A stretch of DNA of 38,774 bases, from positions 1 through 38,774 of the forward strand of contig JAHIRB010000025.1 in assembly GCA_018818885.1 (NCBI GenBank), given 5' to 3'. Each line of letters begins with the position of its first letter. Positions within the stretch are counted from its first letter, which is position 1. Shown here one piece after another: positions 1-38,774 of this stretch. Origin of the DNA: Patescibacteria group bacterium (GTDB lineage Bacteria > Patescibacteriota > Patescibacteriia > Buchananbacterales > SURF-54). The translations under genes were made by a program, and so were the position numbers. The notes under the pieces were generated by a model. It ran no database searches and was not told the DNA's origin. It was given only the letters and a program-made list of their open reading frames with translations.

Positions 1-147
1 CACTGGTTCCTGTACGGGATATCTAAATCCTAAACAACTAAGAGTTTTAAACATTCCGTATAAGGGACACCAGTCCCATCGAATTTCTTTACGGAGCCAG
101 TGGTACCATACGGGACTAGCTAGAAGGGTCTTTACTGGTTGGAATTT
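1..147. repeat. Structured inverted-repeat region at the left edge
   Basis: No gene is visible between the window edge and map. Read on the minus strand, CACTGG (about 109-114) can pair with CCAGTG (1-6). Inside lies a hairpin made of TCCGTA/TACGGA, with GGGAC and GTCCC as its upper stem (about 59-103). This could be a structured leader of the next ribosomal operon (infA or rpsM side, outside the window) or a repeat. The element is cut by the window edge. Confidence 0.35.
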
Positions 148-169
148 AAATATTGTTTGATTATTGCCT

Positions 170-236
170 GCCCGCCGGAGTCCGATTTATCTCGCCGTAA
201 CTCAAAGAGTGAAGGTGGACAAGACGTAGGCGGGTT
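170..236. repeat. Dispersed GC-rich palindromic repeat
   Basis: A stretch starting CCTGCCCGCC and ending GGCGGG interrupts AT-rich DNA downstream of map. The same CCCGCC...GGCGGG arms recur at 21125-21155 and 35806-35832, so this is one copy of a dispersed palindromic family. Confidence 0.5.
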
Positions 237-252
237 ATTTGTTATTTGGAAT

Positions 253-1023
253 TTACTTCTTAGTTATTGTTTCATATCCTGTTTTTGTGACTACTACTGT
301 ATTTTCAAAATGCGCAGTCAAACTCCCATCTTTAGTCATTTGCGTCCAGTCATCGTCTGCGGTGACTAGTAAATGAGATCCTACTGTAAGCATTGGTTCT
401 ATAGCTAAAACCATACCTTCTTTTATTTCTATTATTTCTTGATTTTTTTCGATATAATTTGGAATTCTTGGCGATTCATGTACTTTATAACCTACACCAT
501 GACCCACAAGACTTCGCACAACTCCAAAATTATTCTTTTGAGCATACTCTTGTACGACACGTGATATATCTGAAATGTGATTGCCTGGTTTTACTTGGTC
601 TTGCGCTAGCTCTAAACACTTCTTTGTAACTTTGATTAATTTTTTTGCTTGAGGCGTAATTTTTCCTACTCCTACTGTTCTTGCCATGTCAGTATATAAT
701 CCCTGATAGATAATACCTAGGTCTAAACCAATCAAATCACCATTTTTTAGAATACGTCCTGGCACACTTGGTGCGTGAACAATTTCGGAATTTATGGAAG
801 AACACAGAGCTGTAGGAAAAGGTGTTTCTTCTTTGTTGTTTCTGTAATTGAGAAACGAAGGGATTGCTTTTGCTTGTTTAATCTTTAATACTGCTAATTT
901 TTCCAAATCTTTTGTACTAACTCCTGCTTTGACATTCTTTATCAAATCATCAAGTATAGTGGCTAAAATTTTGCCACCTTCTTTTAACTTCTTTATTTCT
1001 TCTTGAGTTTTTATGGTAACCAT
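253..1023 (-). CDS. map: Type I methionine aminopeptidase
   Basis: Removes the initiator methionine from new proteins. The 256-residue length fits the short type I enzymes, which have no N-terminal zinc or SH3 extension. The five expected metal ligands are visible: D101 and D112 (in GLDLG and YTDMARTVG), H175 (VGHGVG), E209 (AIEPML) and E240 (HFENTVV); H83 and H182 fit the substrate-contact histidines. The start codon shares its A with the adk stop codon (TAATG), so the two genes are probably translationally coupled. adk-map after secY is the classic spc-operon order. infA would be expected next but is not within the window. Confidence 0.97.
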   Translation of the reverse strand: MVTIKTQEEIKKLKEGGKILATILDDLIKNVKAGVSTKDLEKLAVLKIKQAKAIPSFLNYRNNKEETPFPTALCSSINSEIVHAPSVPGRILKNGDLIGLDLGIIYQGLYTDMARTVGVGKITPQAKKLIKVTKKCLELAQDQVKPGNHISDISRVVQEYAQKNNFGVVRSLVGHGVGYKVHESPRIPNYIEKNQEIIEIKEGMVLAIEPMLTVGSHLLVTADDDWTQMTKDGSLTAHFENTVVVTKTGYETITKK

Positions 1024-1655
1024 TATTTATATAAAATTATAATGTTATCAATTTCTGCAAATACTTCTTCTATGCCTTGCGCGCCATTTATTTGATGAAG
1101 AGTATTTGATTTCTGATATATTTCCAGCACAAGTTCTGTCTCTTTGTGATATATTGCCAGCCTTTTCTTAATTGCAGCAGGTTTGTCGTCGTCTCGAACA
1201 AATAATTTATCACCACACTTATTACAAATCCCCTTTTTGTAAGGAGGGTTGTTTACGGGATGATAACTTAACCCACACTTGCAGGCTAATCTATCTTTTA
1301 AACGACTGACTGCTTCAGTATCTGAAATATTAATTACAAACACTAGATCAATTTTGGCAATACTTTCAAGAAATTTTTGTTGCGAAATATTTCGTGGATA
1401 ACCATCCAAAACAAAACCTACCGAGCAATCTGGCTGTTGAATTCTATCTTTCACAATTTCGTTTGTTAAACTACCTGGCGTTAGCTCACCTTTGTCAACA
1501 TAGCTTTTTACTTTTTTACCAAGTTGTGTTCCTTCTTTAATATGAAATCTAAATATATCGCCGGTTGCGATATATGGAAGCTTATACTTTCTCGAGATCA
1601 ACTCAGCTTGTGTTCCTTTGCCTGAACCTTGTGGCCCGAATACAAGAATCTTCAT
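1023..1655 (-). CDS. adk: Adenylate kinase
   Basis: Catalyses ATP + AMP = 2 ADP. The P-loop GPQGSGKGT is at residues 7-15, the AMP-binding region contains YIATGDIFRF, and the DGYPRN motif follows near residue 89. The LID is of the long type and carries two cysteine pairs (CKC near residue 125 and CNKC near 144), as in zinc-containing Gram-positive and thermophile enzymes; the first pair is spaced C-x-C instead of the usual C-x2-C. At 210 residues it is the usual length. It overlaps map by one base. No Shine-Dalgarno is evident in the AT-rich leader. Confidence 0.96.
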   Translation of the reverse strand: MKILVFGPQGSGKGTQAELISRKYKLPYIATGDIFRFHIKEGTQLGKKVKSYVDKGELTPGSLTNEIVKDRIQQPDCSVGFVLDGYPRNISQQKFLESIAKIDLVFVINISDTEAVSRLKDRLACKCGLSYHPVNNPPYKKGICNKCGDKLFVRDDDKPAAIKKRLAIYHKETELVLEIYQKSNTLHQINGAQGIEEVFAEIDNIIILYK

Positions 1656-1666
1656 AATAAATAGTT

Positions 1667-1740
1667 TACTAATTACGAATCAATACAAATATACAAATTG
1701 CGTATTATATATTCGTATATTTGTATAAATTTGTAATTCG
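1667..1740. repeat. AT-rich inverted repeat between adk and the antiporter gene
   Basis: Arms resembling TACGAAT...ATTCGTA with inner CAAATATAC/GTATATTTG form a long imperfect hairpin. AT-rich dyads of this style also fill gaps at about 8695-8760, 11530-11630, 17045-17125 and 19245-19320. They look like one loosely related family of intergenic hairpins; no gene is present. Confidence 0.4.
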
Positions 1741-1744
1741 TATT

Positions 1745-2677
1745 TTATACAATGCCCAGTAACTTTACAATAAATAAAACGTAGAGCAAAACCATGATAG
1801 AACCTTCAGAAGGTATTATTTTGTCATCAAGAAGTACAACTCCATAAATTATAACTGCAACTACGGCAAAAGGCATAACAAAAGAAATCATACCAGCAGG
1901 TACAAGTATTGCACCAAATAGTCCGGAAATACCGATGACACCAAAAATATTAAAAACAGAAGAACCAATAATGTTTCCCATAGCCAGATCGTAACGTCCT
2001 TTACGAGCTGAAACTGTGGCTACCATTATTTCTGGGAGAGACGTTCCCAAAGCAATGGCAGAAGCTGCAATAATGGATGTGCCAATATCCAAAAGTTCAG
2101 AAATTTGCACAGTAGCTGTAACTAAAAATTTTGCTGATAAAAACAAAATTACACCAGAAAAAATAATTTTTGTAATTGCTCCCCAATCAAATACCCCCTT
2201 ACCTTCATTTTCTGAACGATGAGCTTTATGTAAGTGTTTTATGTGTTGATAATATATTAATAGTCCTGTAAGAAATAAAATGGTTTCAAGGAAAGTTATC
2301 TTACCATCCATAATGGTAAAAAATACTAATGCGGTTGCAGCAATTAAGATTGGGTAATCACCAGAAAATATATTTTTTTTCATGTATATTGCTTCTTTGG
2401 CAATCATCGCTGCTATACCCAAGCCTAGCAGTATATTTACAATATTACTTCCCAAAACATTACCAACTACAATTTCGGATTGTTTGTCTATAACAGAAGC
2501 AACTGAAGTAGCTAATTCTGGTAATGATGTTCCAATAGCAACTATAACCACACCAATTAAAAATTGGCTAACGTTTAATTTTTCACCTAATTTTTCTGCA
2601 CTGTCTGTAAACCAATCTGCCGACTTAATAAGAAGCCCCAACATTAACAAAAAAATTATAATCCAAGTTAATAGCAT
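1745..2677 (-). CDS. Sodium/calcium antiporter, CaCA family (YrbG-like)
   Basis: A membrane antiporter expected to export Ca2+ in exchange for Na+ or H+. The 310-residue protein is hydrophobic throughout, with about ten membrane segments. The two hallmark alpha repeats are present: AIGTSLPELATS in the first half and ALGTSLPEIMVAT in the second, carrying the acidic ion-binding residues. This matches the two inverted halves of bacterial YrbG-type exchangers. It starts one base after the stop of the upstream 80-aa gene. Its position inside the secY-adk interval is unusual for a spc operon and suggests later insertion. Confidence 0.9.
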   Translation of the reverse strand: MLLTWIIIFLLMLGLLIKSADWFTDSAEKLGEKLNVSQFLIGVVIVAIGTSLPELATSVASVIDKQSEIVVGNVLGSNIVNILLGLGIAAMIAKEAIYMKKNIFSGDYPILIAATALVFFTIMDGKITFLETILFLTGLLIYYQHIKHLHKAHRSENEGKGVFDWGAITKIIFSGVILFLSAKFLVTATVQISELLDIGTSIIAASAIALGTSLPEIMVATVSARKGRYDLAMGNIIGSSVFNIFGVIGISGLFGAILVPAGMISFVMPFAVVAVIIYGVVLLDDKIIPSEGSIMVLLYVLFIVKLLGIV

Positions 2678-2678
2678 G

Positions 2679-2921
2679 TTATTTTTGTTCGTCTAATAAT
2701 TTAAGTAAATAATTACGATCTATTTCTGAAATCTTATGTTCTTTTCGTAATTGACGTAATGCTTCTATATATTCTTCTTTAGAAACGCCACTACCGTCTA
2801 ATTCTTGTTCTAGGGCATCATAAACAGCCTCACGCTCCTTATAATCAAGTGAGTTGATTGTGCGTATAGCTTCTTTTATTTCTCTTTTGCTTGAAAATAC
2901 TGGTGAACTAAATAATGGCAT
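2679..2921 (-). CDS. Small helical protein of unknown function
   Basis: 80 residues, strongly charged and predicted mostly helical, with segments such as REIKEAIRTINSLDYKEREAVYDALEQ. I do not recognise a family. There is no signal peptide or membrane segment. It lies between the secY terminator and the antiporter gene and ends one base before the antiporter start, which implies co-transcription and probably coupled translation. A regulatory partner of the antiporter is possible but is only a guess from position. Confidence 0.7.
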   Translation of the reverse strand: MPLFSSPVFSSKREIKEAIRTINSLDYKEREAVYDALEQELDGSGVSKEEYIEALRQLRKEHKISEIDRNYLLKLLDEQK

Positions 2922-3021
2922 AGTATTAAAATTTTCAATTTCTAATGTCTAATTTCCAATTTATTAATTTATACATGACTATTTAATTATAAGATAAATG
3001 AAGGTTTTGGGCAAATAAAAA

Positions 3022-3040
3022 AACCTCGCTAAGCGAGGTT
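3022..3040 (-). terminator. Rho-independent terminator after secY
   Basis: A perfect stem CCTCGC/GCGAGG, extended by AA/TT, is followed on the minus strand by seven T. It lies 18 bases past the secY stop and should separate the ribosomal operon from the antiporter, adk and map genes. Confidence 0.88.
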
Positions 3041-3057
3041 AAAATTTTTATATCTGA

Positions 3058-4335
3058 CTATAAGCCTTCGTAATCTCTCATTGTAAGCTGACTTTGGACC
3101 TGCTGCACAATTTCAATTACTACAGAAACAACAATCAAAATACTTGTTCCACCAATAACCAGACTTGCCGAACCAGAAAAAGCTCTAACAACTAATGGTA
3201 ATACTGCTATAAGTCCTAAAAACAAAGCGCCAGCTAATAATATTCTAGTACTTGTTTGTTGTAAATAATTTGCTGTGTGATTACCTGGTCTAATGCCTGG
3301 AATAAAACCACCTTGTTTTTGCAAATTTTCTGCAATTCTATCTGGATGAAAAATAACTGCTGTATAAAAATAAGTAAAACCAAATACTAACAAAAAGTAA
3401 AATACTCCGTAGAAAACTTGGTTTTCGAAAACCGCTATTACAAATTCTGCTGCTTTGACTATAATCTGACTGTTGGCACGCAAGAAAAACTGCGCTACCA
3501 TGGGTGGAAATAAAACGATTGAAATCGCAAAAATAATTGGTATAACACCTGCTTGGTTTACACGTAAAGGTAGATGAGTATCTACACCACCATACATCTT
3601 CATACCTCTTACTCTTCGAGCGTATGATATAGGAATATTTCTTTGACCTTCGTTGATGATAACTACACCGACAATTGTAATTACTGCAATGGCGGCAAAA
3701 ACAAGTAGACTAATAAGTTGTTCTGGGTCGAAAGTAGCCATGGTATTTCTTAAAATTTCTGGAATTCTAACCACAATACCTACAAAAATCAAAATGGAAA
3801 TTCCGTTTCCAATCTTTTTTTCGGTAATTAGTTCTCCAATCCACATTAAAAATATAGTACCAGCAGTTACTGTAGTAATAGTCGTGATCAATTTATATAT
3901 ATCCAGTTCTGGAATAATTTGTAGTTGTGATTGTCTTAATAATGCAATCATGGCATACGACTGCATAATAGCCAAAGGAATAGTTAGCATGCGTGTCCAT
4001 TGGTTGATCTTACGTTGGCCTGCTTCCCCTTCTCTTTGCATTTCTTCTAATTTAGGTATGATCATTACAAGTAGTTGAAAAATAATTGAAGCCGTAATAT
4101 ATGGTGCAACACCTAAAGCTACAACAGAAAAGTTTTCCATGCCACCACCTGAAAAAATGTTAAGTAACCCTAAAAATTGGTTGCCAGCAAAAAAATCTTT
4201 TAGAGCTGATACATCCACGCCAGGGACAGGGATATGTGCAGCAATTCTAAAAATAACAAGCATCCCAAAAATATAAACAATCTTATTTCTTAAATCTTTA
4301 ATTTTCCAAATTTGTATGATTTTTTGTAAAACCAT
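3058..4335 (-). CDS. secY: Preprotein translocase subunit SecY
   Basis: Central channel of the Sec translocon in the cytoplasmic membrane. At 425 residues with about ten transmembrane segments it is the normal bacterial size. Family features include the N-terminal IPVPGVDVSAL plug-side region, the EAGQRKINQWTR cytoplasmic loop near residue 105, and ISYARRVRGMKMYGG in the large fifth cytoplasmic loop, where the ribosome and SecA bind. It follows rplO by five bases, as usual in spc operons, and is followed by a terminator. Confidence 0.98.
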   Translation of the reverse strand: MVLQKIIQIWKIKDLRNKIVYIFGMLVIFRIAAHIPVPGVDVSALKDFFAGNQFLGLLNIFSGGGMENFSVVALGVAPYITASIIFQLLVMIIPKLEEMQREGEAGQRKINQWTRMLTIPLAIMQSYAMIALLRQSQLQIIPELDIYKLITTITTVTAGTIFLMWIGELITEKKIGNGISILIFVGIVVRIPEILRNTMATFDPEQLISLLVFAAIAVITIVGVVIINEGQRNIPISYARRVRGMKMYGGVDTHLPLRVNQAGVIPIIFAISIVLFPPMVAQFFLRANSQIIVKAAEFVIAVFENQVFYGVFYFLLVFGFTYFYTAVIFHPDRIAENLQKQGGFIPGIRPGNHTANYLQQTSTRILLAGALFLGLIAVLPLVVRAFSGSASLVIGGTSILIVVSVVIEIVQQVQSQLTMRDYEGL

Positions 4336-4340
4336 ATCAA

Positions 4341-4850
4341 TTATTTTTTATTTGATTTTTTGCCCTTAATAGGCTTTTTAACTTTTGGTTGAGTTTTTTT
4401 CTTTGCTTTAATTTCTGCTTTTCCACCGGCTTTTATGATAGCATCTTTTGCTGTTTTTGAGTATGCATTAACTGTTACTTTAAATTTTTTGGTCAATTTA
4501 CCTTTGCCTAATATTTTGATGCCTGGTCTATGTTCTGAAATTATTTTTTGCTTTAATAATTCCTTATAAGTTACAACTGCGCCGTCTTCAAAGTGTTTTT
4601 CTAAATCTTCTAAATTTACTGTAACTAGTGGAGTATTTAAACTTCGAAAACCACCCTTTTTAGGAACGTTACTTAAAAATGTTTTAAGGCCCCTTAGTTT
4701 AAGACCACCCTTACCTCCAGAACGAGAACGTTGACCCTTCATACCACGGCCACTATATTTTCCAGAACCAGAAGAAAAACCACGACCACGTCGTTGTTTG
4801 GTTTTTTTTGTTCCCTTTGTTCTAGTTAAATTTTCTAATCCTATAGCCAT
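4341..4850 (-). CDS. rplO: 50S ribosomal protein L15 (uL15)
   Basis: Large-subunit assembly protein. The N-terminal Gly/Arg-rich segment (GRGFSSGSGKYSGRGMKGQRSRSGGKGG, residues about 22-49, is too long to be fortuitous) is the family signature that threads into 23S rRNA. At 169 residues it is longer than the usual approximately 145 because of a lysine-rich tail. In most bacteria rpmD lies between rpsE and rplO; here only a 117-base repeat-like spacer does. The start codon is the last base triplet of that repeat. Confidence 0.97.
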   Translation of the reverse strand: MAIGLENLTRTKGTKKTKQRRGRGFSSGSGKYSGRGMKGQRSRSGGKGGLKLRGLKTFLSNVPKKGGFRSLNTPLVTVNLEDLEKHFEDGAVVTYKELLKQKIISEHRPGIKILGKGKLTKKFKVTVNAYSKTAKDAIIKAGGKAEIKAKKKTQPKVKKPIKGKKSNKK

Positions 4851-4967
4851 ACCCTGTAGTAGCCCCGTAGATGGGGTAAAAATTAATTGTTAGTTTTATT
4901 TAATTGATATTTCATTAATACGACCTCATAGTTATACTTTATTATACGGGATCACTACAAGACACAT
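4848..4967. repeat. Inverted-repeat element copy 1 (degenerate), before rplO
   Basis: The end next to rplO reads CATACCCTGTAGTAG, matching the terminal arm of the other copies, and the CAT is the complement of the rplO start codon. The far end is degraded (GATCACTACAAG). It fills the place where rpmD would be in other bacteria. Confidence 0.55.
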
Positions 4968-5525
4968 TTATTTTTTAATTTCTTCTTTCGACCCTGAGCT
5001 TATCGAAGGGTTTGATTTTTTTGTAGAAGCTTTCTTTTCTGACTTTACTTCCTTATTTTTTGATTCAACTTTCTTTAATGATTCCAATGCTGCAATTGTT
5101 GCTGTTACATTATTTATTTTGTTATTAGTACCTAAAATCTTAGCTACCACATTATTTACACCAGCAAGTTCCATAACTGTTCTAACAGCTCCTCCAGCAA
5201 TAATCCCAGTACCTTTAGGAGCAGGTTTAATTAATATTCTAGCAGCTTTCCATTTAATTTTTACTTCGTGTGGGATTGTTTCGTTAATTATTGGTACATG
5301 TATCCATTTTTTCTTGGCTTGATTAACTGCCTTATTTACAGCTAAAGTAACATCTGCGCCTTTAGCAACTGCCATGGCTACTTTGCCTTTTTTATCTCCA
5401 ATAACAATACATGCTCGAAAACGCATTCTTTTACCACCCGCCATAACACGTGTTACGCGCGCGATATCAATAATACTTTGTTCGAATTCTTTTTCTTCTT
5501 TAAATCTTGGGGTTGATCTTCTCAT
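4968..5525 (-). CDS. rpsE: 30S ribosomal protein S5 (uS5)
   Basis: Small-subunit protein at the mRNA entry region, important for decoding fidelity. The S5 N-domain (VTRVMAGGKRMRFRA, residues about 24-38) and the C-domain GTGIIAGGAVRTVMELAGV are clear. At 185 residues it carries a charged C-terminal tail of about 35 residues. Within that tail the codons for NPSISSGS coincide with a short palindromic repeat (4987-5010), so part of the tail looks repeat-derived. The start is set by the ATG at the end of repeat copy 2. Confidence 0.97.
   Translation of the reverse strand: MRRSTPRFKEEKEFEQSIIDIARVTRVMAGGKRMRFRACIVIGDKKGKVAMAVAKGADVTLAVNKAVNQAKKKWIHVPIINETIPHEVKIKWKAARILIKPAPKGTGIIAGGAVRTVMELAGVNNVVAKILGTNNKINNVTATIAALESLKKVESKNKEVKSEKKASTKKSNPSISSGSKEEIKK
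4987..5010. repeat. Palindromic repeat inside the rpsE coding region
   Basis: On the minus strand this reads CCCTTCGATAAGCTCAGGGT, a short dispersed palindrome also seen at 23031-23054. It is in frame and encodes NPSISSGS in the S5 tail. Confidence 0.65.
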
Positions 5526-5624
5526 ACCCTGTAGTAGAAATTTAATTAATTAATTATATCTTTATTGATAGTTGACAATAATGTAATGATTTTCTTTTAT
5601 TTATCGCCCTTAGGGGATAAATTT
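5523..5624. repeat. Inverted-repeat element copy 2, before rpsE
   Basis: It begins CATACCCTGTAGTAGAAATT and shares an internal segment with copy 4 (TTTATTGATA, then TTGACAAT, TGTAATGATTT and ATCGCCC in the same order). The distal arm is eroded. On the minus strand TTGTCA followed by an AT-rich TATAAT-like stretch could act as an internal promoter. Confidence 0.65.
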
Positions 5625-5984
5625 TTATAATTTTAATCCAGCCTTTCTTGCTGCATCAGCAAATGCCTTAACACGTCCGTGATATTTATAAGATGAACGG
5701 TCAAATACTACTTCTTTTACACCAGCTTTAATTGCTTTTTCGCCAATTAATTTGCCGAGTTGAGTAGCAATTTCTACGCCGTTAGCTTTTTTTGATTTGA
5801 TTTCCTTATCTGTTGCTGATACAATTGTTTTTGATTTATCGTCATCAATAAGTTGTACAGAAATATGTTTTAGACTTCTAAAAATAGCCATGCGTGGTCG
5901 TTTAGCTGTACCAAAAATCTTAGCACGTGTTCTTATTTTTCTTCTTATCCTTTTTTCTAATTTTATCTTTTGTAAATTTTTCAT
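5625..5984 (-). CDS. rplR: 50S ribosomal protein L18 (uL18)
   Basis: Binds 5S rRNA in the central protuberance together with L5. The 119-residue length is typical. The N-terminal basic patch (KLEKRIRRKIRTRAKIFGT) and the C-terminal block FDRSSYKYHGRVKAFADAARKAGLKL with the conserved GRVKA(F/L)A motif are diagnostic. It lies between rplF and rpsE, separated from each by repeat-like spacers. Confidence 0.97.
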   Translation of the reverse strand: MKNLQKIKLEKRIRRKIRTRAKIFGTAKRPRMAIFRSLKHISVQLIDDDKSKTIVSATDKEIKSKKANGVEIATQLGKLIGEKAIKAGVKEVVFDRSSYKYHGRVKAFADAARKAGLKL

Positions 5985-6085
5985 ACCCGTATAGAAATTT
6001 ATATATTATCAGTGTTATTTTATTATTTAATTTATACCATTTTGATTATTTTTCCGTAAGAAATTAAAATTTCTTAACAGGGCAG
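5982..6085. repeat. Inverted-repeat element copy 3 (degenerate), before rplR
   Basis: The proximal end reads CATACCCGTATAGAAATTTA and the distal end TTTCTTAACAGGGCA, both recognisable but mutated versions of the arms of copies 4-6. It sits exactly between rplF and rplR. Confidence 0.5.
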
Positions 6086-6086
6086 G

Positions 6087-6635
6087 TTATTCTGATCCCT
6101 TGGCGGCTGTCTTACCAACCTTTCTTCTAATTATTTCATCAATATATTTTATGCCTTTGCCTTTATATGGTTCTGGCCTTCTAGTGCTTCTAATTTCTGC
6201 TGCTACTTGGCCTACCATCTGCTTATCAATACCACTAATAGTGATAACATTTTTTTCTACCTCAACTTTGATGGTGGGTTTAATTTTGTATTCAACTGGA
6301 TGAGAATAGCCAATATTTAAAACTAAAGTATCACCTGTAACTTCTGCCTTATAACCAACACCATTAACTTCTAGTTTTTTTTCAAAACCAACTGTTACGC
6401 CTTGTACTAAATTTGCAACTAAACTTCTAGTCAATCCCCAAAGAGCTGCTTCTTCTTTGTTGCTTGGATTTTTTACTGATACTATAATTTCGTTTTCTTT
6501 TTGTTCAATCTTAACCTTAGGGTGGAATTCTTTTTCCAGTTCACCCTTTGGGCCAGTAACTTTGGCAACATTATCCTTGATCTCAAATTTTACACCTTGT
6601 GGAATTTCAATTGGTAGTTTACCTATTCTAGACAT
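6087..6635 (-). CDS. rplF: 50S ribosomal protein L6 (uL6)
   Basis: Large-subunit protein near the factor-binding site. It has two L6 repeats in 182 residues, starting with the signature MSRIGKLPIEIP and ending with the conserved RRPEPYKGKGIKY block. It starts one base upstream of the rpsH stop, so rpsH and rplF are tightly coupled. Confidence 0.98.
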   Translation of the reverse strand: MSRIGKLPIEIPQGVKFEIKDNVAKVTGPKGELEKEFHPKVKIEQKENEIIVSVKNPSNKEEAALWGLTRSLVANLVQGVTVGFEKKLEVNGVGYKAEVTGDTLVLNIGYSHPVEYKIKPTIKVEVEKNVITISGIDKQMVGQVAAEIRSTRRPEPYKGKGIKYIDEIIRRKVGKTAAKGSE

Positions 6636-6636
6636 A

Positions 6637-7035
6637 TTAGTATACTTCGCAAATTACTTCTCCACCAACTCCTATTTTTTTTGCTTTTTTGTTGGTCATT
6701 AAACCTTGAGAAGTAGAAATTAGTGCAATTCCTAAATTATTTAATACTCTTGGTAAATCATCTTTAGTTGCATATACTCGTCTGCCGGGCTTACTTATTC
6801 TTTGAATTTTTGTGATAGCTCCTTTTTTAGGTTCAACATATTTTAATACAATCCTTATTTCATCACCAAAACCAGTTTGGCTTTCTACTTTTTCAATTTT
6901 TTTAAGATAGCCTTCTTCTGATAAAATTTTTGCAACTTCAAACTTTACCTTTGAAAAAGGCAAAACTACCTCAGGTTTATTTACTGCCTGAGAATTTCTA
7001 ATTCGTGTTAACATGTCTGCTATTGGATCTGTCAT
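6637..7035 (-). CDS. rpsH: 30S ribosomal protein S8 (uS8)
   Basis: Primary 16S rRNA-binding protein. It begins MTDPIADMLTRIRNSQ and ends with ALISTSQGLMTNKKAKKIGVGGEV, both strongly conserved in S8. 132 residues is the usual length. It follows rpsZ with a six-base gap. Confidence 0.98.
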   Translation of the reverse strand: MTDPIADMLTRIRNSQAVNKPEVVLPFSKVKFEVAKILSEEGYLKKIEKVESQTGFGDEIRIVLKYVEPKKGAITKIQRISKPGRRVYATKDDLPRVLNNLGIALISTSQGLMTNKKAKKIGVGGEVICEVY

Positions 7036-7041
7036 ATTATT

Positions 7042-7227
7042 TTACCAACTTGATTTTTTAATTCCTGGAATTTGTGCATTATTTGCAAGCTCTCTAAAAC
7101 AAATTCTGCATAGATCAAAATCTCTCATATAACCTCGTGCTCTGCCACAACGCCAACAACGTCGAACTTTTCGTGTGGAAAATTTCGGCTTTCTATTCGA
7201 TTTTGCAATTTGTGCTTTTGTTGCCAT
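7042..7227 (-). CDS. rpsZ: 30S ribosomal protein S14, zinc-binding short type (uS14)
   Basis: 61 residues with a zinc knuckle formed by C24, C27, C40 and C43 (CWRC...CRIC), which is the C+ type of S14 found in Firmicutes, Thermus and CPR bacteria. The C-terminal IPGIKKSSW is also conserved. The start codon is the terminal triplet of repeat copy 4, which separates this gene from rplE. Confidence 0.97.
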   Translation of the reverse strand: MATKAQIAKSNRKPKFSTRKVRRCWRCGRARGYMRDFDLCRICFRELANNAQIPGIKKSSW

Positions 7228-7353
7228 ACCCTGTAGTAGAAATTTAATTTATTAGTTTATTATTGTATTTTTATTGATAATTGACAATGGTGTAATGATT
7301 TCTTTTATTGATCGCCCCTGAAAATTCAATATTAAATTTTCACTACAGGGCAT
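7225..7353. repeat. Inverted-repeat element copy 4, best-preserved copy
   Basis: Approximately 129 bp between rplE and rpsZ. One arm is CATACCCTGTAGTAGAAATT (7225-7244) and the other is AAATTTTCACTACAGGGCAT (about 7334-7353), a near-perfect terminal inverted repeat. On the minus strand TTGTCA, 17 bases, AATAAT lies inside and may act as a promoter. The end of the element supplies the ATG of rpsZ. Confidence 0.75.
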
Positions 7354-7357
7354 ATTT

Positions 7358-7894
7358 TTATTTGATTGGAAAACCTAAATTTTTAAATAATTCTATGCCT
7401 TCTTCTTGTGTTTTAGCTGTTGATACTATTGCCACTTCTAGTCCGTGGATTTTTTCTACTTCATCTGAATGGATTTCAGGGAAAGCAATATGTTCTTTAA
7501 AACCAATATTTAAATTACCATTGTTATCTACAGATTTTGCTTCTAAACCACGAAAGTCTCGAATTCTTGGTAGGGTAATGTTAATTAGTTTATCAATAAA
7601 ATCATACATCATTTTTCCACGCAAAGTTGTCATCATCCCAATTGCTAACCCTTCTCTAATTTTAAAGGCAGAAATTGATTTTTTTGCTTTTGTACTGACT
7701 GGTTTTTGGCCAGTAATTCTTTGAATAGTGTTTAAAATAACATCAGACATTTTAGCATCCTTTAAAGCTGCTCCAGTACCAACGTTAATAACCACTTTTG
7801 AAAGTTTTGGAATTGCCAAATTATTTTTGTATCCAAACCTTTTCTTCATGGCAGGGGCTACTTGTTTTTGATATTTTTCTAAAATCCTATGCAT
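7358..7894 (-). CDS. rplE: 50S ribosomal protein L5 (uL5)
   Basis: Binds 5S rRNA in the central protuberance. The 178-residue protein contains the L5 signature region IPKLSKVVINVGTG near residue 28, TGQKPVSTKAKKSISAFKIREG (about residues 65-86) and a central LPRIRDFRG. It follows rplX by one base. The downstream side is occupied by repeat copy 4. Confidence 0.98.
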   Translation of the reverse strand: MHRILEKYQKQVAPAMKKRFGYKNNLAIPKLSKVVINVGTGAALKDAKMSDVILNTIQRITGQKPVSTKAKKSISAFKIREGLAIGMMTTLRGKMMYDFIDKLINITLPRIRDFRGLEAKSVDNNGNLNIGFKEHIAFPEIHSDEVEKIHGLEVAIVSTAKTQEEGIELFKNLGFPIK

Positions 7895-7895
7895 A

Positions 7896-8237
7896 TTAAA
7901 TTATTTCCTTACATTTTTTACAAATCCGTGATTTGGTTACCTTGACCTTTTTTGTGCCTGAAACTGTATTTTCACTTCTAATGCTCTTATAACTAACTCT
8001 GGTTATTCTGTTACATTTTGGACAAAGTAGCGTAACATTAGATATAGCAATTGGCGCTGGAAATTGAATACGTTGGCCAGTTTCACCTTGCTTCTTTGGC
8101 CGCATATTTTTATATAGCAAATTAATACCTTCAATTGAAAGCTTATCTCTACCATTCAAAACTTGTAAGACTTTTCCTTTTTTGCCTTTATCCTTACCAG
8201 TTAATATTTTCACTTTATCACCCTTCTTTATTTTCAT
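7896..8237 (-). CDS. rplX: 50S ribosomal protein L24 (uL24), zinc-ribbon form
   Basis: Initiates large-subunit assembly. The KOW motif (KKGDKVKILTGKDKGKKGKV, residues 4-23) is at the N terminus. Two cysteine pairs, C72/C75 (CPKC) and C106/C109 (CKKC), form the zinc-ribbon variant seen in many bacterial L24 proteins. 113 residues is a normal length. It lies between rplN and rplE. Confidence 0.97.
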   Translation of the reverse strand: MKIKKGDKVKILTGKDKGKKGKVLQVLNGRDKLSIEGINLLYKNMRPKKQGETGQRIQFPAPIAISNVTLLCPKCNRITRVSYKSIRSENTVSGTKKVKVTKSRICKKCKEII

Positions 8238-8256
8238 ATATTTTTTACTTTGCTTG

Positions 8257-8294
8257 CCCTGTATATTTCGAACGCAGTGAGAAATTGTACAGGG
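8257..8294. repeat. Hairpin repeat between rplN and rplX
   Basis: CCCTGTA and TACAGGG arms with inner ATTTC/GAAAT enclose a CGAACGCAGTGAG core. The arm resembles the ends of the inverted-repeat elements, while the core resembles the short dispersed palindromes. Whether it is a hybrid or a coincidence cannot be decided from one copy. Confidence 0.45.
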
Positions 8295-8318
8295 TCGCCT
8301 TTTTTTATCTTCATATCT

Positions 8319-8690
8319 TTATAACACTTCTGGTGCTAAACTTATTATTTTATTATAACCTTTGTTTCTTAGTTCTCGAGCTACAGGCCCAAAAATCCTA
8401 GTTCCCATAGGTTCTTTTGTTTTTTTATCAATAATTACTGCTGCGTTGTCATCAAATCTAATATATGACCCATCAGGTCTTCTGGTTTCTTTTCTGGTTC
8501 TTACAACTACGGCATGTAAAACTTGTCCTTTTTTAACCATACTATGCGGTACTGCTTCTTTAATAGTAATGGTAATGATATCGCCAATGCGTGCATATCT
8601 TTTTTTATAACCACCTAAAACCCTAATGCACATTATACGTTTGGCACCTGTATTGTCTGCGGTTTTTAACATTGTTCGATGTTGAAGCAT
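8319..8690 (-). CDS. rplN: 50S ribosomal protein L14 (uL14)
   Basis: Interface protein of the large subunit. [20 protein letters not shown] at the N terminus and [23 protein letters not shown] at the C terminus are near-invariant family blocks. At 123 residues it is the standard length. Confidence 0.98.
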
Positions 8691-8750
8691 AAATTCTAAT
8701 TAATTCGAATTGTAAACGAATTTGAACTAATCATTCGTTTACATTCGTTA

Positions 8751-9038
8751 TTATTCGTTTTTATCAGTGATTTCATCTTCTTTTCTATTTATATACTCTA
8801 CTCGCCATCTCTTGTTTTTGCTTAATGGCCGACATTCAGAAAAACTAACTTTGTCTCCAGTTTTGTATTGTTCTTTAGGATCATCTACTAAATAATTTTT
8901 GTGTACTTTGTATCGTTTTGCGTATTTAGAATGAATCTTTGTTCTTTCAACTCTAACGGAAATAGTTTTGTTCATTTTATCAGAAACAACAATACCTTGA
9001 AATTTTCGAATTATTTTTTTTGCTTTATCTTCTGACAT
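8751..9038 (-). CDS. rpsQ: 30S ribosomal protein S17 (uS17)
   Basis: Primary 16S rRNA binder of the OB-fold. The segment FQGIVVSDKMNKTISVRVER and the later KVSFSECRPLSKNKRWRV are diagnostic. The length, 95 residues, includes a short charged tail. It follows rpmC by eight bases. Confidence 0.97.
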   Translation of the reverse strand: MSEDKAKKIIRKFQGIVVSDKMNKTISVRVERTKIHSKYAKRYKVHKNYLVDDPKEQYKTGDKVSFSECRPLSKNKRWRVEYINRKEDEITDKNE

Positions 9039-9046
9039 ATTATTTA

Positions 9047-9328
9047 TTATAATTTTTTAACTTCCTTTGAACCTGTGCTAGCTTGCCCTGTCGTTCTAGA
9101 CCCTAAACGGAAATCGAGTTGGGGGGTCGAAAATTTAGATTGTTTCTGTTCTGCGTTAAGCAACATTAAAATTTGAGCAATAGTTTTTTTAACAACTCTG
9201 ATTTCTCGAATATTTTTAACTTGCTTTTGCGAAACCTTAAAACGTAAGTCTCTCAGTTTTTCTCTGTTTTCAGCTAAAAACTTTTGTAAATCTTTAACTG
9301 ACTTCTTTTTTAATTCTTTATATTCCAT
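9047..9328 (-). CDS. rpmC: 50S ribosomal protein L29 (uL29), extended
   Basis: Located at the peptide exit tunnel. The core MEYKELKKKSVKDLQKFLAE...LRDLRFKVSQKQVKNIREIR is typical L29. I chose the ATG at 9328, one base after the rplP stop; an upstream ATG (9343) would overlap rplP by 14 bases. The protein is 93 residues against the usual 60-70, with a tail of about 30 residues encoded by GC-richer DNA (about 9060-9135) that may derive from a repeat. Confidence 0.93.
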   Translation of the reverse strand: MEYKELKKKSVKDLQKFLAENREKLRDLRFKVSQKQVKNIREIRVVKKTIAQILMLLNAEQKQSKFSTPQLDFRLGSRTTGQASTGSKEVKKL

Positions 9329-9329
9329 A

Positions 9330-9740
9330 TTATTTAATAACAAATTTTGTCTTTACGCTCATTTTATGTCCAGCAAGTCTCATGGCTTCTTTGGCAATTT
9401 CTGGTTCTACTCCGTCTAGTTCGAACATCACTGTCCCTGGCTTTACTATAGCTACATATCTATCTGGTGCACCTTTTCCCGAACCCATAGTGGCTTGAGT
9501 ACCTTTAGCTGTAACTGGTTTATCAGGAAAAATTCTAATCCAAATTTTTCCTCCACGTTTAACGTAACGGGTCATGGCAACACGCGCTGCCTCAATTTGA
9601 CGTGAGCTTACCCATCCATGTGATAGTGATTTTAAACCATACTTACCAAAACTAATACGATTAATACTTGTTGCTACACCTTTGTTTCTTTTTCTACCTT
9701 TATGCCATTTTCTGTGTTTTATTTTTTTAGGAGTCAACAT
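9330..9740 (-). CDS. rplP: 50S ribosomal protein L16 (uL16)
   Basis: Helps position tRNA in the large subunit. [16 protein letters not shown] at the start, the [15 protein letters not shown] block near residue 70 and [17 protein letters not shown] are diagnostic. 136 residues is the normal length. It sits four bases after rpsC. Confidence 0.98.
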
Positions 9741-9743
9741 ATA

Positions 9744-10415
9744 TTATTTTTGATTGCTGTTATTTTCTTGTTCTTCTTTCTTTTTAAAAACTTCACCTTT
9801 ATATATCCAAACCTTAACCCCTACAGCGCCATAGGTGGTTCTAGCACAACTACGTGCATAATCAATTTCTGCTCTAAAGGTATGTAAAGGTAATTTACCC
9901 CAACTTAAAGTTTCGGTTCTAGCAATTTCTGCTCCATTTAATCTACCACCAACTTTTATTTTAACTCCTTTTGCTCCAGCTTTTTCTACCCTAGACATTG
10001 TTTGCTTCATTACACGTCTGTATGGCATTCTTTTTTCTAAATCTGCTATCATTGCTTGAGTTACAATTTCGGCTGAAAGATTAGGATTTTTTATTTCTTG
10101 AATATTGATATTTAGTACAGTTTTTGGAGGTAGCAATTTTCTAGTGATTCTTTTTTTTAATTCTTCTACTCCCTTACCACCCCGTCCAATGATTATGCCA
10201 GGTTTGGCTGAATGAATAATTACTGTTACGTTATTTGCTTGCCTTTCAATTTCAACTTTTGCAATATTGGCATCTTTAAGTTCAGTTAAAATATGTTTTC
10301 TTATTTGTAAATCTTGTTTTAAATTTGTACTAAAATTATTGCTAGAAAACCATTTGGAATTCCAAGTATATATTTGTCCTATTCTGAAAATTTTTGGATG
10401 AACTTTGTGTCCCAT
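9744..10415 (-). CDS. rpsC: 30S ribosomal protein S3 (uS3)
   Basis: Forms part of the mRNA entry channel. It has a KH domain with the GIIIGRGGKGVEELKKRI motif (about residues 74-91) and the C-terminal S3 domain with MPYRRVMKQTMSR and GVKVWIYKGE. 223 residues is the usual length. It starts MGHKVHPKIFRIG, a canonical S3 start. Confidence 0.98.
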   Translation of the reverse strand: MGHKVHPKIFRIGQIYTWNSKWFSSNNFSTNLKQDLQIRKHILTELKDANIAKVEIERQANNVTVIIHSAKPGIIIGRGGKGVEELKKRITRKLLPPKTVLNINIQEIKNPNLSAEIVTQAMIADLEKRMPYRRVMKQTMSRVEKAGAKGVKIKVGGRLNGAEIARTETLSWGKLPLHTFRAEIDYARSCARTTYGAVGVKVWIYKGEVFKKKEEQENNSNQK

Positions 10416-10429
10416 AGTTATGTTTTATT

Positions 10430-10540
10430 TGGCTTATCCTGAGCTTGCCACCCTTCGATCCTTTCAGTTTGATTCAGGATCGCCATGAGTTTACCGAATG
10501 GCGATTAATTTAGAGCGATTCTGAGCCTGTCGAAAAGCCG
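10430..10540. repeat. Composite palindromic repeat between rplV and rpsC
   Basis: GGCTT at the left and AAGCC at the right flank nested arms, including TCCTGAGCTTGCC, GATCC/GGATC and CGCCAT/ATGGCG. It accounts for nearly all of the 137-base spacer. These are the same short palindromes found at 11113, 13937 and 23031. Confidence 0.6.
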
Positions 10541-10552
10541 AAAAATAAATTA

Positions 10553-11179
10553 TTAAGTACCTGTTTTTCTACTAAACATTCTTTTAGTAAACCCTTTAGA
10601 AGATTTGTTTTCTTTTACTTCGCCTGGCTTACTTTCTGTACCTTCTTCTTTTGACATCTCTTTAATCTCTTGGGCAGAAACTACCTTGACTTCATCTTCT
10701 TTTTTGTCTGTTTTAGCTTTCTTTGGTTTGGCACCAGAAATATCTTCTAAAATTAAATTAATGTGGCTTGAACGTTTTCTGATTGGGGTTGCGCGTCCGT
10801 GTGCTCTTGGCATCCAACGGCGTAATGTTGGGCCATCATCAACTGTTATTTTTTTTATCTTTAAATTTTTACTTTCTAAACCAAAATTATTTTCTGCGTT
10901 TGCAATAGCTGATTTAAGTAACTTTAACAATGGATCTGTAGCAGCTTTATTTATATGTTGCAATTGGTCTAAGGCTTCTTCTACCGACATATTTCTTATA
11001 ACATTAACTACCAAACGAACTTTTTTTGGCGACATTCTCAAAAAACGTAAACTTGCTTTTACCTCAAAATTTGTAGATGCTTTTGGATCAACCTTTTTAG
11101 CTTTTTCTTTTAACTCTGAGCTTGCCGAAGGGTTAGTCTTTTCATCTTTTAATTTTTCTTGTACTTTCTTAGTTGCCAT
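10553..11179 (-). CDS. rplV: 50S ribosomal protein L22 (uL22), extended at both ends
   Basis: Lines the nascent-peptide tunnel. The L22 core is at about residues 38-145, with SLRFLRMSPKKVRLVVNVIR, the SAIANAENNFG helix and PRAHGRATPIRKRSSHI. The 208-residue total is almost twice the normal 110-120, owing to a Lys/Ser-rich N-terminal extension of about 37 residues and an acidic/basic C-terminal extension of about 60. The N-terminal extension includes NPSASSEL encoded by a short palindrome (11113-11134). Confidence 0.96.
   Translation of the reverse strand: MATKKVQEKLKDEKTNPSASSELKEKAKKVDPKASTNFEVKASLRFLRMSPKKVRLVVNVIRNMSVEEALDQLQHINKAATDPLLKLLKSAIANAENNFGLESKNLKIKKITVDDGPTLRRWMPRAHGRATPIRKRSSHINLILEDISGAKPKKAKTDKKEDEVKVVSAQEIKEMSKEEGTESKPGEVKENKSSKGFTKRMFSRKTGT
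11113..11134. repeat. Palindromic repeat inside the rplV coding region
   Basis: Read on the minus strand, CCCTTCGGCAAGCTCAGAGT matches the dispersed palindromes. It is in frame and encodes NPSASSEL in the N-terminal extension of L22. Confidence 0.6.
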
Positions 11180-11182
11180 ATA

Positions 11183-11524
11183 TTATTTTTTTGTTTCTAA
11201 TTCTACTGTAGCTTTTTTTGCTGTTTCGGTTTCTTTTTTAGCTTTTTCTGTTGCTAAATCTTTTGCCATACGTCCACCATGAGTTACAAATTTTCTTGTA
11301 GGTGAAAATTCACCAAATTTATGCCCTACCATGTTTTCTACAACCTTTACCGGAGTATGAACCCTACCATTGTGAACCCCAAAAGTAAAACCTACCATTT
11401 CGGGTGTAATGGTGCAAGAACGATCCCAAATATTAACTACGGTTTTATCATCTACTTTCAACTTCGAAATTTTCTTTAATATTCTAGGATTAACGTATGG
11501 TCCTTTTTTAAGTGATCTTGACAT
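11183..11524 (-). CDS. rpsS: 30S ribosomal protein S19 (uS19)
   Basis: Head protein of the small subunit. [16 protein letters not shown] begins at 11524, which I take as the start; an in-frame ATG nine codons upstream lacks conservation. [29 protein letters not shown] is the family block. The protein has 113 residues with a lysine/alanine-rich tail of about 25 residues beyond the usual end. Confidence 0.96.
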
Positions 11525-11633
11525 ATAATATTTTTTATTACTAATTTCCAATTTACAATTTCTAATGTTTTTAATTATTGATGTTACTTTTTCGTTATTA
11601 AAAATTAGGAATTGGATATTGAAAATTCATCTT

Positions 11634-12476
11634 TTACTTTCTACGCTTCTTGCGTCTTCTAACAATTAATTTATCTGAATACTTTCCTTTCTTTCTAGTT
11701 TTTACACCCAAGGCTGGTTTACCCCAAGGTGTTTTTGGATTTTTTAAACCAATCGGATTTGAGCCTTCTCCACCACCATGCGGGTGATCTACTGGATTCA
11801 TTGCTTTTCCTCGAACTGTTGGTCTAATGCCTAAATGTCTTGTTCTTCCAGCCTTGCCAAGTCTTACATGCATGGCATCTGGATTAGATACTTGGCCAAT
11901 ACTTGCCATACACTTTTCTGGTACTTTTCTTACTTCGGTCGAAGGTAAACGTAGCTGTGCCATACCGTCTTCTATAGCTTGAAGTTTTGCCCAAGCTCCT
12001 GCTGATCTTACAATTTTTCCACCTTTTTCTGGCATGAGCTCCACATTATAAACTAATAAACCCATTGGGATTTGTGATAAAGGCATTCTATTACCTGGTT
12101 TTATTTCTGTTCTTTTCTTAGAACTTACTAGCTCGTCGCCAACTTCTAATTTGTCTGGTGCAATAATATATCTTTTTTCTCCATCTTTATAAAATAATAA
12201 TGCGATATGTGCATTTCTATTTGGATCGTATTCAATAGAAGCTACTTTTGCGGAAATATCAAATTTGTCTCGCGTAAAATCAACAATTCTTATGAATCTT
12301 TTTGCTCCCCCACCAATGTGCCGCACTGTAAGCTTTCCTCTCATTCCTCTACCACCACTTCTTTTCTTAGTAATTCTTAATCTTTTTTCTGCTTTGTTCT
12401 TAGTAAGCTTTCTTGTATCTTGTACAGAAGCCTTGCGTCTACCGGGGGTTGTTGGTTTGTATTTCTTTACTGGCAT
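11634..12476 (-). CDS. rplB: 50S ribosomal protein L2 (uL2)
   Basis: Essential for subunit association and the peptidyl-transferase centre. 280 residues is the standard length. [16 protein letters not shown] in the N-terminal domain and the conserved [13 protein letters not shown] with its functional histidine near residue 230 are present. The start codon is the terminal triplet of repeat copy 5, which separates rplW from rplB. Confidence 0.98.
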
Positions 12477-12589
12477 ACCCTGTAGTAGAAATTCAATTTT
12501 CTTATGTTTATATAACTTATCATATTATTTCTTATTTTATTGACGTTCCCAGATGAAAACTTTATTATTAAATTTTCACTACCGGGCAT
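12474..12589. repeat. Inverted-repeat element copy 5, before rplB
   Basis: The arms CATACCCTGTAGTAGAAATT (12474-12493) and AATTTTCACTACCGGGCAT (about 12571-12589) face each other across an AT-rich centre. It fills the rplW-rplB spacer and provides the rplB ATG. Confidence 0.72.
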
Positions 12590-12592
12590 AGC

Positions 12593-13081
12593 TTAAACTC
12601 CTTCGTATAATTGAATAGTATCACCATCTTTTAAAGTAACAATAGCTTTTTTCCAACTTTTTGTTTTTCCAGAAGTTTTTCCATATCGTACATTTCTTCC
12701 GATAACATTGATAATATTTACTTTGATTGGTGTTACATTATAAACTTTTTGCACGGCCTTTTTAATTTCTATCTTGTTCATTTTTGGTGCAACTTCAAAG
12801 ACATAACTGTTTTGGCTAGTAAGCATTGTAGCTTTTTCCGAAACAACTGGTTTTATTAAAACTCGATAAGCACCTTGATATTTTATATCTTTTGGTTTTT
12901 TTGTCTCGTCAGTTGCTTTTGCCACTTTCTTTTCTGTTTGTTCCTTAACTGGTTCTGGCTTTTTTTCGTTTGTGATTTTTTCTTTTGATGCAGGAACTTT
13001 CTTTAGCTTTTCTTCTCCGCCTGAAGCGGATCGGCCTTTGGCGGATGGCTTTAATTTTTTAAATTTATCTAAAATTCCCAT
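12593..13081 (-). CDS. rplW: 50S ribosomal protein L23 (uL23), N-terminally extended
   Basis: Sits at the tunnel exit and docks SRP and trigger factor. The core starts near residue 68 (GAYRVLIKPVVSEKATMLT) and contains NKIEIKKAVQKVYNVTPIKVNI. The 162 residues include an extra Lys/Glu-rich N terminus of about 67 residues. Its first part, PSAKGRSASGGEE, is encoded by a GC-rich palindrome (13016-13048). Confidence 0.95.
   Translation of the reverse strand: MGILDKFKKLKPSAKGRSASGGEEKLKKVPASKEKITNEKKPEPVKEQTEKKVAKATDETKKPKDIKYQGAYRVLIKPVVSEKATMLTSQNSYVFEVAPKMNKIEIKKAVQKVYNVTPIKVNIINVIGRNVRYGKTSGKTKSWKKAIVTLKDGDTIQLYEGV
13016..13048. repeat. Palindromic repeat inside the rplW coding region
   Basis: TCCGCC and GGCGGA arms surround two smaller dyads (GCGGATCGGCC). 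It is related to the GGCAGATCCGCC...GGCGGAG repeat at 38512-38532. It is in frame and encodes PSAKGRSASGGE near the L23 N terminus. Confidence 0.6.
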
Positions 13082-13085
13082 ATAC

Positions 13086-13796
13086 TTATGAATATACTTT
13101 TTTAATTTCTGCTAACGCTTTCTTTGTTACTATCATTTTTTGACTATTGACTACTTTTAATAAATTCAAATTACTAGCATAAGCGACTTCTAATCTTGAA
13201 ATATTACGTGCTGATTTAACAACATTGTCATCTTTCTTTTCTGTTATCAATAAAACTGATTTTATTTTTTCTTTTGGTTTCTTTGAAGTTTTCTTTTCTT
13301 TACTCTTTGTTGCTTCTACTTTTTTTACAGATTTCTTTTTTACCGATCTTAACTTAATTACCTGCAAAACTTTAAACAACTCTTTAGTTTTTATTTCTCC
13401 CAATTTTAGATCATCTAATACTGTAATATTATTATTTTCTCCCTTGTCTGTTAAAGCCATAAGCAAAGCTTGTTTTTTAACTTTTTTGTTTACTTTAACT
13501 TTATAGTTTCGATCTTTTCTTGGACCAAAGGTTACTCCACCACCAATCCAAATTGGTGACCTACTAGAACCGTGTCGTGCACGACCAGTTCCTTTTTGAC
13601 GCCATGGTTTTTTTCCACCACCTCTTACCTCACTTCTATCTTTACTGTGCGCCCATGGAATTCTGGCATTTGCTCGTTGTGCTATAACTACTTGCCAAAT
13701 AACTTCTGGTTTAACCTTTATACCAAAAATAGCTTTGTCTAAGGTTATTTCTTCGACTTTTTCTCCTGTTTGATTGTATACAGTTGCCTTAGACAT
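13086..13796 (-). CDS. rplD: 50S ribosomal protein L4 (uL4)
   Basis: Tunnel constriction protein. ARIPWAHSKDRSEVRGGGKKPWRQKGTGRARHG is the invariant loop (residues about 43-75; key residues GGGKKPWRQKGTGRARHG). At 236 residues it is somewhat long, with a Lys-rich insertion near residues 145-175. It ends four bases before rplW. L4 is the classical autoregulator of this operon in E. coli; I see no evidence for or against that here. Confidence 0.97.
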   Translation of the reverse strand: MSKATVYNQTGEKVEEITLDKAIFGIKVKPEVIWQVVIAQRANARIPWAHSKDRSEVRGGGKKPWRQKGTGRARHGSSRSPIWIGGGVTFGPRKDRNYKVKVNKKVKKQALLMALTDKGENNNITVLDDLKLGEIKTKELFKVLQVIKLRSVKKKSVKKVEATKSKEKKTSKKPKEKIKSVLLITEKKDDNVVKSARNISRLEVAYASNLNLLKVVNSQKMIVTKKALAEIKKVYS

Positions 13797-13799
13797 AGC

Positions 13800-14624
13800 T
13801 TATTTCTTATCATTTTTATTAGTTTCTTTTTCTACTGACTTTGATTCTTCTTTTTTAGCTTCTACTTTTTTTTCTTCTTTTACCTCTGGTTTAACATCTG
13901 ACTTTACTTCAACTTTCTTATCGATTTGACCTTTACTCTGTCCTGAGTTTACCGAAGGATCAACTGTATCAACTCTATCAACAGTCACTTCTTTTTTTGC
14001 TTTTACTACAATTTCACCTGGACCATAAACTAAAACTAACGATTTTCTTGGTCCTGGAATTGCTCCTTTAATAAATAAAATATTATTTTTTTCATCAATA
14101 TCTACTACTTTTAAATTTTTGATAGTTATTTTATCTGCACCCATTCTGCCTGGCATTTTTTTACCTTTTTTTACTCTTGCTTCTCCTGTGGCACCGATTG
14201 AACCTGGCATACGTAATTGGTCTTTATGGCCATGAGATGCAGGGCTACCATGAAAACCCCAACGTCTAACCACGCCTTGGAAACCTTTTCCCTTGGAAAC
14301 TCCTGTCACATGTACCTCATCGTCTTTAGAAAATATACTTGCTCTTAGCTCTTGACCAACTTTTACTTTAGGTTCTTCACTAATTCTAAATTCTCTTAAA
14401 TATTTAAATGGGCCTAAATTTTTTAGATGTCCTTTAACAGATTTGGATATTCTCTTGGCATTATCGTAACCCAGCTGTACTGCTTGGTAGCCATCCTTTT
14501 CGTTAGTTTTTATATATGTAACAAAGCAAGGTCCTGCAAGCACCTTTGTAACTGGAGTCACTTTTCCATCTTCTCCAAAAATCTGTGACATTTCTAGCTT
14601 TTTTCCAATTATATACTTTGACAT
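13800..14624 (-). CDS. rplC: 50S ribosomal protein L3 (uL3), C-terminally extended
   Basis: Early assembly protein near the peptidyl-transferase centre. The core holds [19 protein letters not shown] and [19 protein letters not shown] start at the ATG at 14624 ([14 protein letters not shown]); an in-frame TTG lies three codons upstream. The protein is 274 residues against the usual 205-215, with a Lys/Glu/Val-rich tail of about 60. Part of that tail ([11 protein letters not shown]) is encoded by a short palindrome at 13937-13961. Confidence 0.96.
13937..13961. repeat. Palindromic repeat inside the rplC coding region
   Basis: On the minus strand GATCCTTCGGTAAACTCAGG matches the dispersed palindrome family. 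It is in frame and encodes DPSVNSGQ in the L3 tail. Confidence 0.6.
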
Positions 14625-14633
14625 ATTTTGCAA

Positions 14634-14899
14634 TTAAGTGTTTTTACTTAATATTGAATCCTTCCTTGGCTCATTCGCTCACAAATAACAAATTAATTTG
14701 TTATTCTTTCACTCATATCGCCAATAAAAAATACTGCCTCAAAGAGCCAGATAGTTTAAAAAACTAATGACTAATTTGTATGGCTTTAAATTTTGTTGAA
14801 TGTTAATTTCCTTTATATAAACTTTTCGAAATAATAGAGGTTTTGTCTTTTATCCATAAGTCTCAGCGTAAAGACATCTTTCTCTATCTTTTCCAAAAT
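14634..14899. other. Spacer between rpsJ and rplC with a perfect palindrome
   Basis: No ORF is convincing in this 266-base spacer. It holds a perfect 22-bp palindrome (AATAACAAATTAATTTGTTA plus TT, 14684-14705). On the minus strand a GGCTC...GAGGC dyad precedes it. It may be the leader of the rplC part of the operon or a binding site. No promoter with both boxes stands out. Confidence 0.4.
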
Positions 14900-15274
14900 C
14901 TATTGCATCTTAATTTCTACATCCACGCCAGCTGGCAAGCTTAAATTTTGTAGTGCATCCACGGTTTTGGCGTTTGGTTCTAAAATATCCATCAACCGTT
15001 TGTGTATGCGCATTTCAAATTGCTCGCGCGAATCTTTGTGGACAAAAGAAGAACGAAGTACTGTGTACTTTTTCTTCTCTGTAGGTAATGGTACTGGGCC
15101 TACAACTTTTGCACCGGTTCTTTCTGCAGTTTCGATAATAGTCTTGGTAGACTGATCAATTATTTTATGATCGTAGGCTTTAATTTTAATTCGTACCTTT
15201 TGTTTTGATTCTTCTTCATTACCTGTTTCTTCTTTCTGACTTTTCTTTAAGGTACCTGTATCAACTTTGGGCAT
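14900..15274 (-). CDS. rpsJ: 30S ribosomal protein S10 (uS10)
   Basis: Small-subunit head protein, also known elsewhere as the transcription partner Nus[57 protein letters not shown] (about residues 60-94) and [10 protein letters not shown] are diagnostic. At 124 residues it carries about 22 extra charged residues at the N terminus. It lies between tuf and rplC. Confidence 0.97.
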
Positions 15275-15304
15275 TTTTTAGATTTATTTATTTATATAAC
15301 TTTA

Positions 15305-15326
15305 AGGGACCCCCGAAGGGATCCCT
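15305..15326 (-). other. GC-rich hairpin between tuf and rpsJ
   Basis: On the minus strand AGGGATCCC, a TTCG tetraloop and GGGGTCCCT form a 9-bp stem. It has no T-run after it, so it may be a processing or stabilising hairpin, or a weak terminator between tuf and rpsJ. Confidence 0.6.
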
Positions 15327-15338
15327 AAAAATTAAAAT

Positions 15339-16529
15339 TTATTTGATTATTTTTGTTACAACTCCAGAAGCAATAGTTTTTCCACCTTCTCTAATAGCGA
15401 ATCGTTGTTTTTCTTCTAAAGCTACTGGTACAATTAATTTCATTTTTAAACTTACGGTATCACCTGGCATAACCATTTCTGTTCCTTCTGGAAGTTCTAC
15501 TTCACCAGTTACATCTGAAGTGCCAATAAAAAATTGTGGTTTGTATCCCTTAAAGAAAGGTTTGTGTCTACCACCTTCTTCTTTGCTTAAAACATATACT
15601 TCTGAATCAAATTCAGTATGAGGTGTTATTGTTCCAGGTTTAGCTAAAACTTGTCCACGTTCAATTTCGTCCTTTTTAGTACCACGTAGTAAAAGTCCTG
15701 CATTATCACCAGCTCTACCTTCGTCTAATTGTTTGTTAAACATTTCTATTCCAGTAATAACAGTTTTTGCAGTTGGTTTTTTACCAACTATTTCTACTTC
15801 GTCGTTTAGTTTGATAACACCACGTTCGATTCTACCCGTAACTACAGTACCACGGCCTTCAATTGAAAAGATATCTTCAATAGGCATTAAAAATGGTTTA
15901 TCAACGTCACGCTTTGGTTCTGGGATATATTCGTCAATAGCTTTGACTAATTCTTCCATTGGCTTTTGGCTTTCTGCATCATCTGGATTTTCTAAAGCTT
16001 TTAAGGCTGAACCACGAATGATTGGAACTTCATCACCTGGAAATTCGTATTTCTTAAGTAAGTCTCGAACTTCTTCTTCGACTAAATCTATTAATTCTTT
16101 ATCTTGAACTTGGTCAACTTTATTTAAAAAGACAACTATTGCTGGCACACCAACCTGACGAGCTAGCAAAATATGTTCTCTAGTTTGAGGCATTGGGCCA
16201 TCTGTTGCAGCAACAACTAAAATTGCACCATCCATTTGAGCTGCACCAGTAATCATGTTTTTTACGTAGTCAGCGTGTCCTGGACAATCAATATGAGCAT
16301 AATGACGTAATTCTGACTCATATTCAACGTGAGCAGTAGCAATAGTAATACCACGCTCTTTTTCTTCTGGAGCGTTATCGATTTCATCTACTGATTTTGA
16401 TTGAGCTGATAGGCCTTTTGAAGCTAAATACTTCAATAACGCTGCTGTTAAAGTTGTTTTTCCATGGTCTACGTGACCAATTGTACCCACATTTAAGTGA
16501 GGTTTAGATCGATCAAATTTTTCTGCCAT
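15339..16529 (-). CDS. tuf: Elongation factor Tu
   Basis: GTPase that delivers aminoacyl-tRNA to the ribosome. 396 residues, domains G, II and III. G1 GHVDHGKT is at residues 18-25, G3 is DCPGHADY, G4 is NKVD and G5 is GSALKA. It has its own good promoter (16635-16664), a leader hairpin and an AGGGAG ribosome binding site nine bases before the ATG, which fits the high expression expected of EF-Tu. Confidence 0.99.
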
Positions 16530-16545
16530 TTTTATTGACTCCCTT

Positions 16546-16580
16546 GCGACCCATGAAATACATGGTTTGTATCCAGTCGC
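16546..16580 (-). promoter_or_regulatory. Hairpin in the tuf 5' leader
   Basis: GCGAC/GTCGC and, inside, CCATG/CATGG form a two-part stem-loop directly before the tuf ribosome binding site. It may stabilise the abundant tuf mRNA; the function is inferred from position. Confidence 0.5.
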
Positions 16581-16634
16581 GAAAATTAAATTTTTTAAAA
16601 AAATATAAGCAAATTCTTGCCTAAATACCTACAA

Positions 16635-16664
16635 AGTATATAATAAATTTTAAACTTTTGTCAA
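16635..16664 (-). promoter_or_regulatory. Promoter of tuf
   Basis: TTGACA (complement of 16659-16664), 18-base spacer, TATACT (complement of 16635-16640). It lies about 105 bases before the tuf start. Confidence 0.75.
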
Positions 16665-16720
16665 GTACTAATCTAGACAATTATTATCAAATAATTAATT
16701 TTGCTAAATTTAGCTAAAAA

Positions 16721-17038
16721 CTATTCAACAGGTTCAAAATAATACTTTTCTTCTGTTTCAGTTTCTTCATTTGTAGATTCTTGCTTCATTGCCATTTCTA
16801 AATTATCGAATTCTTCTACTTTTGCTTCGTCTTGGTTCAGTTTCCAGTTAGCTACGTCACGATTAATCTTTTCTAGTAATTCTTCCTCTGTTAAACTGGA
16901 AACATCATTTTTTCCTTCGAGTAATCGCTCATATGCACCAAAGCTTAAGATAACATAAGAAGGATTGCCAGTTTTATCCACTACTACGCAACGATCACCG
17001 GTTTTTTGAATCAGCTCAATAATTTTTTCAATACCCAT
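16721..17038 (-). CDS. Conserved small protein with Phd/YefM-like N terminus
   Basis: 105 residues. The N-terminal 40 residues (KTGDRCVVVDKTGNPSYVILSFGAYERLL) resemble the DNA-binding half of Phd/YefM antitoxin folds, where a hydrophobic strand is followed by S-x-x-x-Y/W-E. The C-terminal half is acidic (EEKYYFEPVE at the end). No toxin gene adjoins it. Its place between fusA and tuf suggests a conserved accessory gene of the translation cluster. The assignment to the fold is tentative. Confidence 0.6.
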   Translation of the reverse strand: MGIEKIIELIQKTGDRCVVVDKTGNPSYVILSFGAYERLLEGKNDVSSLTEEELLEKINRDVANWKLNQDEAKVEEFDNLEMAMKQESTNEETETEEKYYFEPVE

Positions 17039-17126
17039 ATAGTTTTGATAATTTCTAATTTCTAATTTTCAATTGTTTATTGCCACATTGAAAATTTATT
17101 AAAAATTGTAAATTATTAATTGATAA

Positions 17127-19226
17127 TTATTTTTGGCGTACGCCTTTGATTTCTTCTTCTACATTTTTAGGGACATCAGCATAATGGGAAAATTCCATAT
17201 TATATGATGCTCTACCTTGTGACATAGAACGAATTTCTGTGGCATAACCAAACATTTCCGCTAATGGAACTTCTGCATCAATTACTTTAGCTTGTCCTCT
17301 ATCTCTCATTTCTTTAATTTGACCACGTTTAGAATTTAAATTACCAATAACATCTCCCATGAATTGTTCTGGGGTAATTACTTCTACTTTCATGATCGGT
17401 TCTAAAATTACTGGGTTTGCTTTTTTAACAGCATCTTGCAAAGCAATTGAACCAGCAATTTTAAATGCAGATTCAGATGAATCAACTTCGTGGAATGATC
17501 CATCATAAACTGTACATTTTAAATCAATAACAGGGTAACCTGCTAACACACCTTTGTCCATAGCTTCTTTAACACCTTTTTCGATTGCTGGAATATATTC
17601 TTTTGGAATTACACCACCTTTAATTGCATCAACAAATTCAAAACCTTCTGCTGCAGCTTTTGGTTCTATGCGAAGCCAACAATGTCCGTATTGACCGCGT
17701 CCACCAGATTGACGAATATATTTTCCCTCTGATTCAGCGGTGCCTCTAATTGTTTCTTTGTACGCAACTTGTGGTTTACCAATATTTGCTTCTACCTTAA
17801 ATTCTCTTTTCATTCTATCAACGATAATTTCTAAATGAAGTTCTCCCATTCCAGAAATTATTGTTTGCATTGTTTCTTCGTCGGATCTGATTCTAAAAGT
17901 TGGGTCTTCTTCACCCAGTTTTTGTAATGCAATACCCATTTTTTCTTGATCTGCTTTTGTTTTTGGTTCAATGGCAACAGAAATAACTGGTTCTGGAAAT
18001 ATAATTGTTTCTAACACTATTGGGTTTGCTTCGTCGCATAATGTGTGCCCAGTAAAAGTATCTTTTAATCCAACTGCTGCTGCAATTTCTCCTGCATATA
18101 CTTCTTCTACGTCTTCGCGAGCATTGGCGTGCATTCTTACAATTCTTCCTATTCTTTCTTTTCTGCCAGTAGTTGTATTTAATACATACGATCCTGATTG
18201 CAATGTTCCAGAATAAACTCTAAAGTAACAAAGTTTTCCAACAAATGGATCTACTGCGATTTTAAATGCTAAAGCGGAAAAATGTTCTTCGTCTGCTGGC
18301 TTTCTGACGATTTGAGTTTCTGGATCTTTTGGATGAAAGCCCATAACTGGAGGAACTTCTAGAGGTGAGGGTAAGTAATCTACAATAGCATCAAGTAAAA
18401 ATTGCACACCTTTATTTTTTAAAGCTGAGCCACTCATTACTGGCACAATTGAACTATCGATTGTGGCTTTTCTTAAAACTCTTTTTAAATCTGCTATATC
18501 AATTTCTTCTCCAGCTAAATATTTATTAGTTAAATCCTCATCGTTTTCAACTATTGCTTCTATTAATTTATGCCTATATTCCTTAGCAATTTCTATCATA
18601 TCCTCTGGAATATCAATATCTTCCCATTCTTTTCCTAGATCGTCTTTATATATTCTAGCTTTTTGTTCTAACAAATCAACAACTCCTAAAAATTTATCTT
18701 CACTTCCAATTGGTAGTTGAATAGGATGTGCATCTTTTGTTAAACGTTCATGAATTGAATCTAAATCTTTGTAAAAATCAGCTCCTGTTCTATCCATTTT
18801 ATTAATAAAACCTATTAGTGGTACTTTGAATTTTTCTGCTTGATGCCAAACAGTTTCAGACTGTGGTTCTACTCCAGCAACACCATCAAAAACCACAACA
18901 CCACCATCGAGTACGCGCAGTGAGCGTTGAACTTCTGCTGTAAAATCAATGTGGCCTGGAGTATCAATAATATTTATACGAGTCTTATTTTCTTCTTCGT
19001 CTCTAGGAACCCAAAAAGCAGTTGTGGCAGCAGAGGTAATTGTAATTCCACGTTCACGTTCTTGTTCCATCCAATCCATTTCTGCTTCACCCTCGTGAAC
19101 CTCGCCAATTTTATGTTTTTTTCCAGTGTAAAATAAAATCCGTTCTGTAACGGTTGTTTTTCCAGCATCAATGTGGGCAATGATACCGATGTTTCTAATT
19201 TTATCTAATGGATACTCTCGTGACAT
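17127..19226 (-). CDS. fusA: Elongation factor G
   Basis: GTPase that drives ribosomal translocation and, with RRF, recycling. I start at the ATG at 19226 ([20 protein letters not shown]), giving 699 residues. An ATG 19 codons upstream adds a non-conserved hydrophobic stretch overlapping an AT-rich repeat. G1 AHIDAGKTT is at residues 17-25, with G3 DTPGHIDF, G4 NKMD, and domain IV including the [15 protein letters not shown] loop. It is followed by a repeat-filled spacer before the 105-aa gene. Confidence 0.98.
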
Positions 19227-19324
19227 GTTATATAATTTACTAATTATGACTATAATTTCTAATATCCAATTTCCAAATATCATGCATTGGGAATTGAGAA
19301 TTAGACATTAGATATTTTATTATA

Positions 19325-19792
19325 TTATCGTCTAATAAAGTGAGCAAATGCTCGATTGCTTTCTGCCATCTTGTAAACATCTTCTCGTTTTTTTACGGCA
19401 ACTCCTTTGCCTTCTGCTGCTTCTAAAATTTCTTCTGCTAATTTTAAATGCATGGGTGATCCTTTTTTACTTTTTGCACCAGCAATTAACCAACGAAGTC
19501 CTAGTGTAGTTTTTCTCTCCCCCATTACTGCCACTGGAATTTGATAGTTTGCACCACCAATCCTTCTGGATTTGACTTCTACTTCTGGAGAAGAATTTCT
19601 TAAAGCTTTTTCAAATACTTCTATTGGGTCTCCTTTTGTTTTTTCCGAAACAATATCAAAAGCACTATAAACAATTTTTTGAGCAGTAGATTTTTTACCA
19701 CGTCTCATTACTTGATTAATAAGTTTTGCAATAATCAAGCTATTAAATTTTGGATCTGGAGAAGTTTTTCTCTTTGGTGTAGCACGTCTCAT
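19325..19792 (-). CDS. rpsG: 30S ribosomal protein S7 (uS7)
   Basis: Nucleates the small-subunit head. MRRATPKRKTSPDPKFNS and FEKALRNSSPEVEVKSRRIGGANYQIPV are family blocks. At 155 residues it is standard. It begins three bases after rpsL. In E. coli S7 represses the str operon; no such site could be verified here. Confidence 0.98.
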   Translation of the reverse strand: MRRATPKRKTSPDPKFNSLIIAKLINQVMRRGKKSTAQKIVYSAFDIVSEKTKGDPIEVFEKALRNSSPEVEVKSRRIGGANYQIPVAVMGERKTTLGLRWLIAGAKSKKGSPMHLKLAEEILEAAEGKGVAVKKREDVYKMAESNRAFAHFIRR

Positions 19793-19795
19793 ATA

Positions 19796-20281
19796 TTATT
19801 TTTTAGCTTCCTCTGCGGGTGCACTGGCTGCTCCTTGCACAGCTGCTGCTGCAGTAGCTGTAGTAGCACCGCTCTTTTTAGTTCCGTATAATGATCTTGA
19901 TTGTTTTCTACCTTCTACGCCAGAAGTATCGTACACTCCTCGAACAACATGATACCTAACACCTGGTAAATCTTTTACTCTACCACCACGAAGCATAACT
20001 ATTGAGTGTTCTTGCAGGTTATGCCCTTCACCTGGGATATAAGCTGTAACTTCTATGCCGTTTGATAAACGTACTCTGGCAATTTTTCTTAAAGCAGAGT
20101 TTGGTTTTGTTGGTGTCATAGTAGTTACTTTTAAGCATACGCCACGCTTGAATGGACTCCCCTTTGGTAAATCTTTTTTTCTTCTTTTTAAAGTATTAGA
20201 AACCATAAGCATAGCCGGAGTTTTTGGCTTCTTTTTTGAAGACTTTCTTCCTTTTCTAATTAATTGATTTATTGTTGGCAT
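19796..20281 (-). CDS. rpsL: 30S ribosomal protein S12 (uS12), Ala-rich tail
   Basis: Decoding-centre protein. [12 protein letters not shown], the [16 protein letters not shown] block with the streptomycin-site lysine, and [26 protein letters not shown] are diagnostic. The 161 residues include an unusual Ala-rich C-terminal tail (about 27 residues, e.g. [19 protein letters not shown]) not found in standard S12. It is the first gene of the ribosomal cluster. Confidence 0.98.
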
Positions 20282-20371
20282 AAACGGTAATAATTATAAC
20301 GAATTTTTTAATATTTTCAAAATTTTAAGAAAATAAAAACGACACCTTAATTTAGCCTCGAATTTGTATCT

Positions 20372-20400
20372 ATTCTATCCGAAATTTAAAAAATAGTCAA
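20372..20400 (-). promoter_or_regulatory. Promoter of the ribosomal cluster (before rpsL)
   Basis: TTGACT (complement of 20395-20400), 17-base spacer, TAGAAT (complement of 20372-20377), followed by a leader of about 85 bases to rpsL. Confidence 0.78.
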
Positions 20401-20406
20401 GCCTAG

Positions 20407-21033
20407 TTATAAAATAAACTTATAGCCAGTGATTATATAAAATAATAAGCTAATTATTGGTAAAATTAGACGAAAAAGAAACAAAATGAAAAATATCAAT
20501 AAAATAAATCCATATTGGTGTAAAAACATCTTAATATGGTTGAATTGTGGAGGTAAAAAAACATCTAAAATTCTAGATCCATCCAATGGTGGTATTGGCA
20601 CTAAATTAAAAATGGCCAATAAAAGATTGGCAAAAACAATGATACTTAAATATGTAATAAATACGGGGTTAATTGTTGCAGGAAAAAACCTTATTATTAA
20701 GCCAAAAACAAGTGCGGTTAGGATGTTGGAACCTGGGCCTGCAAAAGCAACTGCAGCAGGACCAATTTTTTGGTCGCGCAACCGATATAAATTAACTGGT
20801 ACTGGTTTTGCGTAAGCAAATAAAAAACTACCACCTGTACTTATCCATAATAATAAAGGTAGAAGTATTGTGCCGAATGGATCAATATGAGCAATGGGAT
20901 TGAGCGTTAACCTACCCATTACTTTAGCAGTGTCGTCACCATAACGCCAAGCCATCCAGCCATGGCTGTATTCGTGAATGACTGCACCCATGAGTATTGA
21001 AATTAAGAAAAATATTTGGAAACCAATTTGCAT
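20407..21033 (-). CDS. Site-2 protease family zinc metalloprotease (M50)
   Basis: Intramembrane protease. The 208-residue protein is nearly all membrane segments. The zinc motif HEYSH is at residues 20-24 in the first segment, and the second active-site motif NLVPIPPLDGSRIL (with the third ligand Asp) is near residue 145. There are no PDZ or CBS domains. This matches the compact M50 proteins of many bacteria, whose substrate is generally unknown. It is divergent from rpmB and ends upstream of the rpsL promoter. Confidence 0.92.
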   Translation of the reverse strand: MQIGFQIFFLISILMGAVIHEYSHGWMAWRYGDDTAKVMGRLTLNPIAHIDPFGTILLPLLLWISTGGSFLFAYAKPVPVNLYRLRDQKIGPAAVAFAGPGSNILTALVFGLIIRFFPATINPVFITYLSIIVFANLLLAIFNLVPIPPLDGSRILDVFLPPQFNHIKMFLHQYGFILLIFFILFLFRLILPIISLLFYIITGYKFIL

Positions 21034-21067
21034 GTTTTTAAGATTTATAAGATTATATTAACATAAC

Positions 21068-21096
21068 TTGACACTTTAACCAAACTAGTCTATGAT
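21068..21096 (+). promoter_or_regulatory. Promoter of rpmB
   Basis: TTGACA (21068-21073), 17-base spacer, TATGAT (21091-21096). It lies about 90 bases before rpmB; a GC-rich palindromic repeat (21125-21155) sits in the leader. Confidence 0.75.
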
Positions 21097-21124
21097 TATT
21101 TCTGTACCTGATATCTGATTACTG

Positions 21125-21155
21125 ACCTGCCCGCCGAAGCTTTGGCGAAGGCGGG
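21125..21155. repeat. CCCGCC palindromic repeat
   Basis: CCCGCCGAAGC and GCGAAGGCGGG arms form a hairpin in the rpmB leader; the same family as 170-236 and 35806-35832. Confidence 0.6.
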
Positions 21156-21184
21156 TATCTGATTACTTACATAACTACAAAACT

Positions 21185-21370
21185 ATGTCACGAAACTGCG
21201 ATGTCTGCGGACGCACCCCACTCAAAGCAAAATCAAGAAGCCATTCAAACGTTGCTACCATAAGGCGTCAATTTTTAAATTTACAGACTAAACATATTGA
21301 TGGCAAGACAATCAAGATTTGTACCAAGTGCATGAAGACAAAGATTAAAGATCAAAGCAAGAAAAAATAA
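21185..21370 (+). CDS. rpmB: 50S ribosomal protein L28 (bL28)
   Basis: 61-residue L28 with two cysteine pairs, CDVC (5-8) and CTKC (46-49), which would bind zinc. RSHSNVATIRRQFLNLQ is the conserved central block. It is monocistronic with its own promoter and a clear terminator at 21510-21539. Confidence 0.95.
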   Translation: MSRNCDVCGRTPLKAKSRSHSNVATIRRQFLNLQTKHIDGKTIKICTKCMKTKIKDQSKKK

Positions 21371-21463
21371 TACTGTTGGCGACACGTCGACTCGCCTCGC
21401 TGACAATAAAATTTTTTCTCCGGCGAAGTGGGCGTGTCTCCAACGTAAAAAATAATTTGGCAA

Positions 21464-21483
21464 GCGACATTGGCCAATGTCGC
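21464..21483. repeat. Perfect 20-bp palindrome downstream of rpmB
   Basis: GCGACATTGGCCAATGTCGC is perfectly self-complementary. It is flanked by two near-identical ACGTAAAAAA tracts. It lies in a stretch without genes between rpmB and its terminator. Confidence 0.55.
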
Positions 21484-21509
21484 CTACGTAAAAAACTTCA
21501 AATAAAAAT

Positions 21510-21539
21510 ATCGCTCTGATTAAAGAAGCGATGTTTTTT
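21510..21539 (+). terminator. Rho-independent terminator of rpmB
   Basis: ATCGCT/AGCGAT stem with a loop of about 11 bases, followed by GTTTTTTG. Confidence 0.75.
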
Positions 21540-21566
21540 GTTTAGTTTAAATTGGTTCTTGGGCTG

Positions 21567-22040
21567 CTACTTCAATATTGCGACTACAATCGATATCGTA
21601 ATAGCTATAATTGCTAGAGAAGTAGAAATTCTTTGATCAGCAGATTGGGAATATCTAGTAAGATTTCTGTCCATTATTTCTAATAGACCAAATCCTTCAT
21701 CAAAATGTGGCTTAATAAAACTTTGGCTATTAAAATAATCACTCATTATTGTCGCAGTGTCTGCTTCGTCTTTTTCTTTATCAAGTTTAACTTCTTTAAA
21801 CAATTCATCAGGAGTCTGATAAATATGATATATTTCTAAAAATTCCTTGTTTACTTGGTTATAATTTTTTTTAAGACTTGATAGACGACTTTGTAAAAAA
21901 CTATTAATGAAACCTTGTTGGTACTCACCAATCTCAAGAGACAGTTGTTGTAACTTTTTCATAATAGGAAATACCTGTTTGGTCACGTGCTCTATTATGG
22001 GTTTTCCCCCTGCCTCTGTTTTAAATGGACCCCATGCCAT
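21567..22040 (-). CDS. Helical protein with C-terminal membrane anchor, unknown function
   Basis: 157 residues. The first 135 are mostly polar and helical, with coiled-coil character (SRLSSLKKNYNQVNKEFLEIY). A single hydrophobic segment close to the C terminus (SLAIIAITISIVVAIL) suggests a tail-anchored cytoplasmic protein. No family is recognised. It follows nnrD by 14 bases on the same strand and may be co-transcribed with it. Confidence 0.65.
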   Translation of the reverse strand: MAWGPFKTEAGGKPIIEHVTKQVFPIMKKLQQLSLEIGEYQQGFINSFLQSRLSSLKKNYNQVNKEFLEIYHIYQTPDELFKEVKLDKEKDEADTATIMSDYFNSQSFIKPHFDEGFGLLEIMDRNLTRYSQSADQRISTSLAIIAITISIVVAILK

Positions 22041-22054
22041 ATATTTATAAATAT

Positions 22055-22873
22055 TTATTTTTTTACAATTTGTGGTATTGTTTCAAAAATATCAGATGCT
22101 ATTACTCCTCTGCCGTATTTTTTAACTGCCAGCTCCCCTGCTTTACCATTGATATCTGCCGCCATCCTTGCAGCTTCGAGTGGTTCATATCCTTGTGCTA
22201 ATAAACTTCCAGCAATTCCTGCCAGAGTATCTCCAAACCCACCTTTTGTCATATAGACAGATCCTGATTTGTTTTCAAAAGTTCTTTTACCATCAGTAAT
22301 GATATCAATATTTCCCTTGAGAATGACAACTACATTATATTGTTTAGCAAAATCTTTGGCTTTTTGCGACCTATCTTTAACCTCGTCTTTTAATGATTGT
22401 TTTGTAATTTTTTCAAACTCTGCTGCGTTGGGTGTTAATATTACATTTTTATTCTTGATGATGCTTAGATTGCCGTCTAGAGTTTTTATTGCATCTGCAT
22501 CAATTACCATTGGTAGTTTGAGTTTTCTTAATATTTTGTGAACTGCTCGTTTAGTTTGAAAATTTACACCTAAGCCACCGCCAATAATTAAACTGTCGTA
22601 ATTTTTTGATATTTTTAATATTTCATTAACATGACTATATCGTAAATAATTTCCAGCCAAAGGGTATGCGATTAAATCCGGAGCAAAACTTGCCACAATA
22701 TCTGCAGATCTTTTTGGTGCAATAACTGTGGCGATGTCTGCACCTACTCTTAAGGCCGGTATGGCATTAAAGACAGGAGAACCTGAATACCAAATATTAC
22801 CACCTACAATAAGTACGTAGCCAAAATCACCTTTATGTGACCAGGGGTTTCGCTTGTATTGAAGTTTCTTCAT
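22055..22873 (-). CDS. nnrD: ATP/ADP-dependent NAD(P)H-hydrate dehydratase (YjeF C-domain)
   Basis: Repairs damaged NAD(P)H hydrates. The 272-residue single-domain protein has the ribokinase-like fold: HKGDFGYVLIVGG at residues 13-25, LTPNAAEFEKI in the middle, and the active-site motif GGFGDTLAGIAGSLLAQG near residue 210. The usual motif is GGSGD; here Ser is Phe. The N-terminal epimerase domain (NnrE) is absent, as in free-standing archaeal and Gram-positive versions. The start codon is the terminal triplet of repeat copy 6. Confidence 0.92.
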   Translation of the reverse strand: MKKLQYKRNPWSHKGDFGYVLIVGGNIWYSGSPVFNAIPALRVGADIATVIAPKRSADIVASFAPDLIAYPLAGNYLRYSHVNEILKISKNYDSLIIGGGLGVNFQTKRAVHKILRKLKLPMVIDADAIKTLDGNLSIIKNKNVILTPNAAEFEKITKQSLKDEVKDRSQKAKDFAKQYNVVVILKGNIDIITDGKRTFENKSGSVYMTKGGFGDTLAGIAGSLLAQGYEPLEAARMAADINGKAGELAVKKYGRGVIASDIFETIPQIVKK

Positions 22874-22975
22874 GACCCGGTAGTAGAAATTTAATTATTT
22901 ATATTTATTATAATATATGATGATTTTACCCGGCCTTGATGTTAAATGCCTATTAAATTTTCACTACCGGGCATG
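22871..22975. repeat. Inverted-repeat element copy 6, before nnrD
   Basis: The arms CATGACCCGGTAGTAGAAAT and AAATTTTCACTACCGGGCAT match those of copies 4 and 5, with a C-to-G change mirrored in both arms (CCGG against CTGT), so pairing is kept. It shows that the element is not confined to ribosomal genes. Confidence 0.72.
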
Positions 22976-23023
22976 ATATTATTATAAACTAATTTAACAA
23001 AAATATGAAATGATATTAAGAAG

Positions 23024-23068
23024 GCGAGGCTGCCCTTCGATAAACTCAGGGTGAAGAAGCCTCTCCTT
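23024..23068. repeat. Palindromic repeat downstream of the glycine-rich protein gene
   Basis: GGCGAGGCTGCCCTTCG and its complement form a hairpin with inner CCCTTCGATAAACTCAGGGT. It may serve as the transcription end of the minus-strand gene that stops at 23096. It contains the same core as the repeat inside rpsE. Confidence 0.55.
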
Positions 23069-23095
23069 CGGTTATATGATATGATTAGTTTTTAC

Positions 23096-25192
23096 TCAAG
23101 GCAATTCAATTTCCATAAAGACATCAAAGAAGGATTCTGCAAACATTGATCCGTCAGCATCAAATGCTTGGACACCAACCCTACCGCTTTCTCTATGTGT
23201 TGAAAAATCTGTGATACCACAATTAAATTCTAAAGGCATTTCAACAATTTCTGTTTCTATGTCACCTACTGGAGGAGGATTTAACCATGCCGGAACATTA
23301 ACTTCAATTCTTCCTGGTAGAGGCAGAGTTACTCTGACTGTACCGAGTCCTTGAGGGCAGCTTGTTTCACCAATCAAGTGCATCTGGATTATTTCTGTTG
23401 GAAAAAATCTAATTGGTGGAAGTGGAGCTGTATTAGTGTTGGTGTTGACGTTTGTGCCTGTTGTTACACCGCCATTAATATTAGTATTTACTACAGGACA
23501 AATATTTGTACCATCAGTGCCATTTATACCACGTGGCGTACCAGAACCACCCAATCCTGCGATTCCTTCTGGGCAGCCATCTCCACCATTGCCACCTTGT
23601 CCACCTGCTCCATGTTCAACTCTACCATTTTGACCATTGGTAGTTCTACCTGTTCCACCTTCTCCACCTTCTGCATCAGCATCACCACCGCTTCCTCCAT
23701 CACCACCTGGTTGCGTTGTAGTTCCAATTCCACCATTACCACCTACACCTGGCATTGCAGAAGCTGGACCACCATTCCCACCATGTGAGGCAACTGATCG
23801 AGAAGCAGAATCTCCACCATTACCACCAATCGCCGTAGCCTTTCCGCCTGGACCTCCATGACAATCAATGCCTGTGCCATTACCACCATATCCACCATTG
23901 GCAACAGCAGATCCACCATCACCTGCTCGTATATCTTTTATTTCAATATTAGCAATTCCATCAACAATACCAACAACTTTTAATCCCTTCTTATTATCTC
24001 CACCTTCACCGCCTGTAGCTTTAGCATCTCCACCTTTTTCACCTGGACATCCGTCTACACCAGATTTTCCTGTAGCAGCTGCTACACCACCAAAACCACC
24101 TTGTCCTGGATGAACAGTAAATTTGCCTCTGATGTCTAATCTATTAGTACCGATTATTTTAAAATTGCTTGCTTCGCCACCATTGCCTCCTTTAGCAATA
24201 GCATTTTCGCAATTTAAATCTGTTTGTGCGTATCCACCAACTCCTCCAGAACCTAAATGTAGATTAAAATCAGAAATAGTAACTGAAGGCGCTCGAATAT
24301 TTAAGCGATAAGCATTGCTACCAGTGCCACCTCTTACATTACAACCTGTTACATCAAAACTACCGTCTTGTCCGTTTGGCCCATACAAGGTCCAACCAGA
24401 AATATTAATATTTGGTTGTCCAAAATCAAATAAAATAATTATCTTTTTAATCTTCTTGGGAGGGGTAGGTACATATAATGTATCTGGCGGTGCCTGCCCT
24501 GGAATTCCCATTACCCAGGTGCCACCAATTTTGACTGTATCTTCTACTTCACGTCCGAATTGGTCTACAACAGCTGCCTTAACTGTAGGAATTAATATTT
24601 CTGATAATTTATTTCTGTTGTTGACTATCGCAACCTTGTTTTCAACTGGATTGTAAGGTGGCAACGCTGAAGCTAACTCAATTGGGATAAATGGTCCTAT
24701 TCGAAAACCTTCACCTTCGTCTACTGCTGCGTCTTCAAATTGTTCGTCGATATCAGCTTGTGATTCTGCAATCTTTGATTCATCATCAACAAGTTGCATA
24801 TGACCATTAGTTGCAATAACAGACGACTCTGTAAATTCTACTGCTGACTTTGCGACTATGCTAATTCCATTGCCAACATCATCTTCTGAAAGTTCTTCAT
24901 CACGTTCGCATCTTAGTTCTCCGTTGACTTGCAATTTTCCTTTTGAAATTATCGATAGTTCTCCATCTTTACATTCTAGTTTGCCGTTGATTGATAAATT
25001 GCCTTCGACAATTAGCTTAGATCCGTTTTTAATTAAATGACGTTCTCCTTCTGGTATTTCTAAATCACCTGCAATAGTTGTGTCAGTATCATAAACAACA
25101 TCAGGTTTAGAAAAATACCACCAAAAAAACGCCACCGCGGCGATTATTAAAATTAATACTATTAAGCCTCCTATTTGCTTAACTTTCTTCAT
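23096..25192 (-). CDS. Large glycine-rich membrane-anchored surface protein
   Basis: 698 residues. A single N-terminal hydrophobic segment (residues about 9-28, LIVLILIIAAVAFFWWYF) anchors a long extracytoplasmic part. Residues about 40-115 contain short beta repeats (ITTNG-like: GDLEIPEGE, GKLECKDGE, GKLQVNGEL) similar to polymer-forming bactofilin-type helices. Residues about 270-560 are rich in GGxGG repeats (GGNGGDSAS, GGDGGSGGDADAEGGEGG), resembling PE_PGRS or collagen-like fibres. A Thr/Asn-rich linker precedes a C-terminal beta domain. No exact family is recognised; a structural role at the cell surface or in adhesion is inferred. Confidence 0.8.
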   Translation of the reverse strand: MKKVKQIGGLIVLILIIAAVAFFWWYFSKPDVVYDTDTTIAGDLEIPEGERHLIKNGSKLIVEGNLSINGKLECKDGELSIISKGKLQVNGELRCERDEELSEDDVGNGISIVAKSAVEFTESSVIATNGHMQLVDDESKIAESQADIDEQFEDAAVDEGEGFRIGPFIPIELASALPPYNPVENKVAIVNNRNKLSEILIPTVKAAVVDQFGREVEDTVKIGGTWVMGIPGQAPPDTLYVPTPPKKIKKIIILFDFGQPNINISGWTLYGPNGQDGSFDVTGCNVRGGTGSNAYRLNIRAPSVTISDFNLHLGSGGVGGYAQTDLNCENAIAKGGNGGEASNFKIIGTNRLDIRGKFTVHPGQGGFGGVAAATGKSGVDGCPGEKGGDAKATGGEGGDNKKGLKVVGIVDGIANIEIKDIRAGDGGSAVANGGYGGNGTGIDCHGGPGGKATAIGGNGGDSASRSVASHGGNGGPASAMPGVGGNGGIGTTTQPGGDGGSGGDADAEGGEGGTGRTTNGQNGRVEHGAGGQGGNGGDGCPEGIAGLGGSGTPRGINGTDGTNICPVVNTNINGGVTTGTNVNTNTNTAPLPPIRFFPTEIIQMHLIGETSCPQGLGTVRVTLPLPGRIEVNVPAWLNPPPVGDIETEIVEMPLEFNCGITDFSTHRESGRVGVQAFDADGSMFAESFFDVFMEIELP

Positions 25193-25264
25193 AGATTATT
25201 CTTAATTATTAGCAATATTATGATACACAAATAAATAAATTAAGTCCAGCATAATAATAGATGC

Positions 25265-25450
25265 GAGCAAACAAAATTTTAGCAATAAAATAGAGATGAG
25301 TTCGAACATTCCTCCGACGTAAAGCCGGAAGAAATTTAGTTCTGTCCGACGATATACAAACTTAAGCTAAGAGAGGAGTTAACAAAATTAGTGAGAACGA
25401 ATCTTATTTTATCTAAAATTTTGTCTAGCGAGCGATTTTGGCGCCACCTT
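25265..25450. repeat. Inverted repeat in the gene-free stretch 25193-25720
   Basis: ACAAAATTTTAG (about 25270) and CTAAAATTTTGT (about 25412) are inverted, each next to a GCGAGC. The DNA between them has hairpins but no credible ORF. Confidence 0.45.
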
Positions 25451-25559
25451 TTCTAAAAAAGTGGCAAAAGAAAAACTCTAACAATCTACTCCAAACCTTT
25501 GGTTTAGAGTGTTCTTTTGTGACCAAAAGAACCAAAAGTCTTGGGGTGGCAACAATCTA

Positions 25560-25665
25560 TTTGTCATCCTGAACGAAGTGAAGAATCACACATCTTCCAA
25601 TAAGCATGGGGTAAGATTTCTTAAGCTCACAAAACATCAAATAACACCGGTCGAGATGACAAAAA
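25560..25665. repeat. GTCATCCTGAACG-type dispersed repeat
   Basis: It begins TTTGTCATCCTGAACGAAGT and closes with GGTCGAGATGACAAAA, so the ends are inverted (TTGTCAT/ATGACAA). This is a familiar type of environmental-genome repeat; a related copy starts at 38480 (TGTCATTCCGAGC). It accounts for most of the gene-free DNA upstream of 25721. Confidence 0.6.
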
Positions 25666-25720
25666 AAGATATAGGATTTTTAAATAATGTAAAATATGAT
25701 ATCATAACATAACAAAACAT

Positions 25721-25915
25721 ATGGAATGCAAACAATCTCAAAACTCAAAAAACTGTACGTGCACTTATCCTGGTTGCCCTAGAAAAGGCAAATGCTGCGA
25801 GTGTATTACCTATCATAAAAATAATGGTGAACTACCAGGCTGTTTCTTTACTTCAGCTGAAGAAAAATCTTACGACAGATCAATTGCTAATTTTATTGCA
25901 AATAAACAAACTTAA
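25721..25915 (+). CDS. Small cysteine-rich protein, DUF6485-like
   Basis: 64 residues with seven cysteines, including CTCTYPGCPRKGKCCECITYH, and the ending EKSYDRSIANFI. This pattern matches a family of small cytosolic cysteine-rich proteins (DUF6485) known from anaerobes; metal binding is likely but the function is unknown. The DUF3800 gene follows after nine bases on the same strand. Confidence 0.8.
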   Translation: MECKQSQNSKNCTCTYPGCPRKGKCCECITYHKNNGELPGCFFTSAEEKSYDRSIANFIANKQT

Positions 25916-25924
25916 AAATTTAAT

Positions 25925-26563
25925 ATGGCTTATATATTTTTAGATGAATCAGGAGACTTAGGATTTAATTTTACTAAAAGAAAAACGTCAAAATTTTTTA
26001 TCATAACTTGTGTTTTTACAAATAACAAAAGAGCTTACGAAAAAACAGTTAAGAAAACCCATGCTGAGCTTAAGAAAAAATATAAAAGAAAATTTGGTGT
26101 CCTTCATTGTGTGAAAGAAAAACCCATCACTAGGCAAAGATTATTAAGAAGACTATCTGAAAAACAGTGTGTCATAATGACGATCTATCTTAACAAAAGA
26201 AAAGTATATACAATGCTTCAAGATGAAAAACAAGTTCTTTACAATTATGTAACAAATATTTTACTTGATAGAATATATTCAAAAAAAATTATCCCACTAA
26301 AAGGTAAAACTACTTTGGTTGCTTCTAAGAGAGAAACGAATAAATTTTTAAATGATAATTTTAAAAATTATCTCAATAATCAGATTAAAAATAAACATCA
26401 AATTGAATTGGAAGTTTTAATTAAATCACCATCTGAAGAAAAAACCTTACAGGCAGTTGATTTTATCTGCTGGTCAATTTTCAGAAAATACGAATACAAC
26501 GATGATAGTTACTATAATATTATTAAAAATAAAATAACAGAAGAAAACCCACTATTCCCTTGA
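25925..26563 (+). CDS. DUF3800 protein
   Basis: 212 residues. The N-terminal FLDESGDLGF (residues 5-14, acidic D7, E8, D11) and the C-terminal LQAVDFICWSIFRKYE are the hallmarks of DUF3800, thought to have an RNase H-like nuclease fold. Such proteins often occur in defence islands or near mobile elements. Here it follows the DUF6485 gene by nine bases. It is very AT-rich and Lys-rich, consistent with acquisition from another source. Confidence 0.85.
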   Translation: MAYIFLDESGDLGFNFTKRKTSKFFIITCVFTNNKRAYEKTVKKTHAELKKKYKRKFGVLHCVKEKPITRQRLLRRLSEKQCVIMTIYLNKRKVYTMLQDEKQVLYNYVTNILLDRIYSKKIIPLKGKTTLVASKRETNKFLNDNFKNYLNNQIKNKHQIELEVLIKSPSEEKTLQAVDFICWSIFRKYEYNDDSYYNIIKNKITEENPLFP

Positions 26564-26576
26564 AAACACAAAACCC

Positions 26577-26626
26577 CGTACGCTATTTAATTGAGCAACC
26601 ATCCGGAAGCCCACGTACGAGGATTT
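26577..26626. repeat. Long hairpin between the DUF3800 gene and rdgB
   Basis: CCCCGTACG and CGTACGAGG arms about 30 bases apart, with inner dyads. It lies right after the DUF3800 stop codon and may end transcription. Confidence 0.45.
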
Positions 26627-26703
26627 ACTTGCTAACATCAATTTAACATAAATAAAATCCAATGTCAATAGCATAGATTGTGGATTAATATTAACGACCA
26701 AAA

Positions 26704-27300
26704 ATGAAACTAATTTTTTCTACTAAAAACGAGGGTAAGATCAAAGAAGTAATGCCGTTGCTTGCTGATTTAAAGCTAGAAATTTTAAGTGCTCAAGAAG
26801 CTGGTTATGACAAACCAATTATTGAAGAAGGATCTAGCTTTGAAGAAAATGCTTACCAAAAAGCCATGCCAGTGGCGCAAGAACTTGGCGAACTTACATT
26901 TGCAGAAGATGCCGGTTTTTGTATAGAATCCTTAAACGGAGCACCAGGAATTTATTCTGCACGCTGGGCAGGGGTTGATGCAACAGACGAAGAGATTGTA
27001 AAACACACCCTTAGCCAAGTTGGTGATATGAGTTTAGAAACAAAACGCGCGTGGTTTGAATGCGCAGTTTGTTTAACATCAGAAGATGGCGAATACTGGA
27101 CTTTTACCGGCAAAGTTAATGGCATAGTTGCTAAAAAACCTAGAGGACAAAACAGACCTGGACTTCCTTATGATGTTATTTTTATTCCAGAAGGTTTCAG
27201 CAAAACTTATGCAGAGATGACTGATGAGGAAAAAAATAAAATCAGCCACAGAAAAATTGCTTATGACAAACTTAAAAAATTCTTAAAGAAGAATTTATGA
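26704..27300 (+). CDS. rdgB: Non-canonical purine NTP pyrophosphatase (RdgB/HAM1)
   Basis: Hydrolyses dITP, XTP and related damaged nucleotides to monophosphates. 198 residues, normal length. Motifs: STKNEGKIKE at residues 6-15, FAEDAGF (catalytic acidic residues E68 and D69), PGIYSARWAG, PYDVIFIPEG, and the terminal ISHRKIAYDKL. The stop codon overlaps the next gene start (ATGA), so the two are coupled. Confidence 0.95.
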   Translation: MKLIFSTKNEGKIKEVMPLLADLKLEILSAQEAGYDKPIIEEGSSFEENAYQKAMPVAQELGELTFAEDAGFCIESLNGAPGIYSARWAGVDATDEEIVKHTLSQVGDMSLETKRAWFECAVCLTSEDGEYWTFTGKVNGIVAKKPRGQNRPGLPYDVIFIPEGFSKTYAEMTDEEKNKISHRKIAYDKLKKFLKKNL

Positions 27301-27989
27301 GCATAAAAAAGAAAGTAGCTATCTTTGATATTGACGGAACGATTTTTAGATCAAGCTTGATGATAGAACTTGTTAACGAATTCATCAAAGAAGGTATTTT
27401 TCCAAAATCAGCTGAAAAAGAATACAGAAAATCATACAAAAGATGGCTAGACAGAACTGACGATTATGATAAATACCTTCAAGATATTGTTGCAACTTTT
27501 GAAAAAAATATTGTTGGTGTAAAATATTCTGATTTTGTCAAAGCCAGCAAAAAAGTAACTGGAATAAAAAAAGATCGGGTTTACCGATATACCAGAGAAC
27601 TGATCAAAAATTTAACAAAACAAAACTACTATCTTTTAGCAATTTCAAATTCTCCCAAAGAGATGGTAGAAAATTTTGCTAAAAAATTAGGTTTTGATAA
27701 AATCTACGGTCGAGTATACGAACTAGATAGCAAAAAAAGGTTTAATGGCAAGATCAAACACTTGGATATAATTTCTGATAAAGCCAAAGTTTACGAACGC
27801 GCTGCTAAAAGAGAAGGTTTAACATTAAAAGGTTCTGTAGGAGTTGGTGACACAGAAACAGACATTGCCTTTTTAAAATTAGTTGAAAATCCAATTTGTC
27901 TTAACCCAAACTTAATATTATATAGATATGCTAAAAGAAAAGGTTGGAAAATAATTGTTGAACGAAAAGACGTAATTTATAAAATTTAA
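27297..27989 (+). CDS. HAD-IB family phosphatase (SerB-like)
   Basis: 230 residues. HAD motif I is FDIDGTIF with nucleophile D11 and acid/base D13, motif II is AISNSPKEM, and motif IV is GVGDTETDIAFL. A helical cap occupies residues about 20-90, as in subclass IB (phosphoserine phosphatase-like). The substrate cannot be told from sequence; with rdgB overlapping upstream, nucleotide clean-up is possible. Confidence 0.88.
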   Translation: MSIKKKVAIFDIDGTIFRSSLMIELVNEFIKEGIFPKSAEKEYRKSYKRWLDRTDDYDKYLQDIVATFEKNIVGVKYSDFVKASKKVTGIKKDRVYRYTRELIKNLTKQNYYLLAISNSPKEMVENFAKKLGFDKIYGRVYELDSKKRFNGKIKHLDIISDKAKVYERAAKREGLTLKGSVGVGDTETDIAFLKLVENPICLNPNLILYRYAKRKGWKIIVERKDVIYKI

Positions 27990-27993
27990 AGAA

Positions 27994-28028
27994 TAAAAAA
28001 AGGCTGCACCACATAATGCGAAGCAGCC
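27994..28028 (-). terminator. Terminator of the zinc-ribbon gene
   Basis: GGCTGC (28002-28007 complement) and GCAGCC arms, followed on the minus strand by a run of seven T. It lies just after the 58-aa gene. Confidence 0.85.
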
Positions 28029-28045
28029 ACAATGTCACGTTTGTT

Positions 28046-28222
28046 CTATTCTATTTTCTGTGTCCTTGCAACTGATCTTTTGCATTCAAGACAATGCTTA
28101 AATGCTTGAGTAAGTCCTTGAGGAAAAATTTTTCTAAATTCTTCAACTGTCATTTTCAACTCTGTTGGTTGTTCTACTTTCCAACCGCAAACTGTGCAGT
28201 AATATGTATCTGTATAAATCAT
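28046..28222 (-). CDS. Small zinc-ribbon protein, unknown function
   Basis: 58 residues. Two cysteine pairs, CTVC near residue 8 and CLEC near 45, suggest a zinc ribbon. I start at the ATG at 28222 because a strong GGAGGGG lies five bases before it; an in-frame TTG nine codons upstream would place the binding site inside the gene. It has its own promoter (28253-28282) and terminator, the same signal style as the small genes at 29.4-34 kb. Confidence 0.75.
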   Translation of the reverse strand: MIYTDTYYCTVCGWKVEQPTELKMTVEEFRKIFPQGLTQAFKHCLECKRSVARTQKIE

Positions 28223-28252
28223 GGCACCCCTCCGTTTATAACGTGACAATTT

Positions 28253-28282
28253 ATCATAGCTTTATTTTTTAACATTTGTCAA
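28253..28282 (-). promoter_or_regulatory. Promoter of the zinc-ribbon gene
   Basis: TTGACA (complement of 28277-28282), 18-base spacer, TATGAT (complement of 28253-28258). It abuts the start of truB on the other strand. Confidence 0.75.
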
Positions 28283-28283
28283 T

Positions 28284-28931
28284 ATGTCACAAATTATATC
28301 CATCTACAAACCTAAAGGCCCAACTTCTAATGATGTTGTTAAAATTCTAAAAAAATATTTCAACGAAAAAAAAGTTGGCCATGCTGGTACACTCGATCCC
28401 CTTGCTAGAGGAGTTTTAGTAATTGGTGTGGGACGTGAGGCAACAAAAAAACTTGGTGATATTGTAAAAAAAGAAAAAGAATATATCGCAAATATAAAGC
28501 TTGGACAAAACAGCACAACAGACGACGAAGAAGGAGAAAAGACACAAATCAAAATAAAACATAAACCAACAACTGACGAAATTAAATCCATATTGACGAA
28601 ATTTGAAGGCAAAATAAAACAAACACCACCAATTTATTCGGCAATTAAGGTAAAAGGGCAAGAAGCTTATAAGCTAGCTCGCAAGGGAATGCAAGTTGAG
28701 CTAAAACCCCGTATTGTTGAAATAAAGCAAATCAAATTACTCAAATATGCTTGGCCTAATTTAGAAATTAAGGTTACTTGTGGGCCAGGAACGTATATAA
28801 GATCATTAGCTCGTGATATTGGAAAAGAGCTTAATACTGGTGGTTATCTTACTGAACTAGAACGTACAAGGGTTGGACAGTTTAGGAAAGAGCAAGCGGA
28901 AAGTATCTCAAAATTTAAACGTAATTGTTAA
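28284..28931 (+). CDS. truB: tRNA pseudouridine(55) synthase TruB
   Basis: Makes pseudouridine 55 in the T-loop of tRNAs. 215 residues. The catalytic motif GHAGTLDPLARGVL contains D38. IYSAIKVKGQEAYKLARKG and GPGTYIRSLARDIG are the other conserved blocks. The C-terminal PUA-type domain of longer homologues is missing, as usual for short versions. Confidence 0.95.
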   Translation: MSQIISIYKPKGPTSNDVVKILKKYFNEKKVGHAGTLDPLARGVLVIGVGREATKKLGDIVKKEKEYIANIKLGQNSTTDDEEGEKTQIKIKHKPTTDEIKSILTKFEGKIKQTPPIYSAIKVKGQEAYKLARKGMQVELKPRIVEIKQIKLLKYAWPNLEIKVTCGPGTYIRSLARDIGKELNTGGYLTELERTRVGQFRKEQAESISKFKRNC

Positions 28932-29069
28932 TACGTTAATACTGTTAATATGAATCCTTATCAACCGTATCACAGTATTAACCGTATCAACATCAATTTC
29001 CACCACTTCTAACTAACAAAAAACCAGTCAGCTATAATAACTAAACTAATCTTAAACTCCCTAACTACA

Positions 29070-29278
29070 GAACTCCACTACATAAATCTGCGATATATTC
29101 TGGCGTTATAAAGCTAGTCATGTAAACAAATCGGTCGTTAAACAAGTTAACGGTGATTCATCTATTTAAGACCGTTGAGGTCTGCAGCCGCAATTCCACG
29201 GAATTGTGGCAATATAAGGCCTCTACAGCAAAATGTTGTCCCAGAATTAGCACAGATTAAAAGTTCGTAGTGAAGCTC
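29070..29278 (-). ncRNA. Structured non-coding RNA of unknown class (6S-like closing stem)
   Basis: The ends of this stretch pair: GAGCTTCACTAC at the 5' end (29278-29267) with GTAGTGGAGTTC at the 3' end (29081-29070), 12 bp with two G-T pairs. Further in, AATCTG/CAGATT (6 bp) and ATTCTGG/CCAGAAT (7 bp) continue the stem. The centre has a hairpin with CAATTCC/GGAATTG and a second domain closed by CGGTC/GACCG. An extended -10 box (TGATATAAT, core at 29285-29290) lies seven bases before the 5' end of the stem. The length (about 209 nt) and long closing stem recall 6S RNA, but the centre is branched, so I do not assign it. No ORF is present. Confidence 0.5.
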
Positions 29279-29284
29279 AACTTT

Positions 29285-29309
29285 ATTATATCATAAATTT
29301 GGACGTCAA
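29285..29309 (-). promoter_or_regulatory. Promoter of the structured RNA
   Basis: Extended -10 TGATATAAT (core 29285-29290). A TTGACG (29304-29309) lies upstream, but only 13 bases away, so the extended -10 box probably does most of the work. Confidence 0.5.
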
Positions 29310-29314
29310 GAAAG

Positions 29315-29350
29315 AAAAAAGCGCCAGATCCCTTTCTTGAAATCTGGCGC
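29315..29350 (-). terminator. Terminator of the five-gene small-protein operon
   Basis: GCGCCAGAT (29321-29329) and ATCTGGCGC (29342-29350) form a perfect 9-bp stem, followed on the minus strand by TTTTTTC. It also has GGTTGTTTTT on the plus-strand side and may work in both directions. Confidence 0.88.
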
Positions 29351-29383
29351 GGTTGTTTTTGTTTTCCTTCCATGGAATGACGT

Positions 29384-29569
29384 TTAGAATTTCTTACTTT
29401 TTTTTCTGATCTCTTCAATCTGATCGACATGACCTCCTGCTATTTGCTCTGTTGCTGTTCTGAGCTTTTCAGCTTCTTCAAGAGGCACTCCTCCGGTAAG
29501 CTTGAAGAATTGTGCATTTATTCCTTCTTGTAAACTCCCTAAAAGCCTGTTTCTTTCGCTGTCAGTCAT
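29384..29569 (-). CDS. Small protein of unknown function, fifth gene of the attenuator-controlled operon
   Basis: 61 residues, mainly helical and charged (EAEKLRTATEQIAGGHVDQIEEIRK is the central part; key feature: heptad-like spacing). No family is recognised, and there is no signal peptide or membrane segment. An AGGAGGG binding site precedes the ATG by about eight bases. It is the last gene of an operon headed by an aromatic-codon leader peptide and is followed by a strong terminator. Confidence 0.7.
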   Translation of the reverse strand: MTDSERNRLLGSLQEGINAQFFKLTGGVPLEEAEKLRTATEQIAGGHVDQIEEIRKKSKKF

Positions 29570-29585
29570 ACTGCTCTCCCTCCTA

Positions 29586-29765
29586 CTATATTCTGATGGT
29601 TTCAGACTGCCCTACCGAGGCGCCGCTTGGTTCCATTTCTCGGCTGATTACGACAGTCGTCTTTCCATCATCTCTTCCCAATCTAATGATGATTTTCTCC
29701 ATCAGTTTTTTCATATCGGTATTGCCATTGCCTGTGGTCTCGATTATGATTTTTTCCTTAGCCAT
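29586..29765 (-). CDS. Small protein of unknown function, fourth gene of the operon
   Basis: 59 residues, starting MAKEKIIIETTGNGNTDMKK and ending SVGQSETIRI. Alternating beta-type segments (KIIIET, TTVVISREM) surround one helix (KKLMEKIIIRLG), a small alpha/beta pattern. A GGAGGGAAG binding site lies seven bases before the ATG, which strongly supports translation despite the short length. The next gene starts 16 bases after its stop. Function unknown. Confidence 0.7.
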   Translation of the reverse strand: MAKEKIIIETTGNGNTDMKKLMEKIIIRLGRDDGKTTVVISREMEPSGASVGQSETIRI

Positions 29766-29785
29766 AACTTCTTCCCTCCATTTTC

Positions 29786-30079
29786 CTATGCAGTTATTTC
29801 GGATATGGTTCTTTCGTCTTCATTGCCGTTGTCATCAACAATAACAAGTCGAACTTTCGATGTTCCTTTTGAAAGCGGTTTGTGACAGTTCAGATATGTT
29901 TTTATTTCTTTTCTGAGGCCTTCGAGCGACTGATCTTTGCCGGAAAACACCTGGATATGTCCTTTTGAGATTTCGATCCCACCCAATGCAAGACCGCTTT
30001 TGTATGAAATCTCGTCATGCAATTCTTTAATGGTTGAACCGTCGTTAGCTTCAGTTATCTCAATTTTGATATGGCTCAT
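29786..30079 (-). CDS. Protein of unknown function, third gene of the operon
   Basis: 97 residues. I start at the ATG at 30079 (MSHIKIEITEAND), which overlaps the preceding stop codon (ATGA) and has GGAGGGAAT before it; an upstream in-frame start would ignore this site. The two ends are beta-rich (HIKIEITE; KVRLVIVDDNGNEDE) and the middle has an amphipathic helix (LEGLRKEIKTYLN). The overall layout resembles the 59-aa neighbour, hinting at related beta-grasp-like or ferredoxin-like folds; this is only a pattern impression. Confidence 0.7.
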   Translation of the reverse strand: MSHIKIEITEANDGSTIKELHDEISYKSGLALGGIEISKGHIQVFSGKDQSLEGLRKEIKTYLNCHKPLSKGTSKVRLVIVDDNGNEDERTISEITA

Positions 30080-30387
30080 TCTATTCCCTCCGTTTCTCCC
30101 CATGCTTTGTATATTTCAAGCATCTGCGGAAATTTGGTAGAACATACCTTTGCTACTATCACTACTTCTATACCCTCTGGTATTGCGATCACATTAGACT
30201 CCAGTAGCTCGTGTAGCTCCTCACCGTTATGGGTTCCTAGAAAAATCCATATTGACTTGATTGAAGGTATGTGACTGCTAACAAAATCCACAGTCGCCTC
30301 AACTGGTGTAAACGAATTAAGAAAGTGCTGGGTAAGTCCTAACTGCTGCTCTTCTGTTGCTCCAACAGCTGCTAAAATATTGACCAT
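30076..30387 (-). CDS. Protein of unknown function, second gene of the operon
   Basis: 103 residues with alternating helices and hydrophobic strands (SIKSIWIFLGTH, VIAIPEGIEVVIVAKV), compatible with a small Rossmann-like alpha/beta fold. MVNILAAVGATEEQQ at the start resembles a nucleotide-binding first strand but has no true P-loop. A GAGGGAA binding site lies before the ATG, and its stop overlaps the next start by four bases. No family is recognised. Confidence 0.7.
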   Translation of the reverse strand: MVNILAAVGATEEQQLGLTQHFLNSFTPVEATVDFVSSHIPSIKSIWIFLGTHNGEELHELLESNVIAIPEGIEVVIVAKVCSTKFPQMLEIYKAWGETEGIE

Positions 30388-30432
30388 GATTTTCCCTCGA
30401 TTGTTACAAAATACCTTTGTTCAGTTGAAATA

Positions 30433-30597
30433 CTACTCCCTTTTTTTCTTGTGCTGCTGGGGTAACCCAGGCTCGGATACAAAGTAGACAGAACGCCTAT
30501 TTTTCCTACGGCGCCTTTCTTCAACTTCGTCATCACCAGATCTTTTCCTTTCTTTACTTCCTTGTATTTCTTTTTTTTTCTTCTCTTCCTCTGCCAT
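30433..30597 (-). CDS. Short highly charged protein, first gene of the operon
   Basis: 54 residues, about half Lys, Arg or Glu (MAEEEKKKKEIQGSKERKRS; later VEERRRRKNRRSVYF). It is probably disordered and could bind nucleic acid. A GGAGGGAAA site lies seven bases before the ATG. It is the first structural gene after the aromatic attenuator, with two small hairpins in the leader (30629-30646 and about 30668-30680). No family is recognised. Confidence 0.65.
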   Translation of the reverse strand: MAEEEKKKKEIQGSKERKRSGDDEVEERRRRKNRRSVYFVSEPGLPQQHKKKRE

Positions 30598-30628
30598 GCT
30601 GCTTTCCCTCCATTTGGTTTAAGTTGTA

Positions 30629-30646
30629 AAGAGCTCTTGAGCTCTT
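30629..30646 (-). promoter_or_regulatory. Perfect hairpin in the operon leader
   Basis: AAGAGCTC and GAGCTCTT with a two-base loop, about 30 bases before the ATG of the 54-aa gene. It may affect mRNA stability or translation. Confidence 0.4.
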
Positions 30647-30761
30647 AAAATTAATTGCTCATTTGCACCCATTTGAAATGGACACAATCAAACAATCAAT
30701 AACTATTATCCTTCGACTCTTCAGTCCTATTTAGAGCCGGCAAACTCATGAAAATAAAAAA

Positions 30762-30785
30762 CCGACCCTTTTTACAGAAGATCGG
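30762..30785 (-). terminator. Terminator hairpin of attenuator iv
   Basis: CCGATC/GGTCGG stem with an 11-12-base loop, followed on the minus strand by TTTTTTATTTTC. Confidence 0.8.
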
Positions 30786-30833
30786 ATTCGCTATGGTTAG
30801 TTTTTATTTTATGTATGAATGTATGTAGCAAAA

Positions 30834-30905
30834 CTAACTCACCCGAGCTTCTGGGTCAGTAAAGAAATAAAAACCGAAATACCAGTTGTTTTGCATAATA
30901 TTCAT
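30834..30905 (-). CDS. Aromatic-rich leader peptide (23 aa)
   Basis: The peptide starts MNIMQNN and continues WYFGFYFFTDPEARVS: one Trp, two Tyr and four Phe within eight codons (residues 8-15). This is the composition of known phe, trp and aro leader peptides. Its stop codon lies within antiterminator strand 2. The promoter -10 box ends 11 bases before the ATG, so the mRNA would have a 5' leader of only about four bases. It was found by reading the leader directly. Confidence 0.85.
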   Translation of the reverse strand: MNIMQNNWYFGFYFFTDPEARVS

Positions 30906-30915
30906 ACTTAAGGAT

Positions 30916-30943
30916 ATTTTACACTATTTACATTATTTGTCAA
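30916..30943 (-). promoter_or_regulatory. Promoter of attenuator iv and the small-protein operon
   Basis: TTGACA (complement of 30938-30943), 16-base spacer, TAAAAT (complement of 30916-30921). Confidence 0.78.
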
Positions 30944-30980
30944 GGAGTGTCTGCAGCTAGTAATTTTAGCTAAAAGTGAG

Positions 30981-31012
30981 AACCGCGGAACCTTTTAATG
31001 GGTTCCGCGGTT
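30981..31012. terminator. Strong hairpin downstream of leuA
   Basis: AACCGCGGAACC and GGTTCCGCGGTT form a perfect 12-bp stem with an eight-base loop, 46 bases after the leuA stop. The T-run is weak (CTCACTTTTAG on the minus strand), so it may act as a terminator or an mRNA 3' stabiliser. Confidence 0.7.
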
Positions 31013-31058
31013 TGTGACTACGTGGTTAAACACGCGCTGGGATTTAGAGCTTTCATGC

Positions 31059-32696
31059 CTATTTCGAGTTACCGTTGCCCCGAAGCGAATTAACCAACCA
31101 GCTAATGCAGTTGGCGTAGCCCTGGGCGGTTGCCTGGATAGTATCGACATCAGCATCTCTACCAGAATATATACGATTCTTCTCGTTCACCAGACCGATA
31201 GCTGCATGCAAGTCTGCAATAGCTTCTGCACCCTCGCCTACTTGCACAGGTTGCCATCTCTTAAGTACAATCTCGACTCCTTTCAATTCAGGGAAAATAT
31301 CCTTGGCAGCTTCGAACACAGCCAGCATAACTGCATGGAAAGTACCATTGCCTTTCATTGAGGCGGAAGCTTGTTTCCCTTCAGCTTCAATTATAATCGT
31401 AGCATTAGGTATAGTACCTCTTCCACCAATAGCCTGGCACCGTACTACCTCGATACGAAACGGAGTTTTCTCAACCACATCCTGTGCGAGAGTGATCAAC
31501 TCGTGGTCAGTTACCCTTGCACCGGCTCTGGCGTCTGAAAGCTTGGTCATTTTCTGGTATATTCTGTCGAGTTGTTCGTTCGTAACGTCGAACCCTAATT
31601 GTTCAAGGCGATACCTTAATCCTTTTCTAGAGGAGCTTTGGTTCAATACGACTTCGACACCAGTATGGCCAAACATGTCTGGCTTCCAACTGTAGTAAGG
31701 ACTTGCCTGCTCTTGTTTAGCTGCTCCAGCCTCAACACCCTGATGCATACCAGAGCTCACCACGATATTTTGAATACCTGCAACCACGTGATGCCTTGGA
31801 ACTTGCATCCCAAGTGCAGTAGCAACGAAATTGACTATTTCTACAGTCATTGATGCATCAAGGCAAACTGCATAGTTAGCAAACACATCACGTCGTGTAA
31901 ACAAGCTAAGTAATATAGCCTCGAACTTGGTCATACCACTACGCTCACCTAAACCGAAGAAGGTACCTTCGATTATTGTTGCGCCGTTGCGTATTGCACA
32001 GAGCGCATTATGAGTGGAATGATCTGAGTCGTTGTGACAGTGAACCGATACTTGAGCTTTCCCGATATTGGACACGTTATCGAAAATATAGGCGATTCTA
32101 TCACCAAATTCGTTTCCGATACAAAGCCCTGTAGTGTCGGGGATGTTGACAACAGTTGCACCAGCATCGATGACTCCCTTAATAAGTCGACATAGATAAT
32201 CCACGTCACTAGCACGTGCTGCATCCTCAGGCGAGTATTCAATGTGTTTGAAGCCCAACCGTTTGGCATACTTGATGCATTTAACTGCCAAATCGAAAAG
32301 AAAGTTCTGTTTACCTTCCTTAGTATTGCCATATTTTACTGAATTGAACTGTGCCATTACCAACTGGTCACTCACAGGTATAACAATGTGACAAATGTCA
32401 CAACCAGCTTTTTTAACCGCATCGATGTCGATTTCTGCACCGCGCGCCAATCCGGACAACAAAGGTTTATCGCTGACACAGTTTGACTGATCAACAAACT
32501 TACGTATGCGAATACAATTTTTCAACTGCTCGTCGGAACTACCAGGAAAACCAATTTCGATTCTTCTTGTACCGACTCGCATAAGACGGTCCACTAATCC
32601 TTCCTGGTCTTCCACGGACATTCCTCCACCTTCAACTTGCCCGGATTCTCTGAGTGTTACGTCGTTGAATTCAATCATTATCATGTTTTCTTGCAT
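31059..32696 (-). CDS. leuA: 2-isopropylmalate synthase family protein (LeuA-like)
   Basis: Condenses acetyl-CoA with a 2-oxo acid, the first step of leucine synthesis if it is a true LeuA. 545 residues. The HMGL-like TIM barrel has FNDVTLRESGQ (D12 metal ligand, R16 catalytic), HCHND with H219 and H221, and GLGERSGMTKFEA; the linker SSGMHQ follows. The C-terminal part (from about residue 410, IEVVRCQAIGGRG) is the LeuA_dimer regulatory domain, so homocitrate or citramalate synthase activity is also possible. AGGAGA precedes the ATG. A Leu-rich leader peptide attenuator upstream supports a leucine role. No leuB, leuC or leuD is in the window. Its GC content is visibly higher than that of its neighbours. 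Confidence 0.9.
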   Translation of the reverse strand: MQENMIMIEFNDVTLRESGQVEGGGMSVEDQEGLVDRLMRVGTRRIEIGFPGSSDEQLKNCIRIRKFVDQSNCVSDKPLLSGLARGAEIDIDAVKKAGCDICHIVIPVSDQLVMAQFNSVKYGNTKEGKQNFLFDLAVKCIKYAKRLGFKHIEYSPEDAARASDVDYLCRLIKGVIDAGATVVNIPDTTGLCIGNEFGDRIAYIFDNVSNIGKAQVSVHCHNDSDHSTHNALCAIRNGATIIEGTFFGLGERSGMTKFEAILLSLFTRRDVFANYAVCLDASMTVEIVNFVATALGMQVPRHHVVAGIQNIVVSSGMHQGVEAGAAKQEQASPYYSWKPDMFGHTGVEVVLNQSSSRKGLRYRLEQLGFDVTNEQLDRIYQKMTKLSDARAGARVTDHELITLAQDVVEKTPFRIEVVRCQAIGGRGTIPNATIIIEAEGKQASASMKGNGTFHAVMLAVFEAAKDIFPELKGVEIVLKRWQPVQVGEGAEAIADLHAAIGLVNEKNRIYSGRDADVDTIQATAQGYANCISWLVNSLRGNGNSK

Positions 32697-32788
32697 TTCT
32701 ATCTTCTCCTATTCGTTATGTTGGCTTATGAAAGTTTTAACTTTCTTGCTTAGTTCCCCTCCCATGAAAAGAACATAAAATAAAAACT

Positions 32789-32811
32789 GCCCTTCACTAC
32801 TGGCGAAAGGC
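32789..32811 (-). terminator. Terminator hairpin of attenuator iii
   Basis: GCCTTTC and GAAGGGC, 7 bp, nine-base loop, followed by AGTTTTTATTTT on the minus strand. Confidence 0.85.
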
Positions 32812-32840
32812 TAGCTTCTGTTTAATATCTTTATTTAATC

Positions 32841-32930
32841 TTAGACATAAGTAAACCTTCCACCAAAAGGTAGCAACAACAATAATAATGCTTTTAAGTT
32901 CTGATTTAGTTTTAGGCTGAAAGGTTTCAT
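32841..32930 (-). CDS. leuL: Leucine-rich leader peptide (29 aa) of leuA
   Basis: It begins MKPFSLKLNQNLKA, continues with six leucine codons in a row (residues 15-20: TTA TTA TTG TTG TTG CTA) and ends PFGGRFTYV. A run of leucines just before the switching strands is exactly the arrangement of LeuL leaders in enterobacteria. The same PxGG follows the Ile run in leader i, because the RNA strand 2 is conserved there. A TATATT five bases before the ATG may be the -10 box, but no matching -35 is seen; read-through from 33576 is possible. Confidence 0.88.
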   Translation of the reverse strand: MKPFSLKLNQNLKALLLLLLPFGGRFTYV

Positions 32931-33009
32931 TATTTAATATAGTTATAAATTTAGGGTGAGGAGAAAAGAAGCATTGTGCCGCTTTTCCCCTCGAATTCCT
33001 AAGGAACAT

Positions 33010-33150
33010 TGGTGGGTGATTGGGAATCGAACCCGACATCTTTCGGTTGTAACGCATCAGCGAGCTACACATCCTAATCCCCCATGGGGATAAATTAGGT
33101 TGTGTTTCCTGGTTAGAAAATGCGCCGATTGGCCACCTTGGCTATCACCC
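33010..33150 (-). ncRNA. tRNA-like RNA with a large internal insertion
   Basis: The 5' end GGGTGAT (33150-33144) is exactly complementary to ATCACCC (33020-33014), which is followed by ACCA. TAGCCAAGGTGG resembles a tRNA D-arm (GCC/GGC stem) and GGGTTCGATTCCC a T-arm, so the bacterial equivalents of both conserved tRNA boxes are present. GCATT and GATGC can form the anticodon stem. Between them lie about 60 bases with a 14-bp hairpin (CACA-CCTA-ATCCCC against GGGGAT-TAGG-TGTG). The acceptor-plus-T stack is one pair short and the T-stem has one mismatch. It may be an intron-containing or decayed tRNA, or a tRNA mimic. No anticodon can be assigned. Confidence 0.4.
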
Positions 33151-33154
33151 TATG

Positions 33155-33345
33155 CCACGTTCAACTAACCTGTTGCGACAAGTAACCGTTCGCTTACCAG
33201 TAATTACTGGCCACTACTGGCAACAAACTGTTGAACCGACAAACGTGGATCATCAAACGTATCGATGAACATAATGCGAAAATGTTCGCGAAACTAATAG
33301 CTACTGTCAGATCAGAGCGCTCTGTAGCTATTTTCATGTGATCCA
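33155..33345 (-). ncRNA. Structured RNA domains upstream of the tRNA-like RNA
   Basis: Two adjoining domains are visible on the minus strand. The first is closed by TGGATCA/TGATCCA (33345-33339 with 33252-33246) and holds a perfect 9-bp stem, AATAGCTAC/GTAGCTATT (33332-33296). The second is closed by CCACG/CGTGG (33248-33244 with 33159-33155), continued by TTCAAC/GTTGAA and GTTGC/GCAAC, with a perfect CCAGTAATTACTGG hairpin at the tip. No convincing ORF lies here. A TATAAT (33366-33371) could start transcription, or it is reached by read-through of attenuator ii. Confidence 0.4.
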
Positions 33346-33389
33346 AATATTTTAATTAATTGTAAATTATACATTTTCTTTTAAAAAAA

Positions 33390-33409
33390 CCAGCCTTTTT
33401 ATAAGCTAG
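33390..33409 (-). terminator. Terminator hairpin of attenuator ii
   Basis: CTAGCTT/AGGCTGG stem (7 pairs including G-T pairs, extendable through the T-run), followed by TTTTTTT. Confidence 0.75.
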
Positions 33410-33466
33410 CTTTGGAACTTGTCTAATTTGTTGTTTGTTTTATCTTAATTTAGTCCAAAACTAGCC

Positions 33467-33541
33467 TTATATCAATACCACTAGTATCAATACGACTAGG
33501 CTGATTGTGATGACTAAATTGTTAGATAAAACTTTATTCAT
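33467..33541 (-). CDS. Val/Leu/Ile-rich leader peptide (24 aa)
   Basis: It starts MNKVLSNNLVITIS and ends LVVLILVVLI before the stop: ten branched-chain codons in a row at residues 15-24. The stop codon adjoins antiterminator strand 2. The composition matches leaders of ilv operons, which respond to all three branched-chain amino acids. The -10 box ends about 11 bases before the ATG, again giving a very short 5' leader. Confidence 0.83.
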   Translation of the reverse strand: MNKVLSNNLVITISLVVLILVVLI

Positions 33542-33552
33542 ATGATATTTAT

Positions 33553-33581
33553 AATTTACAGCATTACGAAAAAAAAGTCAA
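33553..33581 (-). promoter_or_regulatory. Promoter of attenuator ii
   Basis: TTGACT (complement of 33576-33581), 17-base spacer, TAAATT (complement of 33553-33558). Confidence 0.7.
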
Positions 33582-33657
33582 TGCTTTATTATTACCTAAA
33601 TTTAGTGAAATTAAAATTTTTCCACATACACAGCTATCATTTTTTGCAAAGAGAAAA

Positions 33658-33679
33658 GGCGGTTCGCAAGCGAATCGCC
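33658..33679 (-). terminator. Terminator of the 88-aa gene
   Basis: GGCGATTCGC and GCGAACCGCC (one mismatch, two-base loop), followed by TTTTCTCTTT on the minus strand. Confidence 0.82.
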
Positions 33680-33706
33680 CATTTTGATTTTGCCTTGGCT
33701 ACTGGA

Positions 33707-33973
33707 TTAATCCAGATTTGCCGAATCTACGATGATAGTCACCTCTCTTTTCTTGAAAAAACCCGAACGTATTTTCTCCGGTGGATCATACTTTCCATTA
33801 CCCCTAATTCTGGCAACTACGACACGTTTATCTGACCCTACGGCAAGTTGTACCTTTACAAGTTGGACTTTTGCTCCACTTTCACTACAAATGTCATGTC
33901 CATTTAATCTTTCCCAGTGCCCCCCTCCATTATGCACAAAAACACTGTAGCCACAACTATTATAACTTGACAT
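33707..33973 (-). CDS. 88-aa protein of unknown function behind an isoleucine attenuator
   Basis: I start at the ATG at 33973 (MSSYNSCGYSVFVHNGGGHW) because GGAGGGAAA lies five bases before it. The protein is polar and beta-rich (KVQLVKVQLAVGSDKRVVVARI) with a final EVTIIVDSANLD. There is no signal peptide, membrane segment or recognised family. It is monocistronic: promoter 34165-34193, isoleucine leader peptide, attenuator, gene, terminator. The ending resembles the beta-type endings of the 97-aa and 59-aa proteins in the aromatic operon, which may point to a shared fold. Confidence 0.7.
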   Translation of the reverse strand: MSSYNSCGYSVFVHNGGGHWERLNGHDICSESGAKVQLVKVQLAVGSDKRVVVARIRGNGKYDPPEKIRSGFFKKREVTIIVDSANLD

Positions 33974-34031
33974 CGTTTCCCTCCATTTTGGATCTTTAAA
34001 TGATTTCTTGCCATTTTCGACAATCAAAAAT

Positions 34032-34049
34032 GCCTTCCCAGTGGAAGGC
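34032..34049 (-). terminator. Terminator hairpin of attenuator i
   Basis: GCCTTCC and GGAAGGC, a perfect 7-bp stem with a four-base loop, followed by ATTTTTG on the minus strand. Confidence 0.88.
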
Positions 34050-34076
34050 TTCTTAGTATTTATCTTGTTATTTTAG

Positions 34077-34154
34077 CTAAACACGAAGTAAACTTCCACC
34101 CAAAGGCTGGCTAATAATAATTTCGATAATTATTGTGGAAGTTATTTTTATCAT
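34077..34154 (-). CDS. Isoleucine-rich leader peptide (25 aa)
   Basis: It starts MIKITST, then IIIEIII (residues 8-14, six isoleucine codons out of seven), then SQPLGGSLLRV. The Ile codons end 13 bases before the switching strand. The promoter -10 box ends 10 bases before the ATG, giving a 5' leader of only a few bases, so translation must start nearly leaderless. Confidence 0.86.
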   Translation of the reverse strand: MIKITSTIIIEIIISQPLGGSLLRV

Positions 34155-34164
34155 AGTTTTAAGT

Positions 34165-34193
34165 ATAATATCGTATGTTGAAAATCGTGTCAA
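34165..34193 (-). promoter_or_regulatory. Promoter of attenuator i
   Basis: TTGACA (complement of 34188-34193), 17-base spacer, TATTAT (complement of 34165-34170): near consensus. Confidence 0.85.
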
Positions 34194-34297
34194 GTGCGAG
34201 GTATGTGATTATAGATATTAAGACAATTATAATTTTCTAAATAATTACTTACTCTAATCAGCTCTAATCTCTATAATAACTACAATTACTCAAACTA

Positions 34298-34897
34298 CTA
34301 CCCAAACATCACCTCTTCATCTACTCTGTTGTAGTTATCGACAATATCTGCCTTTTTAAACCAAAGCTGTTCTTCGTATTTTGCTTCTTCTTCGTTACCA
34401 GATGCATGCATTATGTTATGTACTGCTCGATTTCTTATATTTGCTAGTGCTGGCGAATCAATTGAATAATCACCTCGAACTGTTCCTGGATCTGCAAACA
34501 CTGGCAAAGTGTTGCCTGCAATCATTCTAACATTATCTATGGCGTGAACACCTTCGAGTAAAATTGCAACAACTGGACCAGAAGTAATAAACTCTGTATT
34601 CCATTTATTGACCATCTTGCCGATTTCTTCTGCAGACTTATTACCAAACTCTTCTTTTGGATCTCGTCCGTATTTTTCGTAAGTTTTTAAAGTTTTTTCT
34701 CCAATTGCTTTCATGAGCTCTGTTCTGCTTTCAGGATAATGTTGTTTAGCTAAAGTTTTATCTGCCCATACCATTTTTAGACCAATAATTTTTAAGCCCA
34801 TTTTTTCAAAACGAGATAAAACATCACCAACAAGTGCACGCTTTACTCCGTCGGGTTTTATTAATACTATTGTTCTCTCTTTATGTATTTCTGCCAT
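34298..34897 (-). CDS. ndk: Nucleoside-diphosphate kinase, with internal insertion
   Basis: Transfers the gamma phosphate between nucleotides. ERTIVLIKPDGVKRALVG at residues 7-24 and RNRAVHNIMHASGN near 156, with catalytic H164, are diagnostic. At 199 residues it is longer than the usual 130-150; an insertion of about 45 residues lies in the middle (about 68-105, including YGRDPKEEFGNKSAEE). The end motif W(F)xxxD is partly kept. It is otherwise ordinary. Confidence 0.93.
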   Translation of the reverse strand: MAEIHKERTIVLIKPDGVKRALVGDVLSRFEKMGLKIIGLKMVWADKTLAKQHYPESRTELMKAIGEKTLKTYEKYGRDPKEEFGNKSAEEIGKMVNKWNTEFITSGPVVAILLEGVHAIDNVRMIAGNTLPVFADPGTVRGDYSIDSPALANIRNRAVHNIMHASGNEEEAKYEEQLWFKKADIVDNYNRVDEEVMFG

Positions 34898-34923
34898 GTT
34901 ATTATTCTAATAATTAGATTTCA

Positions 34924-35292
34924 CTAAGTATGTAGGATTTTCCTGACTTTGTCAACCACTTGGGTTGGGGTATGATTTGCTTTAACTAAATAATCAACTG
35001 CTCCCATCTTAATTCCTTTTTCTTTGTCTGTTTCTTGTGCTAAGTTTGTAAGTAATATTACTGGAATATCTTTTGTATCTGGTGAAGCTTTTAGTTCCTT
35101 TAGAATTGAAAAACCGTCGATTTCTGGCAGCATAATATCAAGCAAGATAATATCAAATTTTTCTTTTTTTGCTAATTCTAATCCTTCCCCTCCCTTTTCT
35201 GTGACAACCAACTCAAATTTTTGCTCAGTAAATTTTAGCTTGTACATATCCACTAAAGTTGGGTCGTCTTCTATAAGTAATACTTTTGCCAT
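34924..35292 (-). CDS. Single-domain response regulator (CheY-like receiver)
   Basis: 122 residues, a receiver domain alone. The acidic pocket is IEDD (residues 7-10), the phosphorylated aspartate is D52 in ILLDIMLPEIDG, T82 and K104 complete the switch set. There is no output domain and no histidine kinase nearby, so it may act through protein contacts. Confidence 0.92.
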   Translation of the reverse strand: MAKVLLIEDDPTLVDMYKLKFTEQKFELVVTEKGGEGLELAKKEKFDIILLDIMLPEIDGFSILKELKASPDTKDIPVILLTNLAQETDKEKGIKMGAVDYLVKANHTPTQVVDKVRKILHT

Positions 35293-35338
35293 ATTGTTTG
35301 ATTAATGTGATAATTTTATTATATCAATATTATAAATT

Positions 35339-35671
35339 TTACTCAATAGAGTCTAATATCTTCTCAATCACACCATCTAAGTTTTCGTAAATTTCATTAT
35401 TCCAAAACCTAAGCACCTTATACCCCTGGCTCTCAATAAACTTTTGTCTAATTAAATCCTTATGAATCTGTTCTGGTTCATTATGATGTCCTCCGTCAAT
35501 TTCAATTACTAATTTCTTTTCCAAACATACAAAATCTACTACATACCCACTTATTTAAAATTGACGTCTAAACTTTAAACCACATACTTGTCGATTTCTA
35601 ACTATACTCCAAAATTTTCTCTCATGTGAAGTTTGTTGTCTACGCAGTCTTCTTGTAATGTGTCTTTTCAT
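35339..35671 (-). pseudogene. DUF559 endonuclease, interrupted by an in-frame stop
   Basis: Reading from the ATG at 35671 gives MKRHITRRLRRQQTSHERKF, then WSIVRNRQVCGLKFRRQF, a TAA stop (35555-35557), and then in the same frame SGYVVDFVCLEKKLVIEIDG with the GGHH active-site region and an intact end. This is the whole DUF559 (very-short-patch-repair-like) nuclease of about 110 codons with one nonsense codon between FRRQ and the catalytic YVVDFVC. It is a recent pseudogene or carries a sequencing error; the downstream part could also restart at its own Met (35524) without the Asp of DFVC. Confidence 0.82.
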
Positions 35672-35682
35672 TTATATGTTAG

Positions 35683-35842
35683 TTACCTCACCTCTGTCTC
35701 CTCTCCGAATCGGAGAGGAAAACGTGCTATGTACGTCTGATGTACATCAACGATTATCTTTCATAGTACGTCTCCCTCTCCCGTCTGGGAGAGGGAACAA
35801 GCATGCCCGCCGAAGTGTCCAACGAAGGCGGGGGTGAGGTAA
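35683..35842. repeat. Composite repeat with TTACCTCACC ends
   Basis: TTACCTCACC (35683-35692) and GGTGAGGTAA (35833-35842) are perfect inverted ends. Between them lie hairpins CTCTCCGAATCGGAGAG, CCCTCTCCCGTCTGGGAGAG and CCCGCC...GGCGGG. It has no ORF and looks like a non-autonomous mobile repeat. Confidence 0.65.
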
Positions 35843-35850
35843 AACGTTTG

Positions 35851-36717
35851 TTAATAATTAATTGAGACTTCCACACCATCAGTAATTAAAACAATATCAC
35901 TTATTTGATCAGTTCTGAATGTATTTATATCCATCCTCTTCATACGATTGATAGTTCTTAAAGAAGGATGGCCAAAACTATTATCCTCTCCGACTGAAAT
36001 GACAACTTGTTGTGGATTGACTGCTTCTAAAAACTCTTTTGAAGATGAGGTATCACTACCATGATGTCCTGCTTTCAAAACTTCTGACTGCAAATCTATG
36101 CCAGCTGACAAAATTACATGTTCTTCTTCTGTTTCTGCATCACCAGTGAATAAAAAATTGATTTCGTTAAATGTTAACTGCATGACTATTGAAGAATTAT
36201 TTAGATTTTCAAACTTTACACCTTCAATACTTTCAAATGGGTATATGACATCCAAGCGTTGATTATCTCCAAGATCTAATTCCCAATCTTGCGTAGCAAT
36301 ATCTATACTGATATTTTGTTTTTTTGCTTCGTCCAAAAAGGCTGCATAAGCTGGCGTGTAATAATCTACTCCCGTGATTAGTATTTTTTCTACTTCGTAT
36401 CTTTTTAGTACTTCAGCAAAACCCATTACGTGATCGTCGTGGGGATGACTCACAACGACTAAGTCAATTGTACGATCATAAAATGGCATGTACTTCCCAA
36501 GTTTATAAATAACTTGATTGTCATCTCCCCCATCAATAAGAATTTGAAATTTGTTTGGTGTTTCTATAAATATTGAATCACCTTGCCCGACATCAAAAAA
36601 AATAACTTCCAAGTTATCAGTTGACTGACTTTGATCATAATAAATACAACCTATGACCAAACATAGGCTCAGTAGCGCAAACAGGATAATTCCAATTTTC
36701 TTTTTAACATTTGACAT
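35851..36717 (-). CDS. ComEC-type metallo-beta-lactamase domain protein
   Basis: 288 residues. A hydrophobic segment (residues 8-23) ends in VIGC, a plausible lipobox with C24, so it may be a lipoprotein facing outside. The MBL fold has VGQGDS near residue 43, the zinc motif HPHDDH (H91, H93, D95, H96) and AGHHGS near residue 219. In most bacteria this domain is the C-terminal part of ComEC, a DNA-uptake channel; here it is a separate protein following the membrane part on the same strand. It may degrade the non-transported DNA strand. Confidence 0.9.
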   Translation of the reverse strand: MSNVKKKIGIILFALLSLCLVIGCIYYDQSQSTDNLEVIFFDVGQGDSIFIETPNKFQILIDGGDDNQVIYKLGKYMPFYDRTIDLVVVSHPHDDHVMGFAEVLKRYEVEKILITGVDYYTPAYAAFLDEAKKQNISIDIATQDWELDLGDNQRLDVIYPFESIEGVKFENLNNSSIVMQLTFNEINFLFTGDAETEEEHVILSAGIDLQSEVLKAGHHGSDTSSSKEFLEAVNPQQVVISVGEDNSFGHPSLRTINRMKRMDINTFRTDQISDIVLITDGVEVSINY

Positions 36718-36738
36718 ATGTTAGTTAGCATATATAAT
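36711..36738 (+). promoter_or_regulatory. Promoter of the 66-aa gene
   Basis: TTGACA (36711-36716), 16-base spacer, TATAAT (36733-36738). The -35 box overlaps the first codons of the minus-strand MBL gene, so the two transcripts would run head to head. Confidence 0.72.
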
Positions 36739-36762
36739 TAATTATAGAAGGGGGGTGAGAAT

Positions 36763-36963
36763 ATGCGATTTATAAGATGGATAAAAGCGTGGTGGGTTTA
36801 TCTCAAATATCATAATATGATTGCCACCAAATTAAGAGTGGACTACGAGGATGGAAAAATCAGGTATTTTACTCTTGAGGAGGCTGAGAGTTTCAATGAA
36901 TTTCCAAATACTCTCAACGCGGCACAACCACATGAAAAACCCTTAGCGACATTCGACATTTGA
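36763..36963 (+). CDS. Small protein of unknown function within the comEC locus
   Basis: 66 residues. The N terminus is basic and aromatic (MRFIRWIKAWWVYLKYH), possibly membrane-associating; the rest is soluble and acidic. A GGGGGG site with six-base spacing and a consensus promoter support expression. It lies opposite and between the two comEC-derived genes. No family is recognised. Confidence 0.65.
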   Translation: MRFIRWIKAWWVYLKYHNMIATKLRVDYEDGKIRYFTLEEAESFNEFPNTLNAAQPHEKPLATFDI

Positions 36964-36987
36964 AAAACCGCAAACATCTTCTTCGTA

Positions 36988-38448
36988 TCACCCTGGCCTG
37001 AGCATTGTCTTGGGCCTTCTTTTATTTAAAAATAATCCAATCATTAGAAACAACGCAATTACCACCACCCCAGAAATTTTAAAATCTACAGAAGCTAACG
37101 GGACTTTTGCTAGTAAATCAATAACCTTTATAATATAAGTCAGAAACAACCACGGAAGTGACCAGAGTAAGTTTAGCGATACAGCGATAAAGTTATAGAG
37201 CAATAAAGTTGATAATAATAATGAAGTGATGAGAGTAATGAAGGAGATTATCATTAGATATGGCAAAACAGGCAATAATAAAATATTCGTAACTGGCGAA
37301 ATAATCGAAAGTCGACCGAAATTATATAACACTACTGGTAATGTCATAACTTGTGCGGCAAATGTCATAATTAAAATTGACTTAATTCCCAAAATCTTTG
37401 GTAATTTTTCAAGCCATTTATCAAAATATGGTGAAAAATAAATAATTCCCAAAACTGCTAAAAATGAAAGTTGAAAGCCAATATCATCTCTCAGTATCTT
37501 AGGATTGATCAACACCATCACCGTAGCTACAAAAACCAACGCGCGTGCTGATGTGTTTAATCTTCCAAGCTGATATGCTAAAAGCATCATCCACGCCATA
37601 ATTGAAGCACGCATTGCAGACGCGGGAAAACCAATTATAACTAAATAGACTATTAGCATTAAAGTGATTAAATAAAAAGAGTTTTTTCTCGATATATATA
37701 AGTTACTTAATATTGACATTAAGATTGCTGTAATAATCGTGATATGCAGACCCGAAATTGCAATTAAATGCGCTGCTCCGGCTGATGCAAATTTATCATA
37801 AAGCTCTTGTGGTATGCCTCGCCTTGATCCAAGTATGATGGCGCTAAAAAGACTTGCTTGTGGTTCTTGCAGGTTCTTGTTTATTTGAGTTTTTAATTTT
37901 GACTTAACACTTAACATCTTTGACATCACAAAACTTCCCTGATCTTTTTCTATCAACTTTATCTTCGGGAAATAACAAACGGAATATATATCATAACGAG
38001 CTAGATATCTGTCGTATGCAAAACCTTCGAAGTTTTCTGGCTGTTGAAGTTTGCAGGTAACTTCAAGTTCATCTCCATAATCATAGCGTGGATAAAGACC
38101 GATTGTGATCAATACAATGCTATTTTGATCTGACCTTTTGACTGTATATTTTATATTACTAATTCGTTCGTCTGGTTCCTTTATGATTGTACCGACAAAA
38201 GTACTTTTTTGATCATAAGTAATCACTGATTTAGGCAAAGATAACTCATATCGAAAAATTCCTAATGCCGTTATTACAATTAACAATCCGATTATTCTAG
38301 TTTTTTTCGAAATGATCAAAAGTAATATTCCAAAAATCATTATACAAAACACATAAAACTGATCCACAACAAAAAAAGAACGTATTGCAACGCCGATTAT
38401 AAATGCGATAAGAACCGCAAGAAAAATTTTTGATTTTGTTAGTTGCAT
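36988..38448 (-). CDS. comEC: ComEC/Rec2 competence membrane channel protein
   Basis: 486 residues. The N-terminal DUF4131 region (residues about 50-165) follows two or three membrane segments, and the competence domain (from about residue 200, GAAHLIAISGLHITIITAI) has seven to eight more. It is predicted to form the inner-membrane channel for uptake of single-stranded DNA. The C-terminal MBL domain is missing here but encoded just downstream at 35851-36717. It ends with a basic cytoplasmic tail. Confidence 0.93.
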   Translation of the reverse strand: MQLTKSKIFLAVLIAFIIGVAIRSFFVVDQFYVFCIMIFGILLLIISKKTRIIGLLIVITALGIFRYELSLPKSVITYDQKSTFVGTIIKEPDERISNIKYTVKRSDQNSIVLITIGLYPRYDYGDELEVTCKLQQPENFEGFAYDRYLARYDIYSVCYFPKIKLIEKDQGSFVMSKMLSVKSKLKTQINKNLQEPQASLFSAIILGSRRGIPQELYDKFASAGAAHLIAISGLHITIITAILMSILSNLYISRKNSFYLITLMLIVYLVIIGFPASAMRASIMAWMMLLAYQLGRLNTSARALVFVATVMVLINPKILRDDIGFQLSFLAVLGIIYFSPYFDKWLEKLPKILGIKSILIMTFAAQVMTLPVVLYNFGRLSIISPVTNILLLPVLPYLMIISFITLITSLLLSTLLLYNFIAVSLNLLWSLPWLFLTYIIKVIDLLAKVPLASVDFKISGVVVIALFLMIGLFLNKRRPKTMLRPG

Positions 38449-38479
38449 AAAACGTTGTTAACATATGCACCGTCCCCTT

Positions 38480-38540
38480 TTGTCATTCCGAGCTTGCCGA
38501 GTCATGCCATAGGCAGATCCGCCTCTGGCGGAGAATCTCA
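38480..38540. repeat. Dispersed palindromic repeats upstream of comEC
   Basis: TGTCATTCCGAGCTTGCCGA and GGCAGATCCGCCTCTGGCGG are two common dispersed motifs placed side by side. The second is the relative of the repeat in rplW (13016-13048). The end GAATCTCA includes the stop of the next gene. Confidence 0.55.
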
Positions 38541-38774
38541 CAACTCCCAATCTTGGGATAAATCTTCAAATTTGGGATTAACAGACTTTATCAAATCAAC
38601 CTTTTTCTTTCGCGTCCATCTTTTCAGTTGTTTTTCTCTATCAATTGCATCATAAACGTAATCATACTCTTCATAGTAGACTAACTTGTTAATATTGTAT
38701 TTTGCGGTAAAACTATCACCTGTCTTTTGCTTATGATCCTTAACTCTACTTTCTAAATGACCACAAACTCCTAC
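38538..38774 (-). CDS. GIY-YIG nuclease (5' end outside the window)
   Basis: 78 codons are visible up to the stop at 38538-38540. GVCGHLESRVKDHKQKTGD near the left end, then NINKLVYYEEYDYVYDAI and REKQLKRWTRKKKVDLI match the UPF0213-type GIY-YIG superfamily; the GIY and YIG motifs themselves lie outside the window. The full protein would be about 90-100 residues. It appears on the minus strand, upstream of comEC, with a palindromic repeat at its 3' end. Confidence 0.85.
   Translation of the reverse strand, partial: VGVCGHLESRVKDHKQKTGDSFTAKYNINKLVYYEEYDYVYDAIDREKQLKRWTRKKKVDLIKSVNPKFEDLSQDWEL

Follow-up and report, generated by a model that had tools for sequence, protein, structure and literature searches.

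What do four short open reading frames (ORFs) with runs of cognate codons, set in a row on the minus strand, sense and control in this genome? The window analyzed here is the whole 38,774-nt stretch. We read the locus, with a probability of about 0.88, as a conserved amino-acid hunger array of four ribosome-mediated transcription attenuators, which goes together with an orphan-enzyme pattern. Attenuator anatomy, strand pairing, conservation and the missing pathway steps are observations made by computation. The elements of leaders 1 to 4 (L1 to L4) are as follows.

34165..34193, minus strand: promoter of L1; TTGACA 34193-34188, 17 nt, TATTAT 34170-34165, ATG 10 nt on
34077..34154, minus strand: L1 ORF (Ile), MIKITSTIIIEIIISQPLGGSLLRV; strand 1 34142-34135, Ile codons 34133-34113, strand 2 34101-34084
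34026..34055, minus strand: L1 strand 3 34055-34040 and terminator GCCTTCCACTGGGAAGGC-ATTTTT 34049-34026
33553..33581, minus strand: promoter of L2; TTGACT, 17 nt, TAAATT, ATG 11 nt on
33467..33541, minus strand: L2 ORF (Leu/Val/Ile), MNKVLSNNLVITISLVVLILVVLI
33383..33468, minus strand: L2 strand 2 33468-33451, strand 3 33419-33400, terminator 33413-33383
32941-32936, minus strand: -10 box (TATATT) of the L3 promoter, which has a weak -35 box
32841..32930, minus strand: L3 ORF (Leu), MKPFSLKLNQNLKALLLLLLPFGGRFTYV; strand 1 32927-32919, six Leu codons 32888-32871, strand 2 32866-32840
32782..32823, minus strand: L3 strand 3 32823-32800, terminator 32815-32782
30916..30943, minus strand: promoter of L4; TTGACA, 16 nt, TAAAAT, ATG 10 nt on
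30834..30905, minus strand: L4 ORF (Trp/Tyr/Phe), MNIMQNNWYFGFYFFTDPEARVS; strand 2 30854-30834
30756..30800, minus strand: L4 strand 3 30800-30775, terminator 30785-30756

Read directly on the minus strand, the four ORFs have the coordinates and translations given by a sequence-only reading of this DNA, and the translations contain the cognate codon runs. The -35 box is TTGAC in three of the four leaders, and the ATG ORFs are near-leaderless, lying directly 3' of the -10 box. An intrinsic terminator hairpin with a U-run follows each leader and precedes the gene. Pairing of the leader 3' end with the 5' arm of the terminator (the antiterminator) was stronger than in shuffled sequences (z = -3.4 for L1, -6.5 for L2, -5.3 for L3 and -4.3 for L4) and is mutually exclusive with the terminator in all four; the terminator-bearing RNA switch that the same reading had placed after each leader is therefore upheld. 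Strand 1:2 pairing was clear in the L1 and L2 folds and short in L3 and L4. A T-box or other known Rfam element was rejected as the identity of the leaders: no Rfam match reached its gathering score in the window, and no T-box was found at E<=3 in 29200-34400. The Rfam Phe_leader model scored 30.4 against L1, under its gathering score of 55.

In the proposed mechanism, RNA polymerase would start at the ATG or a few bases off, and the leader would therefore be translated as a near-leaderless mRNA. With plentiful cognate amino acid the ribosome would reach the stop codon and cover strand 2, leaving strands 3 and 4 to form the terminator. When charged tRNA is scarce, the ribosome is predicted to stall within the codon run (Ile in L1, Leu/Val/Ile in L2, Leu in L3, Trp/Tyr/Phe in L4); strand 2 would then be free to pair with strand 3, and transcription would continue into the gene beyond. 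Stalling and readthrough are expected by analogy with the established attenuation model.

We searched the 232 kb of intergenic DNA of the genome for the strict anatomy of promoter, ORF and terminator. Twelve loci were found, compared to 0.08 per dinucleotide-shuffled set; seven of them carry codon runs (0 in 12 shuffles). The weak -35 box of L3 kept it out of the twelve. Dropping the strict promoter from the definition gave a looser scan that had as many matches on the reversed sequence and did not separate real loci from decoys, so that the strict promoter was needed and all counts were taken from the strict scan. The looser result is what would be expected if the short ORFs were not sensors, and either had their codon runs by chance or encoded functional small proteins; the strict count (12 vs 0.08) argues against this explanation, as do the pairing and gene-match results in relatives given below, and we consider it very improbable. 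Leaders at other loci of this genome fit the genes behind them: Pro precedes proB-proCA, Cys (C27:4700-4620) a serK-like gene and cysK, Ser serC and Lys dapA. The genome is reduced, as had been supposed, and still encodes amino-acid biosynthesis (Pro, Cys, Ser and Lys genes). DapA was ruled out as a further orphan enzyme since DapB is encoded in the same genome.

The comparison was extended to 381 genomes of the class. The array order Ile-Val-Leu-aromatic is syntenic in two relatives (G010 and G004). We checked 42 leaders from the class. Every one of them begins with ATG (42/42), a TTGAC -35 box is present in 37, a median of 9 nt separates the -10 box from the ATG, and a Shine-Dalgarno sequence is absent throughout. 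Antiterminator pairing was stronger than in shuffled sequences at p<=0.05 for 40/43 leaders (mean z -3.9), with sequences that vary between genomes; three of the 43 have no significant antiterminator. In a tally drawn from listings by one reader, a Leu or Ile leader precedes the synthase in 21 of the 27 genomes that have a strong match to 2-isopropylmalate synthase (IPMS) or citramalate synthase. Leader type and synthase type agree in 20/20 typed cases, Leu leaders with an IPMS best match and Ile leaders with citramalate synthase. The same array in relatives precedes citramalate synthase, LeuA or DAHP synthase, and aromatic leaders precede DAHP synthase or PheA/TyrA-like genes. Codon runs and base-pairing are thus both kept at homologous loci across many families of the class, and the loss of conservation that would have spoken against the sequence-only reading was not seen. 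That reading had also described the targets as mostly unknown. This describes L1, L2 and L4 of the window and does not hold as a general rule: the other leaders of this genome and the arrays of relatives precede matching biosynthesis genes. The outputs of the array in this genome are a divergent LeuA, a tRNA-like RNA and lineage-specific small proteins.

33707..33973, minus strand: 88-aa ORF behind the Ile leader L1; Shine-Dalgarno tggaggg
33010..33380, minus strand: structured RNA behind L2 (33005-33400 folded, z -3.2)
33150-33010, minus strand: tRNA-like element, the 3' part of the L2 structured RNA; encoded CCA, acceptor stem GGGTGAT/ATCACCC
31059..32696, minus strand: 2-isopropylmalate synthase-like protein behind L3, 545 aa; HMGL and LeuA_dimer domains
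30433..30597, minus strand: 54-aa basic ORF behind L4; Shine-Dalgarno ggaggg
30076..30387, minus strand: 103-aa ORF behind L4
29786..30079, minus strand: 97-aa ORF behind L4; ferredoxin-like (beta-alpha-beta-beta-alpha-beta) model, low-confidence
29586..29765, minus strand: 59-aa ORF behind L4
29384..29569, minus strand: 61-aa ORF behind L4

The LeuA-like protein behind L3 has the motifs LRESGQVEGG and GERSGM, in which the metal-ligand positions are altered (RE for RD and GERxGM for GERxGN); HxHND is retained. It falls below every NCBIfam equivalog cut-off (best score 299 bits vs 532), and with the altered motifs its synthase activity is therefore only putative. Its sequence assigns it to a divergent subfamily, which was found in one other genome (G236, JAJYLD010000005.1, 53% identity). 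Many synthases of relatives exceed the equivalog cut-offs for LeuA or CimA (for example 752>598.7 in G374 and 729.5>450 in G304); they differ from classical LeuA and CimA in that LeuC and IlvD are missing from most leader-controlled genomes.

IlvD was detected in 4/381 genomes of the class and LeuC/aconitase in 16/381, all metagenome-type assemblies; positive controls were detected in 14/14. Neither IlvD nor LeuC/aconitase was found in the genome of the window. Both families are missing in 17 of the 21 genomes with a leader-controlled synthase, 13 of these 17 being at least 90% complete; LeuC/aconitase is present in the other four (G044, G052, G071 and G236), together with IlvD in G071. Chorismate synthase was found in 0/12 genomes of the order to which the window belongs. 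The leaders therefore have, in many cases, an orphan first-step enzyme as their target: in relatives most outputs are stand-alone enzymes of the first committed step (citramalate synthase, 2-isopropylmalate synthase and DAHP synthase) with later steps missing, and further leaders precede fast-evolving small proteins and tRNA-like RNAs. The pathways might instead be complete through non-homologous enzymes or appear broken by assembly gaps, in which case the leaders would exert ordinary biosynthetic control. The assembly type and two class members with LeuA, LeuC and IlvD together (G031 and G071) are in keeping with such completeness; the completeness of the genomes lacking both families, the detection of all controls and the absence of chorismate synthase throughout the order make it unlikely.

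That first-step enzymes are intact and lie behind cognate switches while the later steps are missing points to intermediate exchange or partner manipulation, an idea that can be tested. Our leading reading, held at well under even odds, is that the cell uses the output to bring in from outside the amino acid it lacks, when a committed intermediate, an enzyme or an effector is handed to a partner that completes the pathway. We hold a little more loosely the idea of a hunger module aimed at the partner or host, in which expression of the first, normally feedback-controlled, step (or of a small effector or tRNA mimic) would cause the partner to make more; if so, the arrays would be manipulation or exchange switches, one amino acid each. 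It is also possible, to about the same degree as supply from outside, that the first-step enzymes are kept for the cell's own metabolism, with synthases and DAHP synthase in other roles (e.g., 2-oxoacid/acetyl-CoA handling) and the attenuators as still-responding relics. The altered metal-ligand motifs, which the window LeuA shares with one family of citramalate synthases (f12; RE for RD, GERxGM for GERxGN), and the divergence of the DAHP synthases would fit such roles. Yet most synthases are full-length, many score above the equivalog cut-offs, and across several distinct subfamilies the codon run always names the classical pathway of the enzyme, a match that a relic or a new role does not need.

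Enterobacterial-type attenuators of the trp, phe, his, leu, ilv and thr operons are ribosome-mediated. The array resembles them in the cognate codon run within a leader ORF, the terminator, the mutually exclusive antiterminator and the position of strand 2, covered at the stop codon. It differs in that there is no Shine-Dalgarno sequence, the start is near-leaderless, several attenuators lie in a row at one locus, and the outputs include orphan first-step enzymes, lineage-specific small proteins and a tRNA-like RNA. Leaderless polycysteine short ORFs of mycobacteria are amino-acid-responsive attenuators (Canestrari et al., 2020, as cited in PMC9031893). Going by that citation, they share the leaderless start and the codon run, the Cys leader of this genome is of the same kind, and the present leaders differ by their intrinsic terminators and the many amino acids covered. 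The cys operons of mycobacteria showed no conserved terminator (PMC1262725). Trp, Leu and Cys gene leader peptides were predicted by comparison as candidate attenuators in Actinobacteria (Seliverstov et al., 2005, PMC1262725); the genes behind these encode biosynthetic enzymes or aminoacyl-tRNA synthetases, the genomes are ordinary free-living ones, and that paper mentions no Pro or Ser leaders. Our literature search found no paper joining Patescibacteria/CPR with leader-peptide attenuation. The mechanism is classical; the setting and the targets appear to be new. Of the starvation-responsive, previously undescribed module that had been suggested, what stands is a conserved set of amino-acid-type attenuators in a reduced genome, with no earlier description in the literature searched. 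How ultra-small auxotrophic bacteria sense and respond to amino-acid shortage is largely uncharted ground, and the codon runs name the amino acid to which each gene answers, which offers a way into the function of genes that cannot otherwise be read.

The 88-aa protein behind L1 gave no family match and no informative homologue; its model is beta-rich and low-confidence, a fold search gave nothing usable, and no relationship was found to the Val-leader small proteins of G010 and G004. For the 103-aa protein behind L4, a single weak match (E 6e-4) and no clear homologue turned up among the 381 class genomes. A viral origin of the small proteins was rejected, as they have no relatives in viral contigs. 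As a separate observation, the S5 and L15 genes of the window have no L30 gene between them; from this and the size of the genome, CPR membership is inferred.

The structured RNA behind L2 is not the tmRNA, which is located elsewhere in the genome (C13). A simple scan for more CCA-ended tRNA-like elements was too strict and missed known ones. The tRNA-like element at 33150-33010 carries an insert of ~60 nt within the anticodon loop. The intact element was not called as a tRNA gene; it was called as a tRNA only after in silico removal of this insert.

The window is one entire contig (C1, 38,774 bases) of a 1.35-Mb genome, G000 (51 contigs, 98.6% complete). The sequence-only reading had claimed four short leader ORFs, and all four are found at exactly these positions:

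34077-34154, minus strand: leader 1 (Ile), before an 88-aa ORF
33467-33541, minus strand: leader 2 (Leu/Val/Ile), before a structured RNA
32841-32930, minus strand: leader 3 (Leu), before a LeuA-like gene (545 aa)
30834-30905, minus strand: leader 4 (Trp/Tyr/Phe), before five small ORFs

Of the switch it had placed after each leader, the terminator and the alternative pairing were recovered: a terminator hairpin with a U-run lies behind all four, and in 4/4 the segment near the stop codon pairs with the terminator 5' arm better than shuffled sequence. In leaders 1, 2 and 4 a TTGAC-type -35 box is present and the -10 box lies 10-11 nt ahead of the ATG; in leader 3 the -10 is good but the -35 weak. 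No Shine-Dalgarno sequence was found before the four leader ORFs; GGAGG-like motifs do precede the downstream genes. Because the -10 boxes are so close to the ATG and no Shine-Dalgarno sequence precedes it, ribosomes probably read the leaders from near-leaderless mRNAs. This near-leaderless form is similar to that of mycobacterial polycysteine ORFs, which are leaderless (Canestrari et al. 2020, as cited in PMC9031893). Trp, Leu and Cys leaders have been predicted in Actinobacteria by comparative work (PMC1262725). The window leaders display the testable sequence features of a putative ribosome-mediated attenuator. In the known attenuation model, a ribosome supplied with plentiful amino acid would reach the stop codon and cover strand 2 (near the stop), and the terminator (strands 3:4) would form; with scarce amino acid it would stall on the codon run, leaving strand 2 free to pair with strand 3 (the antiterminator).

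A strict definition (TTGAC, 16-18 nt spacer, -10 box 5-12 nt before the start codon, ORF of 14-38 codons, and within 110 nt a terminator at least as stable as -7.5 kcal/mol) gave 12 loci in the 232 kb of real intergenic DNA of G000 vs a mean of 0.08 in dinucleotide shuffles; with codon runs added, 7 real loci remained vs 0 in 12 shuffles. Only these strict counts are taken as evidence, because a looser scan did not separate real from reversed sequence. Elsewhere in G000, a Cys leader of the same build precedes a serK/SbnI-like gene and cysteine synthase, a Pro leader precedes proB and then a proC-proA fusion, a Lys leader precedes dapA, and two Ser leaders precede, respectively, the genes for a 163-aa unknown protein and serC, and a 133-aa unknown. 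Thr and Gln/Asn candidates are weaker. Since these leaders stand before matching genes, the reading of the codon runs as amino-acid sensors in G000 is settled as far as sequence can settle it.

Two genomes of the window's order but of other families (G010 and G004) share the array order Ile, Val, Leu, aromatic at the same locus, adjoining ndk or the rpsL-rpsG-fusA block. Downstream of their Ile and Leu leaders are citramalate synthase and 2-isopropylmalate synthase (IPMS), respectively, and the aromatic leader precedes DAHP synthase or PheA/TyrA-like genes. The Val leader precedes a conserved pair of small proteins:

L107:11383-11989 (G010) and L109:2419-3055 (G004): uncharacterised proteins of 91/93 aa (44% identical) and 105/128 aa

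Outside the order, the matching locus of G304 carries LV, Leu, Ile and aromatic leaders. Of 43 leaders, 40 have a significant antiterminator despite widely differing sequences, which is the compensatory pattern that would be expected of a selected structure. Two Asn-rich leader candidates with terminators (NNDNNNGNN and NNN; L149:15402-15316 and 13754-13671, minus strand) were seen in G374 upstream of 438-aa and 377-aa genes.

In the class survey, the IPMS/citramalate synthase family occurs in 37 of 381 genomes, with strong matches in 27. A Leu or Ile leader stands in front of the synthase in 21 of these 27, a tally made by hand reading of detector output that takes in G010, G004 and G000. All typed synthases agree with their own leader (Leu leader with IPMS as best family, n=11; Ile leader with citramalate synthase, n=9). 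Later steps are rare: dihydroxy-acid dehydratase (IlvD) was found in 4/381 genomes and the aconitase/LeuC family in 16/381, by searches that detected 14/14 of a control set. Neither was found in 17 of the 21 leader-controlled genomes (G000, G004, G006, G010, G041, G043, G060, G081, G091, G108, G111, G142, G151, G154, G179, G304 and G374), 13 of which are at least 90% complete. Chorismate synthase was found in 0 genomes of the window's order, despite the DAHP synthase or PheA/TyrA-like genes behind its aromatic leaders. With later steps missing and leaders cognate, the synthases and aromatic first-step enzymes are, by their predicted activities, orphan first steps under predicted hunger control. 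Their retention in many families, with a codon run that always matches, argues for selection rather than decay.

Because the cell cannot complete these pathways, we infer tentatively (probability roughly 0.25-0.3) that the output helps the cell to obtain the amino acid from a partner: citramalate, isopropylmalate or DAHP would be passed to it, or an enzyme or small effector delivered. The main rival is that the enzymes have acquired a new role inside the cell. No paper joining CPR/Patescibacteria, to which G000 probably belongs, with leader-peptide attenuation or orphan LeuA/CimA was found in the limited collection of literature searched. Among groundwater ultra-small prokaryotes, leuA is listed with the genes more strongly expressed in a sediment fraction (PMC9938205); therefore genes of this kind can at least be expressed.

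The window LeuA belongs to a divergent subfamily (53% identical to a G236 protein, JAJYLD010000005.1), in which RESGQ replaces RDGEQ and GERSGM replaces GERxGN. The altered positions include metal ligands in characterised members of the enzyme family, so the window protein is a candidate synthase. In three citramalate synthase-like proteins (L159, L160 and L161, from G142, G091 and G179), VREAEQ/LRETEQ and GERxGM replace RD and GERxGN, the same changes, apparently arisen independently.

Other outputs are RNAs and small proteins. The structured RNA behind leader 2 ends at its 3' side in a tRNA scaffold that has CCA encoded, with an insert of ~60 nt in the anticodon loop. In G304, an LV leader attenuator (L147:5429-5746) lies directly upstream of a true tRNA-Val(UAC), a predicted attenuator-controlled tRNA, whose acceptor stem is identical to that of the window RNA. 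Upstream of aberrant tRNA-Pro-like elements in G010 and G004 are short ORFs containing Pro codons (ILPLPP, ILPTPP), and in G002 a tRNA-like element stands behind a promoter of its own:

L107:14121-14320 (G010): tRNA-Pro-like locus
L109:5662-6100 (G004): tRNA-Pro-like locus
L108 about 1400-1490 (G002): tRNA-like element

Of the aberrant tRNA-Pro-like elements, one has anticodon UCA, one an irregular anticodon arm, and one is Pro(UGG)-like with a ~100-nt D-arm insert. Small, rapidly evolving ORFs follow the aromatic leader in the window, G304 and G151; the 103-aa one of the window had no clear relative in the class.

A leader-like ORF, MRRNNYPQMIHIDLCVFFNIY, at C12:43659-43594 (minus strand) of G000 comes with TTGACT/TATAAT, a U-rich segment and a terminator, and the operon behind it includes aspartate carbamoyltransferase- and dihydroorotate dehydrogenase-like genes; the leader resembles a UTP-sensing pyrBI-type attenuator and is a candidate for one. 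ARAGORN called a tRNA-Sec(UCA) gene at C27:528-620. Copies of tRNA-His (C24, C25, C33, C39) and tRNA-Arg(UCU) (C20, C33) recur near G000 contig ends, which suggests that the assembly broke at a repeated element.

Follow-up and report, generated by a model that had tools for sequence, protein, structure and literature searches.

A predicted aromatic amino-acid attenuator in front of five orphan small-protein genes in a Patescibacteria genome

Attenuation as known from the trp, phe and leu operons is an established mechanism of ribosome stalling and alternative RNA helices, and the genes that attenuators are known to switch encode biosynthetic enzymes, transporters or synthetases. Patescibacteria of the class considered here rely on other organisms for most of their amino acids, and a literature search of incomplete coverage found no paper on leader-peptide attenuation in Patescibacteria. 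The closest entry in Rfam, the phenylalanine leader RF01859, embodies the same concept of a Phe-rich leader attenuator. In the window, by which we mean the whole stretch of 38,774 nucleotides that was analysed, no Rfam family reached its threshold and relaxed thresholds gave nothing meaningful at the switch described here; the sole match to RF01859 was well below threshold and fell on an Ile leader, not on the aromatic leader.

The switch resembles the trp, phe, leu, his and ilv attenuators in its residue-rich leader, its 2:3 and 3:4 segments, a predicted 1:2 pairing and its U-tract terminator. It differs from them in that its targets are five orphans, that the genome lacks the pathway and that the leader is nearly leaderless. 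In the classical systems the controlled genes have a role in supplying the amino acid that is sensed, while the products of the window operon are orphans. As a matching target is usual and not strictly required, our claim is that the locus 'works like' an attenuator with an unusual target. We suggest, with a probability of roughly 80%, that a classical four-segment ribosome-mediated transcription attenuator senses charged Phe, Tyr and Trp tRNA and controls the five-gene operon, the switch being inherited and its output replaced. This reading is based on computed observations: the anatomy, the mutually exclusive folds, the recurrence of the leader and its targets in relatives, the missing marker enzymes and the composition of the products.

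Architecture of the leader and the switch

The original prediction described a 23-aa aromatic leader ending in TDPEARVS, with Trp, two Tyr and four Phe within eight codons, and this description is confirmed (Table 1). Codons W8 Y9 F10 G11 F12 Y13 F14 F15 are followed by TDPEARVS, so that seven of eight consecutive codons are aromatic (binomial p ~1e-5 per eight-codon window). The promoter is among the two top-scoring sites of the region; it should be noted that promoter-like sites taken together are no more frequent than in shuffled sequence (14 vs 12.9), in contrast to terminator-like sites (16 vs 3.7). The leader ATG starts ten bases 3' of the -10 box, and transcription is predicted to start about 4 nt 5' of this ATG, hence the leader RNA is probably almost leaderless. 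Switch and operon adjoin a leuA-like gene (HMGL-like plus LeuA_dimer) on its downstream side.

Table 1. Coordinates of the features described, in window positions
Feature	Position	Strand	Remark
Ile leader MIKITSTIIIEIIISQPLGGSLLRV	34154-34077	minus	with terminator
88-aa orphan	33973-33707	minus	behind Ile leader
Val/Ile/Leu leader MNKVLSNNLVITISLVVLILVVLI	33541-33467	minus	terminator present
tRNA-like 3' half GGTTCGATTCCCAATCACCCACCA	~33105-33029	minus	uncalled by ARAGORN
Leu leader MKPFSLKLNQNLKALLLLLLPFGGRFTYV	32930-32841	minus	..ALLLLLLPFGG..
leuA-like gene	32696-31059	minus	HMGL-like + LeuA_dimer
Sigma-70-type promoter TTGACA-16-TAAAAT	30943-30916	minus	11/12 consensus matches
23-codon leader ORF MNIMQNNWYFGFYFFTDPEARVS	30905-30834	minus	ORF translation; homologous leaders in relatives
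Segment 1 ACTGACCC (codons T16-P18)	30860-30853	minus	can pair with segment 2 as pause hairpin; RNAalifold
Segment 2 CAGAAGCTCGG (codons P18-R21) + GTTAGTTTT	30853-30830	minus	antiterminator 5' arm
Antiterminator outer helix, CAGAAGCTCGG with CCGATCTTCTG	30853-30843 with 30785-30775	minus	10 bp
Antiterminator inner helix, GTTAGTTTT with AAAACTAAC	30838-30830 with 30804-30796	minus	perfect 9 bp, nested in outer helix
Inner helix 3' arm AAAACTAAC	30804-30796	minus	partner of GTTAGTTTT
Segment 3 CCGATCTTCTG	30785-30775	minus	common to antiterminator and terminator
Attenuator terminator CCGATC..GGTCGG-TTTTTT	30785-30756	minus	CCGATC arm also used by antiterminator
Segment 4 GGGTCGG + U-tract	30768-30756	minus	intrinsic terminator 3' arm
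Palindrome AAGAGCTC-AA-GAGCTCTT	30640-30623	minus	perfect
Gene 1, 54 aa, basic, low-complexity, orphan	30597-30433	minus	preceded by GGAGGG; this frame has the best codon log-odds
Gene 2, 103 aa, orphan	30387-30076	minus	GAGGG site; stop overlaps gene 3 start (ATGA)
Gene 3, 97 aa, orphan	30079-29786	minus	single-sequence model ferredoxin-like, pLDDT 68
Gene 4, 59 aa, orphan	29765-29586	minus	zero Phe, Tyr, Trp
Gene 5, 61 aa, orphan	29569-29384	minus	ORF + ribosome site
Operon terminator GCGCCAGATTTCAAGAAAGGGATCTGGCGC-TTTTTT	29350-29321	minus	-21 kcal/mol, z -4.5

The perfect 9-bp antiterminator helix that had been proposed is present and perfect, but it is only the inner half of an antiterminator whose outer helix encloses it. 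The antiterminator stretch folds at -20 to -23 kcal/mol (z about -3). The attenuator terminator, which sits between the leader and the structural genes, folds at -8 to -10 kcal/mol (z -2.4). The two structures are mutually exclusive, and the 5' arm of the antiterminator lies inside the leader ORF, 3' of the codons that do the sensing. A 1:2 pause hairpin is predicted by RNAalifold from the alignment of relatives described below, and is weak in the window sequence, where it has one mismatch. The palindrome between the attenuator and gene 1 folds no more strongly than shuffles.

The five genes and their products

The operon looks real, as had been claimed, judging by its ribosome sites, the ATGA coupling and the strong terminator at its end, and the five genes probably lie on one transcript. 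The predicted gene sizes and the single strong terminator after the last gene hold. One statement needed adjustment: GGAGGG sites stand at the proper distance before four of the five genes, with GAGGG at gene 2. The genes overlap (2 and 3, as ATGA) or nearly abut (3 and 4 at 20 nt, 4 and 5 at 16 nt), and genes 1 and 2 are 45 nt apart. At least 77 small ORFs (45-125 aa) of the genome carry a GGAGG site, many of them of no obvious family by eye, and its ribosomal and other housekeeping genes are mostly devoid of such strong ribosome sites.

With codon log-odds trained on long ORFs, the annotated frame of each of the five genes scores best, at 0.07-0.12 bits per codon, which places them roughly in the upper quarter to tenth among ATG ORFs of like size; codon use is thus modest evidence that the ORFs are coding. 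Amino-acid composition is another, independent indication. Phe, Tyr and Trp make up 16 of the 374 residues of the products, or 4.3%; the proteome has 9.6%, and small ORFs that carry a comparable ribosome site have 8.1% (P 0.010, sampling). Such depletion is expected for proteins that need to be synthesized when these residues run short.

None of the five proteins matched Pfam, NCBIfam, PHROGs or PADLOC, and accordingly no enzyme was found among them, nor any toxin, antitoxin or defence protein (Pfam, PADLOC, PHROG). The absence of any family match agrees with the original statement that none resembles an aromatic biosynthesis enzyme. Proteins 2 and 3 had no homologue in the genomes of the order, the class (n=380) and the phylum (n=286) or in viral contigs, and protein 3 had none in GTDB contigs. 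Phage records gave no match, as did plasmid records, tried with one protein, and the genome itself holds no paralogues of the five. A single weak match of protein 2, in G024, was discarded, being a WecG/TagA-like glycosyltransferase by sequence. We also considered whether protein 2 or 3 might be a remnant of the DAHP synthase N-terminal domain, and the profile comparison was negative. By inspection, no signal peptide or membrane segment is seen in any of the five.

Structure prediction, proposed at the outset as a check, was applied to proteins 2 and 3. The model of protein 3, made with no alignment, is ferredoxin-like with a middling pLDDT of 68, and Foldseek returned nothing below 1e-3 for it (best a phage SAM lyase at 0.014, not significant); the model of protein 2 (pLDDT 50) is unusable. 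With no enzyme, transporter, secretion signal or membrane segment recognisable, the five proteins most likely form a cytosolic, lineage-specific response to aromatic limitation. The stress, storage, signalling or toxin-like roles of the original prediction are conjectural.

The original prediction had named missing conservation of the five ORFs as a possible refutation, and their conservation is not supported, as proteins 2 and 3 are without homologue in the genomes searched. We do not take this as a refutation, since the coding signals, the translational coupling and the Phe/Tyr/Trp depletion argue for expression. The missing homologues would also suit a relic, that is, an attenuator whose former DAHP synthase or prephenate gene has been lost, with functionless chance or decaying ORFs behind it. 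Relatives do have an enzyme at this place, and the Val/Ile/Leu leader of the window, with a terminator and no convincing gene, indicates that empty leaders may occur. A relic would hardly be expected to keep four GGAGGG sites and one GAGGG site, the ATGA coupling and a strong terminator after gene 5, nor codon use that is best in the annotated frame in five of five genes, depleted aromatic residues and intact alternative helices (z about -3), and we regard it as improbable.

Small, orphan, tightly packed and lineage-restricted genes could also suggest a mobile or defence-like cassette, for example a toxin-antitoxin or phage-derived system, inserted behind the leader and only incidentally under aromatic control. 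This seems quite improbable to us, given that PHROGs, PADLOC, viral contigs, phage DNA and, for one protein, plasmids gave no match, and that the depletion of the cognate residues fits aromatic control.

Leaders in relatives and in the same genome

Homologous leaders with the core W[FY]xFYFFTD and the same RNA segments are found elsewhere in this class of Patescibacteria, so the leader frame, on whose preservation the original prediction had also relied, is kept in relatives. The leader precedes DAHP synthase in G111 (MRKVALNKQFFGFYFFTDPVGSAACHTR), in G081 (MHYAHANFFGFTYFTDQAGQTV) and in further genomes of the class. In G009 (MKIHLSNNLSDSFKASGWFFSFYFTDL) the order is leuA, leader, a 148-aa orphan and DAHP synthase, and in G008 (MQNNRLNNWFFSFYFFTCR) the leader stands before a gene with weak likeness to prephenate dehydratase, which is followed by a PDH-PDT fusion and a 63-aa orphan. 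G009 and G008 are members of the window's own order and, like the window, have leuA upstream of the aromatic leader; in G008 a short Pro-rich leader comes between the two. The DAHP synthase leaders of G009, G111 and G081 are thus like that of the window in peptide core and four segments, and in G009 in following leuA, and differ in having an enzyme as target instead of five small orphans. No relative carrying the five genes was found.

In an alignment of the leader regions of seven genomes the four segments are in register, and RNAalifold, unaided, finds 1:2 and 3:4. Segments 2 and 3 of the antiterminator pair in 90.5% of cells, a figure that drops to 10-52% when the partners are slid, and three of their pairs are changed on both sides; with these seven sequences the 2:3 covariation is marginal in a shuffled-partner control (28-116 of 500 shuffles). 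Leader similarity exceeds full shuffles in eight of 12 relatives (p<=0.003) and a stricter core-only shuffle in G008 (0.0035), G111 (0.0075), G178 (0.02) and G091 (0.03). Together with the anatomy and the aromatic codon run, recurrence in relatives supports the proposed control by aromatic amino-acid supply.

G081, G009 and most of the distant leaders did not exceed the core-only shuffle, so for these convergence on aromatic-rich peptides is possible. By extension, the leader of the window could have arisen here for these genes, its likeness to the others meaning only that aromatic-rich leaders look alike. Against this independent origin, which we consider unlikely, G008 and G111 do score above the core-only shuffle, the FTD codons, which are not part of the aromatic run, recur, as do the RNA segments, and leuA lies upstream of the leader in G008 and G009 too. 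The history would then be one in which the enzyme was replaced, not one in which a similar leader was acquired independently.

The pattern FYFFTD led to further aromatic leaders, in Uhrbacteria-type genomes. The G091 leader MIKQAWYSFYFFTDLKRPACLSVFK and the G178 leader MNIRKQVWFTFYFFTDSKRPACLNMF stand before a tiny basic gene and then a gene of 70-89 aa, upstream of rplJ; the tiny protein (MNRKQRRKLKR...PYFV...) has 42-53 aa. Two more copies of leader and tiny genes are found in G208 and a variant in G019. Leader and tiny genes are conserved together, which directly supports the view that in this class an aromatic leader can control small proteins that are not enzymes. These loci share with the window an aromatic leader on small proteins instead of enzymes; an HMM search detected no homology between their proteins and the five of the window, and their genomic place is different. 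Both small proteins are without known family at the five Uhrbacteria-type loci. By eye gene 1 shares a YFV..G motif with the tiny basic gene, and kinship was rejected as the HMM search was not significant; the same holds for genes 2-5 and the neighbour of the tiny gene.

The window genome is a draft of 1.35 Mb in 51 contigs (34% GC, 98.6% complete, 2.4% estimated contamination). It gave no match to DAHP synthase (PF00793) or to chorismate synthase (PF01264; controls positive), and a crude motif scan showed no other shikimate or Trp enzymes. The organism is thus apparently unable to make phenylalanine, tyrosine and tryptophan, and with both marker enzymes absent and no enzyme among the five products, the operon is not one for aromatic biosynthesis. 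Chorismate synthase was also missing from the examined genomes of the order, G009 and G008 included, and from G111 and G081, hence there too the leader frequently controls a solitary enzyme of a pathway that is missing. DAHP synthase and chorismate synthase occur together only in other families (f45, G022, G030, G161). LeuA likewise occurs without LeuC (PF00330) in the window genome, G008, G009, G111, G043 and G108. Across the class, lone LeuA, CimA, DAHP synthase or PDH-PDT under attenuators recurs with the rest of the pathway missing.

A scan of the window genome for short ORFs before terminators revealed several other amino-acid leaders. A Cys leader (MNSNKCQQNTCNCCCNCCCLPHFSIC) precedes an SbnI/SerK-like kinase and cysteine synthase (CysK), a Ser leader (..CSSSSSS..) a 163-aa protein and SerC, a Pro leader (MLYRSPQPTPPSNLDLWSVGICI) ProB and ProC/ProA, and the Leu leader the LeuA-like gene; in these four, as in classical attenuators, the enzymes match the sensed pathway. 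Orphans stand behind a second Ser leader (113 aa), behind the Ile leader (88 aa) and behind a Thr/Ile leader (66 aa). Two weaker cases are a leader rich in Gln/Asn, followed by a NadE-like protein, and a Lys-like one, followed by DapA. The aromatic leader is hence one of a set, some on biosynthesis and some on small orphans. The sensed residue is depleted in the SerC operon (Ser 2.9% vs 6.0%) and in LeuA (Leu 6.6% vs 9.5%), and the Cys operon has one Cys in 555 residues; no clear depletion is seen in the two orphans that follow the Ile leader and a Ser leader.

Leu and Ile leaders also precede LeuA/CimA-like genes in genomes of the class; Ile leaders homologous to that of the window (SQPLGG) do so in G111, G044 and G008. 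At a place comparable to that of the Val/Ile/Leu leader, a Val leader in G008 precedes orphans of 93, 108 and 75 aa. The Cys, both Ser, the Pro, Thr/Ile, Gln-type and Lys-type leaders are spread over five contigs of the genome. The tRNA-like 3' half between the Val/Ile/Leu and Leu leaders is perhaps a tRNA remnant.

With a draft of this kind one may ask whether a misassembly of a metagenome-like genome, or its binning, joined the operon to the leader. The number of contigs and the estimated contamination leave room for such an artefact, but leader and operon lie on a single continuous contig, the order from leuA to aromatic leader recurs in two genomes of the order and sibling leaders of the same style occur throughout the genome, which makes it extremely unlikely.

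Proposed mechanism and meaning

By analogy with known attenuators, the ribosome would stall in the leader according to the supply of aromatic tRNAs. With charged tRNAs it would reach the stop codon and cover segment 2, the 3:4 terminator would form and the genes would be off. When aromatic tRNAs are scarce it would stall somewhere from codon 8 to codon 15, on segment 1 and immediately ahead of it; segment 2 could then pair with segment 3 through the inner and outer helices, no terminator would form and the operon would be transcribed. It should be noted that a stall at F14 or F15 would cover part of segment 2, which is a point against this scheme. As they sit behind the attenuator, the five proteins are therefore expected during aromatic starvation. 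Behind the inherited leader, five lineage-specific small proteins would have taken the place of the DAHP synthase or prephenate enzymes.

The mechanism is old. What is new is its coupling to small orphan proteins where the pathway is absent, next to relatives in which the sensor keeps an aromatic enzyme. Further, we tentatively speculate, at rather less than even odds, that starvation sensors across the class have been unhooked from biosynthesis, that the sensor itself is conserved, and that its output alternates between a lone enzyme and lineage-specific small effectors that aid survival, or uptake of amino acids from a host or neighbour, in aromatic shortage. If the proposed aromatic control of orphan proteins is true, the inducing signal would offer a function-independent handle on the opaque small proteins of Patescibacteria, and starvation responses could be listed genome by genome.

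What the first reader, a model, noticed from the sequence alone, without database searches (positions are those of the whole stretch)
33010..33541. Branched-chain attenuator that leads into structured RNA rather than a protein gene
Leader ii ends in ten branched-chain codons and has an 11-bp antiterminator and a terminator with seven T. After the terminator there is no convincing ORF for 450 bases, only folded RNA domains and the tRNA-like structure, then the leucine attenuator and leuA. Either tandem attenuators control leuA, or an attenuator controls a non-coding RNA.
Basis: partly seen in the sequence, partly recalled or inferred. Interest (0 to 1): 0.75.

Follow-up and report, generated by a model that had tools for sequence, protein, structure and literature searches.

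The report
Amino-acid attenuator feeding a tRNA-like RNA
In a tiny-genome bacterium of the Patescibacteria, a switch that senses shortage of branched-chain amino acids opens onto a non-coding RNA ending in a valine-type tRNA look-alike, and only then onto leuA; the same arrangement recurs with proline in relatives, so it may be a new use of an old regulatory device.

Summary
Leader ii (33541-33467, minus strand) ends in ten consecutive Leu/Val/Ile codons and has a 13-15 bp antiterminator that excludes an 11-pair terminator with seven T. Simulated stalling at codons 15-22 gives the antiterminator; a ribosome at the stop codon gives the terminator. No conserved reading frame was found in the 453 nt before leader iii. 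That interval holds a significantly folded domain and a real tRNA-like structure (33150-33010): a perfect 7-bp Val-type acceptor stem, a T arm and CCA, with a ~72-nt hairpin interrupting the anticodon arm. It is not chance (0 of 1000 shuffles).

Leader iii lacks the -35 box present in almost all other leaders examined, and no promoter or terminator separates it from leader ii. Attenuators ii and iii therefore most likely act in series on leuA, with the RNA between them. Relatives show this attenuator family is widespread. Two other genera have a proline attenuator followed by non-decoding tRNA-Pro-like RNAs and no protein gene, and the window's own genome has one at the end of a proline-attenuated proB-proCA operon.

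What the tRNA-like RNAs do is unknown. A decayed tRNA copy remains the main rival, because the window RNA itself has no homologue.

The parts
33553..33581 (-). promoter of leader ii (TTGACT, TAAATT/TGTAAA), 12-13 nt before the leader ATG
   Evidence: the ATGCTGTAAATT -10 region is shared with the Ile leader of G010
33467..33541 (-). leader peptide ii MNKVLSNNLVITISLVVLILVVLI
33470..33499 (-). ten branched-chain control codons (tandem repeat LVVLI LVVLI)
33455..33470 (-). antiterminator 5' arm (region 2)
33401..33415 (-). antiterminator 3' arm (region 3)
33383..33413 (-). intrinsic terminator ii, 11 pairs, T7
33247..33345 (-). RNA domain A (GGATCA...TGATCC); not more stable than shuffles
   Evidence: z -1.2
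33152..33247 (-). RNA domain B, stable branched hairpin
   Evidence: z -3.9
33010..33150 (-). tRNA-like domain: acceptor GGGTGAT/ATCACCC, D-like hairpin, T arm GGGTTCGATTCCC, ACCA; Val-type acceptor
33053..33124 (-). hairpin CGCAT...ATGCG interrupting the anticodon arm, just before TTACAA (Val UAC-like loop) and CCGA
32958..32992 (-). 11-bp hairpin without a T run, where the -35 of leader iii would lie
32841..32930 (-). leader peptide iii (Leu) MKPFSLKLNQNLKALLLLLLPFGGRFTYV, no recognisable -35
32779..32819 (-). terminator iii
31059..32696 (-). divergent 2-isopropylmalate synthase-like gene (leuA)
34077..34154 (-). neighbouring leader i (Ile) MIKITSTIIIEIIISQPLGGSLLRV, sub-threshold match to Rfam Phe_leader
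33707..33973 (-). small ORF of unknown family behind attenuator i, closed by a terminator at 33679-33658
30834..30905 (-). neighbouring leader iv (Trp/Tyr/Phe) MNIMQNNWYFGFYFFTDPEARVS before small unknown ORFs

Best explanation
Leader ii is a classical ribosome-stalling transcription attenuator that opens when charged Val, Leu or Ile tRNA is scarce. Read-through first makes a non-coding RNA, then the Leu attenuator iii, then leuA, from one promoter, so two attenuators act in series on leuA. The non-coding part ends in a non-decoding tRNA mimic: the acceptor and T-arm half of a Val-type tRNA, with the anticodon arm interrupted by a hairpin. It is probably cut out of the read-through transcript by tRNA-processing enzymes (inferred), so it appears only during branched-chain amino acid shortage. 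Shown: attenuator anatomy and switch logic in silico, absence of conserved ORFs, the tRNA-like ends, missing promoter and terminator between ii and iii, parallels with proline in relatives. Inferred: transcription from ii into leuA, processing, Val identity, and any function of the mimic (for example binding the cognate synthetase or another tRNA-binding factor).
For: Switch logic: stalling at codons 15-22 gives the antiterminator, ribosome at stop gives the terminator, no ribosome gives protector plus terminator. The same attenuator family with near-leaderless promoters precedes cimA, leuA and small ORFs in other Patescibacteria, cysK here and proB here; a strict scan of 388 kb of other G010/G004 sequence gives none. 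tRNA-like: only hit in the window, 0/1000 shuffles. In a 392-kb sample of the own genome only two non-canonical tRNA-like ends exist, and both lie in attenuator-controlled units (this one, and the tail of Pro-attenuated proB-proCA). G010 and G004: Pro leader, terminator, then tRNA-Pro-like RNAs only; these are the lowest-scoring tRNAs of their genomes (29.8 and 30.8 bits, next at least 52) although normal Pro tRNAs exist. The acceptor GGGTGAT/ATCACCC-ACCA occurs in four ordinary tRNAs in 271 class genomes, all Val. Leader iii lacks a -35 and no promoter or terminator lies between.
Against: The window RNA has no homologue in 35 related genomes beyond a 32-nt tRNA end, so there is no covariation support. 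Its T stem is one position short and its D and anticodon arms are ambiguous: ARAGORN gives many identities depending on where the insert is cut. In G010 and G004 a Val attenuator at this place leads to two small ORFs, not to RNA. The own genome carries many rearranged tRNA fragments, so a dead tRNA copy is plausible. No transcript data.
Confidence: 0.5

Rival explanations
1. Serial attenuators on leuA with a dead tRNA in between: the attenuators are real and act in series, but the tRNA-like sequence is a disrupted tRNA-Val copy with no function.
For: Tandem tRNA 5' halves joined to a palindromic motif on contig C5, tRNAs with D-loop and anticodon inserts on C27, a nested tRNA in G005; short T stem and no homologue of the window RNA.
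Against: All 7 acceptor pairs and the CCA end are intact; both non-canonical tRNA ends in the 392-kb sample lie in attenuator-controlled units; in G010 and G004 attenuators of two genera lead to nothing but tRNA-like RNA.
Confidence: 0.27
2. The attenuator controls only the non-coding RNA; leader iii and leuA have their own promoter.
For: A TATATT box lies 5 nt before leader iii, and other Leu leaders have their own promoter.
Against: Best -35 match is 3/6, a score reached by about a third of all ATGs on this strand; no intrinsic terminator closes the RNA before leader iii.
Confidence: 0.12
3. A functional tRNA-Val with a bulge-type intron in the anticodon loop, transcribed under starvation.
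For: TTACAA and CCGA could form a Val(UAC) loop once the hairpin is removed.
Against: Normal tRNA-Val UAC and GAC genes exist; no group I intron match; bacteria have no known splicing endonuclease for such inserts (general knowledge); T stem short by one.
Confidence: 0.04
4. The attenuator controls a small unrecognised protein in 33340-33194 (47 aa MKIATERSDL...).
For: Other attenuators of the family control small unknown ORFs; a Val attenuator does so in G010 and G004.
Against: No ribosome-binding site, no Pfam match, no homologue in 919 kb of related loci; the region folds as RNA in part.
Confidence: 0.05

Closest known systems
Ribosome-mediated transcription attenuators of amino-acid operons (trp, his, leu, ilv; Rfam Phe_leader RF01859)
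   Same: Leader peptide rich in the sensed amino acids, mutually exclusive antiterminator and terminator, U-run, promoter just upstream.
   Different: Found in Patescibacteria, nearly leaderless; what follows attenuator ii is a tRNA-like RNA and then a second attenuator. Only leader i reaches a sub-threshold Rfam score (30 bits against a cut-off of 55). Candidate attenuators in Actinobacteria (PMC1262725) stand before biosynthetic or tRNA synthetase genes.
Riboswitch-controlled non-coding RNAs (B12 riboswitch and EutX/Rli55, see PMC5821096; details from general knowledge)
   Same: A premature-termination switch decides how much of a non-coding RNA is made.
   Different: Here the sensor is a translating ribosome and the RNA is tRNA-like.
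Trans-acting attenuator products (rnTrpL/peTrpL, PMC7298713)
   Same: An amino-acid attenuator yields a product beyond the operon mRNA.
   Different: There it is the terminated leader RNA or peptide itself; here it is RNA beyond the terminator.
Non-canonical tRNAs (review PMC7609411)
   Same: Functional tRNAs with altered arms exist.
   Different: A term search of that review found no mention of leaders or candidate phyla; the elements here lack a usable anticodon loop and sit under attenuators.
Bacterial Y RNA (YrlA) with a tRNA-like module
   Same: tRNA mimic attached to another structured domain (from general knowledge).
   Different: No TROVE/Ro60 gene in the genome, no Rfam match.

Membership tests
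Ribosome-mediated transcription attenuator | short translated leader rich in regulatory codons | tested here: met
   10 of the last 10 codons are L/V/I
Ribosome-mediated transcription attenuator | mutually exclusive antiterminator and intrinsic terminator with U-run | tested here: met
Ribosome-mediated transcription attenuator | ribosome position at control codons selects the antiterminator | tested here: met
   folding with masked leader (heuristic 13-nt footprint): codons 15-22 antiterminator, stop codon terminator
Ribosome-mediated transcription attenuator | response to charged-tRNA level in vivo | not testable with these tools
   needs reporter or RNA-seq
T-box riboswitch | match to the T-box covariance model, binding uncharged tRNA instead of translating a leader | tested here: not met
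   no Rfam match at gathering threshold; no T-box among matches at E <= 10 in 32650-34250
canonical tRNA | 7-bp acceptor stem and NCCA end | tested here: met
canonical tRNA | 5-bp T stem | tested here: not met
   3 bp plus a C.A mismatch, 4 positions
canonical tRNA | 5-bp anticodon stem with 7-nt loop; recognised by ARAGORN or the Rfam tRNA model | tested here: not met
   ~72-nt hairpin in the arm; no ARAGORN or Rfam hit at standard thresholds
tmRNA | tRNA-like ends with tag-peptide frame; match to the tmRNA model | tested here: not met
   genome's tmRNA is at C13; no Rfam match here
YrlA / Y RNA | partner Ro60 (TROVE) protein in the genome | tested here: not met
group I intron in a tRNA | match to intron covariance models | tested here: not met

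The most novel reading that the evidence does not exclude
Some Patescibacteria use amino-acid-specific attenuators to make, on starvation, non-decoding mimics of the cognate tRNA (Val here, Pro in G004, G010 and at the end of proB-proCA here) that act as regulatory RNAs, for example on the matching synthetase or on the attenuators themselves.
Probability: 0.3. Interest if true: 0.87.

Novelty: new variant of a known kind. Interest (0 to 1): 0.62.

Why it matters
A literature search held no report of ribosome-mediated attenuation in Patescibacteria, yet it appears here as a family sensing Ile, Val, Leu, Phe/Tyr/Trp, Pro, Cys and Thr, in a genome where no ilvD was found. Attenuators that lead to cognate tRNA-like RNAs would link amino-acid sensing directly to tRNA mimicry and give a testable handle on regulation in a very large, mostly uncultured group.

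Tried and rejected
Homology of the window RNA to the structured region before the odd Val tRNA on C27: looked similar by eye, but the local alignment score was 21 against 19.1 +/- 2.9 for shuffles; rejected. Group I intron, T-box, tmRNA, Y RNA: no model match, or partner missing. Assigning identity by cutting out the insert and running ARAGORN: depends on the cut, so not used as evidence. DNA search for further copies of the Pro attenuator plus tRNA-like in 271 class genomes: only G010 and G004 share the attenuator; a short match in G005 is an ordinary terminator. Small unknown ORFs behind attenuators: no Pfam match except a non-significant LeuA_dimer hint, E 0.3, in G005.

Full report
WHAT THE WINDOW IS. 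The window is the whole 38,774-bp contig C1 of a 1.35-Mb, 98.6% complete genome in 51 contigs. Named records holding relatives of its leuA include Candidatus Paceibacterota and Candidatus Falkowbacteria, so this is a Patescibacterium. On the minus strand the order is: response regulator, ndk, leader i, a small ORF, leader ii, the RNA in question, leader iii, leuA, leader iv, small ORFs.

THE ATTENUATOR IS REAL. Leader ii ends in ten branched-chain codons (33499-33470), a tandem copy of LVVLI. The antiterminator pairs 33470-33455 with 33415-33401 (-18.3 kcal/mol); the terminator uses the same 3' arm (33413-33403) with 33396-33383 and is followed by seven T. I folded the leader with the part covered by a ribosome removed (assumed to reach 13 nt beyond the A site, a rough figure). 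With the A site at codons 15-22 the antiterminator forms; at the stop codon the terminator forms. With no ribosome, an upstream protector hairpin and the terminator form (z -5.35 against shuffles). This is the standard trp/leu/ilv logic.

IT BELONGS TO A FAMILY. The same kind of unit, nearly always a TTGACA-type promoter 5-15 nt before the leader ATG, precedes leuA in other families of the class and in Falkowbacteria. It precedes citramalate synthase (Ile leader) in G010, G004 and G235. In this genome it precedes a ParB-like gene plus cysK (Cys leader), a small ORF (Thr leader) and proB-proCA (Pro leader). The gene order ndk - Ile leader - Val leader - Leu leader - leuA is kept in G010. Control: the strict scanner gave no candidate in 388 kb of other G010/G004 sequence. 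No paper in the searched library reports attenuation in this group.

WHAT FOLLOWS LEADER II. From the terminator (33383) to leader iii (32930) there are 453 nt. No frame has a Pfam match, and none matches 919 kb of loci from other genomes beyond a 20-aa hit at E 0.011. Domain B (33247-33152), the tRNA-like domain and the hairpin at 32992-32958 fold better than shuffles (z -3.9, -2.3, -4.4); domain A does not (z -1.2).

THE tRNA-LIKE DOMAIN. 33150-33010 has a perfect acceptor stem GGGTGAT/ATCACCC, a T arm GGGTTCGATTCCC and ACCA. A search for such matched ends finds only this one in the window, none in 1000 shuffles, and in ~390 kb of own-genome sample every other hit is an ordinary tRNA. With slightly looser rules the 392-kb sample yields exactly two non-canonical ends: this one, and one directly behind the proline-attenuated proB-proCA operon; 2.35 Mb of block-shuffled sequence gives none. 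The acceptor sequence occurs in four ordinary tRNAs in 271 class genomes, all Val. The domain is not a normal tRNA: its T stem has four positions instead of five, a ~72-nt hairpin (33124-33053) interrupts the anticodon arm, and neither ARAGORN nor Rfam calls it. A Val(UAC)-like TTACAA lies after the insert, but the arms can be drawn in more than one way. Ordinary tRNA-Val UAC and GAC genes exist, so the domain is not needed for decoding.

THE PARALLEL WITH PROLINE. In G010 a proline leader (MSKQRNSILPLPPTSV) and terminator are followed at once by a tRNA-Pro-like RNA with C1-G72 and a 9-nt anticodon loop. In G004 (72% identical over the attenuator) the leader MNKHLNSILPTPPCC is followed by one tRNA-Pro-like RNA with a ~12-bp anticodon hairpin and a second with a Pro(UGG) anticodon and a long D-loop insert; then the Phe attenuator begins. 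The G010 element and the first G004 element are the lowest-scoring tRNAs of their genomes, 29.8 and 30.8 bits against at least 52 for all others, and ordinary Pro tRNAs are present. No protein gene was seen between these attenuators and the next, so the RNA is the evident product.

SERIAL ATTENUATORS. Leader iii has a -10 box but only a 3/6 -35, a total score reached by about a third of all ATGs on the strand, whereas almost all other leaders score 9-12 of 12. No minus-strand promoter-like site lies between 33447 and 32930, and no terminator closes the RNA. The simplest reading is one transcription unit: promoter ii, attenuator ii, RNA, attenuator iii, leuA. The tRNA-like end could serve as a processing site. 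This part is inference.

LIMITS. The window RNA has no homologue in the relatives held, so its structure cannot be tested by covariation. In G010 and G004 the Val attenuator leads to small ORFs, so the RNA is a lineage-specific occupant of the place. tRNA fragments are scattered and rearranged in this genome, which keeps the dead-tRNA rival alive. The leuA protein is divergent, and no ilvD was found, so what leucine-type control achieves here is itself open.

VERDICT. Observation confirmed. Attenuation is a known kind; an attenuator whose first product is a cognate-type tRNA-like RNA, ahead of a second attenuator, is a new variant. The function of the RNA is the open question.

Noticed in passing
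window 30905-30755 (-): Fourth attenuator in the array: Trp/Tyr/Phe leader MNIMQNNWYFGFYFFTDPEARVS with terminator, leading to several small ORFs of no known family; relatives have Phe leaders at the same place.
   Followed up: partly
window 29300-29060 (-): Possible conserved non-coding RNA (TTGAGCTTCACT...GGGACAACnTTTG...GTGGAGTTCTGTAG) also seen in G005 (L079 6180-5930 -); not an Rfam match; perhaps 6S-like.
   Followed up: no
L103 (own contig C5) 420-180 and 870-720, minus strand: Tandem copies of tRNA-Val and tRNA-Ile 5' halves joined to a palindromic motif CCCGCCCGAACGACTGAAC at the D-loop position, next to the intact tRNAs: a tRNA-targeting repeat or insertion process.
   Followed up: no
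L053 (own contig C27) 190-860: Cluster of odd tRNAs: Val(UAC) with a D-loop insert, Val(AAC) with an anticodon-loop insert, Asn with a long variable region, separated by strong hairpins and preceded by a structured element with its own promoter.
   Followed up: partly
L153 (own contig C39) 6970-3450, minus strand: Proline attenuator, proB, proC-proA fusion, tRNA-Pro-like RNA, promoter, normal tRNA-Pro(UGG).
   Followed up: yes
L100 (own contig C27) 4700-2853, minus strand: Cysteine attenuator MNSNKCQQNTCNCCCNCCCLPHFSIC before a ParB-like gene and cysK.
   Followed up: yes
L052 (G235) 4868-5000 and 9262-9465: Inverted-repeat element ATGAATCCCGTTAGAAGC...GCTTCTAACGGGATGAA lying exactly at the start codon of two attenuator leaders (Ile and Asn-rich); looks like a mobile or promoter-separating element.
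   Followed up: no
L079 (G005) 5830-5640, minus strand: A complete tRNA-Pro(GGG) nested between the halves of another tRNA-like sequence.
   Followed up: no
own contig C10 (L102/L017): tRNA-Thr(GGT) called by ARAGORN with a ~205-nt intron-like insert, possibly a group I intron.
   Followed up: no

What the first reader, a model, noticed from the sequence alone, without database searches (positions are those of the whole stretch)
33707..34193. Isoleucine leader peptide in front of a single 88-aa unknown gene
The leader has six Ile codons in seven and the strands CTTCCAC/GTGGAAG/CTTCCAC/GGGAAGG make mutually exclusive stems. Promoter, leader, gene and terminator are all present, so the unit is complete. 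A dedicated isoleucine attenuator for one small beta-rich protein has no precedent that I know of.
Basis: partly seen in the sequence, partly recalled or inferred. Interest (0 to 1): 0.75.

Follow-up and report, generated by a model that had tools for sequence, protein, structure and literature searches.

The report
Isoleucine-starvation switch in Patescibacteria
A short isoleucine-rich decoy gene and three competing RNA hairpins very probably switch on a small unknown protein when isoleucine runs out, and the same kind of switch (also tuned to leucine or serine) turns out to be widespread in tiny host-dependent Patescibacteria, including ones that lack the known isoleucine and leucine pathways.

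Summary
On the minus strand there is a strong promoter, a 25-codon leader (MIKITSTIIIEIIISQPLGGSLLRV), four RNA strands forming mutually exclusive 1:2, 2:3 and 3:4 stems, a terminator, and an 88-aa gene. This is ribosome-mediated transcription attenuation.

It is not a one-off. The window is a contig of a Patescibacteria genome (nearest named ndk match: Ca. Buchananbacteria). Homologous leaders lie downstream of ndk in three relatives. A covariance model built from nine leaders finds 34 matches at E<=1e-3 in 26 of 380 genomes of the class, and a rebuilt model finds more across the phylum. All three stems covary, and the Ile/Leu codons change synonymously far more than chance. Leader amino acid and gene agree: Ile with citramalate synthase, Leu with isopropylmalate synthase, Ser with SerA or SerC. 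The window carries a second, leucine leader in front of its own LeuA-like gene. No Rfam family matches.

Two things stay puzzling. No IlvC or IlvD was found in any of 25 leader-bearing genomes, and a LeuC/aconitase-family protein in only two. Many leaders drive small unknown proteins, of which the 88-aa orphan is one. Nothing here is experimental, and the 88-aa protein's function is unknown.

The parts
34188..34193 (-). -35 box TTGACA of the Ile unit
   Evidence: TTGAC boxes at the same place in most relatives
34165..34170 (-). -10 box TATTAT, 17-nt spacer
34077..34154 (-). Ile leader ORF, 25 aa MIKITSTIIIEIIISQPLGGSLLRV, near-leaderless
   Evidence: conserved III-x-III-SQPxGG in relatives; excess of synonymous change
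34135..34142 (-). strand 1 ACTTCCAC, pairs with strand 2; just upstream of the Ile run
   Evidence: covariation
34092..34099 (-). strand 2 GTGGAAGT, pairs with strand 1 or strand 3
34078..34084 (-). inner antiterminator arm GUGUUUA, ends in the leader stop codon
   Evidence: folding
34056..34062 (-). inner antiterminator arm UAAAUAC
   Evidence: folding
34041..34047 (-). strand 3 CTTCCAC, pairs with strand 2 (antiterminator) or strand 4 (terminator)
34026..34049 (-). leader terminator GCCTTCC-ACTG-GGAAGGC (strand 4 inside) plus U run
   Evidence: -12.7 kcal/mol for the hairpin; covariation
33979..33984 (-). SD-like GGAGGG of the 88-aa gene
33707..33973 (-). controlled gene, 88-aa orphan protein
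   Evidence: no homologue
33658..33679 (-). terminator after the 88-aa gene (palindromic hairpin, listed on +; minus-strand tail TTTTCTCTTTG)
32841..32930 (-). second element: Leu leader ORF MKPFSLKLNQNLKALLLLLLPFGGRFTYV
   Evidence: CM hit 32779-32933, 97.4 bits with R1 (in its training set)
32856..32864 (-). strand 2 of the Leu element GGTGGAAGG
32782..32811 (-). leader terminator of the Leu element plus U run
   Evidence: read from the sequence; fold
31059..32696 (-). LeuA-like (2-isopropylmalate synthase family) gene behind the Leu element
   Evidence: best 299 bits, below the curated cut-off of 532
34298..34897 (-). ndk, the syntenic upstream neighbour shared with relatives that carry the Ile leader

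Best explanation
This is a ribosome-mediated transcription attenuator that reads isoleucyl-tRNA supply, one of four members of the same RNA family in this Patescibacteria genome (Ile, Leu, Ser, Ser). RNA polymerase starts about 4 nt before the leader ORF. When Ile-tRNA is short, the ribosome stalls on the Ile run and covers strand 1, strand 2 pairs with strand 3 (antiterminator), and polymerase reads into the 88-aa gene. When Ile-tRNA is plentiful, the ribosome reaches the stop codon, where its footprint breaks the inner part of the antiterminator, so 3:4 forms and transcription ends. With no translation, 1:2 forms and 3:4 terminates. Shown by sequence and comparison: the parts, their conservation, covariation of all three stems, selection on the codons, and the match of leader amino acid to pathway in relatives. 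Inferred: the direction of the response, function in vivo, and the role of the 88-aa protein, which I take to be an Ile-starvation-induced small protein that occupies the slot held by a citramalate synthase-like gene in other genomes.
For: Folding of the three states. Homologous leaders downstream of ndk in three relatives. R1 from 9 leaders finds 34 matches at E<=1e-3 in 26 of 380 class genomes. Pairing on 36 leaders: stems 1:2 and 3:4 have 12 of 14 pairs with changes on both sides, 0/500 shuffles; antiterminator 2:3 is 91.7% paired, covariation 0/500. Codon changes in the runs: synonymous 60 against 19+-4 expected (Ile), 124 against 27+-4 (Leu). Enzymes behind Ile leaders and behind Leu leaders separate by one branch (96/96, 0/500 shuffles); Ile with citramalate synthase over cut-off (L171), Leu with isopropylmalate synthase over cut-off (L166, L145), Ser with SerA (L183) and, in this genome, SerC. 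Ser leaders were found by a model trained only on Ile and Leu leaders. Own genome: four members (72-121 bits with R2) against a background starting at 31 bits.
Against: No experiment. The R1/R2 searches contain the codon run, so finding Ile/Leu leaders is partly built in (not so for Ser with R1). R2 was trained on all four own-genome members. E-values are from a short calibration. The 88-aa gene has no homologue, so conservation of this particular leader-gene pair cannot be tested; it could be a young or decaying gene behind a conserved leader. No known pathway enzyme sits under this copy.
Confidence: 0.9

Rival explanations
1. Translational attenuator: strand 4 GGGAAGG is a Shine-Dalgarno sequence for a TTG start at 34027 (106-aa protein), and the 3:4 hairpin hides it until the ribosome stalls on the Ile codons.
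For: The frame is open to 34072 and the stretch 34027-33974 has coding-like codon use; GGGAAGG lies 5 nt before the TTG.
Against: In relatives the hairpin is followed by a U run and the gene starts further down with its own SD (L144 AAGGAGG). The ATG at 33973 has GGAGGG. In the 106-aa model the first 23 residues have pLDDT under 50.
Confidence: 0.06
2. Metabolite-binding riboswitch or T-box; the Ile-rich ORF is an accident of an AU-rich hairpin.
For: AAUAAUU/AAUUAUU does form a small hairpin inside the 1:2 stem.
Against: Ile and Leu codons vary synonymously far above chance; Leu and Ser runs replace the Ile run on the same scaffold; no Rfam riboswitch or T-box match.
Confidence: 0.03
3. A conserved leader whose original target (citramalate synthase-like) was lost, leaving a remnant in front of a meaningless or decaying ORF.
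For: In L145 the Ile leader downstream of ndk drives a citramalate synthase-like gene, and so does the G004 Ile leader; the 88-aa ORF has no homologue.
Against: Promoter, all stems and the leader are intact and the element scores among the best in the family (118 bits; it is in the training set); the ORF has an SD, codon use typical of small ORFs here and its own terminator; unrelated small ORFs sit behind Ile leaders in several other genomes too.
Confidence: 0.2

Closest known systems
Ribosome-mediated transcription attenuators of enterobacterial amino-acid operons (trpL, hisL, leuL, ilvL, thrL)
   Same: Leader ORF with a run of regulatory codons, 1:2 / 2:3 / 3:4 alternative stems, intrinsic terminator ahead of the gene (own knowledge of the classical model).
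   Different: Different phylum; no match at threshold to the Rfam leader families; one homologous scaffold serves Ile, Leu and Ser; near-leaderless leader ORF; targets include orphan small proteins in genomes without detected IlvC/IlvD.
ilvB-II, ilvB-OMG and ilvB uORF motifs (PMC10272879)
   Same: Conserved uORF rich in branched-chain amino acids, proposed transcription attenuation.
   Different: Those precede ilvB; reported from Corynebacterium, Leptospira and other bacteria; no Rfam family matched the Patescibacteria leaders.
Actinobacterial LEU element and ilvB/leuS leaders (PMC1262725)
   Same: Leucine-run leader peptide in front of leuA.
   Different: The LEU element is a pseudoknot whose base stem pairs the Leu codons with the SD of leuA; here there is a classic 1:2/2:3/3:4 arrangement with an intrinsic terminator.

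Membership tests
Ribosome-mediated transcription attenuator (trp/leu type) | Short translated leader ORF with tandem codons of the sensed amino acid | tested here: met
   Six Ile in seven; synonymous excess in eight Ile and eight Leu leaders points to translation
Ribosome-mediated transcription attenuator (trp/leu type) | Mutually exclusive antiterminator and terminator, with an anti-antiterminator | tested here: met
   Folding, covariation of all three stems
Ribosome-mediated transcription attenuator (trp/leu type) | Intrinsic terminator before the controlled gene | tested here: met
   GCCTTCC-ACTG-GGAAGGC with U run
Ribosome-mediated transcription attenuator (trp/leu type) | Controlled gene belongs to the pathway of the sensed amino acid | tested here: inconclusive
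   True in relatives and, by family, for the Leu copy in this window; the 88-aa gene has no assignable pathway
Ribosome-mediated transcription attenuator (trp/leu type) | Read-through rises when the charged tRNA falls | not testable with these tools
   Needs reporter or transcript measurements
Rfam leader families (e.g. Phe_leader RF01859) | Score at or above the family's gathering threshold | tested here: not met
   Best 30.4 bits against a cut-off of 55; no match at gathering; no leader match for nine other leader loci at E<=0.5
T-box riboswitch | Match to the T-box model | tested here: not met
   No T-box hit in the window at gathering, nor in 30500-34300 at E<=2

The most novel reading that the evidence does not exclude
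Patescibacteria share one homologous leader-peptide attenuator scaffold, re-tuned to Ile, Leu, Ser and possibly Met or Phe, that acts as an amino-acid starvation regulon in host-dependent auxotrophs. It switches on orphan citramalate/isopropylmalate synthase homologues and a set of unknown small proteins rather than complete biosynthetic pathways, perhaps marking the loss or gain of host contact.
Probability: 0.55. Interest if true: 0.78.

Novelty: new variant of a known kind. Interest (0 to 1): 0.66.

Why it matters
How Patescibacteria switch between host-attached and free, presumably starved, states is described as completely unknown (PMC11665869). This gives a concrete, sequence-defined starvation sensor that can be tested with a reporter, and a list of genes these cells would turn on when Ile, Leu or Ser runs out. 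It also raises a sharp metabolic question: why keep citramalate and isopropylmalate synthase homologues under Ile/Leu control in genomes where IlvC and IlvD are not found. I found no report of leader-peptide attenuation in this phylum in the literature held here.

Tried and rejected
Homologues of the 88-aa protein: none in 380 class genomes (weak hits only, best E 0.008 across stop codons), GTDB genome contigs, IMG/VR, phages, PDB sequences, Pfam, NCBIfam or PHROGs. Plasmid hits to Phaeobacter calcium-binding proteins at E 0.2 were taken as chance. Fold searches with a pLDDT-64 model gave nothing usable. The 88-aa protein is not detectably related to other proteins behind these leaders. No further copy of the Ile element elsewhere in the genome by blastn. 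Frameshifted or longer gene reading: the leader frame and the gene frame cannot be joined without crossing a stop codon (read from the sequence); the TTG extension is kept only as a rival. The idea of 'isoleucine biosynthesis regulation' in the strict sense was dropped because ilvC and ilvD were not found. Two protein-family calls failed on wrong coordinates and were repeated.

Full report
Setting. The window is one whole contig (C1, 38,774 bases) of a 1.35-Mb, 34% GC, 98.6%-complete metagenome-assembled genome. Its ndk protein is closest to Candidatus Buchananbacteria and other Patescibacteria. The finding lies between ndk (34298-34897, minus) and a LeuA-like gene (31059-32696, minus).

Observation. 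The leader encodes MIKITSTIIIEIIISQPLGGSLLRV. Three folds are possible: 1:2 (ACUUCCAC with GUGGAAGU), 2:3 (extended by GUGUUUA with UAAAUAC), and the 3:4 terminator. When the sequence is cut as a stalled or terminating ribosome would mask it, the predicted fold switches as the classical model demands. The Ile run lies directly behind strand 1, and the stop codon lies in the inner antiterminator arm, so a ribosome there would break the antiterminator (geometry, inferred).

Chance. The Ile run is the only intergenic one of its kind in the genome (expected 0.2). The nested competing stems are the only such set in front of any gene and arise in 0.03% of shuffles of the leader. The two unique features coincide. 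SD-like motifs are scarce at start codons here (about 11% of first ATGs, a lower bound because starts are taken from the longest ORF) and -10 boxes are enriched 6-9 nt before ATGs, so a leader ORF without SD is no objection.

The leader is conserved. ndk relatives carry Ile leaders downstream of ndk: MTSTISQIIIGIIISQPMGGSLKLSE (L144), MKKTFTNNIIIGIIIISQPRGGSFLSS (L145), MISARSLIIIGIIINQPQGGSFLA (L146); another genome (G004, L009) has MTFAKNIIISISIISQPTGGSLSTV. Behind the Ile leader several have a leucine leader, e.g. MKLFHSQLNGLLLGLLLLSQPVGGRFTSV (L145). The window has the same pair: MKPFSLKLNQNLKALLLLLLPFGGRFTYV at 32930-32841 in front of the LeuA-like gene. The Ile-then-Leu tandem is seen in the window, L145 (G010), L146 (G009), G004 and G007.

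A family. A covariance model from nine leaders (R1) gives 34 matches at E<=1e-3 in 26 of 380 class genomes, where about 0.4 would be expected by its nominal E-values (calibration is rough). Hits include serine leaders, although the model was trained only on Ile and Leu leaders: in this genome MQQKKYLSPKLSWNTVCSSSSSSSACGERFTFA (C37) and MQDKIYLTPIKSWASVCSSSSSSAYGGRFFIG (C48, E 0.003), and one in the same-family genome G001 (E 0.0013). Weaker candidates suggest Met and Phe versions (L186, L189). A rebuilt model reaches other classes of the phylum. In the own genome four members stand clear of background (all four are in that model's training set). No Rfam family matches the leaders.

Structure and coding are both selected. 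On 36 leaders, stems 1:2 and 3:4 show changes on both sides in 12 of 14 pairs and exceed all 500 shuffles; sliding the partners destroys the signal. The alignment was fitted to that structure. The antiterminator 2:3, which the alignment was not fitted to, is 91.7% paired with a covariation score no shuffle reached. In eight Ile and eight Leu leaders codon differences are synonymous 60 and 124 times against 19 and 27 expected (leaders are related and were aligned by hand on strand 2, so this is not a formal P value).

Specificity. DRE-TIM enzymes behind Ile leaders and behind Leu leaders fall on two sides of one branch (96/96; 0/500 label shuffles). Ile-leader enzymes score as citramalate synthase (L171 576 bits, cut-off 450; L145 399 bits, under it), Leu-leader enzymes as isopropylmalate synthase (L166 680 and L145 601, cut-off 532). 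A Ser leader precedes a phosphoglycerate dehydrogenase-like gene (L183), and in the own genome a Ser leader precedes a 163-aa ORF and then SerC (398 bits, cut-off 253). The leader's amino acid therefore agrees with the pathway of the gene where the gene can be named.

What is odd. IlvD and IlvC were found in none of 25 leader-bearing genomes, 17 of them at least 90% complete, although the searches ring in all 14 control genomes. The aconitase/LeuC family occurs in two. So the Ile- and Leu-controlled enzymes seem to work without the known downstream pathway. Many leaders drive small unknown proteins; one resembles the LeuA allosteric domain (L194, E 8e-4, below cut-off; L144 only 0.3). The 88-aa protein is another such target, with no homologue and no confident fold.

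Conclusion. Confidence is high (0.9) that this is an Ile-responsive ribosome-mediated attenuator of a Patescibacteria-wide family that is not in Rfam and was not found in the literature held here; a paper outside that library cannot be excluded. The kind of mechanism is textbook; the lineage, the shared scaffold across amino acids, the near-leaderless design and the targets are new. What the 88-aa protein does is unknown; an Ile-starvation-induced small protein is the best guess. The response to isoleucine itself is inferred, not shown.

Noticed in passing
window 33010-33083, minus strand: tRNA-like sequence with a T-loop-like TTCGATTCC and a CCA end between the 88-aa gene and the Leu leader; not called by ARAGORN or Rfam. 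Weak Rfam tRNA hits (about 30 bits) also lie downstream of the LeuA-like gene in L003 (3260-3330) and L005 (3332-3417).
   Followed up: partly
genome contig C48 84459-86295 (L122 4459-6295): Serine leader attenuator in front of a 163-aa unknown ORF and serC.
   Followed up: partly
genome contig C37 3357-3981 (L067): Serine leader attenuator in front of a 113-aa unknown ORF, between what look like the ribosomal protein S16 gene and a KH-domain gene.
   Followed up: partly
L144 about 6841-7008, L145 6769-6948, L146 1823-2005: A 59-60-aa HTH_17 (excisionase-like) protein follows ndk and precedes the Ile leader in three relatives; it is absent from the window.
   Followed up: no
L144 7534-7929, L146 2454-2858, L163, L194: Small proteins behind Ile leaders look like stand-alone LeuA allosteric (dimerisation) domains; only L194 reaches E 8e-4 in Pfam.
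   Followed up: partly
whole genome G000: SD motifs at only about 11% of ATG starts and -10-like boxes enriched 6-9 nt before ATG, suggesting many leaderless mRNAs.
   Followed up: partly
L186 (G272 contig 32, 8892-9024, minus): Possible methionine leader MSFVFNFQKSSLTMMAMMMKLPGKAGFKFI in front of a 259-aa gene that resembles, by eye, the SAM hydrolase/DUF62 family; no NCBIfam match.
   Followed up: no
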